64,000 bases of DNA, from the NCBI RefSeq assembly GCF_041381155.1, contig NC_091134.1, positions 71,011,469-71,075,468 on the forward strand, read 5' to 3'. The stretch comes from Argopecten irradians. Taxonomy: Eukaryota > Mollusca > Bivalvia > Pectinida > Pectinidae. Shown piece after piece: positions 1-64,000 of this stretch. The notes beneath the pieces are model-generated. The model ran no database searches. It was not told the DNA's origin and saw nothing but the letters and a program-made list of their open reading frames with translations. Position 1 is the stretch's first letter. Every line of letters starts with the position of its first letter. Position numbers and translations under genes: made by a program.

Positions 1-2957
1 CAGGTTGTCGTGGGGTTTCTGCACTCCAGGGGATAGATGTTCACATCTATTTCGACGATTCCCTCATGCTCCACCTAGTGCGGGGATCTTTGGTGCAGAA
101 CACCCGTCTGATCCTGAAACTTTCGCTCAAAGTCAGCTTCATTCCTTCCAGAGAGAAGTCCAAAGTCTCCCCTTCTCGAGACTTTGTCTTCCTGGGAAAC
201 CGTTTCAACACGGTTCAGGGCATTGCCATTCTACCTTTGGAGAAGTTCGAGAAGGCCAGATATCTTGCTCTGACCTTCATCGGTTGGTCACACGTCCAGG
301 TGCGTTGGTTTCTCAGTTTTCTGGGTTATCACAACTCCATGGCAAATGTAGTCCCCCTGGGGAGACTTCACATCAGACCTCTCCAGATGTTTCTCCTCGC
401 GAACTGGGTTCCTGCCAGCAGGGAATGTGAGGCTTGGCTTCCTCTCAACCAGTCCGTGAAGGAGGTTGCACGGTGGTGGACTCTCAACGACAATGTTCTA
501 CAGGGGGTTCCGTTGTCCAAGCCAGCTCCCACCATGACCTTGTTCACGGACGCGTCCATGACAGGTTGGGGGGCTTACCTCGATGGCCATTGCCAGCCAG
601 GGGAATGGTCTGGGGATCAGCTCTCCGAGCACATCAATGTGCTGGAGATGAGGGCTGTCCTGTTGGCTTTGCAGGATTTTCGAAAGATTCTGCATTCCAA
701 GGTGGTTTGTGTGGCTACGGACAATTCTACAGTTGTCGCGTATCTGGAGAGACAGGGGGGCAAGGTCCCATGTCCTTTGCGCCCTCGCTATCCGTGTTCT
801 TCTTCTCTGTCAGGAAATGCAGTTGACTATTTTAGTCAAGCATCTTCCAGGCAGGTTGAATGTTCTGGCGGATACTCTCTCCAGGCGCCGCCAGCCGGTT
901 ATGACAGAATGGCAATTAAATCCCTCGATCTTCGAGGGCTTTTGTCAGGTGTAGGACAGGCCTCACATAGACCTTTTCGCCACTTCCCTGAACAACCAGT
1001 TGCCAACCTTTGTCTCTCCGGTGCCAGACCAATTGGCTTGGGCTGTGGACGCGCTATCTCTGGATTGGGAGGGGATGCAGGCTTATGCATTCCCTCCATG
1101 AAGTTTCGGACGCATCATTGCTCCCTCCTTCTGATAGCGCCCATGTGGCCGAGACAACCCTGGTTTCCGGAGCTCTTGTCGTTTCTGGTGGATGTTCCTC
1201 TGGTTCTTCCACCCAGATTCAATCTCCTGCGCCAGCCTCGGTCACGGACGATGCATTCACGTCCCGAGATCCTCCATCTTCACGCGTGGAAGCTATCTCA
1301 GGAGGCCTCGCTCAGACAGGCTTTTCTTCAGACGTGTCAGCCCGCATCGCCCGATCAATTAGGTCTTCCTCTTCTGCCGTCTACCAGTCACGCTGAAAGA
1401 TCTTCTGTGATTGGTGTATCGGCAGGAAGATTGATCCGATCAAGGCTTCTGTCAAGCTGATTGCAGATTTTCTTCTCTATCTATTTAGGGAACGGAATCT
1501 TGCCTCTGGTGCTATTGCGGGATACCGCAAGGCTATTGCCAGTGTACTTTCTTTTCATGATAGACGAGAGGTAGGGTCTTCCACCTCGTTGTCTGCCTTG
1601 ATTAGGGGCTTCAGTCTGGACAGGCCTAGGGTACGGCAGTTAGCTCCACAGTGGAACCTAGCACTTGTGTTAGAATCACTGAAGGGGGCTCCTGATGAGC
1701 CTTTGGGGTCTGTCTCCCTAAAGTTTTTAACTTTTAAGACTGTCTTCCTGCTTGCCCTTGCCTCAAGCCGTAGGAGGAGTGATATCCATGCTTTGTCTGT
1801 TCACTCTTCATGCCTTCGTTGGGCCAGAGATAGCTCTGCCGTTACCCTTCTCACTGATCCTGCCTTTTTGGCAAAGAATCAGATTCCTGGTTACTCGCCC
1901 GATCCCATTAGGATTCCTTCCTTGACAGTCTCTGTTGAGTCTGAGGAGAATGATCAATTGCTGTGTCCCTGTGGAGCACTTAGGTTTTACCTTGATAAAA
2001 CTAGGGGGGGGGGCGAGGTACTCGATCTCGTCTATTCTTGCCCATGAAACAGGGTCAGCACGATATCTCCTCCCAGTCCATTTCCAGATGGATATGTCAG
2101 GTGATCTCGTCTATTCTTGCCCATTAAACAGGGTCAGCAGGATATCTCCTCCCTGTCTATTTCCAGATGGATATGTCCGGCGAAATGCAAGGTGAGGGCT
2201 CATGAGTATAGAGCGCTTGCAGCTTCTTTGGCTCTCCTAAATGGGTCCTCATTCCAGGACATCATGTTTGCTGCCTTTAGGCGTGGTCAGTCTACTTTCA
2301 CTGACTTTTACCTCCGGTCCCTGTCCTCTCATTCTGAGGGACTGTTTTCCTTGGGTCCAGTTGTGGCGGTTCAGTCTGTGACTGTCCCTCCGCCCTAGAC
2401 ATGGTATTTATTTTTGGTTTTAACTGTATGCGGGCAGGCATCACGATGGTACTCCTCTTTTCTCTGGGAGGTATTCCATTTTTTATACCTTTCCTTCGGG
2501 GGGTTCCTGGAACCCTTTTTATGCTCCCTACTGGGGCTTGGCTCCTGGATTTGCCGTTTGATTGGGCTGCCTGGCTTCGGACTCTCCACTACGGTAAGAC
2601 GAATTCGCATACTAAAGTTATGGTAACGTATTAATGAAATGAAATTGAGGTTTTTCAGTGTAAAACCAATATTTATGATGCGATACTTACCATAACTTTA
2701 TGGAGTCCCACTCTTCTGTTTCCTCCCATTTCCTCCTCAGCCATTTTGCCCCTGTGACTCCATAAAGGGTTTTTGAGGAAGGGAGACCACTCTATGTTAC
2801 TCTCGTCGAGTACGAGATGAGGTACGGTAGGGAGACGGGATTCTCAAATCTTATGTTTGTTGGGGCTACAAAGATGGGTGTAGGTAGCGTATTTGCATAC
2901 TAAAGTTATGGTAAGTATTACATCATGAAAATTGGTTTTACATTGAAAAACCTCAAA
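1..2957 (+). mobile_element. DIRS-like tyrosine-recombinase retrotransposon, fossil copy cut by the window edge
   Basis: Old copy of a DIRS-type element. Reading along the plus strand, the end of a reverse transcriptase and an RNase H domain lie at about 66-960 (motifs LFTDAS, EHINVLEMRAV and ATDNSTVVAYL are visible). A tyrosine-recombinase region lies at about 1430-2395, with a typical HEYRALAAS block near its end. Terminal repeats follow at about 2600-2957. The combination of RT-RNase H followed by a tyrosine recombinase instead of an integrase is the hallmark of DIRS elements. The copy is broken, with at least four breaks. Its 5' part lies outside the window. It looks moderately old. Clade within the DIRS order is not assigned. 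Confidence 0.85.
2601..2957. repeat. Terminal inverted repeats of the DIRS-like element
   Basis: Two 53-bp segments, 2648-2700 and 2901-2953, are inverted copies of each other with few differences and share the end motif actaaagttatggtaagta. A further direct relative of that motif lies at about 2607-2630. A 12-bp inverted pair (ctttatggagtc at 2696-2707, complement at 2756-2767) sits between. Inverted termini plus an internal complementary region are known for DIRS elements and are used in circular-junction formation. The assignment to this element is by position and family knowledge. Confidence 0.6.
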
Positions 2958-3580
2958 ATAATAGTCCTACTCTGATCTAGCCCGCGGCTTCGTAACACCA
3001 ACACGGTCAGTGACTGCACATGCCGGCTATCGAACACTAATTACGTACAATACAAATACCGACAGGTAAAACCTATCAACAGACAACAATAACAAGAACT
3101 TTACATAGCCAATTGTCACTAATTATGCATAAATAAATGGACAACACTCGACATAAAAATGTATAAATGACATATGAAATATTATTATTAAATTATTACA
3201 TTAAACCTACAAACATTACAAGCTTATACCCAAATGCAACGTACACTGAAAAAGTTTCCACAAACATTTCTGCAAATGTGACTTTTATCACTTTTGGCGA
3301 ATACAAAGGAAGTGAACTATATATCTGTATTCGAGAGCATCAAGCGTGACCAACTTACCAATGTTCTCCCTTGTGACTCAGACAGTTCGGCAAGGTACTT
3401 TGCCAACTGATATTTCTGCCAGTTCAGTTACAAACGCAAGTTACTGGTTGCATGATAGTAAAAGGCGACTAAATTAAGGATCTTTCATTTTTTCTTCTTC
3501 CTAACTGACTTTATTCTTCCTAATGTCTCCCTTGACACCGCCTCACTTTTGACCTTCTGTTGAATACTCTCCCTGTGAGG
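2958..3580. other. Stretch with no recognised gene
   Basis: AT-rich sequence with one 60-codon open frame (3167-3349) that resembles nothing I know. I see no splice-bounded exon, RNA gene or repeat that I can name. Confidence 0.4.
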
Positions 3581-3589
3581 TTAGCTTAA

Positions 3590-3930
3590 GGTTCTGTTCC
3601 CTTGCCGAGACACACCAAAGCCGTCTGTAAAGTGGCAGTTTCTGCTCCTGCAGCACTCAGCATACAGGGAGAAGGACGACTGATTCGCCCGTTCTCAGTA
3701 TAATGTGACCGGATAGGGTGTGTTGCTTGGTGTCTGCGGCAGCAGGCTTCAGTGATTTAACACCATAACAAGAGTTCCACTATACAAGAAGACACAACAC
3801 AAACATACCGCAGTCCCCCAAAACACGCACCTCGCATTACACACACGCTACATACCGCATACATGAAAGGCTGTCATCACATGACCATGGCTGTTAATAG
3901 GACGTTAATTAATCAAACAAACAAAAATAC
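3590..3930 (+). repeat. SINE-like dispersed repeat of molluscan type
   Basis: The block contains the phrase gacgactgattcgcccgtt, then a segment around 3700-3760, and ends with gctgttaataggacgtt followed by an A/C-rich tail. I recognise this as a sequence recurring in bivalve genomes. The same tail phrase (gctgttaataggacgt) ends the unrelated-headed repeat near 45.9 kb, so the two appear to share a 3' domain. Family name not assigned. It could also be a composite of two repeats. Confidence 0.5.
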
Positions 3931-4199
3931 TGGTCCAGAATATTGTAATTGCATTGATATAAAGACATGCAAACTTAGACTGTTGTCATCACAGTCGGCA
4001 ATATCAAAACCTGTGTCTGAAGTTCTGAATGAAACTTCAGAACCTCATGGAGGAAGAAAATACAGACAGTATCAGCATGTTACTGTCTAAATTTCATCTT
4101 AGACTAGGATCTATAGCAATCAATTCGAAAAAATGGAAAAAAATAAAAAAAAAAATGAACTCAAAAATAGACAAAATAGGAACAAATGTAAACAAAGTA

Positions 4200-5470
4200 C
4201 AAGGTGATGTTTTCAGAAATGGTATTACAATAATGAGCCAATTGAGGTCGTAAATGACTTCAATCATCTGGGACTGATGTTAAACTATTACGGATATTTT
4301 TCCAAAACTCAAAGGCATATCTCAAGCTTTGTTCGCTGTTGAATCAATGTATGCAAAAACAACGGTTTAAATATTGAAACCAGTTTGGCAATTTTTGATT
4401 CGTAGTGTTTTGAATTATGGATGTGAAATATGGGGATTTCATTAAGTTCCTGACTTTGAAACAGTACACACCAGCTTCTTAAAAGAGTACTTGGTGTGAA
4501 GAAACAAAACTACTAACGCTATGGTATATACTGAACTTGGAGGAGTTTCTTTATCTATTATCAGGTAAATCAGAATATTTAATTACTGGATGAAACTAAA
4601 AAAATACTAACAATTGCATTTTAAAGGAATGTCTTCAAGAAATAGAAGAAAATAATCATAGCTGGATTTTACAGTTGAGATTGGAATTAAATATTTGTGG
4701 TTTGGGCTATATGTATGATTTGGAATCGTTTCTTAGATCTGATTCTGATCTATTAAAACTCAAGTTAGAAGATCTTTTTAGACAGGAAGGTAAAAGCGTG
4801 ATAAATGATTCATTTAAAGGAAATCTATACAAACATCTTATTATAACTTATTTTTATTAACCTTATTTAAATAAATCTTTAGACATTAAAGTTAAGAGAA
4901 ACGCATCTAAATTTCGGTTATCTGTCCATGATTTGAATATAGAGAGGGGAAGATACCCTAGGAATATATACCTAGGAATCAGAGAATATGTTCATTTTGT
5001 AATTATGATATTGAAGATGAATTCCATTTCGTTATAAAATGTAAGGAGTATGAAGATTTAAGATTAAAATTTATAAAACCATATTATGTCAGAAATACTA
5101 GCATGGTAAATTTAATTCAATTTTTAAATACAATCTACACAAAATGTAAAGGAATTAAATTATTTTGGTAAATATATTTTTTTGTTTAGAAAAAGAAAAT
5201 TACTGTCAGGTTAAGACCAATTTTTTTTTACTGTCTCTCTCCCTCTCTTTCTGCTATAGACACTACAATAGATATAGAATTTAATTTGTTTACTATCAAA
5301 CTTGTATGGGTGAGTGTGAATATGCGTGAAAGTGTATATGGTTTTATAATGTAAACAATGTCCTTATGTCTTATTTATTTATTTTTTGTTTTGTTTTTGT
5401 TTGTTTGTTGCGATAAGTTGTAAAACTTCAGCAAGATAAAGAATCCGAATCTGAACCTAATGGACCTCTT
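4200..5470 (+). mobile_element. 5'-truncated LINE, RT C-terminal region and 3' end
   Basis: Conceptual translation in shifting frames shows the C-terminal part of a non-LTR reverse transcriptase: a NDFNHLGLMLNYYGYFSKTQ block near 4250-4310, then an E-IWGF-like block near 4420-4440, FLKRVLGVKKQ near 4470-4500, and a terminal Cys-His region with DIEDEFHFVIKC-like spacing near 5000-5045. The 3' end is an A-rich tail with repeated gaatc-type units near 5440-5455, typical of LINE tails. Several frameshifts and stops are present, so the copy is dead. Everything upstream of the RT thumb is missing. The plus-strand frame of 61 codons at 4675-4860 is part of this remnant, not a gene. Clade is uncertain. 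The minus-strand LINE at 32.6-36.0 kb looks like the same kind. Confidence 0.7.
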
Positions 5471-6090
5471 GAAATTCTCAAAATTAAGTAGCTTCTCCCT
5501 TTCAGTGATTGTCAATACCAAATTATAATCCTAAATAATTGTAGAAATCAACGTCAGTTGTAACTGATAACAATATTAAAACACTTGCACCAAAATCTTA
5601 ATCTTAAATCTTCATACTGGCTATTTCGGCCCATTAGGCCCTTTAAAACTATCAAAATTCAGCATTTGGCTCCTTTGAATGATTGTTCATACCCATAACA
5701 ACAATTATAATCGAAAATGATCGTAGAAATCAATGTCAGTTATGACAGATAACAGTTTTTCAACACTTACACGAAAACCTTAACCAGGCTATTTCGGCCT
5801 ATTGGGCCTTTTGAAATTCTCAAAATCCATCGTTTGGCTCCTTTAAATGATTGTCCACGCCCATAGCAACAATTATAATCCAAAATGTTTTTCAACATTT
5901 ACACCAAAACCTTAAGCTGGCTATTTTGGCCAATTGGGCCTCTTGAGATTCTCAAAATCCAGCATTTGGTTCCTTTAAATGATTGTCCTCACCCATAGCA
6001 ACAATTACAATAAAAAATAATTGCAGTATTCAATGTCAGTAGTGACAGATAAGTTTTTTTACACCAAAACCTTAACCTGGGATTTTCAAC
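5458..6090. repeat. Tandem repeat, about 175-bp units, 3-4 copies
   Basis: Successive units share ctatttcggcccattaggcc, then ttctcaaaatccagcatttg, gattgtcc, cccatagcaacaattataat and caccaaaaccttaacctgg. The copies diverge by roughly 15-25 percent by eye. The array is followed by a gattttcaacgccgacaccg end phrase. Tandem cores of this length inside short mobile elements are known in bivalves (the pearl-type elements), and that is the likeliest origin. Confidence 0.65.
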
Positions 6091-6403
6091 GCCGACACCG
6101 GAGTGATTCCATAAGCCCCCCTCACATCCACTACCAACTTCGCTAGCTAGCCAAGGGTATACTCAGTACGAATATCAAAAGTATCTGGTTCAAGGGAGAG
6201 TTTTGTACTGGATATCATTAGCTAGAGAAGTTGCTTCACTACAGGTACTGCACGATCCTAAAAGATTACTTGGTATCTTAATCTCGTGGCTACATGCACC
6301 TGGATCAAAACATATTGGATTTCTGATATTAGATCCGAGTTCTGAAATAGTAGATTTTAGCCCAACTTAAACTTATTGCTTGTCTAAAATTGAAAAACGT
6401 CAA

Positions 6404-6554
6404 AGGGATAATTCAGTCAGGCTAATTATGTTACATAACCACGAAACATATGTCATAAGGGTATTGTTCGACACTCCTTATGAAACATAAAACAAAAAAT
6501 ATTGACAAATTCTACATTAAGTATTTTAATGCACTCTTTGACTGAATTGTCCCT
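6404..6554. mobile_element. Miniature element with AGGGACAATTCAG-type ends
   Basis: The ends are inverted copies (agggataattcagtca and tgactgaattgtccct), giving a 151-bp element. The flanks are tcaa on the left and ttag on the right, both one change from TTAA, the target used by piggyBac- and Kolobok-type transposons. A relative with intact TTAA begins at 36260. There is no coding capacity. Confidence 0.6.
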
Positions 6555-6759
6555 TTAGCCATACTTCTGATACCAGGTATTCATGTCTCATTTTTATCGT
6601 AAAGACAATCGATTCATTCTTATTTTGGGTTACGCAACAATATGCCAATGGTGTGAATCCGGTATGTTCAGATCAAGCTGGGTTGCATAATGGTATGACG
6701 ACACTCACAATTATCATGTCTAAATGCAGGTAACTTTATATCGAAAAATTACCGTGTTA

Positions 6760-7110
6760 AGAACGCTTTAAAATCATCAAAATACATTGTAAAATTCATC
6801 TCAGCCATTCTAAATCGTATATTGTTTTCCTGGGGGAGACCCCCGACCCCCAAAACATCAAAATCTCGCGGCTTCGGCGCTCGCAAATTCAAGAAATTGC
6901 ATCGTAAAACTCATCTCAGCTATTCTAAATCGTACAATTTTTTCCCGGGGGAAACCCCCCGATCCCCCAAACACCAAAATTTCGCGCCTTCGGTGCTCGC
7001 AAAAATCATCAAAATACATCGTAAAAAACTCATCTCAATCATTCTAAATCGTAATATTTTTTTCCAGGGGATACCCCGGAACCCCCGAACTCGCACGCTA
7101 ATTTGCGTAT
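6760..7110. repeat. Tandem repeat, about 120-130 bp, three copies
   Basis: Three units each carry aaaatcatcaaaatacat, a catctcagccattctaaatcg phrase, a run of g/c around ccccc, and tcgcgccttcgg followed by tgctcgcaaa. A partial relative lies at 30975-31140, so the unit is dispersed as well as tandem. The 116-codon open frame across it is a by-product of the repeats. Confidence 0.7.
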
Positions 7111-7319
7111 TCATTAATTTCCTATTAGCGACGCCACTGTCTATAGATGGGTACAATGATTATGATATATGAAAAAACGTATATCAAGTATCTCCTGTGG
7201 GTGCGGGGTGCTCGAGGGGGGTTTACGAAATATTGAGGACCTTTGCCCCCACCCCCCATTAAGTTTCATCTTCCTACGCCACTGATAGACCATGTCGATC
7301 GTTTCAACAACATTTAGCC

Positions 7320-7615
7320 AGTTTACCCTGTGACCTTGAATAAAGGTGAATATGTTTTATTTGGACAAACTATAATTTGCATCCCCTCACACTAGCATGT
7401 CCGGGTCTATTGTTCTTTTTCTTACTAGGAAGAAGCTGTTATCCTGAACTTATTTTTATCCAATACAGGCTCAGTATCATGTTCTTGGGTCAGAATTTGG
7501 AAGAATTTGATTAAAGAGTTTCACCTGACCTTCAATTGAAGGCCATGTTATTCCTTTGATCACAGTTTGTAGCCCTTTATCCCAGAATGATACAGGTCAC
7601 ATATACCAGGTCTTC
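7320..7615 (-). repeat. Fragment of a tandem-core element (minus orientation)
   Basis: Read on the minus strand, the block holds the phrases of the core units seen at 32.9-34.2 kb (a paired aaggtca / gaccttcaattgaaggcca region and a tagccctttatcccagaatg phrase). No hairpin ends are visible, so this is a decayed remnant. Confidence 0.4.
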
Positions 7616-7677
7616 CTCAATATGTATGTATCCCTGGTCAATACTAGCCGCAATATATCGCTCGGCTAGAGAGAACT

Positions 7678-7750
7678 TCTCTTTAGCTCGATCGGTTGAG
7701 CGTCAGACTAGTAATCCAGAGGTCCCGAGTTCGATCCCTGGCAGTGGCAG
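7678..7750 (+). repeat. tRNA-like head (SINE promoter or tRNA pseudogene)
   Basis: A box A-like tagctcgatcgg and a box B-like gagttcgatcc sit about 32 bp apart, with agtaatcc in the anticodon-loop position. The 5' acceptor arm does not pair with the 3' end (cagtggca), so a working tRNA is not supported. The sequence fits the head of a tRNA-derived SINE. No tail domain is recognised downstream. Confidence 0.5.
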
Positions 7751-7920
7751 GTATTAAATTTATTGTAAATCATGTACCATTACTTGTATAAGTCATTAAA
7801 AGATTTAAGCTTATTTTGACCCCTGACTGTGATCCAAAATGAAAGTTATTGCTAATCATTTAAACCAGAAACATATATTATTACATATTATACATTACCT
7901 AACTACAATTCCTGGATTGC
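7751..7920. other. Short AT-rich stretch, nothing recognised
   Basis: No open frame or repeat that I can name. Confidence 0.3.
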
Positions 7921-9290
7921 AGCTCCACAGACGCCATCAGTCAGGTCAACCTCTCCCTGAACGTTTCGACTCCTAACCTGAAACGTCCTCAAAATGGCAA
8001 AATAATTGGCCAAATCACTGCTCATCTGTGGATAGCTTCCAGCTCATGTCTTGTCGTCTTCACCACAGCTAGCTGGACGACCTCTCTGCTGTTCTTGACA
8101 GTCGGTCCACTGCTGCTTTCTTGTCTCTGCTCTTTACACCCAGTGCTGCAAACATTCTCCATGTTGAATGTGCAGGAAATCCTCTACATCCGATCTCCAC
8201 TGGGAAGACCCAAACACTCCTACCTAGGGCTCTGATATCTCCTGCCATTGCTTCATACTTCCCCTACTTTCATTCAAATGCATCTTTCTTCACATGGAAG
8301 TGTCAATTCCGCCATGACCATCTTCTTTCCCTGCTGTGACCATATGAAGATATCTGAACGCAGATTGGTCTGGATGATGTCGGGGAATACCAGTTTTCTG
8401 TCTAAATTGACCCAAATCTCACCTCAAAATTCTGTGCGCCGTCAAGAATTCCCCACTGGTGAACAGTTGTAGAAGTGTGTCCTCCCTCCCCGCCTCATAA
8501 GTTGATGAACATACAACCCTTCGCAGGCTTACGCTTCTTGTCCTCTCCCTCTCCAGGATGTCAATCAGTTCTCTTAGCACCTTGTCATGGCGCCATCTGT
8601 AGCGTCCTTGTGTAAGGGCAACCTTGCATCCTGATAGTACATGCGCAAGGTTCCCTGGTCGGTTGCACAAATGATAGTCTAGAGTCTCAGTCAAGCCCCA
8701 TATATGGAGGTTAGTAGGCGAGGGAAACAGGTCGTAAACTGACCTCAGCAGGTAGAACTGGATTCGAAAAGGTTCCATATGCCAGGTGTCTGACCAAGAC
8801 AGTCTTCTGTCTGTAGTTCCCCACCTCGTCCATGTGCCCTAGGCTACCATCTCCATCACTTTGGCCTTCCTGATTTCCTCCTCCATTTTCCTGATGTTGT
8901 TCCTGTACCATCTTCCTCTTGCCGGCTTTGTCTGATGTTCGCTAGCGCTGCACATGGCTTGTACCCAGTCCCTGGCGTCCTACAGTCCCTGGTGTCCTAC
9001 GCCCGTTGTACCCACGATGTCCTGATGTCTCAGGCAGCTCTCAGCTGATTGCAGACGATTCCCTCCTCTTTCTAGTCTCAAAGCCAACAAGTCTGATCTT
9101 TCGAGTCTGTCACATCACCTGTCTTGAAGTCCGTATTGGTAGAACCACGCCTTGAATTTCCCTGAAAGTCCTACATGTATCTTGTCGATCGCTCCAAGTC
9201 CCTCTTGTGGCTGTCCTGGCAGCCTCCTGATGTTGTTCGGGTCATCCAGGCGTGCATCAAACCACATAAACATACTTGGTAGCTGCAGTT
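7920..9290 (-). mobile_element. 5'-truncated LINE with restriction-like endonuclease (R2/NeSL-type)
   Basis: Minus-strand translation gives, in order, a thumb-like segment (GLSGKFKAWFYQYGLQ, near 9130-9175), then FRIQFYLLRSVYDLFPSPTN and ILERERTR within the 119-codon frame at 8419-8778, including a LCNRPGNLAHVLSGC knuckle. It then reads LDRKLVFPDIIQTNLRSDI and VMAELTLPCEERC near 8280-8430. The last part matches the PD...E-x-T layout of the restriction-like endonuclease at the C-terminus of R2/NeSL/HERO-type LINEs. Upstream RT motifs are missing and frames shift several times. Dead fragment. The clade is inferred from the endonuclease type only. Confidence 0.7.
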
Positions 9291-10398
9291 CATCTTTAGG
9301 TAAAAGGGTAAATTATAGTAGTCAATACTCAATAGATGTGTTTTTTAAAGATGATTTAAGCTCAATATCTGGTCTCTCTGTCCTTTTATAAGAGAAGAAA
9401 GCATTTAAGATTTTGTTCTACTCAAAACATATTACCATGAATGAAGTATCCTTCGTTTTCAAAACAAAATTGACAGTCCTTATTTCATCAACTGAAACAG
9501 AATCAATCTAATGTCTCTAGGCCTGTAAGTTATCATAAAGAAGTCATTCTAGTTCAAACTAAGTGATCCCTAGATCAAGGTAATTTATTTAAACAAACTT
9601 AGCCCTTCATCCAGCATGCTACAGCCCTAATATCAGATCTCTAGTTTGACTAGTTTTACTTCATTAACAAGGATTTGTTTGAAGAGTTTAGCCTTTTTAG
9701 CCCCTATGACCTTTGATGCATGTAAAGGTCATTTATTTAAACAAACACAAAACTGGTAACTGTTCATCTTATAGCATGCTACAGGCCCAATATCATTTGT
9801 CTGGGTCACTTGACTCACTTGGTATTTTAGAAGTTGTTTAAACAAGAGTTGACACCAGACACCCAAGGGATGGACGTCATATAAAATTTCTTGCCTTTCA
9901 GACAGGTGAACAAAAAATGATATTAATCATGTAAAACAAAATAAAAAACAAATATATTTACTATCTGTATTATGTTTTCTTAATACCCCTTCATAAAACA
10001 ATTGTAAAATAATTATATAATCATGCATTTCCTCACATGAAGAAAAATAAAATCTAAAATGTTACAAAGCAAGCAATCAGATTGGTTAGAATCTTGACAG
10101 TGCTCAATTTTAGAAATATATAAATACATGTACTAAATACATGTACTTCAGAGGTTTTGATCGCATACAGACAATAATGAATTTGCAATTAAAAAAAATA
10201 GTGTGTTTAGAGAACCAGTCTCAATTTTGCCACGAGATATTTCAGAGGGAAATGAAAATACTGTGGATACTATATGTGATGGTAAACTGTCTAGTATCAA
10301 TGATGAGATCAACTTTGTCTTTACTTGATGACCTTATTGCACACAAATACAGTGCACTATATATGTACATACATTTGACAAAACCTCTTCAGAAGATG
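9291..10398. other. Downstream flank of the 10.4-kb zinc-finger gene
   Basis: At 9560-9880 lie minus-oriented core units of the 32.9-kb tandem-core family (tagcatgctacag and aggtca-type phrases). The rest is AT-rich, with no exon or RNA gene seen. A 102-codon plus-strand frame at 10141-10449 overlaps the gene's end and has no recognisable domain. Confidence 0.4.
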
Positions 10399-12063
10399 CT
10401 AATTTTTGAAGGAATCATTTCCTATATGGTCCATGACATGTTTGGATAGTGAATCTCCATCACAAAACGCTTCACCACACATATCACATTTCAATGGTAA
10501 TTGTATCACTGTAGATCTACAGGTATCCGTGTGTGTACATATACACAATACTTCACCACACATATTACATGGTTTTTGTAATTCTGTACAGGTATCTGTA
10601 TGTGTACACTTACACGATACTTCACCACATACACTACATGGTATTTGTAATTCTGTACAGGTATCTGTATGTGTACACTTACACAATACTTCACCACATA
10701 CATTACATGGTGTTTGTAATTCTGTACAAGTTTCTGTATGTGTACATATACACAATACTTTACCACATACATTACATGGTATTTGTATTTCTGTACAGGT
10801 ATCTGTATGTGTACACTTACACAATACTTCACCACATACATTACATGGTATTTGTAATTCTGTACAAGTTTCTGTATGTGTACATATACACAATACTTTA
10901 CCACATACACTACATGGTATTTGTAATTCTGTACAGGTATCTGTATGTGTACACTTACACAATACTTCACCACATACATTACATGGTGTTTGTAATTCTG
11001 TACCGGTATCTGTATTTGTACATGTACACAATACTTCACCACATAAATTACACGTAATTTGTACCACTAATTCTGTGGATGTTCCGGCATTTGTACATGT
11101 ACTAACATGTCTTGTAAGATTTCCTTTGCGAGAAAACTCCCTTCCACATATGTAACATTTAAATGGTTTCTCTCCTGTATGTATTTTTACGTGCACTAAC
11201 AAGTTACTACTCTGAGAAAAGCTTTTACCACAAATGTCACACTTGAACGGTTTTTCACCTTTGTGAATTCTGAGATGTTCAGATAGATGACTTTTTCTTA
11301 AAAACCCTTTACCACAGATGTTACATTCAAGTAGTTTCTCTCCTGTATGTATCCTGACATGTTTTGAAAGGTTGCTGTTTTCATAGAACTCCTTACCACA
11401 TATGTCACACTTAAATAGTTTTTCACCTGTGTGTATCCTGAGGTGTGATGTGAGGTGACTATTTCTAGAAAACTCTTTCCCACAAGTATTACACTGAAAA
11501 GGCTTCTCCCCTGTATGTGTTCTTTTGTGTCTAACCAGATCAGAATTCCCGTTAAACTCTAGTCCACAGATGTCACAATTAAAAAGTTTTTCCCTTTTAT
11601 GTAGACGGACATGCCTTGACAGGGTACTGCTGTTGGAGAATTCCAAGTCACAAAGTTTACACTTGTAGGGTTTCTCACCTGTATGTATTCTGAAATGTCT
11701 TGACAAATCAAATTTCTGTGTGAAGACCTTCCCACAGACATCACATTTGAATGGCTTTTCTTGAGAATGAAATCTGACATGTCTTGACAACTCAAAATTC
11801 TGTGCAAAAGCCCTTCCACATATGTCACATTTAAATGGTTTCTCTCCTGTATGTATTCTGGTGTGTCTTGACAATTCAAATTCCTGAATGTACTCCTTAC
11901 CACAGATGTCACACTTAAATGGTTTTTCCCCTGTATGTGTTCTCACATGATTTAACAGCTTGCTGCTCTGAGAAAACTCTCTTCCACATATGTCACACTT
12001 GAATGGTTTATTAGCTGCATGAGTTTCTACAAGTTCATGACCAGTCAAAGCAGTCATGACCAC
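10399..12063 (-). CDS. C2H2 zinc-finger protein with a Cys-rich 23-residue repeat tail
   Basis: Unbroken 554-codon frame. Residues 21-323 hold eleven C2H2 fingers in 28-residue steps joined by TGEKP-type linkers. The eleventh ends HVSTC, so its last ligand would be Cys. Residues 336-521 are eight tandem repeats of a 23-residue unit, C-x2-C-G-x3-C-x-C-x-H-x3-C then TELQ, that keeps only the first half of a finger. Residues 522-554 hold one last ordinary finger (LKCDMCGEAF, ending HVMDH). The fingers argue for a nuclear nucleic-acid-binding protein. The target is unknown. The start is doubtful: the frame begins at a GTG, with ATG two codons in, and a pyrimidine-rich tract upstream suggests that this is a last exon joined to an unseen 5' exon. 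No KRAB, BTB or other effector domain is visible. Paralogues lie at 17.3-18.6 kb and 26.5-28.1 kb. Confidence 0.85.
   Translation of the reverse strand: MVMTALTGHELVETHAANKPFKCDICGREFSQSSKLLNHVRTHTGEKPFKCDICGKEYIQEFELSRHTRIHTGEKPFKCDICGRAFAQNFELSRHVRFHSQEKPFKCDVCGKVFTQKFDLSRHFRIHTGEKPYKCKLCDLEFSNSSTLSRHVRLHKREKLFNCDICGLEFNGNSDLVRHKRTHTGEKPFQCNTCGKEFSRNSHLTSHLRIHTGEKLFKCDICGKEFYENSNLSKHVRIHTGEKLLECNICGKGFLRKSHLSEHLRIHKGEKPFKCDICGKSFSQSSNLLVHVKIHTGEKPFKCYICGREFSRKGNLTRHVSTCTNAGTSTELVVQITCNLCGEVLCTCTNTDTGTELQTPCNVCGEVLCKCTHTDTCTELQIPCSVCGKVLCICTHTETCTELQIPCNVCGEVLCKCTHTDTCTEIQIPCNVCGKVLCICTHTETCTELQTPCNVCGEVLCKCTHTDTCTELQIPCSVCGEVSCKCTHTDTCTELQKPCNMCGEVLCICTHTDTCRSTVIQLPLKCDMCGEAFCDGDSLSKHVMDHIGNDSFKN
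10501..11058 (-). repeat. 69-bp coding minisatellite in the zinc-finger gene
   Basis: Eight copies of a 69-bp unit encode the Cys-rich repeats. Because 69 is a multiple of three, the reading frame is kept, and it also leaves long open frames on both strands. Units alternate (ICTHTETC against KCTHTDTC), suggesting later duplication in 138-bp pairs. Confidence 0.9.
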
Positions 12064-12573
12064 AAGAAAAGAAAATATAACATAGGCCTAAATGTAACTT
12101 AATAGTTTCATTTTTGTTTATTCCTTTATTGAATTATGCCCCAATCGCAAGTGTTGAGAAGAAAAACAATTACCGATCATAATAATTGGCAATCACAGAT
12201 GCAAATATGATTTAAATTAGATTTCATGTTAAGTTCCTCATGATTTTTCTGGAATGCATGGATCCAGCTTCCAATAAAACTCTTCTTTATGAATGGAATT
12301 ACTCCCAATTTACTGATATGGTGAAGTTGATGTGAGATGAAATACTTATCAGTATGAGTTAACATCCCAACCACTACATTGCTGCTCCCAAACTGTCAGT
12401 GTTAGTGTTGCTGTATATATGGTGATTCTGAAACATAAATCAGCCAGAGGTTGGTTACATAAGTATATACAGTTTATATGTATCTACAATGTACATGTAT
12501 GCAGCGGCCAAATCCGGCTTTGAACCCAGGACCTCCAAACACCAGGTTACTAAGTTACATGCATGTGGTCATA
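12064..12573. other. Upstream flank of the zinc-finger gene
   Basis: AT-rich. A 65-codon minus frame at 12177-12374 has no recognisable domain. I cannot identify the missing 5' exon or a promoter here. Confidence 0.3.
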
Positions 12574-12702
12574 TAGTCCGCTAAACCTGCCTATATTATT
12601 AGGCTTTTTTAATTTTTCTTTTTGCCTAATATATAGTCTATTAGGCAAAAAAAAAAAAAAATTTAAAAAGCCTAATAATATATAGGCAGGTTTAGCGGAC
12701 TA
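12574..12702. mobile_element. 129-bp palindromic miniature element with 9-bp target duplication
   Basis: The arms tagtccgctaaacctgccta and their complement run inwards for about 40 bp on each side, with a second small palindrome in the A/T-rich centre. The element is flanked by the direct repeat gtggtcata (12565-12573 and 12703-12711). A 9-bp duplication with long arms fits a Mutator-like or foldback-type non-autonomous element. A decayed relative may lie at 31.79-31.87 kb. Confidence 0.75.
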
Positions 12703-12711
12703 GTGGTCATA

Positions 12712-13920
12712 GTATCGATGATCGATTCAGTCCCATTCCGCTATACATGGTACTTTATATGAAATTATCTATATTCAATTGAATAAAAATATTGTTTACT
12801 CCACAACACAATTTTTTTCCATTTTTCCATATTTAAATTACAGAGTGTATGTATATATTACCTGGTCTTTGGTCAAATATTGATTTAATATGTAATTCAT
12901 TAGAGTTACATGTAGATAAACAATACTTATCAATTGTTCCAGAGATTTATAACGGCACTGTACTGATACTGTACGCATGTACATATTGAAACATAAGGTA
13001 CAATGCAAATAATTTCCATCTTAATAATTACAAATGTCACTTATCACTTTAGAACTGAAGAATAAGAGGATATCAAAACATCTATATGTTTCTGGCCTAT
13101 GTCATATATCTCTTAGTTGATTTATACACTTGTAGTAGGAATGATATTCCGTATGTATGTTCAACCCAGGCTATCTCCCTAGGGTTCCGCCTCTCTGTAG
13201 TAATCACATAACAACACAGATAACATGTTCCTGTCATTTATTAAAGTTATTAAATTTAGGACGACCAGATAGTAGACAAGACAACATATAAAGACATACC
13301 GACAACTCTCACACGCAGACGTACATTTGTACAACGCACCTTCAAAATACTGTATACCGCACGACGTCCACCCCACAGACCCTGTAAATGATATACTACA
13401 TATAAGTCGCCTGTCACTCTAATGTGCCACGCGCACAGATATGCGTGCTCTTTTTATACCCTGCACGCGCAAGGCTAGCCAATCATTTTAGTTACGGGTA
13501 GAATTATCTGCGCTATTTTAAATATATATATATCTTATCACACACCAATCATATCCCTGGCGCCAGGACTCATACACACACACGCACACACATAGTCTTA
13601 CTTTCAATTCTGCCACACACTGTACACATCTTCAACAGAAATTTATCTATTTTTGTAATGTATGTGTAAATATAATGTAGTCTATGACATATTGCCACTT
13701 TGGAGGAAATAAAGATAATAATAATGTAGTGGAGGATACTGAGAGTCCATCCATAGGGCCTCACTCCTAATGACGAAATACAGTATAACTAGGGTATGTA
13801 TATGATAGGTCACGTCTATTTACAATGTACACATCTCATAATTAGGAACAAGGCCCTGTGGTTCATTCGCTATTTACAACAGATGTATGTTCCATGATGC
13901 AAAGACGGTTCTCGGTTAGA
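12712..13920. other. Intergenic stretch, no gene seen
   Basis: AT-rich sequence with a short (CA)n run near 13570-13590. The open frames at 13179-13376 and 13570-13764 (minus) lack recognisable domains. Confidence 0.35.
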
Positions 13921-14040
13921 GCACAGGCGCCTGCTTCTGGTTTTAGAAAAAATGTAATAACGTACCCCTACTATGTTCATAATAGCTAGGCTATTATATT
14001 TTTTCTAAAACAAGCAGCAGATCTAGACGCCTGTGGCTGT
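13921..14040. repeat. Imperfect inverted repeat, possible miniature element
   Basis: Segment 13923-13959 (caggcgcctgcttctggttt and on) is mirrored by 13993-14037, with an 8-nt insertion in the right arm and a loop of about 33 nt. No clear target duplication is seen at the flanks. Confidence 0.45.
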
Positions 14041-14397
14041 GGCCAGTGTGGTTGTTGTGGTTTTCAATTGCTGTTTTGCATGTTATCGGTTGTAAGTCAC
14101 AACATTGATGGAATGAAGAACACGATAACTATTCATTTAAATGGTGACCGTCAAAAAGGCACTTACCTTCAGTACTACAATACATAATCAATGAAAATAA
14201 ACAATACTTCAAGTGGTATTTTTTTCGACCGGAAATAAAATACAGCACTCCAATCATCGATCCGGAGAGGATCAATAATTCCGGAACTTCTTCGTCGTTG
14301 TATTTCCACGACGCCGTCAATTTTGATTCACATGTAATTCACAATTTTAATGTCTGTACAACAGTATTCTCCTTACATTTATTTACATTTTCATTTT
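14041..14397. other. Intergenic stretch, no gene seen
   Basis: One 63-codon minus frame without recognisable domain. Confidence 0.3.
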
Positions 14398-14640
14398 AAA
14401 CAAGAGGCCCAGAGGGCCTGTATCGCTCACGTGGTTCTTTTTTTACTGATTATTACCAAAACTCTTACAATCAGAAATAACAAAATTGACCCGGCTATTT
14501 GTTTAATTTTGAATCCCAACCATATAATGATGCTATCAATATCATATGACTACGAGTGTTAGCCAATGCAAAGTGTCAGAAAAGAAGTTGTTAATATGAA
14601 TAGTAAATTACATTATCTTTGTCTCTGGTTCAAGGGGAAT
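14398..14640 (-). mobile_element. 3' end of a tandem-core hairpin element, truncated
   Basis: On the minus strand the block ends in gtgagcgatacaggccctct followed by gggcctcttgttt, the same end as the element at 22.3-23.8 kb. The preceding 150 bases resemble that element's last core unit. No 5' hairpin is found, so the copy is truncated. Confidence 0.65.
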
Positions 14641-15202
14641 TAACAAATATTTTAACAAGCTAATCCTTTGAGTGTATTTCTTCTAGTCCTAGTATGCGTA
14701 GACTATATTAAGATAAATTTAAAGAAATCTCAGATTTATAAATGATCACAAATCATTTTCATAGACCTACATATATACCTAAAGGCTAGCAGAAAGATAT
14801 ATTATGTATATGTTTCTGAGGCTTGTAACCCCACCATGATCCAAAATTAGCAAATGTTTCGAAAAAAAAAAACTTCTAAGGAGCATGTTCTCTTATATAA
14901 GCTTATAACAAAGAGCTGTAATACGAAATAATATAAATTGATAATTGATTTTTATATTGTCTATGTTAAACACTTGTTATTTTAGAAATGAAAACGAGTC
15001 AATGTGACCAGAAACTTCCATATCAAATGTTAATTATCAATTCTGACATTCTAGACTTTGCTTTCTAACTTACAGCAAATAATGCCAGACAGATCTTACT
15101 ACAAAAGAGCAGGTATGACAGGTATAAGAGGTTGTTATACACGAGAAGACCAAATACCGGTATGTATTATCATGATAGGACAATATCTTTTACAAAACGG
15201 TC
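14641..15202. other. Intergenic AT-rich stretch
   Basis: Nothing recognised. Confidence 0.3.
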
Positions 15203-16630
15203 CTTTTTAGGTCATCTGACCCGAATGGTCAGGATGACCTATAGCCATCATGCTTCGTTCGTCATTGTCCGCAATGCGCCATCAATAAACTTTTTCATTC
15301 AAACAACTTAATTCTTCTCAATAACCAAAACGCCCACGGTACTCATATTGGGCCTGTAGCATTTTGGGACAAAGGGCTACCACGTTAGTTGAAATGAATG
15401 ACCTTGACCTTCATTCAAGGTCACGTGGGTCAAATAGGCTAAAACCTTTAAACGATTTCATGTGAATAAATAAGGTGCACAGATCTAGAGACCTGATAAA
15501 TGCTGGGATGAAGGGCTACCAATTTTGCTCAAATGAATGATCTTGATCTTCATTCAATGTAACAGGGGTCAAATAGGCTAACATCTGTAAATGACTGTTT
15601 GTGACAGTGAATAAGTAAGAGGCATATAGAGACCTGATATTGAGTCTAGCATGCTGGAAGAAGCGCTACCAAGTTTGCTGAAATGAATTACCTTGACCTA
15701 TTCAAGGTCACATGGGTCAAAAAGGCTAACACCTTTGAACAACCTCTTGTGAATAAGTAAGAGAGGCCTAGAGACTTGATATTTAGCCTGTAGCATGCAG
15801 TGATGAAGGGCTAACAAGTTTGTTCAAATGAATGACCTGGACCTTCATTCAAGGTCACACGAGCAAAAAGGCTAAAATCTTGTTAGTACGAAGTCTGGAG
15901 ACCTAATATTGAGGCTGTAGCATACTACAGGTGATGAAGGACTACCAAATTCATTCATATAAATGACCTTGGCCTTCATCCAAGGTAAGAGGGATCAAAT
16001 AGGCTACAATCTTTAAAAACTTACTGGACTTTCTGTGTTCTTCTTCTCTACTGTATGTTGTATACAATGAAGTGTCGACAGAAATGAACTGTGCAAGGAC
16101 TTATGTCAGATTAGTGGTTAAAGCTCCATATCAACCAAGAGACAGTTTATGGTCAATATCTGGTTGTCGTGAATATGTGCATAGTTAAAATATTATGAAA
16201 AGACAAGTAATTAATGTATGTGCTTCAAATTATTAATTAATTATTAGTACATGTGAGACATTGTGCCTAGTTATTTTATTATGTTTCTTTTTTCAAAGAA
16301 CTTTTAAAAGTATGCAAACTACTACCATTATGTGTATGTCACATTGGAAGTAACAAGTAGATTTATAAAGTTATCCACTAAGGGACAATAGAAGCTGCAG
16401 TGGGTCATGATAATCAAGAGGCATCACCACAAGCTATTACTTTGATGCAAAGTTCAGCCATATGTATGTATGTAACAATGTTAATTCCTCCGTATATTAT
16501 TCGGAGCACTCGCCTATATGACAGTACAACGAAGTCAGATACACTCCACAAGGGATTACTGGGTTTAGTGTCTAAGGCATCCAACAACCAACTCTACCAA
16601 CATTTTATTTTTTGGGCCTCTTGTTTAGCA
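15203..16630 (+). mobile_element. Tandem-core hairpin element (Helentron/pearl-like), decayed
   Basis: It opens with ttttaggtcatctgaccc, whose hairpin partner gtcaggatgacct follows at once. It then carries at least five diverged core units of about 145 bp (gaatgaccttgaccttcatt, caaggtcacatgggtcaaa and aggctaaca phrases) to about 16015. A gggcctcttgttt end phrase lies at 16614-16627, but the segment between is unrecognisable, so the 3' boundary is uncertain. Confidence 0.6.
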
Positions 16631-16697
16631 TTCTAATAGAAGTCATTAGCACAATTTGTATCAAATGCATTTGGTTTCTCTGGCTCACACAAGCAGC

Positions 16698-17272
16698 TCA
16701 AGAGACCCAGTGGGCCTGCACCACTTACACGACAGATATTACAATGACTATATATAGCAAAGTCCCCATTCATTTTTTCTGCAGACAAACGTTTTCAAAG
16801 AATTTGCTTTATTTTTCACTGTTAGAGTGTCTTTTTGGCAAGTTGGGGACACATAATTCTAGAGTAAACCAACCTTTAGGTTTTTATTGAGTCAAGGATA
16901 GCACTTTAAAAATATCACCTTAATTTCACCTATTAGGCTACATGCATCCCTCCTGTCCTATTTTTACAAAACATTTTCCCCAAAATATATTTGACAAAAA
17001 TTAGATCCATGGGGACCTTTGTGACTAGTAACGATTTAATGAGTCCTGCCTCTCGAGCTCTGCTCCTGCCCCAAAGGGCCTGAGCAGAGCCAATAATTGC
17101 AAGAACTCTTTCTCTTCACTAAAGATATTTCTGGCTAAATTCAGTTAAATCACATTCAAAACATTTTGAATAGTAGAATCATTTACAGGAAATGTTGTTG
17201 GACAATGGATGAAAGCTGTATGTCAAATGGCATGAACTAGTTTGCCCTTCGGTCCACTGGGTGAGTAAAAAA
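16698..17272 (-). mobile_element. Tandem-core hairpin-end element without clear core, minus orientation
   Basis: On the minus strand it begins ttttactcacccagtggacc and ends aggcccactgggtctcttg, the layout of the hairpin-ended family, in 575 bp. A separate inverted pair, gctctgctc...gagcagagc, lies near 17050-17095. There is no coding capacity. Confidence 0.55.
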
Positions 17273-17299
17273 AACACTTTTTCTACAGACTCAGGTTCT

Positions 17300-17305
17300 T
17301 TTATT
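17300..17305 (-). terminator. Poly(A) signal AATAAA for the 17.3-kb zinc-finger gene
   Basis: AATAAA on the minus strand lies 35 bases past the stop codon, inside the usual distance for a short 3' UTR. Confidence 0.45.
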
Positions 17306-17339
17306 TTACAACTCTTCTCTGTGAATTGTTACATTAATT

Positions 17340-18608
17340 TTATAACTCCTCTCTATGAATTGTTACATGTTTTGACAGAGCATTGCTGTGGATAAATTCT
17401 TCTTCACAAATGTCACATTTAAATGGCTTCTCTCCTATATGGATTTTTATATGTCTTGCCAAATCTGATCTCCGAGAATATTCTTTGTCACACATGTCAC
17501 ACTTAAATGGTTTCTCCCCTGTATGTATCCGGATGTGATTCAACAGGATGCTTTTCTGAGAGAAGTCTAGACCACAGAAGTCACACTTATAAGGCTTCAG
17601 TCCTGAATGAATTCTGGAATGTTGTGTTAGGTTACATCTTTGAGAAAACTCCTTACCACAAATCTCACACATAAATGGCTTGGCTCCTGTATGTATTGTA
17701 GAATGTTGCAAAAGGTTAGACCTGTGAAAAAAATCTTTACCACAAATTTCACAAGAAAACGGCTTTGTTCCTGTATGTGTTTTGATGTGGTGTGACAAAT
17801 TACTGCTATAAGAAAACTCCTTACCACAGATATCACATTTAAATGGTTTCTCTCCTGTATGCTTTTTCTTATGTTGTGACAGGATATTGCTATGTGCATA
17901 CTCGTTACCACAGATATCACATTTAAATGGCTTCTCTCCAGTATGCATTCTGATATGTCGCCTCAAGTCTGTATTTCGTGTGAACTCCTTCTGGCAGGTA
18001 TCACATTTGAATACCATCTTTCCTGTGTGTTTAATTGCATGTTTAGCAAGTTCTGTTTCCTGCGAGAACTCCACCCCACAGATGTCACACTTGTATGTTT
18101 GTGTGTGTATTCTTACATGAGCTAATAAGCTAAAACTCTGAGAGAATTCCTTAGCACAGAATTCACACTTGTACGGCTTCTCTCCAGTATGTGTTCTGAA
18201 GTGTCGTTTCAGATCACTCTTTCGAGTAAACTCCCTACCACAAGTCTCACATTGTGGTCTTCCCTCTGTATGCATTCTCATATGTTTCATCAGAGATGAA
18301 TTCCAAGAAAACTGTTGACCACAGATATCACATTGGTGAGGAGTCTCCCCCGTGTGTACCCTTACATGCTGTGAGAGGTTAGCATTCTGGCTAAACTCTC
18401 TACCACATACGCCACACTTAAATGGTTTCACCTCTGTGCTTGACTCAGCAGGTTCTGCCATATTGTCAGAAAAAAAAGTTCTCAGGCCCTCTGTATTTGA
18501 CACTGTAGGTTGTTCTACTGTGTCAGTGGGACAAAATGTCTCACAACATTCATCAGAAGTATGAAGGTTTTCCAGGCCCTCTGTATTTGTCCAAACAGGT
18601 TCCACCAT
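17340..18608 (-). CDS. C2H2 zinc-finger protein, 13 fingers
   Basis: A 422-codon frame. The ATG is the first after an in-frame TAA 36 bases upstream, so this start fits unless an acceptor lies in that short gap. Residues 1-62 are acidic and low in order, with three loose copies of a phrase like M-V-E-P...N-T-E-G-L (residues 1-15, about 31-43 and 50-60). Residues 63 to about 417 carry thirteen C2H2 fingers, most with TGEKP linkers. Finger 3 lacks the usual F/Y before the first Cys (PQCETC), and fingers 4 and 5 are joined by a short TQT linker. The protein ends soon after finger 13 (TIHREEL). No effector domain is seen. It is probably a nuclear DNA-binding protein with unknown target. It is a paralogue of the flanking zinc-finger genes, in the same orientation as the one at 10.4 kb. 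Confidence 0.88.
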
Positions 18609-19465
18609 ATCTCCAGTCTTTAAAAGTATGAAGAATGTTTAGTCTCTTGAATCAGTAGGCTTTATGATCAATCGTGTCAGTGTAAACTGAAACACAAGAT
18701 ATTTTTTATATTAGTTTAGCTACATGAATCATTTGATACATAAAGGATAGAGTTTTGCATATAATATAAAATCTTTACTTATGCATTTAAGATCTATTTT
18801 ATATATTCTGTCTTAAAAATTTATAAGTGAGAAGGATTTGTTACTCTCTCGAGCTCTTTAACTACTAAACACCATGCAAGACGCCTATGAACCAGGAATA
18901 AAAACCATATTTCCCAACAAATACTTGTCAAGAAAACATCAATGTAAAGCTTAATAAATTTCACAATGTCTAGTCCTTGTTTTAAGGACTGAAGATTTAG
19001 AAGAAATGTCTTAAATTTTTATTTAAAAAATATGACAGCTCATGAAATGACGGCCCGCTTCAAAAAGTAAGATGATAAGCCTGGCACCCGCAAACTACAT
19101 CAAAGGTTGCGCCGGCAGATATCAAACAAAAATCAGGCAAATGCGCTTGCGACGTAATCGTCCAAACCCCCGAGTGACAAATCCATCTCACTTATAAATC
19201 TTTGGGTATCACTCTGCATACGAAATGAACGTCTGTCGGTATATCCTAGAACGAATATACGTACCCGGCCTACTATACCTTTCAGCTGGGTACGAATTGG
19301 TCCCTATGTGTCGTAGTGGACCACTGCCTCAGAAAATCACTCAGGCACAGTTTTCTATACTTTTTTGTAGGTTTCCGATTATTTTATGCATATACATGCA
19401 TTCAAATATTATTTTTGTCCAAAACAAACATGACTACAATTCTTTATATCTACCATACCGCTCAC
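18609..19465. other. Upstream flank of the 13-finger gene
   Basis: AT-rich near the gene, then a somewhat CpG-richer patch near 19050-19200 that could hold a promoter. I see no definite element or exon. Confidence 0.3.
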
Positions 19466-19558
19466 CAATCTGATTAAAATCATATCTTCGATTACGCTCT
19501 GATACTCTACGGGTAGAGTATCAGAGCGTAATCGAAGATATGATTTTAATCAGATTGG
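19466..19558. mobile_element. 93-bp near-perfect palindrome with 8-bp direct repeat flanks
   Basis: Arms 19465-19510 and 19513-19558 are exact complements over 46 bp with a 2-base loop (gg). The direct repeat ccgctcac lies at 19458-19465 and 19559-19566. One of its bases also fits the arm, so the duplication is 7 or 8 bp. Perfect arms imply a recent event or gene-conversion-like upkeep. An assembly fold-back artefact would not explain the flanking direct repeat. Confidence 0.75.
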
Positions 19559-19566
19559 CCGCTCAC

Positions 19567-20672
19567 AAGACGTCAAATTCACCATTTGTGGACTTGCCAT
19601 ATAAATTCCCTTCAGAAAGACCATCATAAGTATTGTGTAAAAAAAAAATGCCTCGATGAGATTTTGACATTTTATGTGGTTCAGCGTTATTGCCGAGTAG
19701 GTAAGCGATATCAAACAAGTACGATATAATGCAAACAGACGTTTTATAATGATTTGCATAATCATTACTTTGCTCCATTAGCAGTAATAGGCACCAATTG
19801 TAGCTCTAAAGACGACATCATTTTCTGTCTAAAAGTCTTTTGAGCTACAATATTGCAGCTAGGTCTATCCGTGACCGGCAACTTTATAATAAGGCAGACA
19901 ATTTTTGCCATGTAACTGGTCCTTTGACCGGCATTCTTTTAGGTCCAGAAAGACGATATACAAAACGAAAATGGCAGTAGAATTGTAAAAAGGTGGAGGT
20001 CAAACTGTACAAAACAAATTTTCGTAATATCACTGATGCTAACTTCTGACAAGTCCTGCATTGTTAGATCTACGTTATAATTTATTCAGACGAATAATTT
20101 GATGTGTGTTTATCGGATCTTGTCGATTTAAAGATACCTCCGTTTTAGGGGACAGGCTATAATATATAGCTACCTACGGGTATGGTCCGGTGTTGATAAT
20201 GAGGAGTCGTATGGGTCGTAGTGGAGCTTTTTGACAGATTTGACCGGAAAATAAACACGAAATTGTAATTATTTTCACAACCACAAATACGTCCTATGGA
20301 TTCCGGAAGGAGTGAACGACGGTAATTATAATCTTAATCAGACATGAAATTAAAATATAACCACATATAATATCAAAATCAAAATTTCATTTCTACGGAA
20401 TTCACGAATTCACACATACAAGATGCTAGGTAGTTCTTTAATTTCGTTTAAGAGAACATTTCTTATCCGGAAATTGCTGTTCCGATTCATAACTATGTTT
20501 AGTATGAATATCGTTATTTCCTGTCAACAACAAAAAAAAGACAGTTTTCGACTATGCTTTGTCGACGAATATGGTAAGCTTTGACATACATATATCTACT
20601 CTGTATGTCAACTAAATTAAGAAATAGCAATATATTCATGATTGTCGTTGTGAGGCAGCAATGTGCTGTCCG
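19567..20672. other. Intergenic stretch, no gene seen
   Basis: No recognised exon or repeat. Two overlapping minus frames of about 71 codons (19550-19778) lack recognisable domains. Confidence 0.3.
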
Positions 20673-23600
20673 AATCATAGACGTCTCGGCACGTGGAGAC
20701 CTCGGCACTTGGTCACCTCGGCACTTTGATATTCGGCACTTGGTAATCTCGGCACTTTTATTTTCGGCATTTGGAATGTTCGGCACTTTTTGAAGAGAAT
20801 TCGGCACTCAAGTCTTTTGTTTAATAAAGTCTATCGCTGTATGAGAAATATTGACTTTCCTTCCTATAATTTTCTACGAATTTATGAAACTTTGTTTGTG
20901 TCAGATGCACAGCAGTGACGATCGATTAAAGTTGTTAAAAAGTTGTTATATGAAGGGTGTGGCAAGCTTGTACATAAAAGTACAATACACCAGATTAAAA
21001 CAAATAGGCCTATAGGTCACATTTCAATAATAAGAGACATTTTATTTAAATACATGAATTATTAAGAAAGGTTGGGTATAGATTTTGGAATGCACATGTA
21101 TATGAAAATTTGAAAAAAAATATCAATAATCTGTTTAAAATATATTATTTAATTAAATATATTCTATTGCATTATCAAATATTTACTTTAAAACATTATA
21201 TGATGAAACAGACTGTGGATCAGGGATGGTTGGCCCTCCATGTTTAAAGTGATGATCAGGATTAAAAAAGATATATACAGTATATAGTGTAAGAGTTCCA
21301 ATAATTACTTTCAAGCAACTTTAATTATAAGATGTCAAAATGCATGAAATATAATAAAATATTAGGAAATTTGATTTTACAATTAAAAGCAAATGTAAAG
21401 AATTGATTTCAACCGTGTTAAAGGCCCAATTTACGTCATTTTTCAGGTTTTATTATTTTTTTTTTTTTGTAATTACAAACATTTAACAGTAAAATACCAC
21501 GCTCTCTCTTCTGATAATCATGCTTATTACTAGAGTCAGAGATTTAAATCTATGCTAGAGTATAATTTTCCAGTGCCATATGCCGCATTTAATCGGTGTT
21601 CCAACAAGTGTTACTTTTAGTAATTTGGTCAATTCAACATCGTAATATATTACCGGTAATTCACATGTACAGTTACCTAATAGTCTATTTATATTTGAAA
21701 ATACTGGATACAACATATTGAAGATATAGACGGTTGTACAACCTTATTTAAATATGATTTTCTTTCCCTGTAACAAATTTCATCATAAACTAAAAATTGG
21801 AAATTTGTAACCCAAATGCAAATTCCATTTAGGTTATTCAACAACGATTTGTTCCGGCAGAACTGATCAGGACATGAACGTGCATCGGACAGTGACATAT
21901 CTGAGCTTTAATTTCCAATTTCGCACGCAAGGTTTTACAGCAATTTAATTAAAGTTCGATGTTCATTATTTACTCCGTTCATACGGAGTATACATCAAAT
22001 TAAGTAGATGGTATTCATTTCTGATTGCAAAATATAACTAAATATTTCTTTATAGCAACATATTGCATATCATATGCTTCCGTCAGTAAAAGATTTATTA
22101 CATAAAATTGTATGTGTCTGTGTCAAATACACTGCGCTTTAATCTTGTTGTTGGTATAAACGTGATAAACTTAAAGCGATACGATGATCAATATGCTGCA
22201 AAAATTCCAGTTATGAATATTAGAGAAATTAAGAAATTGAAGCATTTTGTATTCTCTTACGGGATCGCGATTTAGACAATATTTTTAGCTCACCTGGTCC
22301 AAAGGACCGAGGTGAGCTTATGGGATACCGCAGCGTCCGGCGTCCGCGTCCGGCGTCCGGCGTCCGGCGTCCGTCAACAATCGACTTCTTCTCCATAACC
22401 GCTGGTCAGATTTCAATAAAATTTGACTGGTAGCATCCTTATGGGCTACTAACTGAAAATTGTACAAATGATGGGGCTGACCCCCCGGGGGCCTGAGGGG
22501 CGGGGCCAAAAGGGGTCAATTTGGCTATTTCCATATAAACGACTTCTTCTCTGAAACCAAGCATGGGATAGCACCCATAATGCAATGGTAGCATCCTTAT
22601 AGGGTGGGGATTCAAAATTGTACAAATGATGGGGCTGACCCCCCGGGGGCCTGAGGGGCGGGGTCAAATGGGGTCAATTTGGCTATTTCCAATTTAACGA
22701 CTTCTTCTCTGAAACTAAGCATGAGATAGCACTCATAATGCAATTGTAGTATCGTTATAGGGTGGGGATTCAAAATTGTACAAATGATGGGGCTGACTCC
22801 CGGGGGGGCTGGGGGCGGGGTCAAAAGGGCTCAATTTGGCTATTTCCATATAAACGACTTCTTCTCTGAAACCAAGCATGGGATAGCACCATAATGCAAT
22901 GATATCATCCTTATAGGGTGGAGATTCAAAATTGTACAAATAATGGGGCTGACCCCCCGGGGGCCTGAAAGGCGAGGTCAAAAGGGGCCAATTTGGCTAT
23001 TTCCATATAAACCACTTTTTCTCTGAAACTAAGTATGGTATAGCACCCATAATGCAATGGTAGCATCCTTATAGGGTGGGGATTCAAAATTGTGCAAATG
23101 ATAGGGCTGACCCCACGGGGGCCTGAGGGGCGGGGTCAAAAGGGGTCAATTTGGCTATTTCCATATAAATGACTTCTTTTCTGCAACTAAGCATGGTATA
23201 GCACCCATGATGCAATGGTAGCATCCTTGTAGGCTGGGGATTCCAAATTGAGCAAATGATAGGGCTGACCCCCAGGGGCCTGAGGGGCGGGGTCAAAAAT
23301 GGTCAATTTCCATATAAATGACTTTTTCTCTGCAACTTAACATGGGATTGCGCTCATAATGCAAAGGTTACATCCTTAAAGGGTTTGGATTCAAAATTTT
23401 GCAAATGATGGGGATGACCCCCCCAGGAGCCTGAATGGTGGGGTCAAAAGGGGTCAATTTAGCTATTTCCATATAAACAACTTCTTCTCTGCAACTAAGA
23501 ATGGAAGAGCACTTATAATGCAATGGTAGCATCCTTATAGGGTTGGGATTTGAAATTGTACAAATGATAGGGCTGACCCCCAGGGCCTTAAACGGCAATA

Positions 23601-25472
23601 GATGCGAGGTCAAAAAGGTCAATTAGGCTACTATTTTCATATAAATTACTTTGTCTCTGAACCTATGTATTGGATAGCATATTTGTATGGTATCAATAGC
23701 ATCATTGTGTGGTGTTGTGATTCAAAATTAAACTTTGGGAGTCAAGTTTGCTTATTTTTCTAATTGTCAGATTCTTGTGATAATTACTAACAAAAAACCA
23801 GGTGAGCGATACAGGCCCTCTGGGCCTCTTGTTTAAGTTACTACACGTTTCAAAAGTCTGTCGACAGCATAATACATTCCATGCATCTTTTACCATTAAA
23901 CACTGACAGCTAGTTTAAAAAGATTTAATTTGCCGCAATTATTGTATGATAAGAGAGATAACTGACGATCTTTATATAAATATGAAATAATTATCGTACG
24001 AGAAAGCGAATTGATAACATGCATTTTGGTTGCTAAATGTATATTTTTATAGACCTATATAAATATCGTAAATTGACACACTCGGGAGTTTTCTAAACAG
24101 AAGTACATTCTGAACGTAGTGAATTATGAACAGAGAAAACTTAACTACATTATTATTGTACCAGTCCGCGGTACGTATGTGTTTATGAAACAACGTCGCC
24201 TAGAATTTTAGAGAAAATAAGAATTATTCAATATTCTTGTACATGTATTTACATATATTTGTGTAACTCAAAATAAACAAGTGCCACAAATTTTAATCAA
24301 TCTTAATTTTTACCATTTATGGTCGTATTCTGTCAACATGTATACAGAAGCGGATATGAGCCGTTTTTTTTAGTCATTAATTTTCTGTTACGTCTGTTTT
24401 TAATTCAAATAAAAATGGAGGAATAGTAAATTTCAGTGTAATACTAACATCTTGTGTTTGTGTGTGACTTCAGCAGATATTTCATACGTAAAGCATCTAA
24501 TATAATACAAAAATCAATGAAATAAGTTACATTTTCTCCGTAATGTCAACATATATATGAGATTTTTTTTGTGTCCACGTTCGCCATGCAACATAAACCA
24601 AATATTACAAATATTTTAAAAATCAATATGAAATGTGTATATTTGCTTAACATATCGTTTGTTTTGATCCTAAATTGTACAAAATAAAAAGTTCCGTTGT
24701 TCCTTTGAAGATGCATTTGTGTTTATGTTACTTTTGTCCCTATTTATTGTCTCTAAAGCATTTTTTCTTTTGACTGAAAATACAGATTATCAAGAGATGT
24801 AACGGAAGACATAAAAAATCTGAAAACATTGATCAACCGTTTCCTTTGCATATATTTTCGAAATAGAAATTCTGAAAATAATCTGTGAACATGTTTACTT
24901 CGGTGGCATACTGAACTAAGAGATCCAATGAAAATTTGGTGTCTAGTTACGTCTGTATTAATTTTGTTGATAAATCCTAGTTAATTTCCCGAGTTTTAGT
25001 GAATGCCCATGTGTGAAGAAAAGAAAATATGGTTATTGAAATATAAGCATATGTAAATTTGTTGTTTGTTGTGATTTGGAAAAGTAAATTACTCTAAAAG
25101 TTTTGAACGTGTCCGGTTACATCATGTTCTAGCGAAACTAAAAATACATTTTTAATGAAAATGGAAAACTAAACTATCTTTTCCTTCTCACGAAACTTTA
25201 CTTTATGTAATTTTTGAGGGTAGTAAGATGTAACACATTATTGAAAGACTCAAAAAATCGGCTCATATACATAACAAGGGGTATTTTATATATCAAGGAC
25301 TTAAAAGTGAGACTTTATATACTAATGATGTATATTGTTGACAAAATGTCAAACTCAGTTATCGTTATTATCATTGTACCGACAAGTGCCGAGATATCTG
25401 AAAAAGTGCCGTGGTGACCTCGGAAAAGTGCCGAAGTGACTCCAACCCCAAGTGCCGAGATGTCCTGATACC
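20673..25472. mobile_element. 4.8-kb element bounded by inverted TCGGCAC arrays and a 10-bp target duplication
   Basis: The direct repeat gtgctgtccg lies at 20663-20672 and 25473-25482. Just inside the left copy are about eight TCGGCAC motifs at 16-20 bp spacing (20684-20805). Just inside the right copy are about four in the opposite orientation (25380-25460). The first 20 bases at each end are imperfect inverted repeats (..gac-tctcggcac). The inside has no transposase-sized frame and contains a later tandem-core insertion. A 9-10-bp duplication suggests a Mutator-like element. The repeated subterminal motif resembles a transposase-binding array (inference). Confidence 0.6.
22282..23834 (+). 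mobile_element. Tandem-core hairpin element (Helentron/pearl-like), about eight core units
   Basis: The 5' end ttttagctcacctggtcc forms a hairpin with ggaccgaggtgagct. Next comes a GC-rich run of gtccggc repeats, then about eight units of about 158 bp sharing tttccatataaacgacttct and gatggggctgacccc. The 3' end carries ccaggtgagcgatac, complementary to the 5' arm, then the hairpin aggccctctgggcct and cttgttt. Hairpin ends, subterminal inverted repeats and a satellite-like core are the known layout of non-autonomous Helentrons and pearl elements. The many minus frames inside (PLRPPGGQPHH-like) are repeat shadows. Confidence 0.75.
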
Positions 25473-25533
25473 GTGCTGTCCGTGTCATTCCGGATGGTTA
25501 GACAATGCTCGAATCCTTGCAGGCCTCTGACGT

Positions 25534-25633
25534 TAATCCCCCTCAAGACTCTTTATACCCGGACGTTTGATAGATGTCTCTATCAAACGTCCGAATATAA
25601 AAGAGTCTTGAGGAGGAATCTCAATAGGGATTA
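25534..25633. mobile_element. 100-bp palindromic miniature element with 9-bp target duplication
   Basis: Ends are taatccc and gggatta. Inner arms of about 33 bp (cctcaagactcttt... and complement) surround a 6-base loop, with a few mismatches and about 12 extra bases in the right arm. The direct repeat ctctgacgt flanks it at 25525-25533 and 25634-25642. It lies 51 bp beyond the right duplication of the 4.8-kb element. Confidence 0.75.
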
Positions 25634-25642
25634 CTCTGACGT

Positions 25643-26071
25643 GACTAATCAAATAATCCGATAATATTATACGTCGATATTGAGAAACTTCTGAAGTTAG
25701 ACACGACGTAATGTTCAAAAGTGTCTCGTTGTGCTATACTTTTGTAACACTGTAGCACTGACGTGACATCCAGAGTTCGATCCATGGAAGCGATGAAATG
25801 AAACAGAATTTAAAGAAAATGGTGAACACGCTTGGTGATTTACTCATATTTTAGATATACAACGTAATAGTTTTATAGATAAATTCTTCTAATTCAGGAT
25901 AAAAACTATAAAAAAAAATCTTAGAAATGTATCCATCTGTTTTCTTAAAAACTGTTTAAGATATATGGATGTGTTACTCTTGGGGCATACAAGCTATATA
26001 TATTGCAAAATAACAAAAAATACTAAAAATCTAATTCATTGTAAATTTATAGTCTCATCTTTTTGTTTCAG
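25643..26071. other. Upstream flank of the 26.5-kb zinc-finger gene
   Basis: No gene seen. The stretch ends in a good 3' splice site (ttttgtttcag at 26061-26071). Confidence 0.4.
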
Positions 26072-26549
26072 GTTTTCAAAGGATTTATGGAAGCAAACAT
26101 CAGCAGTTCTCGATCAGGATTTCAGATGAAGATATTGATATATTGGAGTAGTCCTTGTCAACCATATAATAGTATTAATTGACTTAAAGTAAATCTTCTG
26201 AGAAGTGTCGTATAGGGTCTCTGTGGTTCGAAACTGAATTTGTAGTTCAAAATAATGCTCATATGTGTGCAGACTTTTATTGTGGAAGTCTTAGTTTCTA
26301 TCACTATTGAAAGAAAGACGAAAACAGGACACTGAATAAATTAGTCCAAATTTAAAGAGTTAGCTGTTACTCTCAATAAAAATTTAATCTCAAATTTAGA
26401 CATTTCTACAAACAATAGTTTTTCAATTGTGGAAAACCCTACAAGTGAGGCCAGACCACATACCAAGTCTTTACACAGGTGAGAATAACCCTATATGTTG
26501 AGAAAATTCCACTGAGGAAAGTCTTCCACACAAGGAAAGTCCTAAAATT
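26072..26549 (+). other. Probable 5' UTR part of the zinc-finger exon
   Basis: It follows the acceptor at 26071 and is closed in the coding frame by a TGA at 26499. Between that stop and the ATG the frame reads ENSTEESLPHKESPKI, in the same S-P/K-E-S style as the protein's own N-terminus. The ancestral coding region may therefore have begun further upstream. Confidence 0.45.
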
Positions 26550-28121
26550 ATGGAAAGTTGTAAGGACAAAGACATTCCAACAGGCAAAGAGAGGTGTTCA
26601 AAGGTAGAAACGTTTACAGCTATGGAAAAAACTGTTATAAACAGATTTTCTATAGATGAGGAACATTGTACAAGGTTAGAATGTTCTCCAGGTTTGGAAA
26701 GTCCTACTAGAGGCAAGGAAAGTCCTCCAGAAGAACATTCTGCAGGCAGGGAAAGTCATACAGACATGAAAATAATAAAGCATCACTATTCCAATAATGG
26801 AGAATTTCCTCTGACATTAAAAATGTTCATGCATATGCCATCAGATTCTAATATCAAAGAAAGACAATTCAATTGTAATACTTGTGGAAAAGGATTTATC
26901 AGGAATGCTGACCTGTCTAGACATAATAGAATACACACAGGAGAGAAACCATTTACATGTGATATCTGTGGTAAAAAGTTTTCACAGAATGCAAATATGT
27001 TACAACATAGGAGGACACACACAGGCGAAAAACCTTTCATATGTGACATTTGTGGGAAAGGGTTTTCTCAAAAAGGGGATCGGTCAAGACATTTCAGAAT
27101 ACATACAAGAAAAAATAGGAATAGCATCTATGAATATGGATTTTCTCAGAATCGTAAACTGACAAACCTTTTTAGCTTGCCTTCAGAAGAAGAGAATTTG
27201 CAGACAGGAGAAGAATGTCCGACTGGTAGTGATAGTCCTACAGGAGGGGAGAGTCCTATTTGTAGGGGAAGACCTGTAGGTGAAGAAAATCCTACAGGAC
27301 AGAAAAGTCCCACAGGCCAAGAAAGTCCTACAGACATAGAACTAATAAGAAGACATTATGGATGTGATGATAATAATGATTTTCCTATGACTTTGAAAAT
27401 GTTCATGCAAATGAGATTGTATACAAGAAACAGACAATTTAAGTGCAATATTTGTGGTAAAGAATTTATCCGAAATGCTGATTTAGCCCGACACAATCGA
27501 TCGCACACCGGAGAGAAACCATTCATTTGTGAGATTTGTGGTAAAAAATTTTCTCAGAATGCAAACCTCTCACAACATATGAGAACACATACAGGAGAAA
27601 AACCTTTCAAATGTGACATTTGTGGTAAAGGGTTTTCTCAAAAAGGGGATCGGTCAAGACATTTAAAAATACATACAAGAAAGTATCAGTTTATGTGCAG
27701 TATCTGCGGTAAGGGATTTTCTCAGACTGATAAACTTGAGAAACACTTCAAAATGCATACAGAAGAGAAACAGTTCAAATGTGATGTCTGTGAGGGTGAG
27801 TTTATGCGGAATGCTGACCTGCTGAAGCATAACAGGATACATACAGGTGAGAAACCATTCAAGTGTGATGAATGTGGCAGGGGGTTCTCCCAGAGCAGTA
27901 ACCTACGCAGTCATGTGAGAACACATTCACAAGAGAAACCATTTAAATGTGAAATTTGTTGGAAGGAGTTTTCACGAAATATCAGCCTATCAGAACATGT
28001 CCGAATACATACAGGAGAAAAACCATTCAAGTGTGACTTCTGTGGTAAGGAGTTTGCCCGAAGTTCCTACCTGTTAGGACATACCAAAAGACATTCAGAA
28101 TCACAACACATTACCTTTTAA
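26550..28121 (+). CDS. C2H2 zinc-finger protein with duplicated module
   Basis: A 523-codon frame, first ATG after an in-frame stop. Residues 1-70 are a low-order region rich in S-P-T-G-K-E-S phrases. Residues 71-96 hold a conserved block ending PLTLKMFMHM, then three C2H2 fingers (107-185). Residues 186-208 are a decayed finger that lost its Cys and His ligands. Residues 209-260 again are SPTGQES-type repeats. Residues 261-288 repeat the first block (PMTLKMFMQM), and eight intact fingers follow (297-513). The segment 71-208 is thus present twice at an offset of about 190 residues. Unlike its neighbours it lies on the plus strand. It is probably a nuclear DNA-binding protein. The target is unknown and no KRAB/SCAN/BTB is seen. 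Confidence 0.88.
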   Translation: MESCKDKDIPTGKERCSKVETFTAMEKTVINRFSIDEEHCTRLECSPGLESPTRGKESPPEEHSAGRESHTDMKIIKHHYSNNGEFPLTLKMFMHMPSDSNIKERQFNCNTCGKGFIRNADLSRHNRIHTGEKPFTCDICGKKFSQNANMLQHRRTHTGEKPFICDICGKGFSQKGDRSRHFRIHTRKNRNSIYEYGFSQNRKLTNLFSLPSEEENLQTGEECPTGSDSPTGGESPICRGRPVGEENPTGQKSPTGQESPTDIELIRRHYGCDDNNDFPMTLKMFMQMRLYTRNRQFKCNICGKEFIRNADLARHNRSHTGEKPFICEICGKKFSQNANLSQHMRTHTGEKPFKCDICGKGFSQKGDRSRHLKIHTRKYQFMCSICGKGFSQTDKLEKHFKMHTEEKQFKCDVCEGEFMRNADLLKHNRIHTGEKPFKCDECGRGFSQSSNLRSHVRTHSQEKPFKCEICWKEFSRNISLSEHVRIHTGEKPFKCDFCGKEFARSSYLLGHTKRHSESQHITF

Positions 28122-28137
28122 TAACATCATCATTTGA

Positions 28138-28143
28138 AATAAA
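28138..28143 (+). terminator. Poly(A) signal AATAAA after the zinc-finger gene
   Basis: First AATAAA, 17 bases past the stop codon. A second lies at 28304-28309 and may be the one used, as the first would leave a very short UTR. Confidence 0.45.
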
Positions 28144-28844
28144 ATCAGGTGTGCATTTCTTGGTTAAGAGGGTTACCACTATATGATGTCACATTATGTC
28201 TTTAAAGACCTTTTTACATGCAAGATTTTCACATCAGTCTCAGATATGCTCATCTGTTGTAAAAGTTAAATTTGAAAACTTGGATTTCTGAGATAAATCA
28301 TCCAATAAAACTGATGATCAAATATCTTTTGTAATCTTCGTAGTACAGGAACTGTATAGATTAAATATTTCTTTGATTGTTTGCCAAAATCTATCCTGTT
28401 TCCTTCTGATAATTTCACTGATGAAATGATGAAGAAATCATTTCAATGATACATTTTAAAAGCAAAATATTTGTTAAACAATTGTTTAAGATTAAAGTTC
28501 AAGATCTCTTTGCTCCAAAGATTAAATTAAAAAAAAAGTTAATGTTTATAATATTTTGTTATATGTGGATTTAACGTTGGTTAAAGGAAAATTAAAACTA
28601 ATTTTACAGGTTAATGTGTTTTGTTTATGTAAACTTGAGGGAAATAACAAACTCTCTAGTTTTGGTTCCTTCTGATCTTTATTTGTTCCTGATCTTTTTA
28701 GATTGCTGTTGGATAGTCTGTTGGTACAGAATATTATGATGAATCATGTATTGTCTTTCTATATTTTTATAAGTTATTTCGCTTTATATTTAATTCATTA
28801 CACTGTATTTAATTCATTACACCCCGGAGAGTAGTTTAAACTAA
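28144..28844. other. 3' flank of the zinc-finger gene
   Basis: AT-rich, no gene or named repeat. Confidence 0.3.
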
Positions 28845-29240
28845 AAGGCCCACTACATTTCGGAAACAAAATAAAAAGTTTTCTTAAAAGCATTAATACA
28901 AGATAATACATATGGATGACATAAGATGAGATTACAACACCAAACACATTCAAAATTTCCTCGGTAATATATGATAACTGTGGATGTTCATTTCGCTGTT
29001 TTGCTGTCTGGCGCAGTGATAGTCAACAACCAAGCGGTATTTAAGACGACGACAGGAAACATAAGACGACCCGCGTTATGAAAATAAACATTTTATTTAT
29101 TTTCATTATTTTTTTAGAAGATTATGATGAGTGTAGTATTGACGGCAAGTTAATAGCTTTTGCGACTCTACAAAATTATTGATCTCGTTTTACATTCCCA
29201 TTTTAAAAATTAAAGGCTGTTTCGGAAAGGTAATATGCCT
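28845..29240. mobile_element. TTAA-type miniature element, about 396 bp
   Basis: The ends aaggcccactacatttcgga and tttcggaaaggtaatatgcct are imperfect inverted repeats. TTAA follows on the right (29241-29244). The left flank is ctaa. The interior matches, in reverse, the 395-bp element at 48199-48593 along its whole length. No coding capacity. Target choice suggests a piggyBac- or Kolobok-type source. Confidence 0.75.
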
Positions 29241-29244
29241 TTAA

Positions 29245-30562
29245 GCTTAACAGGTTTTCCTCATAACACAATCCATTACTATTATACTGATCAGAATTGT
29301 ATCACGATCTAAAACGATCTAATATGATTCTGCATAGAAAATAATGATGTACAAATATATATAATGTACCTAGAGAACTGTGTGTATATTTTGCAGCTTT
29401 ATTGACTATTATCAACAATTATATGAAAATTTTCACAATCTTCAAGACGGAATAGACAGAAGGTATAAACATTATTTTCTTTTTTAATATGTACATGTTT
29501 ACATGGTACAGAGCTGAACAGATGTTTTTGTCTTCTCCCTATATTTCATTTACAGATTCCAATATCTATTAATTGAATTAGAATTTATTTACTTTATAAC
29601 CTGTATATACTAACTTCAACCACGTTATCAAATATATGTACTTATGATTTAAATAGTCTTTACAGCTTTTACTTGTTGAATATTTGCTTGAAAGTTTTAT
29701 GGTTATGGTTATGTTTTATTAAAACCTCAAAGCAATATATAATGTTAAAATAAATTAAGTTTGAATTCCATTGCTGGTTTGTATTATGTTGTCTACAAGT
29801 TATGAAGTGAATCGTACAAATGTATTACGCCTGCTTTATTCTAGTAAAGGTGACCTTGCCCACTGACCTTTTGTCAAGAAAAACACATTATTGTAATTCC
29901 AAGCATACGCTTTTAGTTTAAAGAATTTTACTTTTTGAGATTTATTTATCGATGAAAATTTATTTTCGCGTGCGATCAAATTTTGCGAGCGATGAGATAT
30001 CGCGAATTTATCGCCACGAAAATCTTCTGATCATATATTGCGTAGATTGAAATGACTCAAACCGCGAAATTCATTAGACACGAACACAGGAACCTCGCAC
30101 GAATGTCTAGCCAACAGTATTTATTTATAAATATACATGATCGTGTTCGTTTTGTGTGTCTTGATAAAGGGCCAGATCGCCTCGAAAATATTATAATACT
30201 AATATATATATATATATATATATGATGTTGGTTAGTAATTCGTGCCAGGTCCATGTGGACACGAAAGCTCGAGATTATGAGGTCTTTTGCCCCCCTCCCT
30301 CCTCCCCATTATCGCCGACTATAATGTTCTAAAAATGCACGTTTGCATGAAAAAAAGTCCTGCACATTTTTCGTGCTTCATTTTAGAAATTTTACGCTGC
30401 GCGGCGCATTTCCTAAAACGTGCAAGCACGCAATGTTCAAACATTTAATAATTAAACTTCAATATACACATGAACTAGACTATTAATGTCCATCAAGGGA
30501 TTCTACTATTTCAAAAAATGTATCACAAAAGATTAATTTCTTTATATGTCTTAGTGAGACAA
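29245..30562. other. Intergenic stretch
   Basis: AT-rich. Near 29970-30070 are repeated cgcgaat/cgcgaaa phrases. A (TA)n run lies at about 30202-30223. The phrase ttcgtgccaggtccatgtgga near 30239-30259 recurs near 36040, marking a dispersed repeat of unknown type. No gene seen. Confidence 0.4.
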
Positions 30563-30566
30563 TTAA

Positions 30567-30912
30567 AGATGCTCCACCGCCGACAGAGCATAAATGACAT
30601 TCATCATTTGAACAATAATTGGTGTTTAATCATGTGTATATCTGTCTAATTAACACAAAAAATAATATAAGATAATTGATATTGCCTTTGGTGCATACGC
30701 AATCAGTACTTCATTCCATATAGGATATAGTGCCACGGATTTTTTTCGGGATGTAATTTTTTTTTTTTATATTTTCAATTTGAAGTAAAATTAGAAGCTC
30801 AAACTTTTCAATGTTGGTAATGGTGTAAAGTAAGTAACTTTTGTAACTGAAGAAAAATACTGCTCCTGTTTTTGAAAGTGAAAAAATATCATTTGTCAAC
30901 GGTGGAGCATCT
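30567..30912. mobile_element. TTAA-type miniature element, 346 bp
   Basis: Ends agatgctccaccgccgac and gtcaacggtggagcatct are inverted repeats, flanked on both sides by TTAA (30563-30566, 30913-30916). The interior matches, in reverse orientation, the element at 47860-48194. Confidence 0.8.
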
Positions 30913-30974
30913 TTAATTCATTATTATTTTGAGTTGCACAACACTGGAACAATGGATTGAAGCCAGTATGTTAA

Positions 30975-31140
30975 GAACGTTTTAAAATCATCAAAATGCA
31001 TCGTAAAACTCATCTCAGCCATATTCTAAATCGTGATATTTTTCTCTTCGAGAAAGATCCCCGGACACACAAATACCAAAATCTCGCGCCTGCAGTGCTC
31101 GCAAATTCATCAAAATGCATCGTTATCTCAGCCATTGTAC
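30975..31140. repeat. Dispersed copy of the 6.8-kb tandem unit
   Basis: It shares aaaatcatcaaaatgcat, actcatctcagccat and ccaaaatctcgcgcctg phrases with the units at 6760-7110. About one and a third units. Confidence 0.6.
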
Positions 31141-31423
31141 ATCGATATCACATGAAAAGGGCGATATCCTCTCTGTATGACATCTAGACCGAATCATCCT
31201 AAAATTAACATAACTTGACAGTATTCTTTGAACACTCTGATTGAGACGGTCATATTAGTTACCATTATTGTATTGTAATTGTACTCAATGAATAAACTAT
31301 TCTTTAAACTAGAAAAAAAGTAAAAGTGGCTCGTTTTAAGACACATGATTCTATATGACTTCCAATGATAATGGATATATGTATGCATGGCGGAGTCTCT
31401 AGAGTCCCGGATGTGTGTTAAAG

Positions 31424-31700
31424 TATGGAGAAGGGCATTGGAACAGGGTGTACAATTCGGCGTCCATCATCTATGGAGAAGGGCATTGAGTATCAGGGTG
31501 TACAATTCCGTCCATCATCTATGGTTCCGCCCATCATCTATGGAGAAGGGCATTGTATCAGCGTGTACAATTCGGCGTCCATCATCTATGGAGAAGGGCA
31601 TTGTAACAGGGTGTACAATTCCGTCCATCATCTATGGTTCCGTCCATCATCTATGGAGAAGGGCATTGTATCAGGGTATACAATTCCGTCCATCATCTGA
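31424..31700. repeat. Minisatellite with ggagaagggcattg units
   Basis: Units of roughly 40-80 bp built from catcatctatggagaagggc, attgtatcagggtgtacaat and tccgtccatcatctatggtt phrases, about four to five times. It leaves open frames of 91 and 126 codons that are not genes. Confidence 0.7.
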
Positions 31701-32593
31701 TACGGTAGCAAACTTTCCAACGGTAGTAATCGTTTTTGTGAAGATTTACTGGAAATGTGATTTTTAGCCGCTATTTATATCTAGGTGGGTTAAAAGAAGC
31801 AGCTAATAAGTTTTTTTGCCTATATTGGGCAAGAATAAAAACCTAATATAGGTAGGTTAAGCGGATTAGGTTAGACGTTTGAGTCGGGAAGCCTAATACC
31901 ACCCTATACGTGTATAGTATATAGAGTATGCTTTTTATTGATATTTGATCTAGATCTCTAAAACATCTTATGAATGGCCTATGGGCACTCTGGTGGGTCC
32001 ATAATTATATACATAAAAAAACTGTAAACCTTAGTAATTCTCAGATCCCTGTGATCGTTGCCACGTCTATGAATATCGTTTTGAAAAGATAAATTGCGTT
32101 GGTCCAGTATGATACAAAGACATCTCAAGTGAAGAGGTTCGATGGTCTGTAATTCATGTGGTGGAATGAGGACAACAGATTAGTTAATTGGCTCAAATGA
32201 ACGACTTTGCCAGCCATTCACGTTCACATACTTAAACAATTTCTGAATATCCATGAGGTCCATTACAGATTTACGACTTTACATTGGTTCTGGAGGGAGT
32301 GTACAGAGAACAATCAATGTGTTTGTTCGTGCTTAATAAGGATAACAAAAGTTGTCAGAATGTATATACAGTATGCTATCACATCCTATCTTAATGATCG
32401 TCTATTAATAAGATGTTATTCAAACCAGCATCGAAATGTCTTCTTCTCGACCAAAGAAAGGACATTGCTGAATTGGTATACATGAAGTCTGATGCTCTCC
32501 CTTCAACGAGGGCATCGGCTGAATATCCTTAATTGATTTGTGAAGTTGAGAGCACTAGGACCTGATACGATTTTTTTAACCAACAGTATACAG
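31701..32593. other. Stretch with miniature-element remnants
   Basis: At 31790-31870 is a decayed relative of the 12.57-kb palindromic element (aggtaggttaagcggatta). At 31928-32053 lies the right part of the 44.27-kb miniature element (gggcactctggtgggtc ... ctcagatccctgtg). No gene is seen. The 92-codon frame at 32207-32485 has no recognisable domain. Confidence 0.45.
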
Positions 32594-32905
32594 ATTTCAG
32601 ATTCCAGATTTCAGATTTCTTTATTACGCTCTGACATACTATACGTGTGTAACAAGAGGTCAAATCAGTGTATTACATTTTGACACGACGGAACACAATC
32701 AACATAGCATTAGTATAATACAATCAACACCAATACCGTCAGAACAAAGGGGACAAATTCTTTCAATGCGTGGTATATTAGCCCATCATGGGCAAATGTA
32801 AATTAGAAGTACGAAATTTAACAATATTTTTTTCTATCTTTTTCATTCAATTTTAATTGATAATTCTCCATTTGAAAATCGTTTTTAAAAAGTGTATACA
32901 TTTTC
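32594..32905 (-). mobile_element. LINE, 3' segment (downstream of the inserted tandem-core element)
   Basis: On the minus strand it reads YTLFKNDFQMENYQLKLNE and KNIVKFRTSNLHLPM, the C-terminal Tyr-x-x-Phe-Lys and K-F-R-T-S-N-H blocks of a LINE RT protein. It then runs into a 3' tail ending in repeated cagattt/aaatctg units at 32594-32630. It continues the LINE segment at 34218-34734. Confidence 0.7.
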
Positions 32906-34217
32906 AGGTCATCTGACCCGAAGGGTCAGGATGACCTATTATCATCATGCACCGTCCGTCGTCGTGCGCCGTGCGCCGTGCGTAAACTTTTCATTCAAAC
33001 GACTTCTTCTCAATAACCGAAAGGCCCAGGGCACTGATATTTGGCCTGTAGCATGCTGGGATAAGGGGCTACCAAGTTTGTTCAAGTGAATGACCTTGAC
33101 CTTCATTCAAGGTCACAGGGGTCAAAAAGGCTAAAATCTTCAAACGACTTCTTCTCAAGAACTAGACGGCCCAGGGTACTGATATTGGGCCAGTAGCATG
33201 CTGGGATGAAGGGCTACCAAGTTTGTGCAAATGAATGACATTGACATTCATTCAAGGTCATAGGGGTCAAATAGGCTAAAATACTTTAAACAACTTCTTG
33301 TGAATATCTAAGAGGCCTAGAGACCTTATATTGGGCCATTGACATGCTAATATGAAGGGCTATCAAGTTTGTTAAAATGAATGACCTTGATCTTCATTCA
33401 AGGTCACAGGGGTCAAAAAGGCTAAAATATTTAAACGACTTCTTCTCAAGAACCAGAAGGCCCAGGGTACTGATATCGGGCCTGTAGCATGCTGGGATGA
33501 AGGGCTACCAAGTTTATTCAAATGAATGATCTTGACCTTCATTCAAGGTCACAGGGGTCAAATAGGCTAAAATCCTTTAAACAACTTCTTGTGAATAACT
33601 AAGAGGCCTAGAGACCTGATATTTGGCCTCTGACATACTGGAATGACGGGCTATCAAGTTTGTTCAAATGAATGACCTTGATCTTCATTCAAGGACAAAG
33701 GGGTCAAAAAGGCTAAAATATTTAAACGACTTCTTAAGAATCAGAAGGTCCAGAGTACTGATATTGGGCATGTAGCATGCTGAGATGAATGGCTATCAAG
33801 ATTGTTCAAATGAATGATCTTGACCTTCATTCAACGTCACATGGGTCAAATAGGCTTAAATCTTTAAACAACTTCTTCTCAATAACCGAAAGGTCTAGGA
33901 TGCTCATATTGGGTCTGCAGCTTGCTTGATGAAGGGCTACCAAGGTTGTTCAAATTAATTACCTTGACTGTCATTCAAGGTCACAGGGGTCAAATAGGTT
34001 AAAATCCTTAAACGAATTCTTGAGAATAACTAGGAGGCCTAGAGACCTGATATTGGGCCCGTGACATGCTAGGATGAAGGGCTACCATATCTGTTTTTTT
34101 AAAATGACCTTGATCTTCATTCAAAGTCACAGGGGTCAAAATGGCTAAAATCTTTAAATGACTATGTTGTATTGTGCCAATAGTCAGATGACCGTTAAGG
34201 CCCATGGGCCTCTTGTT
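32906..34217 (+). mobile_element. Tandem-core hairpin element inserted in a LINE
   Basis: The 5' end aggtcatctgacccgaaggg and gtcaggatgacct form a hairpin. Eight or nine diverged units of about 145-150 bp follow (gaatgaccttgaccttcatt, tcaaggtcacaggggtcaaa and cttcttctcaagaacc phrases). The 3' end has gtcagatgacc, complementary to the 5' arm, then aaggcccatgggcctcttgtt. The LINE frame resumes on both sides with no target duplication, as expected for rolling-circle (Helitron/Helentron) insertion. Confidence 0.75.
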
Positions 34218-34734
34218 CCTTTTGATGACAAATTCATATCACCAAACCACCTTTGAATAAATTGATCCTGAAGTATATTTTGTTCAATGTACAAGATTCC
34301 TGTATATTCCATACAAAATTTAAGCCTGTCTCACAAAAAATATTTCACACAAAATCGATCCATTTAAAACTTATGTTTCCATTTACATGCAACAGGTACG
34401 TTAGTTTATATATTTTGCTTGACAATTTATCAGTGGAAATTAAATTATACCAAAACATGACCATTCTACATTTCACTTCAATACTCAACGGATATCTACC
34501 CAATTCACCATAGACTATAAAGTTTGGTGTACTACGTCTCAGACCTAAGATACGTTTACGGAATTGCAAGTTAATTTTTTCAATAAAAGTAATATTGGCA
34601 AAACCCCATACTTCAACAGAATATAAAAGGATGGGTTGTACCAGAGTGTCAAAAATCTTCAGTTGTAAATCAACTGGCAGAGAAATATTTCTATTTTTTT
34701 TTTGTAAACAGCAAATAAAGCTTTTTTCGCCTGT
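34218..34734 (-). mobile_element. LINE, middle segment with RT C-terminal region
   Basis: Minus-strand translation: LPVDLQLKIFDTLVQPILLY, VEVWGF, FRKRILGLRR, VYGELGRYPL, then DQFIQRWFGDMNLSSK in another frame at the lower end. These are the thumb and C-terminal blocks of a non-LTR RT. The segment is bounded by the tandem-core element on the left and by a DNA transposon on the right. At least one frameshift. The last five bases (cctgt, 34730-34734) are one copy of the transposon's target duplication. Confidence 0.75.
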
Positions 34735-35875
34735 CAGTGGCGTAGCGCCCGTGCATGCTTGCATGCAAAAATATTCTGACTTACATTTTTATACAGTCAG
34801 AAAAAAACACAACATTTGAATACACGTAAACGCTGCAGAATATTAATTACGTATAAATACATAAGATATGTCCAACTATATGCCTAACATAACTTTGTGC
34901 ACATTAGAAAGACTTGAAGATTGGCAATTCTGGAAATATTAGCCTATATATTTCCGGTTACCACGTGCATTTAGTTGTTAAATTCGATTGTTTGAATCTT
35001 GTCGAAGACAATATTAGACTTCTTCACAAAAATCCCTCAAGCAAATGTGGCTTTTGAATCGGGAAACACTTACGAATACCAAAATAAACAACATCGCATG
35101 AAAAGTTGGAAATATTCTAAAAGCATATAACTATATTAAAATGATATCAAATCAACTAAAATAGCAATTGCAACATGTTCTTGGCCAAAGTGAATTTTTC
35201 AATTTTAGTTCACTTCCCGCCCCGTTAAAACGCGTGTTAATCCATGATTTTCGGTGTCTACTCACGAAATAGTTGACTTTTATTTTTGTCGAATATGAAC
35301 AGATTGTTGATTTAGAAAATATTTTGTTGTTGTTGTAATTGTTAGAATTAGAACAGAATAGGTAGAAAATAGGTCATAAATACTATGTTTAATTTTTTTA
35401 TTGAGGTGGTCGTGGACTGGTCCCTTCTTACGCAATTTACGCCATTTTGACAGTGGTCTTTGACTGGCTGTCATAAACAAACCAACACGTAAACTTAATT
35501 TCAATTTTGTTTAAAATATTCGCCATAAGTTTTTCATCAGTTGAAATAACACAAAATTCTCCCATTGCTTACTATTTTGATTTTTACAGACAAAAATCCG
35601 TGTTTTTTGTTCGAGCACTTGTCAGGGGAGTCTAGTATAGTACGATTATATGTATATAAAGAAAATAGTTCTGCATGGTTATCAACTAAATATCGTGACC
35701 TCCATTTAACCATTGGATTAAAATGGTTACTACAATGTAACAAGTTCCCGTCAGCTTCTGGATGGCTTCGCCCCCATACCCCCTACCGGGGCTTCGCCCC
35801 TGGGCCCTGAGCAAGGGGCTATCGCCCCCTGCACCCCCAGGCATGCAGGCCTATCCATACCTAGCTACGCCGCTG
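34735..35875. mobile_element. Non-autonomous hAT-like DNA transposon inside a LINE, 5-bp target duplication
   Basis: Ends cagtggcgtagc and gctacgccgctg are inverted repeats (11 of 12). cctgt is duplicated at 34730-34734 and 35876-35880. Removing the element restores the LINE frame ...KLAEQ|AKKALFA. CAG...CTG ends with a short duplication suit hAT-like families, although classic hAT makes 8 bp. The interior (1141 bp) has no transposase. Its right third is G+C rich, with gcttcgcccc repeats near 35765-35800. Confidence 0.75.
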
Positions 35876-35880
35876 CCTGT

Positions 35881-36005
35881 TCCGCTAATTTACTTTTTGC
35901 TTTAGCAAATGTACCATTATAGTTAAATAAAATGCCTAAATATGTTACAAAAGATTCCAATATTTCTGATTCTTCGTTTCAAAATAAAAATGATACTATG
36001 ATATA
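35881..36005 (-). mobile_element. LINE, 5' remnant segment
   Basis: The minus strand reads EESEILESFVTYLGILFNYN and GTFAKAKSKLAE, the RT block just upstream of the 34.2-34.7-kb segment. The similarity stops near 36005, the 5' truncation point of the copy. Confidence 0.65.
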
Positions 36006-36092
36006 CAGTGTATATATGTATAATGTTGGTTAAAAATAATTTCGTGCCAGGTCCATGTGGATGAGAGATAAGCTGTATTTTGGCGAGTATCA

Positions 36093-36133
36093 AGAAAGAC
36101 AAAAGTGGCGAGCCACTCCACTTTTGTCTTTCT
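36093..36133. repeat. Perfect 16-bp hairpin
   Basis: agaaagacaaaagtgg at 36093-36108 pairs with 36118-36133 around a 9-base loop that can itself pair (gtgg/ccac). It stands in a copy of the dispersed repeat shared with 30.24 kb. Role unknown. Confidence 0.5.
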
Positions 36134-36259
36134 GTTCCGAGTCAAATCACGTCTTAAATTTAAGACACTGACCATGTATTCTTTTTATCCTGCAACACAA
36201 TAAGAAAGCATAGACCTAGTATGATTTTCGTATTTACTGAGCAGTGTTACTGTCATTAA

Positions 36260-36395
36260 AGGGACAATTCACTCGGACTAATTTCTTACATAACCAAGAA
36301 GCAAACTATGGCCTAAATGTATTGTTCTATATTTCCTATGAAACACATAACACAAAATATTGACAAATTCCACGTCATTGTTTATTATTTTAATT
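36260..36395. mobile_element. Left part of a TTAA-type element (AGGGACAATTCA family)
   Basis: It begins at TTAA (36256-36259) with agggacaattcactcggact and matches the 151-bp element at 6404-6554 for about 125 bases (taaccaagaagcaaactatg, acacaaaatattgacaaatt). It does not reach that family's right end here. A matching right end with TTAA lies at 43671. Confidence 0.6.
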
Positions 36396-36977
36396 GATAC
36401 TGTTGTAATTACAAATCGTTGATCAATACGATTCAGCAGGTACAATATATATATACGCTGTACCCATACCCGAGCCTAAGTCACGCATCTTAAACAAATT
36501 TGCTACATAAATACCGAGGAGGTGAAAAAAAAAAAAATTTTAGGCAAGACAATTCACCTAAAAAGGTAAACACACTACTGTCAGAGCGATTTGAGCAGTT
36601 CTAGACAAAAGTTGCTTTACTCTACGAGCAAGGGACAGGGTTCGGCATACAAGAAGTTCGACCATAATGTGTAATGGCGGACAGCGAGCGAGTTTGATCA
36701 TTCAATTCATACGCATTTCACCACCGTAGGCTTTTCTGGCATATCACAGTAAAACCGACTGATCTAATTTCCATTAACTTTGGCTGAACTTTGGCTGAAA
36801 ACTGCATCAAAAGGAAGCCTGTCTTGGCTTGTAAAGATGCCTCTTGAATGTCATGGCTCGTAGTAGATATGGTTGTCCCTTAGTGGATAACTTCTCTACT
36901 TATAGATACTTCTTCCGGTGTGACGTATATATACATTAGCATCCTAATTTGTTAACCTAATATTGATAGTTCTTCTC

Positions 36978-36980
<3 letters not shown>
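36396..36980. other. Stretch between element end and LINE 3' tract
   Basis: No gene or named repeat. A gtgaaaaaaaaaaaaa run lies near 36520. Confidence 0.3.
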
Positions 36981-37011
<31 letters not shown>

Positions 37012-37519
37012 GGGGGGGGGGATAAAATATTTAGACACTATGCCTCACTTGTAGCTAAAATATATTGGTACCTTAGATGCACTTATATAAGAAAAAAAGT
37101 AAACGAAAAAAATATTTACATAATTTCGATAAGTGGATATTTAACCGTTAATTGTCTCTTGGTCAATATTTAGCACATATGATCCTGTACATAATGGAAT
37201 GATGGTTAGAATTAATTGGGATGGTCCTTCCAATAATTGATTAGACGGATATTGAGTCTTTCCAATGATTGTTTAGGGGATATTGAACCGTTAAATGTCT
37301 CTTGGTCCATATTAACCACATTTTGATCCTTTACATATTAAAATGATGGTGTGAATTTATTGGGATGGTCTTTCCAATGATTGTTTAGGCGGCTTTTGAA
37401 ACTATTGGTCGTTGGGGCCGATACAACTGATTCTGGTAGTGAGTTCCATTGTATGATGACTCTGTTACTGAACACATTTTTGCTGGTATTAAGTCTAACT
37501 TGTCTCTTGTATAGTTTTT
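36981..37519 (-). mobile_element. 3' region of the 37.5-43.4-kb LINE
   Basis: Minus strand after the ORF2 stop. At about 37390-37530 the protein continues in a shifted frame (KRQVRLNTSKNVFSNRVIIQ and WNSLPESVVSAP), so ORF2 has lost its last part by a single frameshift in an A-rich run. Two copies of a roughly 130-bp unit follow (37140-37400). The region ends, on the minus strand, in eleven C then thirty A (37021 down to 36981), which probably marks the LINE's 3' terminus. Confidence 0.6.
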
Positions 37520-40240
37520 TTAGTATCCTCTGGTAGATCCATATCGTGCGAAGGAAAACATTCTTTGATGGTCTACAATATCTATATTGTTGATGATTTT
37601 GAACACCTCCATCATGTCTAATCTAATCCTCCTGTACTCTAGAGTTGGCAGGCCGAGACTTTTTAGTCGTTCACTATACGGCAAGTCTTGCAATGAGTTC
37701 ACTCGTTTGGTTGCCCTTCTTTGGACGTTTTCTATGGCAACTTTGTCCTTTACAAACTGTGGTGACCAAACTGTAGAGGCATACTCAAGATGAGGCCGGA
37801 CTAACGTCTTGTAAAGGGTTAAGAACATTTGCGTGTCCATAAATGTGAAAGTTCTGAAGATTATGCCAAGTACTTTGTTTCCTTTTGATACTACACTGCA
37901 GACATGGTAACTAAAGTTCAATTTCATATCAAAATTAACTCCTAAGTCTTTTTCTTGATCTACTTTTTCGATTTCTGACGTTGTTCCAGACTGTGTTAAA
38001 CTGTAGGAGGAATGTCTTGTAGTACGTCCTATCTCCATATGTTTACATTTTGTATTGTTGAGCGTCATCAGCCACTGTTCAGTCCAAGCTGTGATTTTAT
38101 TGATGCTGTTTTGGAGAGCTTGTTGGTCCTCAGGACTTGATATGGAAGAGTAAAGTTTTGTATCGTCAGCAAACAGTTTCACCACACAATCTACTACGTC
38201 TGGCATGTCGTTCACAAAAATAAGGAAGAGAACTGGTCCTAGGACACTGCCCTGCGGGACTCCACTTGTTACGGGTAGTAGGTTTGATTCGCTTCCGTTG
38301 ATGACTACACGTTGTGTCATGTTGGTAAGAAAGTTTTTAAACCATTTCAGAACTAGTCCTCTAATGCCATAGTGGTAAAGTTTCTTGAGTAGAAGGCGGT
38401 GTGACACTTTATCGAAGGCCTTACAGAAGTCGAGATAAATAACATCAGTATTGCCTCCCTTGTCCATGATCTCCGTCCAGTCTTCTACAGCCTCCAGAAG
38501 TTGGGTCGTACACGAGTGACCGGATCTGAAACCGTGTTGGTGCTTCGAGAACAGTTGTTCACGGTCCATGTGTTCAATGATACAGTTTCGAACAATACGT
38601 TGTAGGACTTTACAAGGGACTGATGTAAGGCTTATTGGCCTATAATTGCCTGGTGACTTTTTAGATCCCTTTTTAAAAATCGGACACACGTTTGCTGTTT
38701 TCCACGAGTCAGGTAATTTACTTTGTTGAATTGACTTGTTGAACACTATTGACAAGGGTTTTGCGATTGCATCAGCTGTTTCAAAAATAAGTTTCGGATG
38801 GATTCCATCAGGTCCTGGCGCTTTCATTGGGTCTAGTTTCTTTATTGCTTTGACTACCATTTCAGATGTGACAGAGATTGAATCAAGAACATATTGGAAA
38901 TTTATTTCTTGGAGTTCAGGTAGTTCAGCATTGGCGTCTTCCACGAATACACTTGCAAAGTACTCATTGAAGGTGTCAGCAGTTTCCTGGTCAGTCTTGG
39001 TCAGTTCCCCATTAGATTTCTCCAGTGAATTTATAACAGTGGAAGTTTTTATTTTGGATCTTACGTACTTCCAGAAGAGTTTTGGGTTTGTTTTTATTCT
39101 ACTGGCTAGGTCTTTCTCATAGTTGTATTTAGAGCGTCTTATAACTGATGTTGTCGTGTTTCTCGCTTCCTTGTATTTATTGAAGTTTGTTGCTGTTTTA
39201 CAGTATTGGTATTTTTTCCAAAGTCTACTTTTTTTGCGAATTGCATCACGAGAAGTCTTGTCGATGTAGTGCTTCCTGTAGGATTTTGCCCGGGATGCCC
39301 TGCTCACTGGTACATGTAATTTAATACTGTTATTAATAAGGACAACAAGATAATCCCAAGCCTCAACTACTCCTGGAATATTTTCGAGGTCGACTAGATT
39401 TACTTCAGTTAAGTGCGCTGAAATATCTTTATAATCACCTTTATGGAAATTGAGCTTGTTATCTGAGCGGTTGTTTGGTGTTTGTTGGCAATATACAATG
39501 GTCTTGAATGTTAACACTAGGTGGTCGCTTTTGCCTAAGCTTTGATTATAGGTCAAGTCTTCTATCATGTTTTCCTCATTGGAGAACACAAGGTCAAGTA
39601 GATTTGGAGTTTGACCCTCTCTGTACCTGGTCGGTTCCTTAACATGTTGATAAAAAAAACAGTCTCTTATCGTTTCGAGGAATTTAGATGATTGATGCTC
39701 AATGCTTGCTGAGCACGACTGATTGATCCAGTCAATTTCCTTGTGATTAAAATCACCCACAATTACTTTGTGCGACGCTGGTGTGTTAAAAACTGCTTTG
39801 ATAACGTTGTTAATTTTTGTGTTATCCTCGTTCGCGCTGTTAGGGCTACGGTACATACAGCAGATGATCAAGATGTCTCGGTCGCGTAGTTTGATAGAAC
39901 ATGTAACATAGTCACTGCAGTCGGTGTTTAGACAGACTTTTCCAGTGTCAAATATATTTTTAACATAAATCACTACTCCTCGTTTATTTTCATCACTGAA
40001 GAAGGCATGGTAGTTTACTAGTTCATATATCGAGTTGCTTAACGGGTAAACACTCATCTTGGGAAGAATTTCGGTCAGACAGATAAGGTCAGGTTGTTCT
40101 CTTTCAACATATTCCTCAAGTTCGAACTTTTTGGTTGGTGTAAGAGTGTCGACATTGGAATAATAGACTTTCAGGTTGTTTGGATTTTGCAGGACTGGCT
40201 CTGGTATTTGTAGGGAACTTGACTGCGAGTTAAAACAACT
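37520..40240 (-). CDS. LINE ORF2: AP endonuclease and reverse transcriptase (CR1/L2-like)
   Basis: Open for about 907 codons from the codon after the ORF1 TAG. The first Met lies at 40057, but the endonuclease already begins about 40 codons earlier (EREQPDLICLTEILPK), so that Met cannot be the true start. Numbering from that Met: endonuclease IVGDFNHKEIDW (99-110) and SDHLVLTF (177-184); RT KAPGPDGI (412-419), NYRPISL (471-477), HGFRSGHSC (508-516), LDFCKAFDKVSH (542-553), GVPQGSVLGP (599-608) and the catalytic FADD (629-632). Catalytic residues look intact. The C-terminus is cut by a frameshift. The enzyme makes target-primed cDNA of its own RNA. It shares one frame with the two ORF1 pieces upstream. 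Confidence 0.9.
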   Translation of the reverse strand, partial: SCFNSQSSSLQIPEPVLQNPNNLKVYYSNVDTLTPTKKFELEEYVEREQPDLICLTEILPKMSVYPLSNSIYELVNYHAFFSDENKRGVVIYVKNIFDTGKVCLNTDCSDYVTCSIKLRDRDILIICCMYRSPNSANEDNTKINNVIKAVFNTPASHKVIVGDFNHKEIDWINQSCSASIEHQSSKFLETIRDCFFYQHVKEPTRYREGQTPNLLDLVFSNEENMIEDLTYNQSLGKSDHLVLTFKTIVYCQQTPNNRSDNKLNFHKGDYKDISAHLTEVNLVDLENIPGVVEAWDYLVVLINNSIKLHVPVSRASRAKSYRKHYIDKTSRDAIRKKSRLWKKYQYCKTATNFNKYKEARNTTTSVIRRSKYNYEKDLASRIKTNPKLFWKYVRSKIKTSTVINSLEKSNGELTKTDQETADTFNEYFASVFVEDANAELPELQEINFQYVLDSISVTSEMVVKAIKKLDPMKAPGPDGIHPKLIFETADAIAKPLSIVFNKSIQQSKLPDSWKTANVCPIFKKGSKKSPGNYRPISLTSVPCKVLQRIVRNCIIEHMDREQLFSKHQHGFRSGHSCTTQLLEAVEDWTEIMDKGGNTDVIYLDFCKAFDKVSHRLLLKKLYHYGIRGLVLKWFKNFLTNMTQRVVINGSESNLLPVTSGVPQGSVLGPVLFLIFVNDMPDVVDCVVKLFADDTKLYSSISSPEDQQALQNSINKITAWTEQWLMTLNNTKCKHMEIGRTTRHSSYSLTQSGTTSEIEKVDQEKDLGVNFDMKLNFSYHVCSVVSKGNKVLGIIFRTFTFMDTQMFLTLYKTLVRPHLEYASTVWSPQFVKDKVAIENVQRRATKRVNSLQDLPYSERLKSLGLPTLEYRRIRLDMMEVFKIINNIDIVDHQRMFSFARYGSTRGY

Positions 40241-40243
40241 ATC

Positions 40244-40807
40244 CTAGCTCCTGGATAGTTCTGGGGAGGTTGGGGATGTTTGTTGTCTTTGAGAATTTTC
40301 CACGTCACTGGTCGTTACATTAAGGTAAGATTCCTGTGATGGAATCGCGTAAGGCAGTGTCTCATTATCCTTACTGTCATCGATTGAATGCTGACTAACA
40401 TCCATTTCATCCTCTGAGTCTGATTTTCTTATAGGACTAATTGTTAACGATCCATTGTTGACGTTTGGTAGAGGCGGGAGTTTTTGTTGTTTACTAGTCG
40501 ATACTAGACTTACTCCGATTCCGACATGGGGTGCTGTGGTGAGGCAGTCCCCGAACAGCAGGTTTCCCCCCTGTTTGCTGGAGGATTGATTTGTGCTTGA
40601 TCTCGTATTCAACACATTAGGGTGGCCTGTGTTGAGGCAGTCCCCGGACATCAGGTCACCCTGTTGGTTGGTTCTTACAATTTCAGGCATCAGCATAGTT
40701 TCACGTTGTTGTTCACGACGAGGTATTTGTTTGTGCCGAGCACCTTGAGACGGGTCAAGTGGTAGTGGTTGAGGTAGTACGCGAGTCTGTGAGATGTTCG
40801 CTTTCAT
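40244..40807 (-). CDS. LINE ORF1, C-terminal low-complexity part
   Basis: A 187-codon frame, Ser/Thr/Pro/Gln rich with a twice-used phrase (GDCLNTGHPNVLNTRSSTNQ and FGDCLTTAPHVG). No fold is recognised. It lies in the same frame as the piece before it (one TAA between) and as ORF2 after it (one TAG between). It could be the tail of ORF1 or a linker. Its function is unknown. Confidence 0.6.
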   Translation of the reverse strand: MKANISQTRVLPQPLPLDPSQGARHKQIPRREQQRETMLMPEIVRTNQQGDLMSGDCLNTGHPNVLNTRSSTNQSSSKQGGNLLFGDCLTTAPHVGIGVSLVSTSKQQKLPPLPNVNNGSLTISPIRKSDSEDEMDVSQHSIDDSKDNETLPYAIPSQESYLNVTTSDVENSQRQQTSPTSPELSRS

Positions 40808-41278
40808 TTAATTCTTACCAGAGTATTGGCCTGAAGTGTTATTGTTACGGTTGATGGTGTCCTTGGGGACACTATGATTGTTGCCCGGTTCAATATTTCC
40901 GCGTAGTCTATCTTTGAATTGTTCACGACGTTCTTGTCTCTGGGTTTCTGTTAGGTCACGAGTCAGGATGACTCTTTGCAGGCGTGGTTCGACCTTTTGC
41001 TTTATATATCTAGCATTTTCGAGTAGGAATTTCCTTTGTAATTTACTGCCAAGTCCTATTATCAAGGGTCTGGTTTTTTCCACAGCAGGACGACCTACCC
41101 TGTAGTTTGCTAAAATTTCCAGTGAATCTAACCCTAAGGCACTTGCTATAAGAGCAACATCCCTTTCATCCATTTTTGTTTCTCAAGTTGTTTTCATCAC
41201 TCTTTTCTGGAACATTGAATAGTATTATGTTTAGTTCTTTTTGTTTTCGTTTTTCAAGCTCCTGACTCCTACTGTTTA
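40808..41278 (-). CDS. LINE ORF1, RRM-like part
   Basis: The frame from 41173 reads MDERDVALIASALGLDSLEI, RVGRPAVEKTRPLIIGL and RRVILTRDLT-like blocks (residues 1-80), the layout of the RNA-binding ORF1 domain of CR1/L2-like LINEs. Just upstream, in a shifted frame (41180-41278), is ELEKRKQKELNIILFNVPEK, the usual coiled-coil-to-RRM junction. A frameshift therefore separates them. ORF1 protein binds LINE RNA. Confidence 0.65.
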
Positions 41279-42080
41279 CAAGTTTTTTTTTTTATATTTA
41301 TTTTATTTTCGAAGATTTTACATATACAGATACATGGTTATCTCACTCACACCATACACACCTCCTCACATCATATTCAGCATAATTGCCATCTTTATGT
41401 ATTATAAACATCCTCAAAAATTGACCATCACATTCACATCCCACAGGCTCATCAATGATCATCAATCATACTCACATCGTCATTAATTAAGCATACATGT
41501 ACCAATATATTATTAACTCGTCCAAGATAATCATACACAATCAACCCACTCACCTCCTTATTCAACATGACATGAATATAATATTATCATCACGAGTCAT
41601 CAACCTTATAATATTTATAATCATCATATACACTTACATCATCATTCAATATGATGTCAATAGGATTATCATCCTGGTCAACAAACACATCATCCTTCAT
41701 CATAAAATCACTGTATCATTTCTGTACTTATCATCAACACAATTACATTATTCATCCTTATCATCTATCACCCTACAAGCATACTACCATAACATTACAT
41801 TTCAACATGACTTCAATATATATTTTCATTATTAGCATGCCCTAATCATTACACTTTTTAAATGTGATAAAAAAAAAACCCAACTAAGTCTCTGACACAT
41901 CGAGATTTACTTACAAAACACTGGCAAGTGGACATACTTGACACACACACACACACACACACACATGTACAAAACACACACATATAAAAGACACACACAA
42001 TGAGAGAGAGACAGGGGGGAGAGAGAGAGAGGGAGAGAGAGAGAAAGAAGGAAGAGGGGAGAGAGGTCAGACTTTCAGAT
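41279..42080. repeat. AT-rich low-complexity insert with (AC)n and (GA)n runs
   Basis: It separates the coiled-coil end at about 42150 from the ORF1 RRM-like start. It is full of catcat/atcatc phrases on the plus strand, with (AC)n at about 41942-41965 and a GA-rich run at 42000-42066. The open frames here are composition artefacts. It is probably an insertion into the LINE or an expanded inter-domain region. Confidence 0.55.
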
Positions 42081-42081
42081 A

Positions 42082-42612
42082 TTATGGCTCATTACTTATA
42101 TAATTATGCAAGTAGAAAAGCTTAACTGATATTAATGATGTATGTACATGTAATTTTAAAATATGTGTAAGTTTGTTTAGGTTTTCCTTTAGTTCGAATA
42201 ATATGCTCTCCTTTGATATGTTTATTTCTTCTCTCACAACCTCCCTTGTCCCAATATTGATGTTTTTAATTTGGGATTCAATTTGTTGTAGTCTCGAGTC
42301 GTTTGCTGCACAGATTTTGTGTAGCGAGTTATTCATCTCCTGTATAGATGGTTGTAGCCGTTTGCAGCTTCGACATGACCAAATCATATTAGCCGATTCG
42401 CCATTTTTTATACAGATGTACATGTTGTCACTGATACCTGTGCATTTTTGGCAGAATAAGAGTTCACACCCATCACATGAAATATGTCGCGAATTTTCAG
42501 TGAGTTGAGTATCGCACTTACCGCACATACTGAGTACATTGTCAATATTTCTCTTCTTACTACCTGCCCCTGAAGACTCTGTGTTTGGGCCGGATATGCC
42601 TACACTATTCAT
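42082..42612 (-). CDS. LINE ORF1, PHD-finger and coiled-coil part
   Basis: A 176-codon frame. Residues about 30-83 form a PHD-like finger: C-x2-C, CDGC, FCQKC and WSCRSC (a Cys stands where His is usual). Residues 90-150 are a heptad-rich helix (SRLQQIESQIKNIN). PHD domains in ORF1 of CR1-like LINEs are established. The last 25 residues run into the AT-rich insert. Confidence 0.7.
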   Translation of the reverse strand: MNSVGISGPNTESSGAGSKKRNIDNVLSMCGKCDTQLTENSRHISCDGCELLFCQKCTGISDNMYICIKNGESANMIWSCRSCKRLQPSIQEMNNSLHKICAANDSRLQQIESQIKNINIGTREVVREEINISKESILFELKENLNKLTHILKLHVHTSLISVKLFYLHNYISNEP

Positions 42613-42681
42613 GTTGTTGGTCTGTTTTATACCATCCTTGTTGGTGTTTAAGTAAACAGTTTATTTAGATTGAACAATTTT

Positions 42682-43413
42682 TTAAGAGAATTTCACATAC
42701 AACTTTTTTAGCCAGTATCTTGACAGCATGTGGCCTGGGTGGATCCCATCTGTAAGGAGACTGTAAGCTATGGATTCGGTAGCATATGCACGATTGCTTT
42801 TACTATTTCTCAGCAAGTCTACAGCTAAGCGAGGAGATCGGACTCCTACTCGTTCGTTTAATTGACGAATACCTTGGTTGAGGCTGTCCACATGATTGCG
42901 CAACGTAAGATCATCATTTTTATAAATATCACTGTTGGCATGTCCTTTGTGGTGGTTCCATATTCTTATAGAGTAGTACGGACACTCCAGGATAGTGAGA
43001 GTGACTTTGTTGTGGTGATCTTGTTTAATACTGTCCAACCTTTCATACTGTAAAAGTGTTTCATCGACAGAATTTTGATGATTTAATCGGATGAAACGTC
43101 CCGTCTTGGTAGTTAAATCACACGTGCCAGTCCACAAGACAATATGGATCTGCCCTTATCGCTGTACTAGACTCCGGACATTATTCTGTATATAGTCTAT
43201 AGTGGCTGTTGTACCCCTCCCACGGACACATCTCCAGATTATTCGTTTTTCTAAATCATTGTTCACAACATTTTGTAATCGTATACCTTTGCTCGAGGAT
43301 ACAAAGATAAGAGTTCTTCTTATAGAGTTAATATCATATTCTGGCATAGGCTTGTCCAGATATTTTCTAAGTTTAGACACACTCATGACACAATGATAAA
43401 TGTTTTTGTTCAC
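42682..43413 (-). CDS. LINE-associated SGNH/GDSL-esterase-like ORF
   Basis: Two frames in the same phase (43413-43156 and 43137-42682), split by one TAA, give one domain. FVSSSKGIRLQN has a Ser where the GDS nucleophile sits, VLWTGTCDL corresponds to the G-x-N-D block, and DGIHPGHML has the Asp-x-x-His of block V. Esterase domains in ORF1 of CR1-like LINEs are established. Here the Asn of block III is replaced by Cys, so activity is uncertain. It could also be a separate captured gene, but the order esterase, PHD, RRM, EN, RT on one strand argues for one LINE. Confidence 0.65.
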
Positions 43414-43559
43414 GTTGTACCATGTTTACCATTCACGATGTATAACTGGCGATGACATTGTTAATTAATTAAGAGCTCAGGTAATTAATAACATGATTAA
43501 AATGGTTTTAAGGGCACGCGGCACATAAATATCAAAACCAAATCGACAAATCGACAATA

Positions 43560-43622
43560 ATTTCAACTCGCGGGAACGCGGGGTGGGGGGTGGGGGGTCG
43601 GGGGGGGGGGGGGGGGTGGGAT
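43560..43622 (+). other. G-rich tract with quadruplex potential
   Basis: At least five runs of four or more G, including one of about 18, on the plus strand just inside the right TTAA end. Confidence 0.6.
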
Positions 43623-43639
43623 TTTACACAGAGAGATGT

Positions 43640-43674
43640 GTAAAATGACAATGTAGACTGAATTGTCCCTTTAA
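43640..43674. mobile_element. Right end of a TTAA-type element
   Basis: gactgaattgtccct followed by TTAA (43671-43674) is the inverted match of the left end at 36256-36274. The two may be the ends of one element split by the LINE. Confidence 0.5.
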
Positions 43675-44090
43675 CATATTCGTATTACAATATTATCAAC
43701 AAACATGTCCAACTTTCAAACAATGAATCACCCAACTGGAGGTCGATAGCCTGAATCGGCGCACGTGAAAAATACAGCTATTTTCCGTCAGTGCCGAGTA
43801 CAGCGACTAATGGTAGGTGTTGCAGGATGAAATGTACCTGACGTAACGCGCGACGTTGGTGACATATTGCGTAACACATAAAGGACGTCGTTTTGACGGT
43901 GCTTTTCTGACGCGTTATTATCATAATGCATGTTTTACCGTTATCCAATATATACATGTACCATTAAAAAAGGATGATACACTATTATAAATAACGAACA
44001 TTTACAGGCTAGACTATGCATATAGGAGTGAATTTTATTTCCTCATGACTATGTTCACTATTTTTATTGAGGCTTACTTGAACTTACGGA

Positions 44091-44152
44091 GCCGCGATGG
44101 CCGAGTGGTTAAAATAATGTAATATCATCGCGTCGTCGTCGCGGATTTGACT
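44091..44152 (+). repeat. Decayed tRNA-derived SINE head
   Basis: gccgcgatggccgagtggtt is the start and box A of a Leu/Ser-type tRNA. A degenerate box B (gcggatttgact) follows about 34 bp later. It is too decayed to be a tRNA gene and resembles the head of molluscan SINEs. Confidence 0.5.
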
Positions 44153-44269
44153 ATAAATATTAAAGCACTTTTCCTATGACCGATGTTGATCAATTTTCTT
44201 TCAATTTTAGTACAGATCGATTTCTAATCACGCTTTTTAAATGGCGTGCCTGAAGTTACTATTGAGAAT

Positions 44270-44547
44270 CACAGGGGTCTGAGAATTAGTACATTGTACA
44301 ATGAATATCAATTTGGACCTAACAGAGTGCCCGTACATTATTTTAGACGCTTTATGGATCTAGATAAAAATCGGTAATATTCGTATTCTACATGTACACT
44401 GTACTCGTATAATACACCACGAAGAGAATGAAATTTCCTGATTTTTTTATTATCTAGACTCCTACACATCTAAAAAGGGTGTGTGGGCACTCTGGTGTGT
44501 CTAAATATATGTATGTATTAACTGTAACTATATCTCAGATCCCTGTG
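44270..44547. mobile_element. 278-bp miniature element with CACAGGG(G/A)TCTGAGA ends
   Basis: Left end cacaggggtctgagaatta, right end tatctcagatccctgtg, with a second inner inverted pair (cagagtgcccgtac / gtgggcactctgg). A right-hand relative lies at 31928-32053. No clear target duplication and no coding capacity. Confidence 0.6.
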
Positions 44548-45774
44548 TTATGCATTGGACACAAATGAAAATTTAGAGTTTAACACAATTCTAGTTTTCA
44601 AGTCCGGGTTCTCAGGTTTATCTTCTTCTCAACGGCCACTTACATTCGGAAAATCAAAAATAATTTTTACTTTTAATTGAATAAATGTTTATGTGAGTTT
44701 ATTTATTGAATGGCAAACTACACCGTTCGGTCGCACCAGATATGCAGTCACAAGGACATTTTCCAGCATGCATCACGCACTTGTCAATTTTGTATATATT
44801 CTAGATCTCTTTATAAGTGAAATGATTGTGTATAGAAGAAACATGTACCTGTATGACAACGAATATGTCTTCTACAAATCTTATAGTCTGGCTTCAAATG
44901 TTCAGTAATTGTTTTTATGAAATCCGATTTTAGCTAGGCCTAGACCTATAGATGTAATTTGACATGTTTCAAACTGACATTACGTAACGCGTCGTCGTGA
45001 CGTTTGGTCTTACGTCGTTATAAAGGTGGACAATTTACGGAATTTTTAAAATACGCAGTTATTTTTTTATTATTGATCGCAAAATCAAAATAAAAAGTGT
45101 TATAAAATTTTCAGTTAGGACACATTGCGAATACGATTTTATATCGATATTCAATATTTCCTAATATGCTGATGAATGTCACTAAAATCGCTATATTTTC
45201 AAAAAGTAATAGAAAATCACTGGGTGGACAAATTACGGAATTTTTTATTTTCTGTGTTTTAAGTGAAAGCGTCCTTATAACAGGGCTATATCATATGTAT
45301 GATAAATTCAATAAAAACACATTTCGTACATTATTTCAAATACTTGAAATAACTTACAGTTTTCTCTCAATGTTGCTATGAAATTGAACATCGTTTTCTC
45401 TGGGTTAAGCGTTACATTTTGGCAAAGGTAAATAATGACGGTTTTACAACATCGTACATCATCTAACACCATTGAAAGATCATGAATGTCATTTGACATA
45501 TAATAACGCATCTTTGAATCATGTTCATTTATTTTTGTGTATTTTAGTGCGATTTTAGATCATTTTTGGAAACGAACACTCCGGTAAATGTTACGCGTTA
45601 CATGCCGTTATCTTGGTGTTTTGGAGAAATTAAACGCGATTAAAATGTTTTTATGATTCGCTTTTCGCCTTTATTACCCATAAAATCAAAGTACATTAAA
45701 AACCGTTTTCACTGATATATAATACGATGCAGGTATATGAAAAGAAAAGAAAACCACAACGCTTTAAGTAGAGC

Positions 45775-45930
45775 ATATATGTATTTTGAGACGACGTCAC
45801 CAATATCGCGCGCTACGTGACCGCTGGCCGGTGGTTTTTCTCCGGGTACTCCGGCTTTCCTCCACCAACAAACCTGGCACGTCCTTACATGACCCTTGCT
45901 GTTAATAGGACGTAAAACTAAACAAACCAA
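45775..45930 (+). repeat. SINE tail domain
   Basis: tctccgggtactccggcttt, cctccaccaacaaacctggc and gctgttaataggacgtaaaa then an A/C-rich tail. I recognise this as a widely recurring molluscan SINE tail. The tail phrase is shared with 3590-3930. Confidence 0.6.
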
Positions 45931-47356
45931 ACTACGTCACTGTAGGTCTATTCTGTCATTATAAAGCATATTAAACATGGCGAATACGAAATACGCATAG
46001 TTTGTCTTTACTGGTTTTATTAATTTATTTCAAAAAACGATTGCTAGAAATGTTTATCAGAATACATAGCATTATTTGTTTATTTTTTGCAAAGAAAACA
46101 CATACTTTGTACATTTATGTGTGTCTTATAAAAAGTCTTTTTGAAAGCACTTTAGACTCTTATCCGGATTGTTTTCGACCGGCTCCGGAACTATAACCAG
46201 ATGTTTTAGAATTCTATATCCTGCTTCCGTTTTTTATTCGAGATAAACACGTGCACGTGTTTGGTATTTTTAAAAACATTTTACATCGACATTGAATGTC
46301 AGTATATGAAGAATGACTAAAGGAGGGGGTATATACACTGTATATTCATATTAAGGTATTTACGACCAACGAAATTTGTCGTTAATGGTTCAGATTTTCT
46401 TTCTAATACGCTCGGCCGATGTCGACGGGTCCGAACAGTCCTAACACCCTTGGACAGTTAGACTATTTCATGTAGCTCAGTAGGGTAGCTACAACATGTG
46501 GACAGAAACATATATACCTAATCTATGTTTTTGATGTAGATGTATGGCCGTGCCAAAATGTATGACACCTGCTTAATATTCGCAATACTCACGATATTTG
46601 TTGTCGAACCGAATTCATCGGTCTTACGTAGTTTTGTATCTGTCAAATGCTGGTGTTTGGTCACGGGCTAGCTAGTTCTCAACATGTCTATATATGTCTA
46701 TAACCAATTAAAGACATTAAACTTTTGCTAACATTTTTACTTTATATAAAGGTTAGGTATATAACCAAATCTGTCAATAAAGCTATTTTTGCCAGTCTTT
46801 TTGGACCTAATCATCCCACTTTCTCAAAATAAGGAATTTGTGATACGGTAGGCATTATTTACTTTATGAAAAATTGTTTAAAATGACCACAGGTTTATTA
46901 AAAAATGAAAATCATTTGAAAAAGTGGTAAATGAGAAATTTAAATGCCCACTAGTACCGCATTTGCAAAATGAAAAATAAAATGTTACATGCAATTATAA
47001 CACTAGTATATCTAGATGTATATCGGTAAGATGAGGTTGAAGCACAACCTCATCACCAAGCAAATTGTTTTCTTCCAGATACACCAGGCCGTTGAAACTG
47101 AAATTTGTTTATTTTTTTTTGAGGGGGAGTGCCATGTCAAGAAAGAGGTTAATTATTTACAGTGTATGACATTATTTATTTTGGTGCAGAAAATGTAAGA
47201 TCATTCCCTTTGTAAAACTAAATAATTTGTAACTGCTGTGCCTGCAATGAGCATAGTGTAATTCATTCAACTACTTTGTGATTAGTATGACATGTACAAC
47301 GTACTATGTGAAAGATAAAAGGTTTTTGGTAGTTATATAATTAAATTATTCTACAG

Positions 47357-50300
47357 GTAGGATGTCTAATATGAAGAACAAGCAAGATTTGCTGGAAAAG
47401 CTTCCTAACCTTTTTCTGGACCCTTTGTATACCAAGAAGGTATGTCAGGTGTGTCGTTCAGTTATTCTGGATATTGTGGCAAGGGCCAGAGAAACATCAG
47501 AGACACCTCATCAACATTGGGATCACAACAACAGAAAGTTCTGTCAGGCTCTGAGCATTGCTGTTACACTATGTCCAGACTTACAAGGGTCAGTATTTAC
47601 ATGTACTAATGATCCAAACCATAAATACTTCAACAGACTCAACTAACTTAGTTTGTGAGTGGTAACTGATGATTCATCAAATGACCGGCTTTATTTCATT
47701 TTTCTACAGCTAAGCTTATTTTAGTACTTGAAAAATCTAAATTGTCACTCACAGCTAGAATGTAATACCTCTTACATTTGTAGGTGGTACATTATTATTT
47801 GGAATTCATATCTTAAATATAGTATTAAATTCAATTAATTATTGATAATTATTACTTAAAGATGCTCTACCGGCGACAAATGGTAATTTTTCTCTATAAA
47901 AAACAAGAGCAGATGATTTAGAATTTTTCTTTAGTTACAAAAGTTACTTACTTTATACTATACCATAACCACCATTGAAAAGTTTGAGCTTCTAATTTTA
48001 CTCGAAGATAAAAATATCAAAAATAATTAATTGCATCCCGAAAAATTCCGTATCACTATGTCCTATGCATCGCAAGCAAAACAAATAATTCCAAATTATT
48101 TATTGTGTAAATTAGACATAAATATACACGATTAAACACCAATCATTGTTCAAATGATGAATATCATTTATGCTCCATCAGCGGTGGAGCATCTTTAAAT
48201 ACCCACTACCTTCCCGAAACAACTTTTATTTTTTTCAATGTAAATGTAAAACGAGACTGTTAATTTTGTAGAGTCACAAAAGTTTTTAACTTACTGTTAA
48301 TACTACACATATCATCACCTTCTGAACATTTTGATTAAAATAAAATAATGTGGGTCGTCGTATGTTTCCCACTGTTGTCCTAAATACTGCACACTAGTTG
48401 ACTCTCAATGTACTAGACAGCAAAAGGCCCAAAACAGTGAAATGACTTTGTTATCATATATATATTACGGAGTAAATCTTGCTTATGTTTGATGTTGTAA
48501 TCAGCTCATCTTAGGTCATCGGTATATATTTTTCGTATGTTATTAATGTTTTAAAGAAATTGTTATGTTTTACTCCGGAAAGGTAGTGGGCCTTTAAGGT
48601 TTTTGATTTTTTGTAAGGTTATCAAAGTCAGAAGTATGTGTAATTATCATATATGTACTATTCTCTGACTGTAGATATACCCTCAGCTACCTGAGACAGT
48701 GTGGTCTGAACTTGCCATCAGCAGTGAAAAGTACAGGAAAGATGATGGCAGAGTCAGAGAAACAAGTAAGTCTTCTCATATCCTGATGTGGTCATTTCTA
48801 CTCTTTTGTTGGAATTTAGTCGATTGTGTGAAACAAGTCTTTTACAGAAAATCAGACATCAATATTTAAATGACTTTACAAGACAAAATAAATATAAGTA
48901 ATAATTTACAAGATATTGATTTGATAGTAAAAATTTTAAAATAACCATGCATCAGTAAGATAATGTTGATCTTTCTTTTTAGCCCACCACCATCAGTCCT
49001 TAGTCCATCCATCCTTCCATCCGTTAACATTCTTGTTACCGCTCAGAAAGTACTAAAATTCACTGTTCCCCTAGGTCCCTAGTTGTTCATATTGCATTTT
49101 AGGACTGATCAGTGAACTAGATGGCCAGGCCTACAACATAGATTTTGATAGTTGAAATTTGTTACCGCTAATTCTCAGAAAGTCCTGAAAGGATCTGTAT
49201 CAAATTTATGTGTAGGTTTCCCCAGGGCATTAGTTGTGCACATTGGATTTTGGGACAGATCAGTCAACAAGATGGTCAACAAGCCATCATCTGGGAATCT
49301 GATAATTGAAGTTTGTTACCATTATTTCTCAGAAAGTCCTGAAGGGATCTATCAAAATAATTTCTTATGTATATTCCCCTAGGACCCTAGTTGTGTATAT
49401 ACCATTTTTAGACTAATTGGTCTACAAGATGGATGACAGACCTCCATCTTGGATTTTGATAATTGAAGTTTGTTACCGCTATTTCTTAGTAAGTAATGAA
49501 GGAATCTGTCTCAAGTTTCGTATGGGATTTCATTAAGAGATTGCATTTAATCTTTAAATTTGATAGATTTGGAAACAATGAATTGCATATTGTGAATCTC
49601 ATTTACATGTATCAGATTTGTGTAACAGATCATTAAAAGAAATCAGATGAAAAGTTGGTGATATTTTTTTCCAGCAGGTTGAAGAACTGGCGGAGATGAT
49701 CTGGAGATTTGTCCATGTGTTGGGGAGACGTATGGCTGTCCATGTTCCATTAGATGTCCTTATGACCTATCTCGGTCAATATAGTGACCAGGCTAGGATT
49801 GTATGGTAAGTCACCAGGGAACAGGACCGTTAGGTGTCCTATCTCAGTAAATATAGTGACCAGGCTAGGATTGTATGGTAAGTCACCAGGGAACAGGACC
49901 ATTAGGTGTCCTATCTCAGTAGATATAGTGACCAGGCTAGGATTGTATGGTAAGTCACCAAGAAACAGGACCGTCCGACCGTTAGGTGTCCTATCTCAGT
50001 AACTATAGTGACCAGGCTAGGATTGTATGGTAAGTCACCAGGGAACAGGACCGTTAGGTGTCCTATCTCAGTAAATATAGTGACCAGGCTAGGATTGTAT
50101 GGTAAGTCACCAGGGAACAGGACCATTAGGTGTCCTATCTCAGTAGATATAGTGACCAGGCTAGGATTGTATGGTAAGTCACCAGGAAACAGGACCGTCC
50201 GACCGTTAGGTGTCCTATCTCAGTAACTATAGTGACCAGGCTAGGATTGTATGGTAAGTCACCAGGGAACAGGACTGTTAGGTGCCCTTTCTCAGTAACT

Positions 50301-52941
50301 ATAGTGACCAGGCTAGGATTGTATGGTAAGTAACCAGGAAACAGGACCGTCCGACCGTTAGGTGTCCTATCTCAGTAACTATAGTGACCAGGTTAGGATT
50401 GTATGGTAAGTAACCAGGAAACAGGACCGTTAAGTGCCCTATCTCAGTAACTATAGTGACCAGGCTAGGATTGTATGGTAAGTCACCAGGGAACAGGACC
50501 GTTAGGTGTCCTATCTCAGTAACTATAGTGACCAGGCTAGGATTGTATGGTAAGTCACCAGGGAACAGAACAGGACATTTAGGTGTCCTATCTCAGTAAC
50601 TATAGTGACCAGGCTAGGATTGTATGGTAAGTAACCAGGGAACAGGACATTTAGGTGTCCTATCTCAGTAACTATAGTGACCAGGCTAGGATTGTATGGT
50701 AAGTCACCAGGAAACAGAACAGGACATTTAGGTGTCCTATCTCAGTAACTATAGTGACCAGGCTAGGATTGTATGGTAAGTAACCAGGGAACAGGACATT
50801 TAGGTGTCCTATCTCAGTAACTATAGTGACCAGGCTAGGATTGTATGGTAAGTAACCAGGGAACAGGACCGTTAGGTGTCCTATCTCAGTAAATATAGTG
50901 ACCAGGCTAGGATTGTATGGTAAGTAACCAGGAAACAGGACCGTTAAGTGCCCTATCTCAGTAACTATAGTGACCAGGCTAGGATTGTATGGTAAGTAAC
51001 CAGGGAACAGGACCGTTAGGTGTCCTATCTCAGTAAATATAGTGACCAGGCTAGGATTGTATGGTAAGTAACCAGGAAACAGGACCGTTAAGTGTCCTAT
51101 CTCAGTAACTATAGTGACCAGGCTAGGATTGTATGGTAAGTTACCAGGGAACAGGACCGTCCGACCGTTAGGTGTCCTATCTCAGTAACTATAGTGACCA
51201 GGCTAGGATTGTATGGTAAGTCACCAGGGAACAGGACCGTCCGACCGTTAGGTGTCCTATCTCGGTAAATATAGTGACCATGCTAGGATTGTATGGTAAG
51301 TAACCAGGGAACAAGACCGTCCGACCGTTAGGTGTCCTATCTCAGTAACTATAGTGACCAGGTTAGGATTGTATGGTAAGTAACCAGGAAACAGGACCGT
51401 TAGGTGTCCTATCTCAGTAACTATAGTGACCAGGCTAGGATTGTATGGTAAGTAACCAGGGAACAGGATGTTAGGTGTCCTATCTCAGTAGATATAGTGA
51501 CCAGGCTAGGATTGTATGGTAAGTCACCAGGAAACAGGACCGTCCGACCGTTAGGTGTCCTATCTCAGTAAATATAGTGACCAGGCTAGGAATGTATGGT
51601 AAGTCACCAGGGAACAGGACCGTTAGGTGTCCTATCTCAGTAACTATAGTGACCAGGCTAGGATTGTATGGTAAGTAACCAGGGAACAGGACACTTTGGT
51701 ATCCTATATCTGGTACCAATGGTAAGAGAGAGAAATAAATATATTATATGAATTAGTTTTAGCAACCTAATTAATTCAGTCAAAGGTTGTAAATGTGTAG
51801 TTTATGATATAAGGGAGATATCTCTGTATCAGATGTTGTCTGTTGACCAGGTTATGTGCTGACAGTGTAGCTGTATTGTTGGGTATGACCTCAGGACAGA
51901 GAGATGCCCTGGTGTCCTCCACACTACAGACCGAGGAGGAGGGAGTTCTGTCTACACTAAAACTACAGTAAGTACAATGGTTCTGTCTGTGTAACCTTGA
52001 GATTAAAATTAAACAAATGTGTATGTATAATGTATGACACATTCTCAGAATTTTTACTCGTTGAATGTTTTCTTGAAATTTTAGAAGGATTTGAGAGGAA
52101 ACTTATCTAGGTATAACTCAGACTATAATCATTAAAGATTGTAAAAATATTTAAACATATAACAATGTTAAGTAAATTTTTTTCTGACCAACAGCAGAGT
52201 TTAATAGTTGTTTCTTAATCCATATTTTATGGAAAAAAATCATAATTGATATCAATGTTATTAATCTTCAACTGACATGTTTATGTGTGTCAAGTGTGTA
52301 TGGTACTAGACTTACTTAGATGGTAGGGGCACTAACTGTCAAGTGTGTATGGTACTAGACTTACTTAGATGGTAGGGGCACTAACTGTCAAGTGTGTATG
52401 GTACTAGACTTACTTAGATGGTAGGGGCACTAACTGTCAAGTGTGTATGGTACTAGACTTACTTAGATGGTAGGGGCACTAACTGTCAAGTGTGTATGGT
52501 ACTAGACTTACTTAGATGGTAGGGACACTAACTGTCAAGTGTGTATGGTACTAGACTTACTTAGATGGTAGGGGCACTAACTGTCAAGTGTGTATGGTAC
52601 TAGACTTACTTAGATGGTAGGGACACTAACTGTCAAGTGTGTATGGTACTAGAGTTACTTAGATGGTAGGGGCACTAACTGTCAAGTGTGTATGGTACTA
52701 GACTTACTTAGTTGGTAGGGGCACTAACTGTCATGTTATCAATTACAGACACATCAATTGGTGTCAGAAGTGTGGACTGTCAGACCCTCTGATGGAGGAT
52801 CACTCTGTGGCGTTGCCCCTGGAGATCCCAGAGCAGAATCTGACTGAGGTCATCCAGGGACTGGATCAGGCTGACCTCCATCACAGTGTGGTCCTGGTGT
52901 CGGGTATCCTTTTACCTAGGATTAGAAGTACAGACGACAAG
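47357..52941 (+). CDS. MDN1: MDN1 exons 1-5: N-terminal helical region
   Basis: Encodes QDLLEKLPNLFLDPL through SVVLVSGILLPRI, weakly conserved against vertebrate midasin but collinear (LLLDL, CVSMSKLIGNHPDVLP and VTAVCGVVLPG positions). Exon 3 ends in tg|gtaagt and exon 4 restores Trp. Its donor is the seed of the 26-copy array. Exon 5 is entered from the 49-bp array. Confidence 0.85.
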
Positions 52942-55900
52942 GTAAGACAACTATTACATATCTCCTCATGATCAGCTACTACAGCTCTGCTTACTTCAAT
53001 CATTTTACCAAACAGAGTCATATATATTGGGACGAGGGATGGTGATTGTGCATTATTCTATATACTTATCACTACTTGATAGGATATGCTTCCTGTTTAT
53101 TTTCCCTGGTCAATTCTTCACTCTTTATTTAACGATTTGCAGGTCTTTAAAGTCTTTTAGTTTCTTCTGTACCTTATTTGAATTGCTGTTTTTAAGTTTA
53201 ACAAGTGATGAAACCTTAACTGAATTAAAATGTATTACTGTTGTTTATGTTCATTTTAGTTTATTAAAAGTATAGTCTTACCTTTAGGTCACTTTAGAAT
53301 AAAACACCACCCTTCCTTTCTCCAATTCATATAAAGTGACTGATTAACACATAAATATTTGTTTGTAGCCATGTAGTACAACCCTAGTACCCGCTGAGTC
53401 CCTGGACAACAACCTAAGGAGCCTTGCCCTGGCTGTATCGGCCGGTAGTCCTGTCCTGTTACAGGGCCCAGTGGGCAGTGGGAAGACCTCAGTAGTGGAA
53501 CACCTGGCCCACCTGACGGGACGGGTGAAATCTCCACACCTGATGAAGATACAGCTTGGTGATCAGACCGATAGTAAGGTAAATTAATTAAGGAAATATC
53601 AGGTAAGGTCTTCACTGTTCCTTCTCTATAGCTAAGTGTAAAACAAGATTCTAAATCAGTTAAAGTTTGGTTCTTTAGATATTAAAAGGTTTCTTTGATA
53701 AACTAACTCAAAGTCTCCTTAAGTGGTCTGGCATGTTTATCATCTGTCATTCAAAGTAAAATGTAATTGAGATGTGTATGTTAAGGAGTACCGTAAAAAC
53801 TTGTGTAATTTGCGCACTTTTTCTGTACAAAAATAAAATTTGAAGTTGGGGGTGCGCAAATTACATTGATAGAGTAGTTTTAAAAAATTTACGGGGAAAA
53901 AATCTGTCCATTCTGAGGGGCTGTCGATCTATGAGTGTTGAGGTACCGCTCTGTGTATAGTAGCCATTTCATACAATGAAAGGTATTAATGATTGTAAAA
54001 ACAATGCCTCACCTATTATAGTGGATTATCTATGGCTAATTAAAGTGTTAAAGTTATGACCACGATGTCTTGTGTACATGATGTCTTGTTTACATTTGCC
54101 CCGAGAATTTCAATGGCGACTGACTGAGAGCATGGCTTCTACTGACAGCAAGAGATGTATACCCTGTACACCTCGTAGTGTAATGGGACAGCCACAATCA
54201 GTGACTTTGGCCGGGTCAATGTAGTTTACCTGTATTTTTTTAGGGGAGAGAGGCTATAGAGAGAGTCTGTAGAGAGTGTGTGTGTGTATACACAAACATG
54301 TTTACCCCGGCTGCAGGCCGTGTGCAAAAAGTCAAAACACACGTGGGATTTATAAGATGCCTAAACTGACCTATATTTAGGACTTTCAATAAGTGGTTTG
54401 CAATTTTATTACTGCAGAATTAACAAGCTACAAGGTTAGTGACATATTCAACCGTTTTGGTGTATATAATTAGCCTTTAGCTTTGCACATGAAACTCCGT
54501 AAGGCCCGACTGCAGGCCGTGTGCAAAAAGTCAAAACACACATGGGATTTATAAGATGCCTAAACTGACCTATATTTAGGACTTTTAATAAGTGGTTTGC
54601 AATTTTATTACTGCAGAATTAACAAGCTACAAGGTTAGTGACATATTCAACCGTTTTGGTGTATATAATTAGCCTTTAGCTTTGCACATGAAACTCCGTA
54701 AGGCCCGACTGCAGGCCGTGTGCAAAAAGTCAAAACACACATGGGATTTATAAGATGCCTAAACTGACCTATATTTAGGACTTTCAATAAGTGGTTTGCA
54801 ATTTTATTACTGTAGAATTAACAAGCTACAAGGTTAGTGACATATTCAATCGTATTGATAAATATAATTAGCCATCAGCTTGGATCTGGTACCGTACAGG
54901 TAGTGAGTTAAATTTACTCACAATGTGATTGTTGCAAGCTAACGTATCCGCTAGCCGATTGCTGTTGATTGTTAATGATCTCAAACACACTAATTACTTA
55001 TTGTGACAATTTTAAACAAATAGATTCTAATCTTTTTGAATATTCCTGATTACTATTCATGTGTAATATCTCAAAACATTGACATGTGCATGGAGTACGG
55101 CGAACCGGACCGCCGATGTTTTGGACATCTGCAAGATATTTTAGTTTCAGGTTACGGTGGCCAATAAAAGAAAACAAACACAATGTGGTTTTAATATGTT
55201 ATTTCTTCTTAATACAACACTTCTTTGTGCAAGTTTTCAAGCATTTCTGGGGAATATTTTGCATTGAAATTGTCACCTTCATACATCGATTTTGGGACTC
55301 TCTGGACATCGTTTTTCCCAAAAAAAAAATGATGTGCAAAATATACTGATAGAAGATTTTTTCCAGCATTTTCAGCCCTAAAAAGTACCTGCGCAAATTA
55401 CACTGGTGCGCAAATTATACAAGTTTTTACGGTATTGGTCTGATATCCACATTATAATGAAATCTGAGCTGAATTCATATGTTAGAGTACAAACATTGAG
55501 ACAGGTTACTGATAAAGTAAACTCTAAGGCCTCCATTAAACAGTCTGCCTTGATTTATGACATTTAATAATGGAGTAAATGACATGTTTTCTATATAATT
55601 TAATTTGCTCCAGATAGAATATATTTACTGCCCAAGGACAGAAATATATTTGACTCTATGAGATGCTAGCAGGGACTATACAAAAACCTTTGCGTACTTC
55701 TTCACACTTCTTTTTCATTTCAGGCCCTGCTGGGGACGTATCGCTGTACAGATATCCCAGGGGAGTTTGTGTGGCAGGCCGGGGTACTGACCCGCGCTGT
55801 GATGGAGGGACACTGGGTTCTACTGGAGGATATTGACTCGGCCCCTATGGACGTAATCTCTGTCCTACTTCCTCTGTTAGAGAGACATGTCCTCTCTGTC

Positions 55901-58900
55901 CCGGGGCATGGTGACAACATTCCTGCTGCTCCAGGCTTCCAGCTGTTCGCAACTCAAAGGTAAGTAGGGCCTACACTGAGAGGCAGATTACTGTTAAATC
56001 TACTTCACTACTCCTGTTGCCTTGCTGTGACTTGTCAATTAACATTTCATGCCATTCTTTCATATACTCTATTGTCTACTCTGCTTGTTACATTTTGGCC
56101 AAAGGTAAATCTAAATCAGTTGTATTGTCGTATACAAAAGTCACCACTTTCACCTATCTTTTGATCTTTGTGATTTACCCGAGTAACAAGTTAAGTAATT
56201 CTGGTAAGATGTGTTGATCAAACAGGTTTTTGATTACCTCGATCTGATCCAAAGATGTTAATTTGATTTTACATATTTTATTTGCAAATAAGTGGCATTG
56301 AATTCAAGTTATACATTACAATTGATCCTGATTGTTTTGACTAAGTCAAAAACTTATCACATCCACTTAGACAACAGATGTATACATTCAAATTGATAAA
56401 AATATTAATCAACTTGTATCAGAATATGTATTTATTGTTTAATGTTGGTACTGTGTTAAAGGCTGTTGGGAAGTGGAAGTGGTTGGCATAGACAACACAG
56501 CAGTAGTTCTGTCCTACTGGAAAAGATGTGGACGAAGGTCAATGTGGAACCTCTGTCAAGGTCAGAGCTGGAAAAGGTAAGTTGAACCAATGTCAAGGTC
56601 AAAAAAGTCTGGGCTGATTTTATGTAGATGTGCAATTATGTTTTGATAATGATAATATTTATTCAGATGTTATAATTATTCTCATTAAGATGGCTGTAGT
56701 GACCCAAAAGAAATCCAAGATGATTTTAATAAGAAATTTAGCCAAGATTTCAATTTTATAATTTATGCTTTATTGATGTTGTTTATGTTTGTGAAGGTTA
56801 TCAACACCTTGTACCCACATCTTTGTCCAGTCACTGAAAAGCTCCTGGATATTTACTTCATGTTGTCCGCTGGCAAACATGAACTAGGAGTTGAGGACAA
56901 GCTCTCTGATGAGGTGGGCAAGTTCCTGTCACATGATGGACGACTTATATCAACGAGGTATGTTATTTCTGTAGTTATTTTTTTGTCTCTATATTTCTAA
57001 ATCAAAATTTTATACTTAAAAAAATCTTATGCTGATTTATGATTCAATGTCTTGTCAGCTTTAATTATTTGCTTTAAAAATATTGCTGAGGTTGGGGCTT
57101 TTTAGCTGTGACTTTGAGAAGTGAAATTCACATTTGAATGATAATTCTATTATTCAGAGATTTGATGAACTGGTGTAGACGAGTGGCTCCAGACTTCAAT
57201 GTGTCGTCAACAGCAACAGCCAATCACGTGCTACAGGAAGCTCTCGACTGTTTTGCTGCATGCCTTCCTAAACCCAGCAAACGTGTGCTTGTTGCTGAGG
57301 CGATAGGAGCCAAACTGAATATCTCAAAGGTTATGGTAGGTCTCTAGAGTAGGTGGGATTTGATGAGGTTGCATAATTATGAACAATTACCTCTTTTTTT
57401 TTAAACTATTGGAATAATGTGTTATTTTGGATGGTTGTGATTGTCAAAGAATAGAATAAATGGAAAATTATTGTGGGCTGTTAAGTTGGTTAACCTAAAC
57501 AACTAAAAGGCGGAAGTTGTTAAAACCATTAAGTGATCACACTAGCTCTAGCTGCCAGTGAAACACACTAAATGTAATCACCCACAAAAGATGGTTGGTT
57601 TACTGTAGATAAATTATTACAAACAAATGTTTTATTTCCAGGCTGAATATTTCTGCTGTAAGTACAAACCAGAGGTCAAAGTCACCTCTACCAACTTCAC
57701 CTGTGGTCGGGTCCAGCTGGACAAGAAAGCTGTGGAGATTGGCTCTATTCTAAGGTTGGTAAAAATATGGTGGTTCTGTATATAGGTTCACAGACAAATG
57801 ATATTCGTGGTGTAATCGTTAATTTTTCTTTGCTTCATACTTAATTTGGCTTTCTGATTGGCTTATCCTTTTTAGGTCATCTGACCCGAAGGGTCAGGAT
57901 TATCTATAGTCATGTTTTGGCCGTCGTCGTGCGCCGTCCGCCGTGCGTTAACTTTTCACATTTTGAACTTCTTCTCAAGTTCTACCAGTGCAATTTTGCT
58001 GAAACTTACATGAAATGATCCTGACATAGTTCCGATAGTTATTTTTCGGGTTGATCAGAAATCCAAGATGGCCGCCACAGCCACCATCTTGAAAACACAT
58101 TTTGAACTTCTTCTCAAGTTCTACCAGTGCAATTTGACTGAAACTTGCATGAAATGATCCTGACATGGTCCCGACAAAGTGTTGTTATTTTTCGGGTCAA
58201 TCCGAAATCCAAGATGGCCGCCACAGCCGCCATCTTGAAAACACATATTGAACTTCTTCTCAAGTTCTACCGGTGCGATTTGGCTGAAACTTGCATGAAA
58301 TGATCCTGACATGGTCCCGACAAAGTGTTGTTATTTTTCAGGTTGATCAGAAATCCAAGATGGCCGCCACAGCCGCCATCTTGAAAACACATTTTTAACT
58401 TCTTCTCTAGTTCTACTGGTGCTATTTGGCTGAAACTTGCATGAAATGATCCTGACATGGTCCCGACAAAGTATTGTTACATCTCTAGTTGATCCCAAAT
58501 CGAAGATGACTACCATGACACTATATCTAATTAATTTCCTATATGTTAAGGCCCTTGGGCCTCTTGTTTGAAATAAAATTTGTTGAAAGAAATTGAAAAT
58601 GATCCTGACAAAGTGACACCATATATAATTAATTTCACTATTGTCAAGGTAGTCAGATGACTGTTAAGGCCCTTTGGGCCTCTTGTTTTCATATCACTAG
58701 AATGTCGAAAAAACCTGATGTTATTGTGACGTCACAATAGAAACATTGACATATCCATTGGAAATCAATGGAATCGTACATTGAAACGTATTTTTATTTC
58801 TTAAAGTAGTTTGGAAAATTAATTATAAGCATGATTCACACACTTTACAAACAAAAAATTTCTTTCATACGCAAATAAAATGTTTTTGGTAGTTTAAATA

Positions 58901-61900
58901 AAAGTTTGAAGGACTAAAGGCAGCATTCCATACACTGTACTTATGATGTTTATATACCAGTGCACATATGTTCAAAGCCTTATCATGTGCCATTGAAAGT
59001 CCTGCACCCATATAACTGCATTAACCCTTGAAGCGGCCAAACCTGTTGAATACTGTCCTTGAGACCATTATATAAACACTCATGGCTGGAGAGGTGGTGC
59101 TTGTTAAATTTACTTGATTCATATTCAATATGTACTTTTTGTAATCATCTTAAAAATTAGAAGAACGCTTCAAAAATATTTGTAGAGCCCACCAGAATAC
59201 GTTTTCCTACACTCGCCAGGCGTCGGCCCTCCTGGAACAGGTATCTGTCTGCGTCGGTAAGAACGAGCCAGTCCTACTGGTTGGAGAGACGGGTACCGGT
59301 AAAACATCCTCAGTACAATACCTGGCCGAACAACTCGGTAAGGTCCTAAAGGTGGAGCAGATTTACAATTATAATATAAACAATTTCTCTGGCCAAATGT
59401 TGTATATCATTCAGGGGTGTACAATTCTGAAAATTTTGCACTAGCCCAAGGGCTAGTAGCATCAATTTTTCACTAGCCCTGATCAGAAGTCTACTAGCCC
59501 TATTTTTCGTTTGTTTTTATATGTTCATTTTACTCGATCTGGATTTTTTACAAACCTGTACAGAACAAGTACATGTCTAACAGTGTGTTAAATACCATTC
59601 CGCTAATAAAGATATTGCACCGATTGTTCATAGGTACCAGGTATTCATTTAGTAAAAACATTCTTGAGTCAATATTGATAATGCAACAATGCCATCGCAT
59701 GCAAAATACTTTAGATTTGAAATTATGGTTCTTATTTCACTCAGATATTTCCTTTAAAACTATCATTAGAAAGAAACATAATCAGTATATCTATTAAAGT
59801 TTAACTTTGATATTAAAAGCTTAACAGGAAAATGTAAAGTGAACAATCAGTATTTATTATCTGCTGTTTTCATTTTATAGGTATGATGAATTTAGTAAAT
59901 AGTACTGTTCATGAAAATTCCGTAAAAAATCTTTAATTGAAATTATTGTTTTACTGAACACTTACTTATTTTCCCTAATTTTATGAGCATTGAAATTTTT
60001 TTTTTTATCTAGTAACATTTGCATGATACATTCGTATTTGAATAAAATGATGTCAATTTGTTATTGAATTTCATATAGATTTATTTTAAGAACTACACAA
60101 AATCAATTTTACAATTTACTATAAAATATTTTGTAAACGATTATTAATTAGCACTGCTGATTTTTATTTACAAATATTCAATATATCATAAAAATATGCG
60201 AAAGATAAGATGACAAATATGCAAAAATATTGTACCTATAATTATGAAACCTCGATTAAAGTTATTTTGAAAAACATTCAGTGGGTTTATTTGTGTCAGC
60301 TGTGTTAACTAAGCATACCTATGTGTCTGCAAGTGTACATGACAACATTTTACCGTGTATTTTAATTACTTCAAAATGATCCGCTATCCATCGCACAGCA
60401 GTAGTTCTTTCTGAATCCAACCCCCATATACTCAAATTTATAACACTAAAATGATAATGATGCTAGATAATAAAAATGTCACTTCATAACTGATTCTTGT
60501 CTAGAGTCAAGAAATCTAGATTTTCCCGTTCCCTGTCTGTCAGCAACCTCGGCAAACACATGGCCATCTGGGTCACTCAAGCGCTTATTTAACTTTCATC
60601 AATTACATAACAAAACGTTTGATGCATCTAGATGAAGAATGTTATTTACGTTTGGGAACCACCTGTGGTATGCAACGATATCGTTTGCTTGAGTTTTGAC
60701 GACACATTTACTGCTAGTCGAATTCTGAACGGCAATAAAAGGCTAAACTGCTGATTTACAACTAAAATTTCAATGTGAATATAGATTTTAACAGAAATTT
60801 TCACTAGCCCACGGGCTAGTAATGATCGTGAAGCAACTAGCCCTGACCTGAAAATCGCTAGCCCCGGACGTCGGGCTAGTGGAATTGTACACCCCTGTCA
60901 TTGAAGTAACATAGTGGTATTTGTTATTAGTTTGACATAAAAAAAGATGATCACTCAATAGTGGAATGAAAGGAAATGATCATGATAACTAAATATGGTG
61001 AAGGAAATTACTGGAATATGTAAAGTGTGATTTTTGTATCTGACTGACACAGTGTGCTTACAGGTCACACTCTCAAAGTGATTAATATGAACCAGCAGAG
61101 TGACAGTTCAGATCTCCTGGGAGGGTAAGTATTGCTAATGCTGGCCACACACATACCCATTCATTGGGATGGGTGTGTGTGTGTCCGATTATACACAATG
61201 TAAAATGCAAAGTCATGTGTGGTACATGGGCAGTTTGATTGATAGCTTGATCTATATGAAGGTCATGAAAATACAGTGATACTAACCCCTTTATAAATAT
61301 CAGTCAACACTCATTAAACTGGCAAAAACCAAATGTATTTTTAGTAACGCCTTTCTAGCATTTTACATATAAACCCTTGAGAAAAAAACAACTCTTAAAC
61401 AGTATTGAATACATAGTATTTATTGGTTTAACTGATTTCATAGCTTTTTGTAGTAATAATTATTGAAAGAAAGGTATAAGAGAATTATTATATCATATGA
61501 AATTCTCATTTTGACTTTCAGATTTAAACCAGTTGATATGAGACATGTGATCAGACCTTTCAGGGAAGACTTTGAAATCCTGTTTTGTTCCACCTTCTCC
61601 AGGAAAGAGAACAGCAAGTTTCTTAATCACATACAGGTTTGTTGGTTACACATTTGACTATGATAAATTATCATAAAAACTGTGTATTGGATTTAATTAG
61701 CAGCTGTTGTTGTCTGTGACACTGTTAACATCAAACCTTTCAAAGACATGCAAGATCTTTGGGCATTTTCCTACTTTTAATATAACAGATATTTTCATTT
61801 GTCTTAATTTGTGTTCAGGAGGTGCTCTATTTGTTCTTATTTCTACAAAGAGATGTATCATTTCTCTAATTAACTTCTCTTCTATCTCCAAATCATTAAA

Positions 61901-62127
61901 ACACCTCTGAAGTTTATGGATTCATATGGTTGTTTTAGAACAGACTATATTATGCACTGCTTTATGTACTGTATAAAGTGCCTATGATGCAAAGATCATA
62001 AACATTTCCGTTGACCATCTCATGATTTTTGGTTTGGTGTAGGACTGCTTTGCCAAACAGAAATGGGAAATAATGTTGACTTTAATGGAGCACACCCTTA
62101 ATCCAGCGATACAGCGCTGTAAAACAG
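47357..62127 (+). CDS. MDN1: Midasin (pre-60S AAA+ ATPase), N-terminal part, gene continues past window
   Basis: Fifteen exons with GT/AG borders and consistent phase: 47357-47588 (ATG at 47362), 48675-48765, 49675-49805, 51851-51967, 52749-52941, 53369-53578, 55724-55959, 56462-56576, 56797-56957, 57158-57335, 57642-57754, 59186-59337, 61064-61124, 61522-61636, 62043-62127. They give about 728 residues that follow vertebrate midasin block by block: the N-terminal helical region, AAA1 (Walker A GPVGSGKTS, Walker B WVLLEDID), then the start of AAA2 (GETGTGKTS, NMNQQSD, GFKPVD). Midasin is a giant nucleolar/nuclear ATPase that strips assembly factors (Ytm1/WDR12, Rsa4/NLE1) from pre-60S particles. 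The N-terminus is some 35-40 residues shorter than in human, so an upstream coding exon may be missed. For the third exon, acceptor 49674 or 49677 is possible (one extra Gln). Confidence 0.93.
47860..48194. mobile_element. TTAA-type miniature element in MDN1 intron 1
   Basis: 335 bp with ends agatgctctaccggcgac and atcagcggtggagcatct, bounded by TTAA at 47856-47859 and 48195-48198. Reverse-oriented relative of 30567-30912. Confidence 0.8.
48199..48593. mobile_element. Second TTAA-type miniature element, abutting the first
   Basis: 395 bp with ends atacccactaccttcccga and tccggaaaggtagtgggcct, bounded by TTAA at 48195-48198 (shared with the previous element) and 48594-48597. Full-length relative at 28845-29240 in reverse orientation. 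Confidence 0.8.
48980..49530 (+). repeat. Tandem repeat, about 145-150 bp, three to four units, MDN1 intron 2
   Basis: Units share gaagtttgttaccgctattt, ctcagaaagtcctgaaggga and cccctaggtccctagttgtg. Opens with tttttagcccaccaccatca, like the 5' start of hairpin-ended tandem-core elements, but no 3' hairpin is seen. Confidence 0.65.
49749..51700 (+). repeat. Minisatellite made of the MDN1 exon-3 end plus its splice donor, 26 copies
   Basis: The unit is 72 bp (80 bp in copies with an extra ccgtccga). It runs from exon-like gtgtcctatctcagtaacta and tagtgaccaggctaggattg to tatg|gtaagtcaccaggaacag, that is, about 49 bases matching the exon end and 23 bases of intron. The first copy is the real exon end. 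Nearly all 26 keep a full gtaagt. Reading through the first donor meets TAA at 49807 at once. Confidence 0.92.
52285..52735 (+). repeat. 49-bp minisatellite next to the MDN1 exon-5 acceptor, nine copies
   Basis: Unit tgtcaagtgtgtatggtact, agacttacttagatggtagg, ggcactaac, nearly identical between copies. The last copy runs straight into ttatcaattacag, the exon acceptor. The ACTAAC at the unit end resembles a branch point, and in the last copy it lies 21 bases before the AG border. Confidence 0.9.
53369..53578 (+). CDS. MDN1: MDN1 exon 6: AAA1 P-loop
   Basis: LLQGPVGSGKTSVVEHLAHL is the Walker A loop and following helix, then KIQLGDQTDSK, a stretch nearly identical across animals. Exactly 70 codons, phase 0 at both borders. 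Confidence 0.95.
53791..55432. mobile_element. Non-autonomous TA-target DNA element in MDN1 intron 6
   Basis: Ends ccgtaaaaacttgtgtaatt and tgcgcac against their complement (one mismatch over about 27 bp), flanked by TA on both sides, give a 1642-bp element of Tc1/mariner-like target choice. A second copy of the inner gtgcgcaaattac motif lies inside each end. No transposase frame. It carries a 199-bp tandem array. Confidence 0.75.
54308..54885 (+). repeat. 199-bp tandem repeat, three copies
   Basis: Starts at tgcaggccgtgtgcaaaaag at 54312, 54511 and 54710. The units are nearly identical until the third diverges near 54850. Recent local amplification inside the TA element. Confidence 0.9.
55724..55959 (+). 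CDS. MDN1: MDN1 exon 7: AAA1 Walker B and sensor region
   Basis: CTDIPGEFVWQAGVLTRAV, then Walker B HWVLLEDIDSAP (D-E-D-I-D acidic pair kept), LLPLLE and PGFQLFATQR, the sensor-1 strand. All expected AAA+ residues are present. Confidence 0.95.
56462..57754 (+). CDS. MDN1: MDN1 exons 8-11: AAA1 lid and linker to AAA2
   Basis: Encodes LLEKMWTKVNVEPL, VTEKLLDIYF, RDLMNWCRRVAP, LQEALDCFAACL, EAIGAKLNIS and AEYFCCKYKPE, collinear with human (LLDKYWTKI, RDLLNWCNRI, FQEALDCF, GSKLNIS, AEFFC). The exon-10 donor is taken at gtaggt, because gttatg six bases earlier would drop two residues that the family has. Confidence 0.9.
57869..58689 (+). mobile_element. Tandem-core hairpin element in MDN1 intron 11
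   Basis: 5' hairpin ttttaggtcatctgacccg / gggtcaggat. Four core units of about 146 bp follow (gaacttcttctcaagttcta, catgaaatgatcctgacatg, aatccaagatggccgccaca). A 3' hairpin end aaggcccttgggcctcttgt lies at 58547-58569, and a second end (aaggccctttgggcctcttg) lies at 58664-58689. The tail has thus been duplicated. Minus frames of about 63 codons inside are repeat shadows. Confidence 0.75.
59186..62127 (+). CDS. MDN1: MDN1 exons 12-15: start of AAA2
   Basis: Walker A VLLVGETGTGKTSSVQYLAE, then GHTLKVINMNQQSDSSDLLG, GFKPVDMRHVIRPFREDFEI and DCFAKQKWEIMLTLMEHTLN. The last exon ends CKT-G (phase 1) at a gtatgt donor, which is the seed of the terminal 57-bp array. The next exon lies beyond the window. 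Confidence 0.92.
59412..60897. mobile_element. Non-autonomous hAT-like element in MDN1 intron 12
   Basis: Ends caggggtgtacaattc and gaattgtacacccctg are perfect inverted repeats. tcatt is duplicated at 59407-59411 and 60898-60902. Several palindromes based on ctagccc...gggctagt sit inside each end. 1486 bp with no transposase frame. Confidence 0.8.
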
Positions 62128-64000
62128 GTATGTTATTATAAATGGAACACACATTCAATCTAGCAATACAGGGCTGTAAAACAGGTATGTTATTATAAAT
62201 GGAACACACATTCAATCTAGTGATACAACACTGTAAAACAGGTATGTTATAATAAATGGAACACACATTCAATCTAGCGATACAGCGTTGTACAACAGGT
62301 ATGTTTTTATAAATTGAACACACATTCAATCTTGTGATACAGCACTGTAAAACAGGTATGTTTTTATAAATGGAACACACATTCAATCTAGTGATACAGC
62401 GCTGTACAACAGGTATGCTTTTATAAATGGAAACACACATTCAATCTAGCGATACAGGGCTGTAAAACAGGTATGTTTTTATAAATGGAACACACATTCA
62501 ATCTAGTGATACAGCAATGTAAAACAGGTATGTTTTTATAAATGGAACACACATTCAATCTAGTGATACAGCACTGTAAAACAGGTATGTTTTTATAAAT
62601 GGAACACACATTCAATCTAGCGATACAGTGCTGTACAACAGGTATGTTTTTATAAATGGAACACACATTCAATCTAGCGATACAGCGCTGTAAAACAGGT
62701 ATGTTATAATAAATGGAACACACATTCAATCTAGCGATATAGCGCTGTAAAACAGATATGTTTTTATAAATGGAACACACATTCAATCTAGCTATACAGG
62801 GCTGTAAAACAGGTATGTTTTTATAAATGGAACACACATTCAATCTAGCGATACAGGGCTGTAAAACAGGTGTGTTTTTATAAATGGAGCACACATTCAA
62901 TCTAGCGATACAGGGCTGTAAAACAGATATGTTTTTATAAATGGATCACACATTCAATCTCGTGATACAGGGCTGTAAAACAGATGTTTTTATAAATGGA
63001 ACACACTTTCAATCTAGTGATACAGCGCTGTACAACAGGTATGTTTTTATAAATGGAACACACATTCAATCTAGCGATATAGCGCTGTAAAACAGATATG
63101 TTTTTATAAATGGAACACACATTCAATCTAGCGATACAGGGCTGTAAAACAGATATGTTTTTATAAATGGAACACACATTCATTCTAGCGATACAGCACT
63201 GTAAAACAGGTATGTTTTTTAAATGGAACACACATTCAATCTAGTGATACAGCACTGTAAAACAGGTATGTTATGATAAATGGAACACACATTCAATCTA
63301 GTGATACAACACTGTAAAACAGGTATGTTATAATAAATGGCACACACATTCAATCTAGTGATACAGCGCTGTAAAACAGATATGTTTTTATAAATGGAAC
63401 ACATTCAATCTAGTGATACAGCGCTATATAACAGGTATGTTTTTATAAATGGAACACATATTCAATCTAGCAATACAGCGCTGTACAACAGGTATGTTTT
63501 TATAAATGGAACACACATTCAATCTAGTGATACAGCGCTGTAAAACAGATATGTTTTTATAAATGGAACACACATTCAATCTAGTGATACAGCGCTGTAA
63601 AACAGATATGTTTTTATAAATGGAACACATTCAATCTAGTGATACAGCGCTATACAACAGGTATGTTTTTATAAATGGAACACATATTCAATCTAGCAAT
63701 ACAGCGCTGTACAACAGGTATGTTTTTATAAATGGAACACACATTCAATCTAGCAATACAGGGCTGTAAAATAGTTAATTTTTTTATAAATGGAACACAC
63801 ATTCAATCTAGCGATACCAGGCTGTAAAACAGGTATGTTTTTATAAATGGAACACATATTCAATCTAGTGATACAGCGCTGTACAACAGGTATGTTTTTA
63901 TAAATGGAACACACATTCAATCTAGCGATACAGGGCTGTAAAACAGGTATGCTATAAAAAATGAAACACACATTCAATCTAGGGATGCAGGGCTGTAAAA
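62083..64000 (+). repeat. 57-bp minisatellite made of the MDN1 exon-15 end plus its splice donor, about 33 copies
   Basis: Unit atggaacacacattcaatct, agcgatacagcgctgtaaaa, cag|gtatgtttttataa. The exon end itself (from atggagcacacccttaatcc) is the first copy. Some copies read cagatatg and so lack the GT. As 57 is a multiple of three, long minus-strand frames appear that are not genes. The array runs past the window end. Confidence 0.92.

Follow-up and report, generated by a model that had tools for sequence, protein, structure and literature searches.

Minisatellite-like duplications of intron-exon boundaries have been described in the globin genes of amphioxus where, according to the parts of the report available to us, they occur at both boundaries, are unstable in length and leave splicing undisturbed (PMC3087553). 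The same parts attribute the name "mirages" to earlier work on amphioxus Adh3 (PMC3087553), and the accessible portion of a second report adds troponin C and PGBD5 as further cases (PMC3902484). As these sources present them, mirages affect a handful of genes, have units of 10–160 bp that span the exon-intron boundary, many with splice signals, and reach 3–6 units in one globin gene. A polymorphic 150-bp repeat has also been found at the 5′ end of intron 1 of Sparus MSTN-2 (PMC3045353). It resembles the array described below in being tandem and close to where an intron begins, and differs from it in that the part of the report available to us mentions neither exon sequence nor a copied donor.

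Tandem duplication of AG/GT sites has reportedly been proposed as a route of intron gain by Rogers, by Gao and Lynch, and by Zhuo et al. There, as here, exon sequence is duplicated along with its splice signals; unlike that route, a pre-existing intron is lengthened here, with no new intron shown.

We analysed a 64,000-nucleotide stretch of Argopecten irradians DNA, referred to in full as the window, in which an exon end and the start of its intron are tandemly repeated (array 1). As in amphioxus mirages, so far as the sources describe them, the repeat unit spans an exon-intron boundary (the exon being recognised by reading frame and position for array 1, and by alignment for a second array, array 2), a splice signal is found in many copies (all 26 donors of array 1 and 37 of the 47 scored in array 2), and both exon boundaries are affected within one gene. 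In contrast to what those sources report, the exon-anchored arrays measured here range from roughly 8 to more than 150 copies; such arrays are met throughout the genome, and donor words dominate. The kind of structure is already known from amphioxus; what is new is its scale and its bias towards donors. Our literature search, which covered few subscription papers, returned boundary-spanning minisatellites only for a few amphioxus genes, and none genome-wide or in a mollusc. Our preferred reading, with a probability of about 0.6, is that array 1 is a splice-silent minisatellite of the mirage type, a tolerated by-product of tandem duplication and not a switch.

The donor-junction array and its host gene

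The features of the locus are as follows, with the evidence for each in parentheses:

49675..49805 (start approximate), + strand: source exon of array 1, ending ...YSDQARIV(W), phase 2, most likely midasin (sequence, ORF, open frame into midasin-matching exons)
49758..49805, + strand: exon tail copied in array 1, ~48 nt (unit 1 aligned to the exon)
49806..49811, + strand: first, presumed true, splice donor GTAAGT (sequence; U1 duplex energies)
49806..51707, + strand: donor-junction array 1, 25 further units, each ending at a GTAAGT donor (TRF, word count, genome search)
51851..51967, + strand: exon after array 1, acceptor ...TTGACCAG then G, restoring the TGG codon (sequence, reading frame)

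As delimited by TRF, array 1 extends over 49766-51707 with a 72-bp unit in 26.1 copies (90% matches), and consists of ~48 nt of exon end plus ~24 nt of intron, tandemly repeated. There are 26 intact donors within 49806-51707, the presumed true one counted in, and TATGGTAAGT occurs 26 times within 49802-51676; its count for the whole window is 28, where shuffled sequence would give 0.22. GTAAGT is kept in 26/26 donors and, together with the preceding TGTATG, is invariant across the units. A preliminary description, made from the letters of the window, had reported about 26 copies of exon end plus intron start with complete donors, and both observations are confirmed.

The array originated locally from the exon that it adjoins. 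Its first unit aligns with the end of the exon for 48 nt and continues with 24 nt of intron, and a search of the 845.8-Mb genome with the 72-bp unit returns 27 matches, every one within C1:71061231-71063178. A satellite or mobile element inserted beside the donor is accordingly a very improbable source: the unit aligns with the adjoining exon and has no match elsewhere in the genome, and each of the exon-anchored arrays described below has its own sequence, although three other tandem arrays (L014, L019 and L032) do have a palindromic, element-like look by eye.

Unit lengths range from 71 to 80 nt (25 units), and the copies differ by substitutions and by indels of 5-8 nt. They are further organised in recurring three-unit blocks with a 224-nt period, a higher-order structure that suggests turnover. 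Assemblies are prone to miscount tandem copies, which is the case for reading array 1 as an artefact; given the differences between its copies, their higher-order structure and the same architecture at other loci, we hold this to be hardly credible.

The intron that carries the array is 2,045 nt long and almost wholly array. The upstream exon runs to 49805, where it stops in phase 2, and a TGG codon is split between it and the exon that starts at 51851. Read-through past the first donor meets a TAA one codon after the junction, so that only the first donor keeps the reading frame, as had been proposed. The in-frame TAA to which the preliminary description drew attention is indeed present, but ordinary. 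Any phase-2 exon that ends just ahead of GTAAGT reads an in-frame TAA.

When joined, the predicted downstream exons match solved midasins (E=2.5e-118), and one of them matches the Pfam midasin AAA lid (8.6e-13). This alignment starts downstream of the array 1 exon, which lies N-terminal of the aligned part. The array 2 exon is aligned to midasin within the joined exons, where DCFAKQKWEIMLTLME aligns with yeast midasin. In separate phmmer searches, neither the array 1 exon together with its neighbour nor the array 2 exon by itself matched midasin. From the predicted exons, the gene carrying array 1 is most likely midasin (MDN1), a ribosome-assembly gene. The earlier assignment of the array to the MDN1 transcript is most likely right; the array 1 exon itself, having no match of its own, is placed in MDN1 by its position and the open frame across the junction.

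Further arrays in the MDN1 stretch

Array 1 is one of several arrays along the gene, the others, listed with the source exon of array 2, being:

62043..62127, + strand: midasin exon with the amplified tail (DCFAKQKWEIMLTLMEHTLNPAIQRCKT) (sequence; alignment with yeast midasin)
62128..64000, + strand, continuing to C1:71076617 past the window: second donor-junction array (array 2), 57-bp unit, ~51 copies in the main TRF row (TRF, sequence)
52288..52733, + strand: branch-point-side array, 49-bp unit x 9, ending 15 nt ahead of the exon at 52749 (TRF, sequence)
L009:4826-5154, past the window: acceptor-side array of MDN1, its last copy entering the exon start (exon from ~5139) (TRF, sequence)
L009:8288-8905, past the window: near-donor array of 31-bp units, starting ~27 nt past the donor (TRF, sequence)

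At the array 2 junction the exon ends in ...AAAACAG and is followed by gtatgt; GT is kept in 37 of the 47 donors scored and has changed to AT in the other 10. The 49-bp array holds CACTAAC nine times, a motif that we take to be branch-point-like. With array L009:4826-5154 on the acceptor side, both exon boundaries of MDN1 are hit.

All five arrays of the MDN1 stretch with at least 3.5 copies (TRF) lie within ~30 nt of an exon edge. Assuming 20 introns, the probability of such a placement is about 2e-6; it becomes 2e-4 for five of nine arrays once four low-copy ones are counted as misses. The number of introns in these calculations was set by assumption (15, 20 or 25), and the low-copy arrays were entered as misses without an exon-by-exon check.

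Donor words and exon-anchored arrays across the genome

Tandem amplification of splice words was compared genome-wide with that of control words, the control of AGGTAAGT being the same word reversed. Single copies of the donor word AGGTAAGT number 52,563, against 45,462 for the control. Triples spaced 38-68 nt apart number 9,683 against 1,057; the figures are 5,902 against 770 for gaps in the ranges 22-52 and 60-90 nt, and 555 against 13 for irregular gaps. Triples of CAGGTATGT are likewise more frequent than their control (1,816 vs 157), a comparison that carries no single-copy baseline. Since matches within one array are not independent, arrays were counted as well: irregular AGGTAAGT matches formed 20 arrays among the 100 matches listed, which span C1 to the start of C12 or ~70% of the genome (C10 length assumed), against 4 control arrays genome-wide (p=1.4e-4). 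The amplification of the donor word over its control is ~9-fold by matches and ~7-fold by arrays and, by extrapolation, donor arrays of AGGTAAGT alone may number in the hundreds in this genome.

The acceptor-like words gave mixed results, both without a single-copy baseline. Triples of TTTTCAGG showed no genome-wide excess (433 vs 637 control), and those of TTTACAGG were raised (4,509 vs 2,332 control; 109 vs 17 in a second count). When a T comes next, TTTACAGG may itself be a donor. We do not claim that amplification is exclusive to donors. The pattern of TATGGTAAGT plus TAA showed no genome-wide excess (123 vs 109 control), and it was among its matches that the CSTF1 array described below was found.

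Nineteen of the 20 irregularly spaced donor arrays were fetched as a sample. Twelve begin at an open exon that ends on the first donor (L015, L018, L020, L022, L024, L025, L026, L028, L029, L030, L033, and L021, the start of which lies in L034); similar arrays recur at exon ends of other genes. Exon homology extends up to the donor in RNF216 (2.1e-21), DHX16 (2e-33) and EXOC6 (5.2e-10, Pfam), and one further exon carries a PAN domain (1.8e-4, Pfam). The matches of the PIP5K (L024) and RING finger (L028) exons fell under the Pfam cut-off, as did the only matches of the L010, L018 and L020 exons; Pfam returned no match for the exons of L022, L025 and L030, and phmmer none for those of EXOC6 and PIP5K. 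The exons of L015, L018, L025, L026, L030 and L034 are anchored by an open frame plus acceptor alone, and L015, L026 and L034 lay outside the family searches. No start at an exon was recognised for the remaining seven arrays (L016, L017, L019, L023, L027, L031 and L032): the 5′ end of L016 was not reached, L027 has an exon-like stretch ending ~75 nt upstream of the array, and L031 has a short open frame only. Outside the sample, an exon of CSTF1 carries an 89-bp array, with homology up to the donor (3.2e-24). The units of exon-anchored arrays at different loci are mutually unrelated in sequence. At the DHX16 locus, a second donor array was noticed at the next exon, the identity of which was judged by eye.

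The excess of donor-word arrays raises the prospect that this lineage has mutational hotspots of tandem duplication at its donors or transcribed exon-intron junctions, the arrays themselves still being silent passengers. Breaks linked to transcription or splicing, pausing, or microhomology provided by the donor word might be involved, with the re-copied stretch ending shortly after the donor, and such routes are compatible with a filter on what is tolerated. Several observations point this way: the raised counts of AGGTAAGT triples despite near-equal numbers of single copies, the excess of irregular triples and of the arrays that they form, the counts for CAGGTATGT, and the short intron part of the units. 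The intron part makes up less than half of the unit in 12 of 15 units (sign test p=0.035, KS p=0.055), five of the lengths having been set by eye (MDN1_b, L026, L028, L029 and L030), and the units of L020, L033 and L026 join, by eye, at the donor's own AAGT/GTAAGT-like letters. The breakpoint bias is nevertheless statistically weak, and the acceptor-like TTTACAGG is raised as well, though TTTACAGGT can be a donor and TTTTCAGG is not raised. We regard a hotspot as a possible but clearly less probable account than our preferred reading. A stricter form, in which working donor status, and not the motif alone, gives rise genome-wide in this lineage to minisatellites ending shortly after the U1-binding hexamer, is slightly more doubtful still.

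Fate of the copied donors and origin of the arrays

The preliminary description had suggested a special function for array 1, as a U1 sink, a guard against premature polyadenylation, or a control on the dose of productive transcript. An array of functional U1-binding sites that suppresses premature polyadenylation or tunes the yield of productive mRNA would fit the 26/26 intact donors of array 1, with U1 duplex energies of -9.1 to -10.7 kcal/mol each, and the in-frame stops met upon read-through in 12 of the 13 arrays with an assigned phase. The donor is also among the best-kept parts of the unit in L018 and L028 (percentile 1.00) and in L010, L024 and L025 (about 0.9). Over 16 arrays, including L016, the exon of which is not established, donor 9-mers are not better kept than other unit positions (mean percentile 0.60, Wilcoxon p=0.38), a weak test within which single arrays differ widely, as L026 with a percentile of 0.00 illustrates. 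In this comparison, as in the read-through and breakpoint counts, the far end of array 2 was set ~1.5 kb too distant. Ten of the 47 array 2 donors have lost GT, and the 2,045-nt intron contains a single poly(A)-like hexamer (AATAAA/ATTAAA), at 51734, downstream of array 1. Arrays of unrelated sequence at exon ends of other genes likewise argue against array 1 as a special device. Apart from the intact donors of array 1 and the high percentiles in a few arrays, these results lend no support to the proposed functions, which we consider unlikely; on the best reading, the copies need no function.

Under the splice-silent reading, a tandem duplication would take in the exon tail together with the start of the intron, and the resulting array would then grow by unequal exchange or slippage, as the three-unit higher-order repeats may indicate. 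The first donor, which adjoins the intact exon and is transcribed first, would be used, and the rest would leave with the intron. Such an array would persist because it is splice-silent. Duplications within an exon would alter the protein and be removed, and those on the acceptor side are probably less tolerated, since an acceptor lying upstream would come first. Exon-rich units would survive at exon ends because a duplication that takes in the donor does not displace the first one, and a tolerance filter of this kind could leave survivors rich in donor-side arrays.

Support for the splice-silent reading comes from a unit that is restricted to its own locus and aligned to the adjoining exon, from the 12 of 19 sampled arrays of unrelated sequence at exon ends, from the five MDN1 arrays close to exon edges, from copied donors without special conservation, from the stops in 12 of 13 arrays, and from the amphioxus mirages, with which splicing reportedly stays normal. 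Against tolerance as the only factor stand the seven of 19 sampled arrays without a recognised start at an exon, the acceptor- and branch-point-side arrays of MDN1, and a tendency of breakpoints to fall shortly 3′ of the donor (exon sequence predominates in 12 of 15 units). The filter by itself does not fully account for the ~7- to 9-fold donor excess, except where arrays arise mainly within exons or close to them, so that a donor hotspot may also contribute. If the stricter form of the hotspot held, splicing or transcription at the junction would shape the DNA, and hundreds to thousands of introns would have been lengthened.

The arrays bear on how often introns lengthen or arise in this way, and on whether donors are mutational hotspots. 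Those with many donors offer a direct way to ask how the spliceosome picks one of 26 near-identical donors, and for gene predictors each array presents dozens of false exon ends. In one array (L024), read-through meets no stop within 150 nt and the first unit is 60 nt long, so that later donors there could lengthen the protein.

Further arrays at MDN1

The following features lie in the window and, past its end, in L009, a stretch of the same MDN1 gene.

L009:4826-5154 (on C1, beyond the window): 41-bp x 8 array on the acceptor side of an MDN1 exon
L009:8288-8905: array of 31-bp units (TTTACAGGTGTATTAA...) in MDN1
Window 52288-52733: 49-bp x 9 array, acceptor just downstream

Each unit of the acceptor-side array comprises ~27 nt of intron and 14 nt of exon start, and the true exon is entered by the last copy. 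Another MDN1 donor lies ~27 nt before the start of the 31-bp array. The window array contains nine copies of CACTAAC, a motif that resembles a branch point.

Arrays at exons of other loci

L024:4264 onward: donor array at a PIP5K-like exon
L022 oriented 8640-9901, reverse strand: second donor array of the DHX16 locus, 39-bp units
L034:1-560: array of TATACAG-type acceptor sequences, immediately 5' of an exon

At the PIP5K-like exon, the first unit is 60 nt and no stop occurs within 150 nt; later donors could add in-frame residues. At the DHX16 locus, the exon that follows ends ...NARTGMESLIVTPISK|gtaagt at the second donor array. The L034 exon is flanked on both sides, by the acceptor-type array upstream and a donor array downstream.

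Palindromic arrays and other repeats

The tandem arrays of three other stretches (L014, L019 and L032) look palindromic and element-like, with AGGTAAGT present within them, and none has a visible exon at its start. The window holds a further array:

Window 10518-11063: 69-bp x 7.9 tandem array

Several 84-bp repeats, apparently zinc-finger-like by sequence, lie near it.
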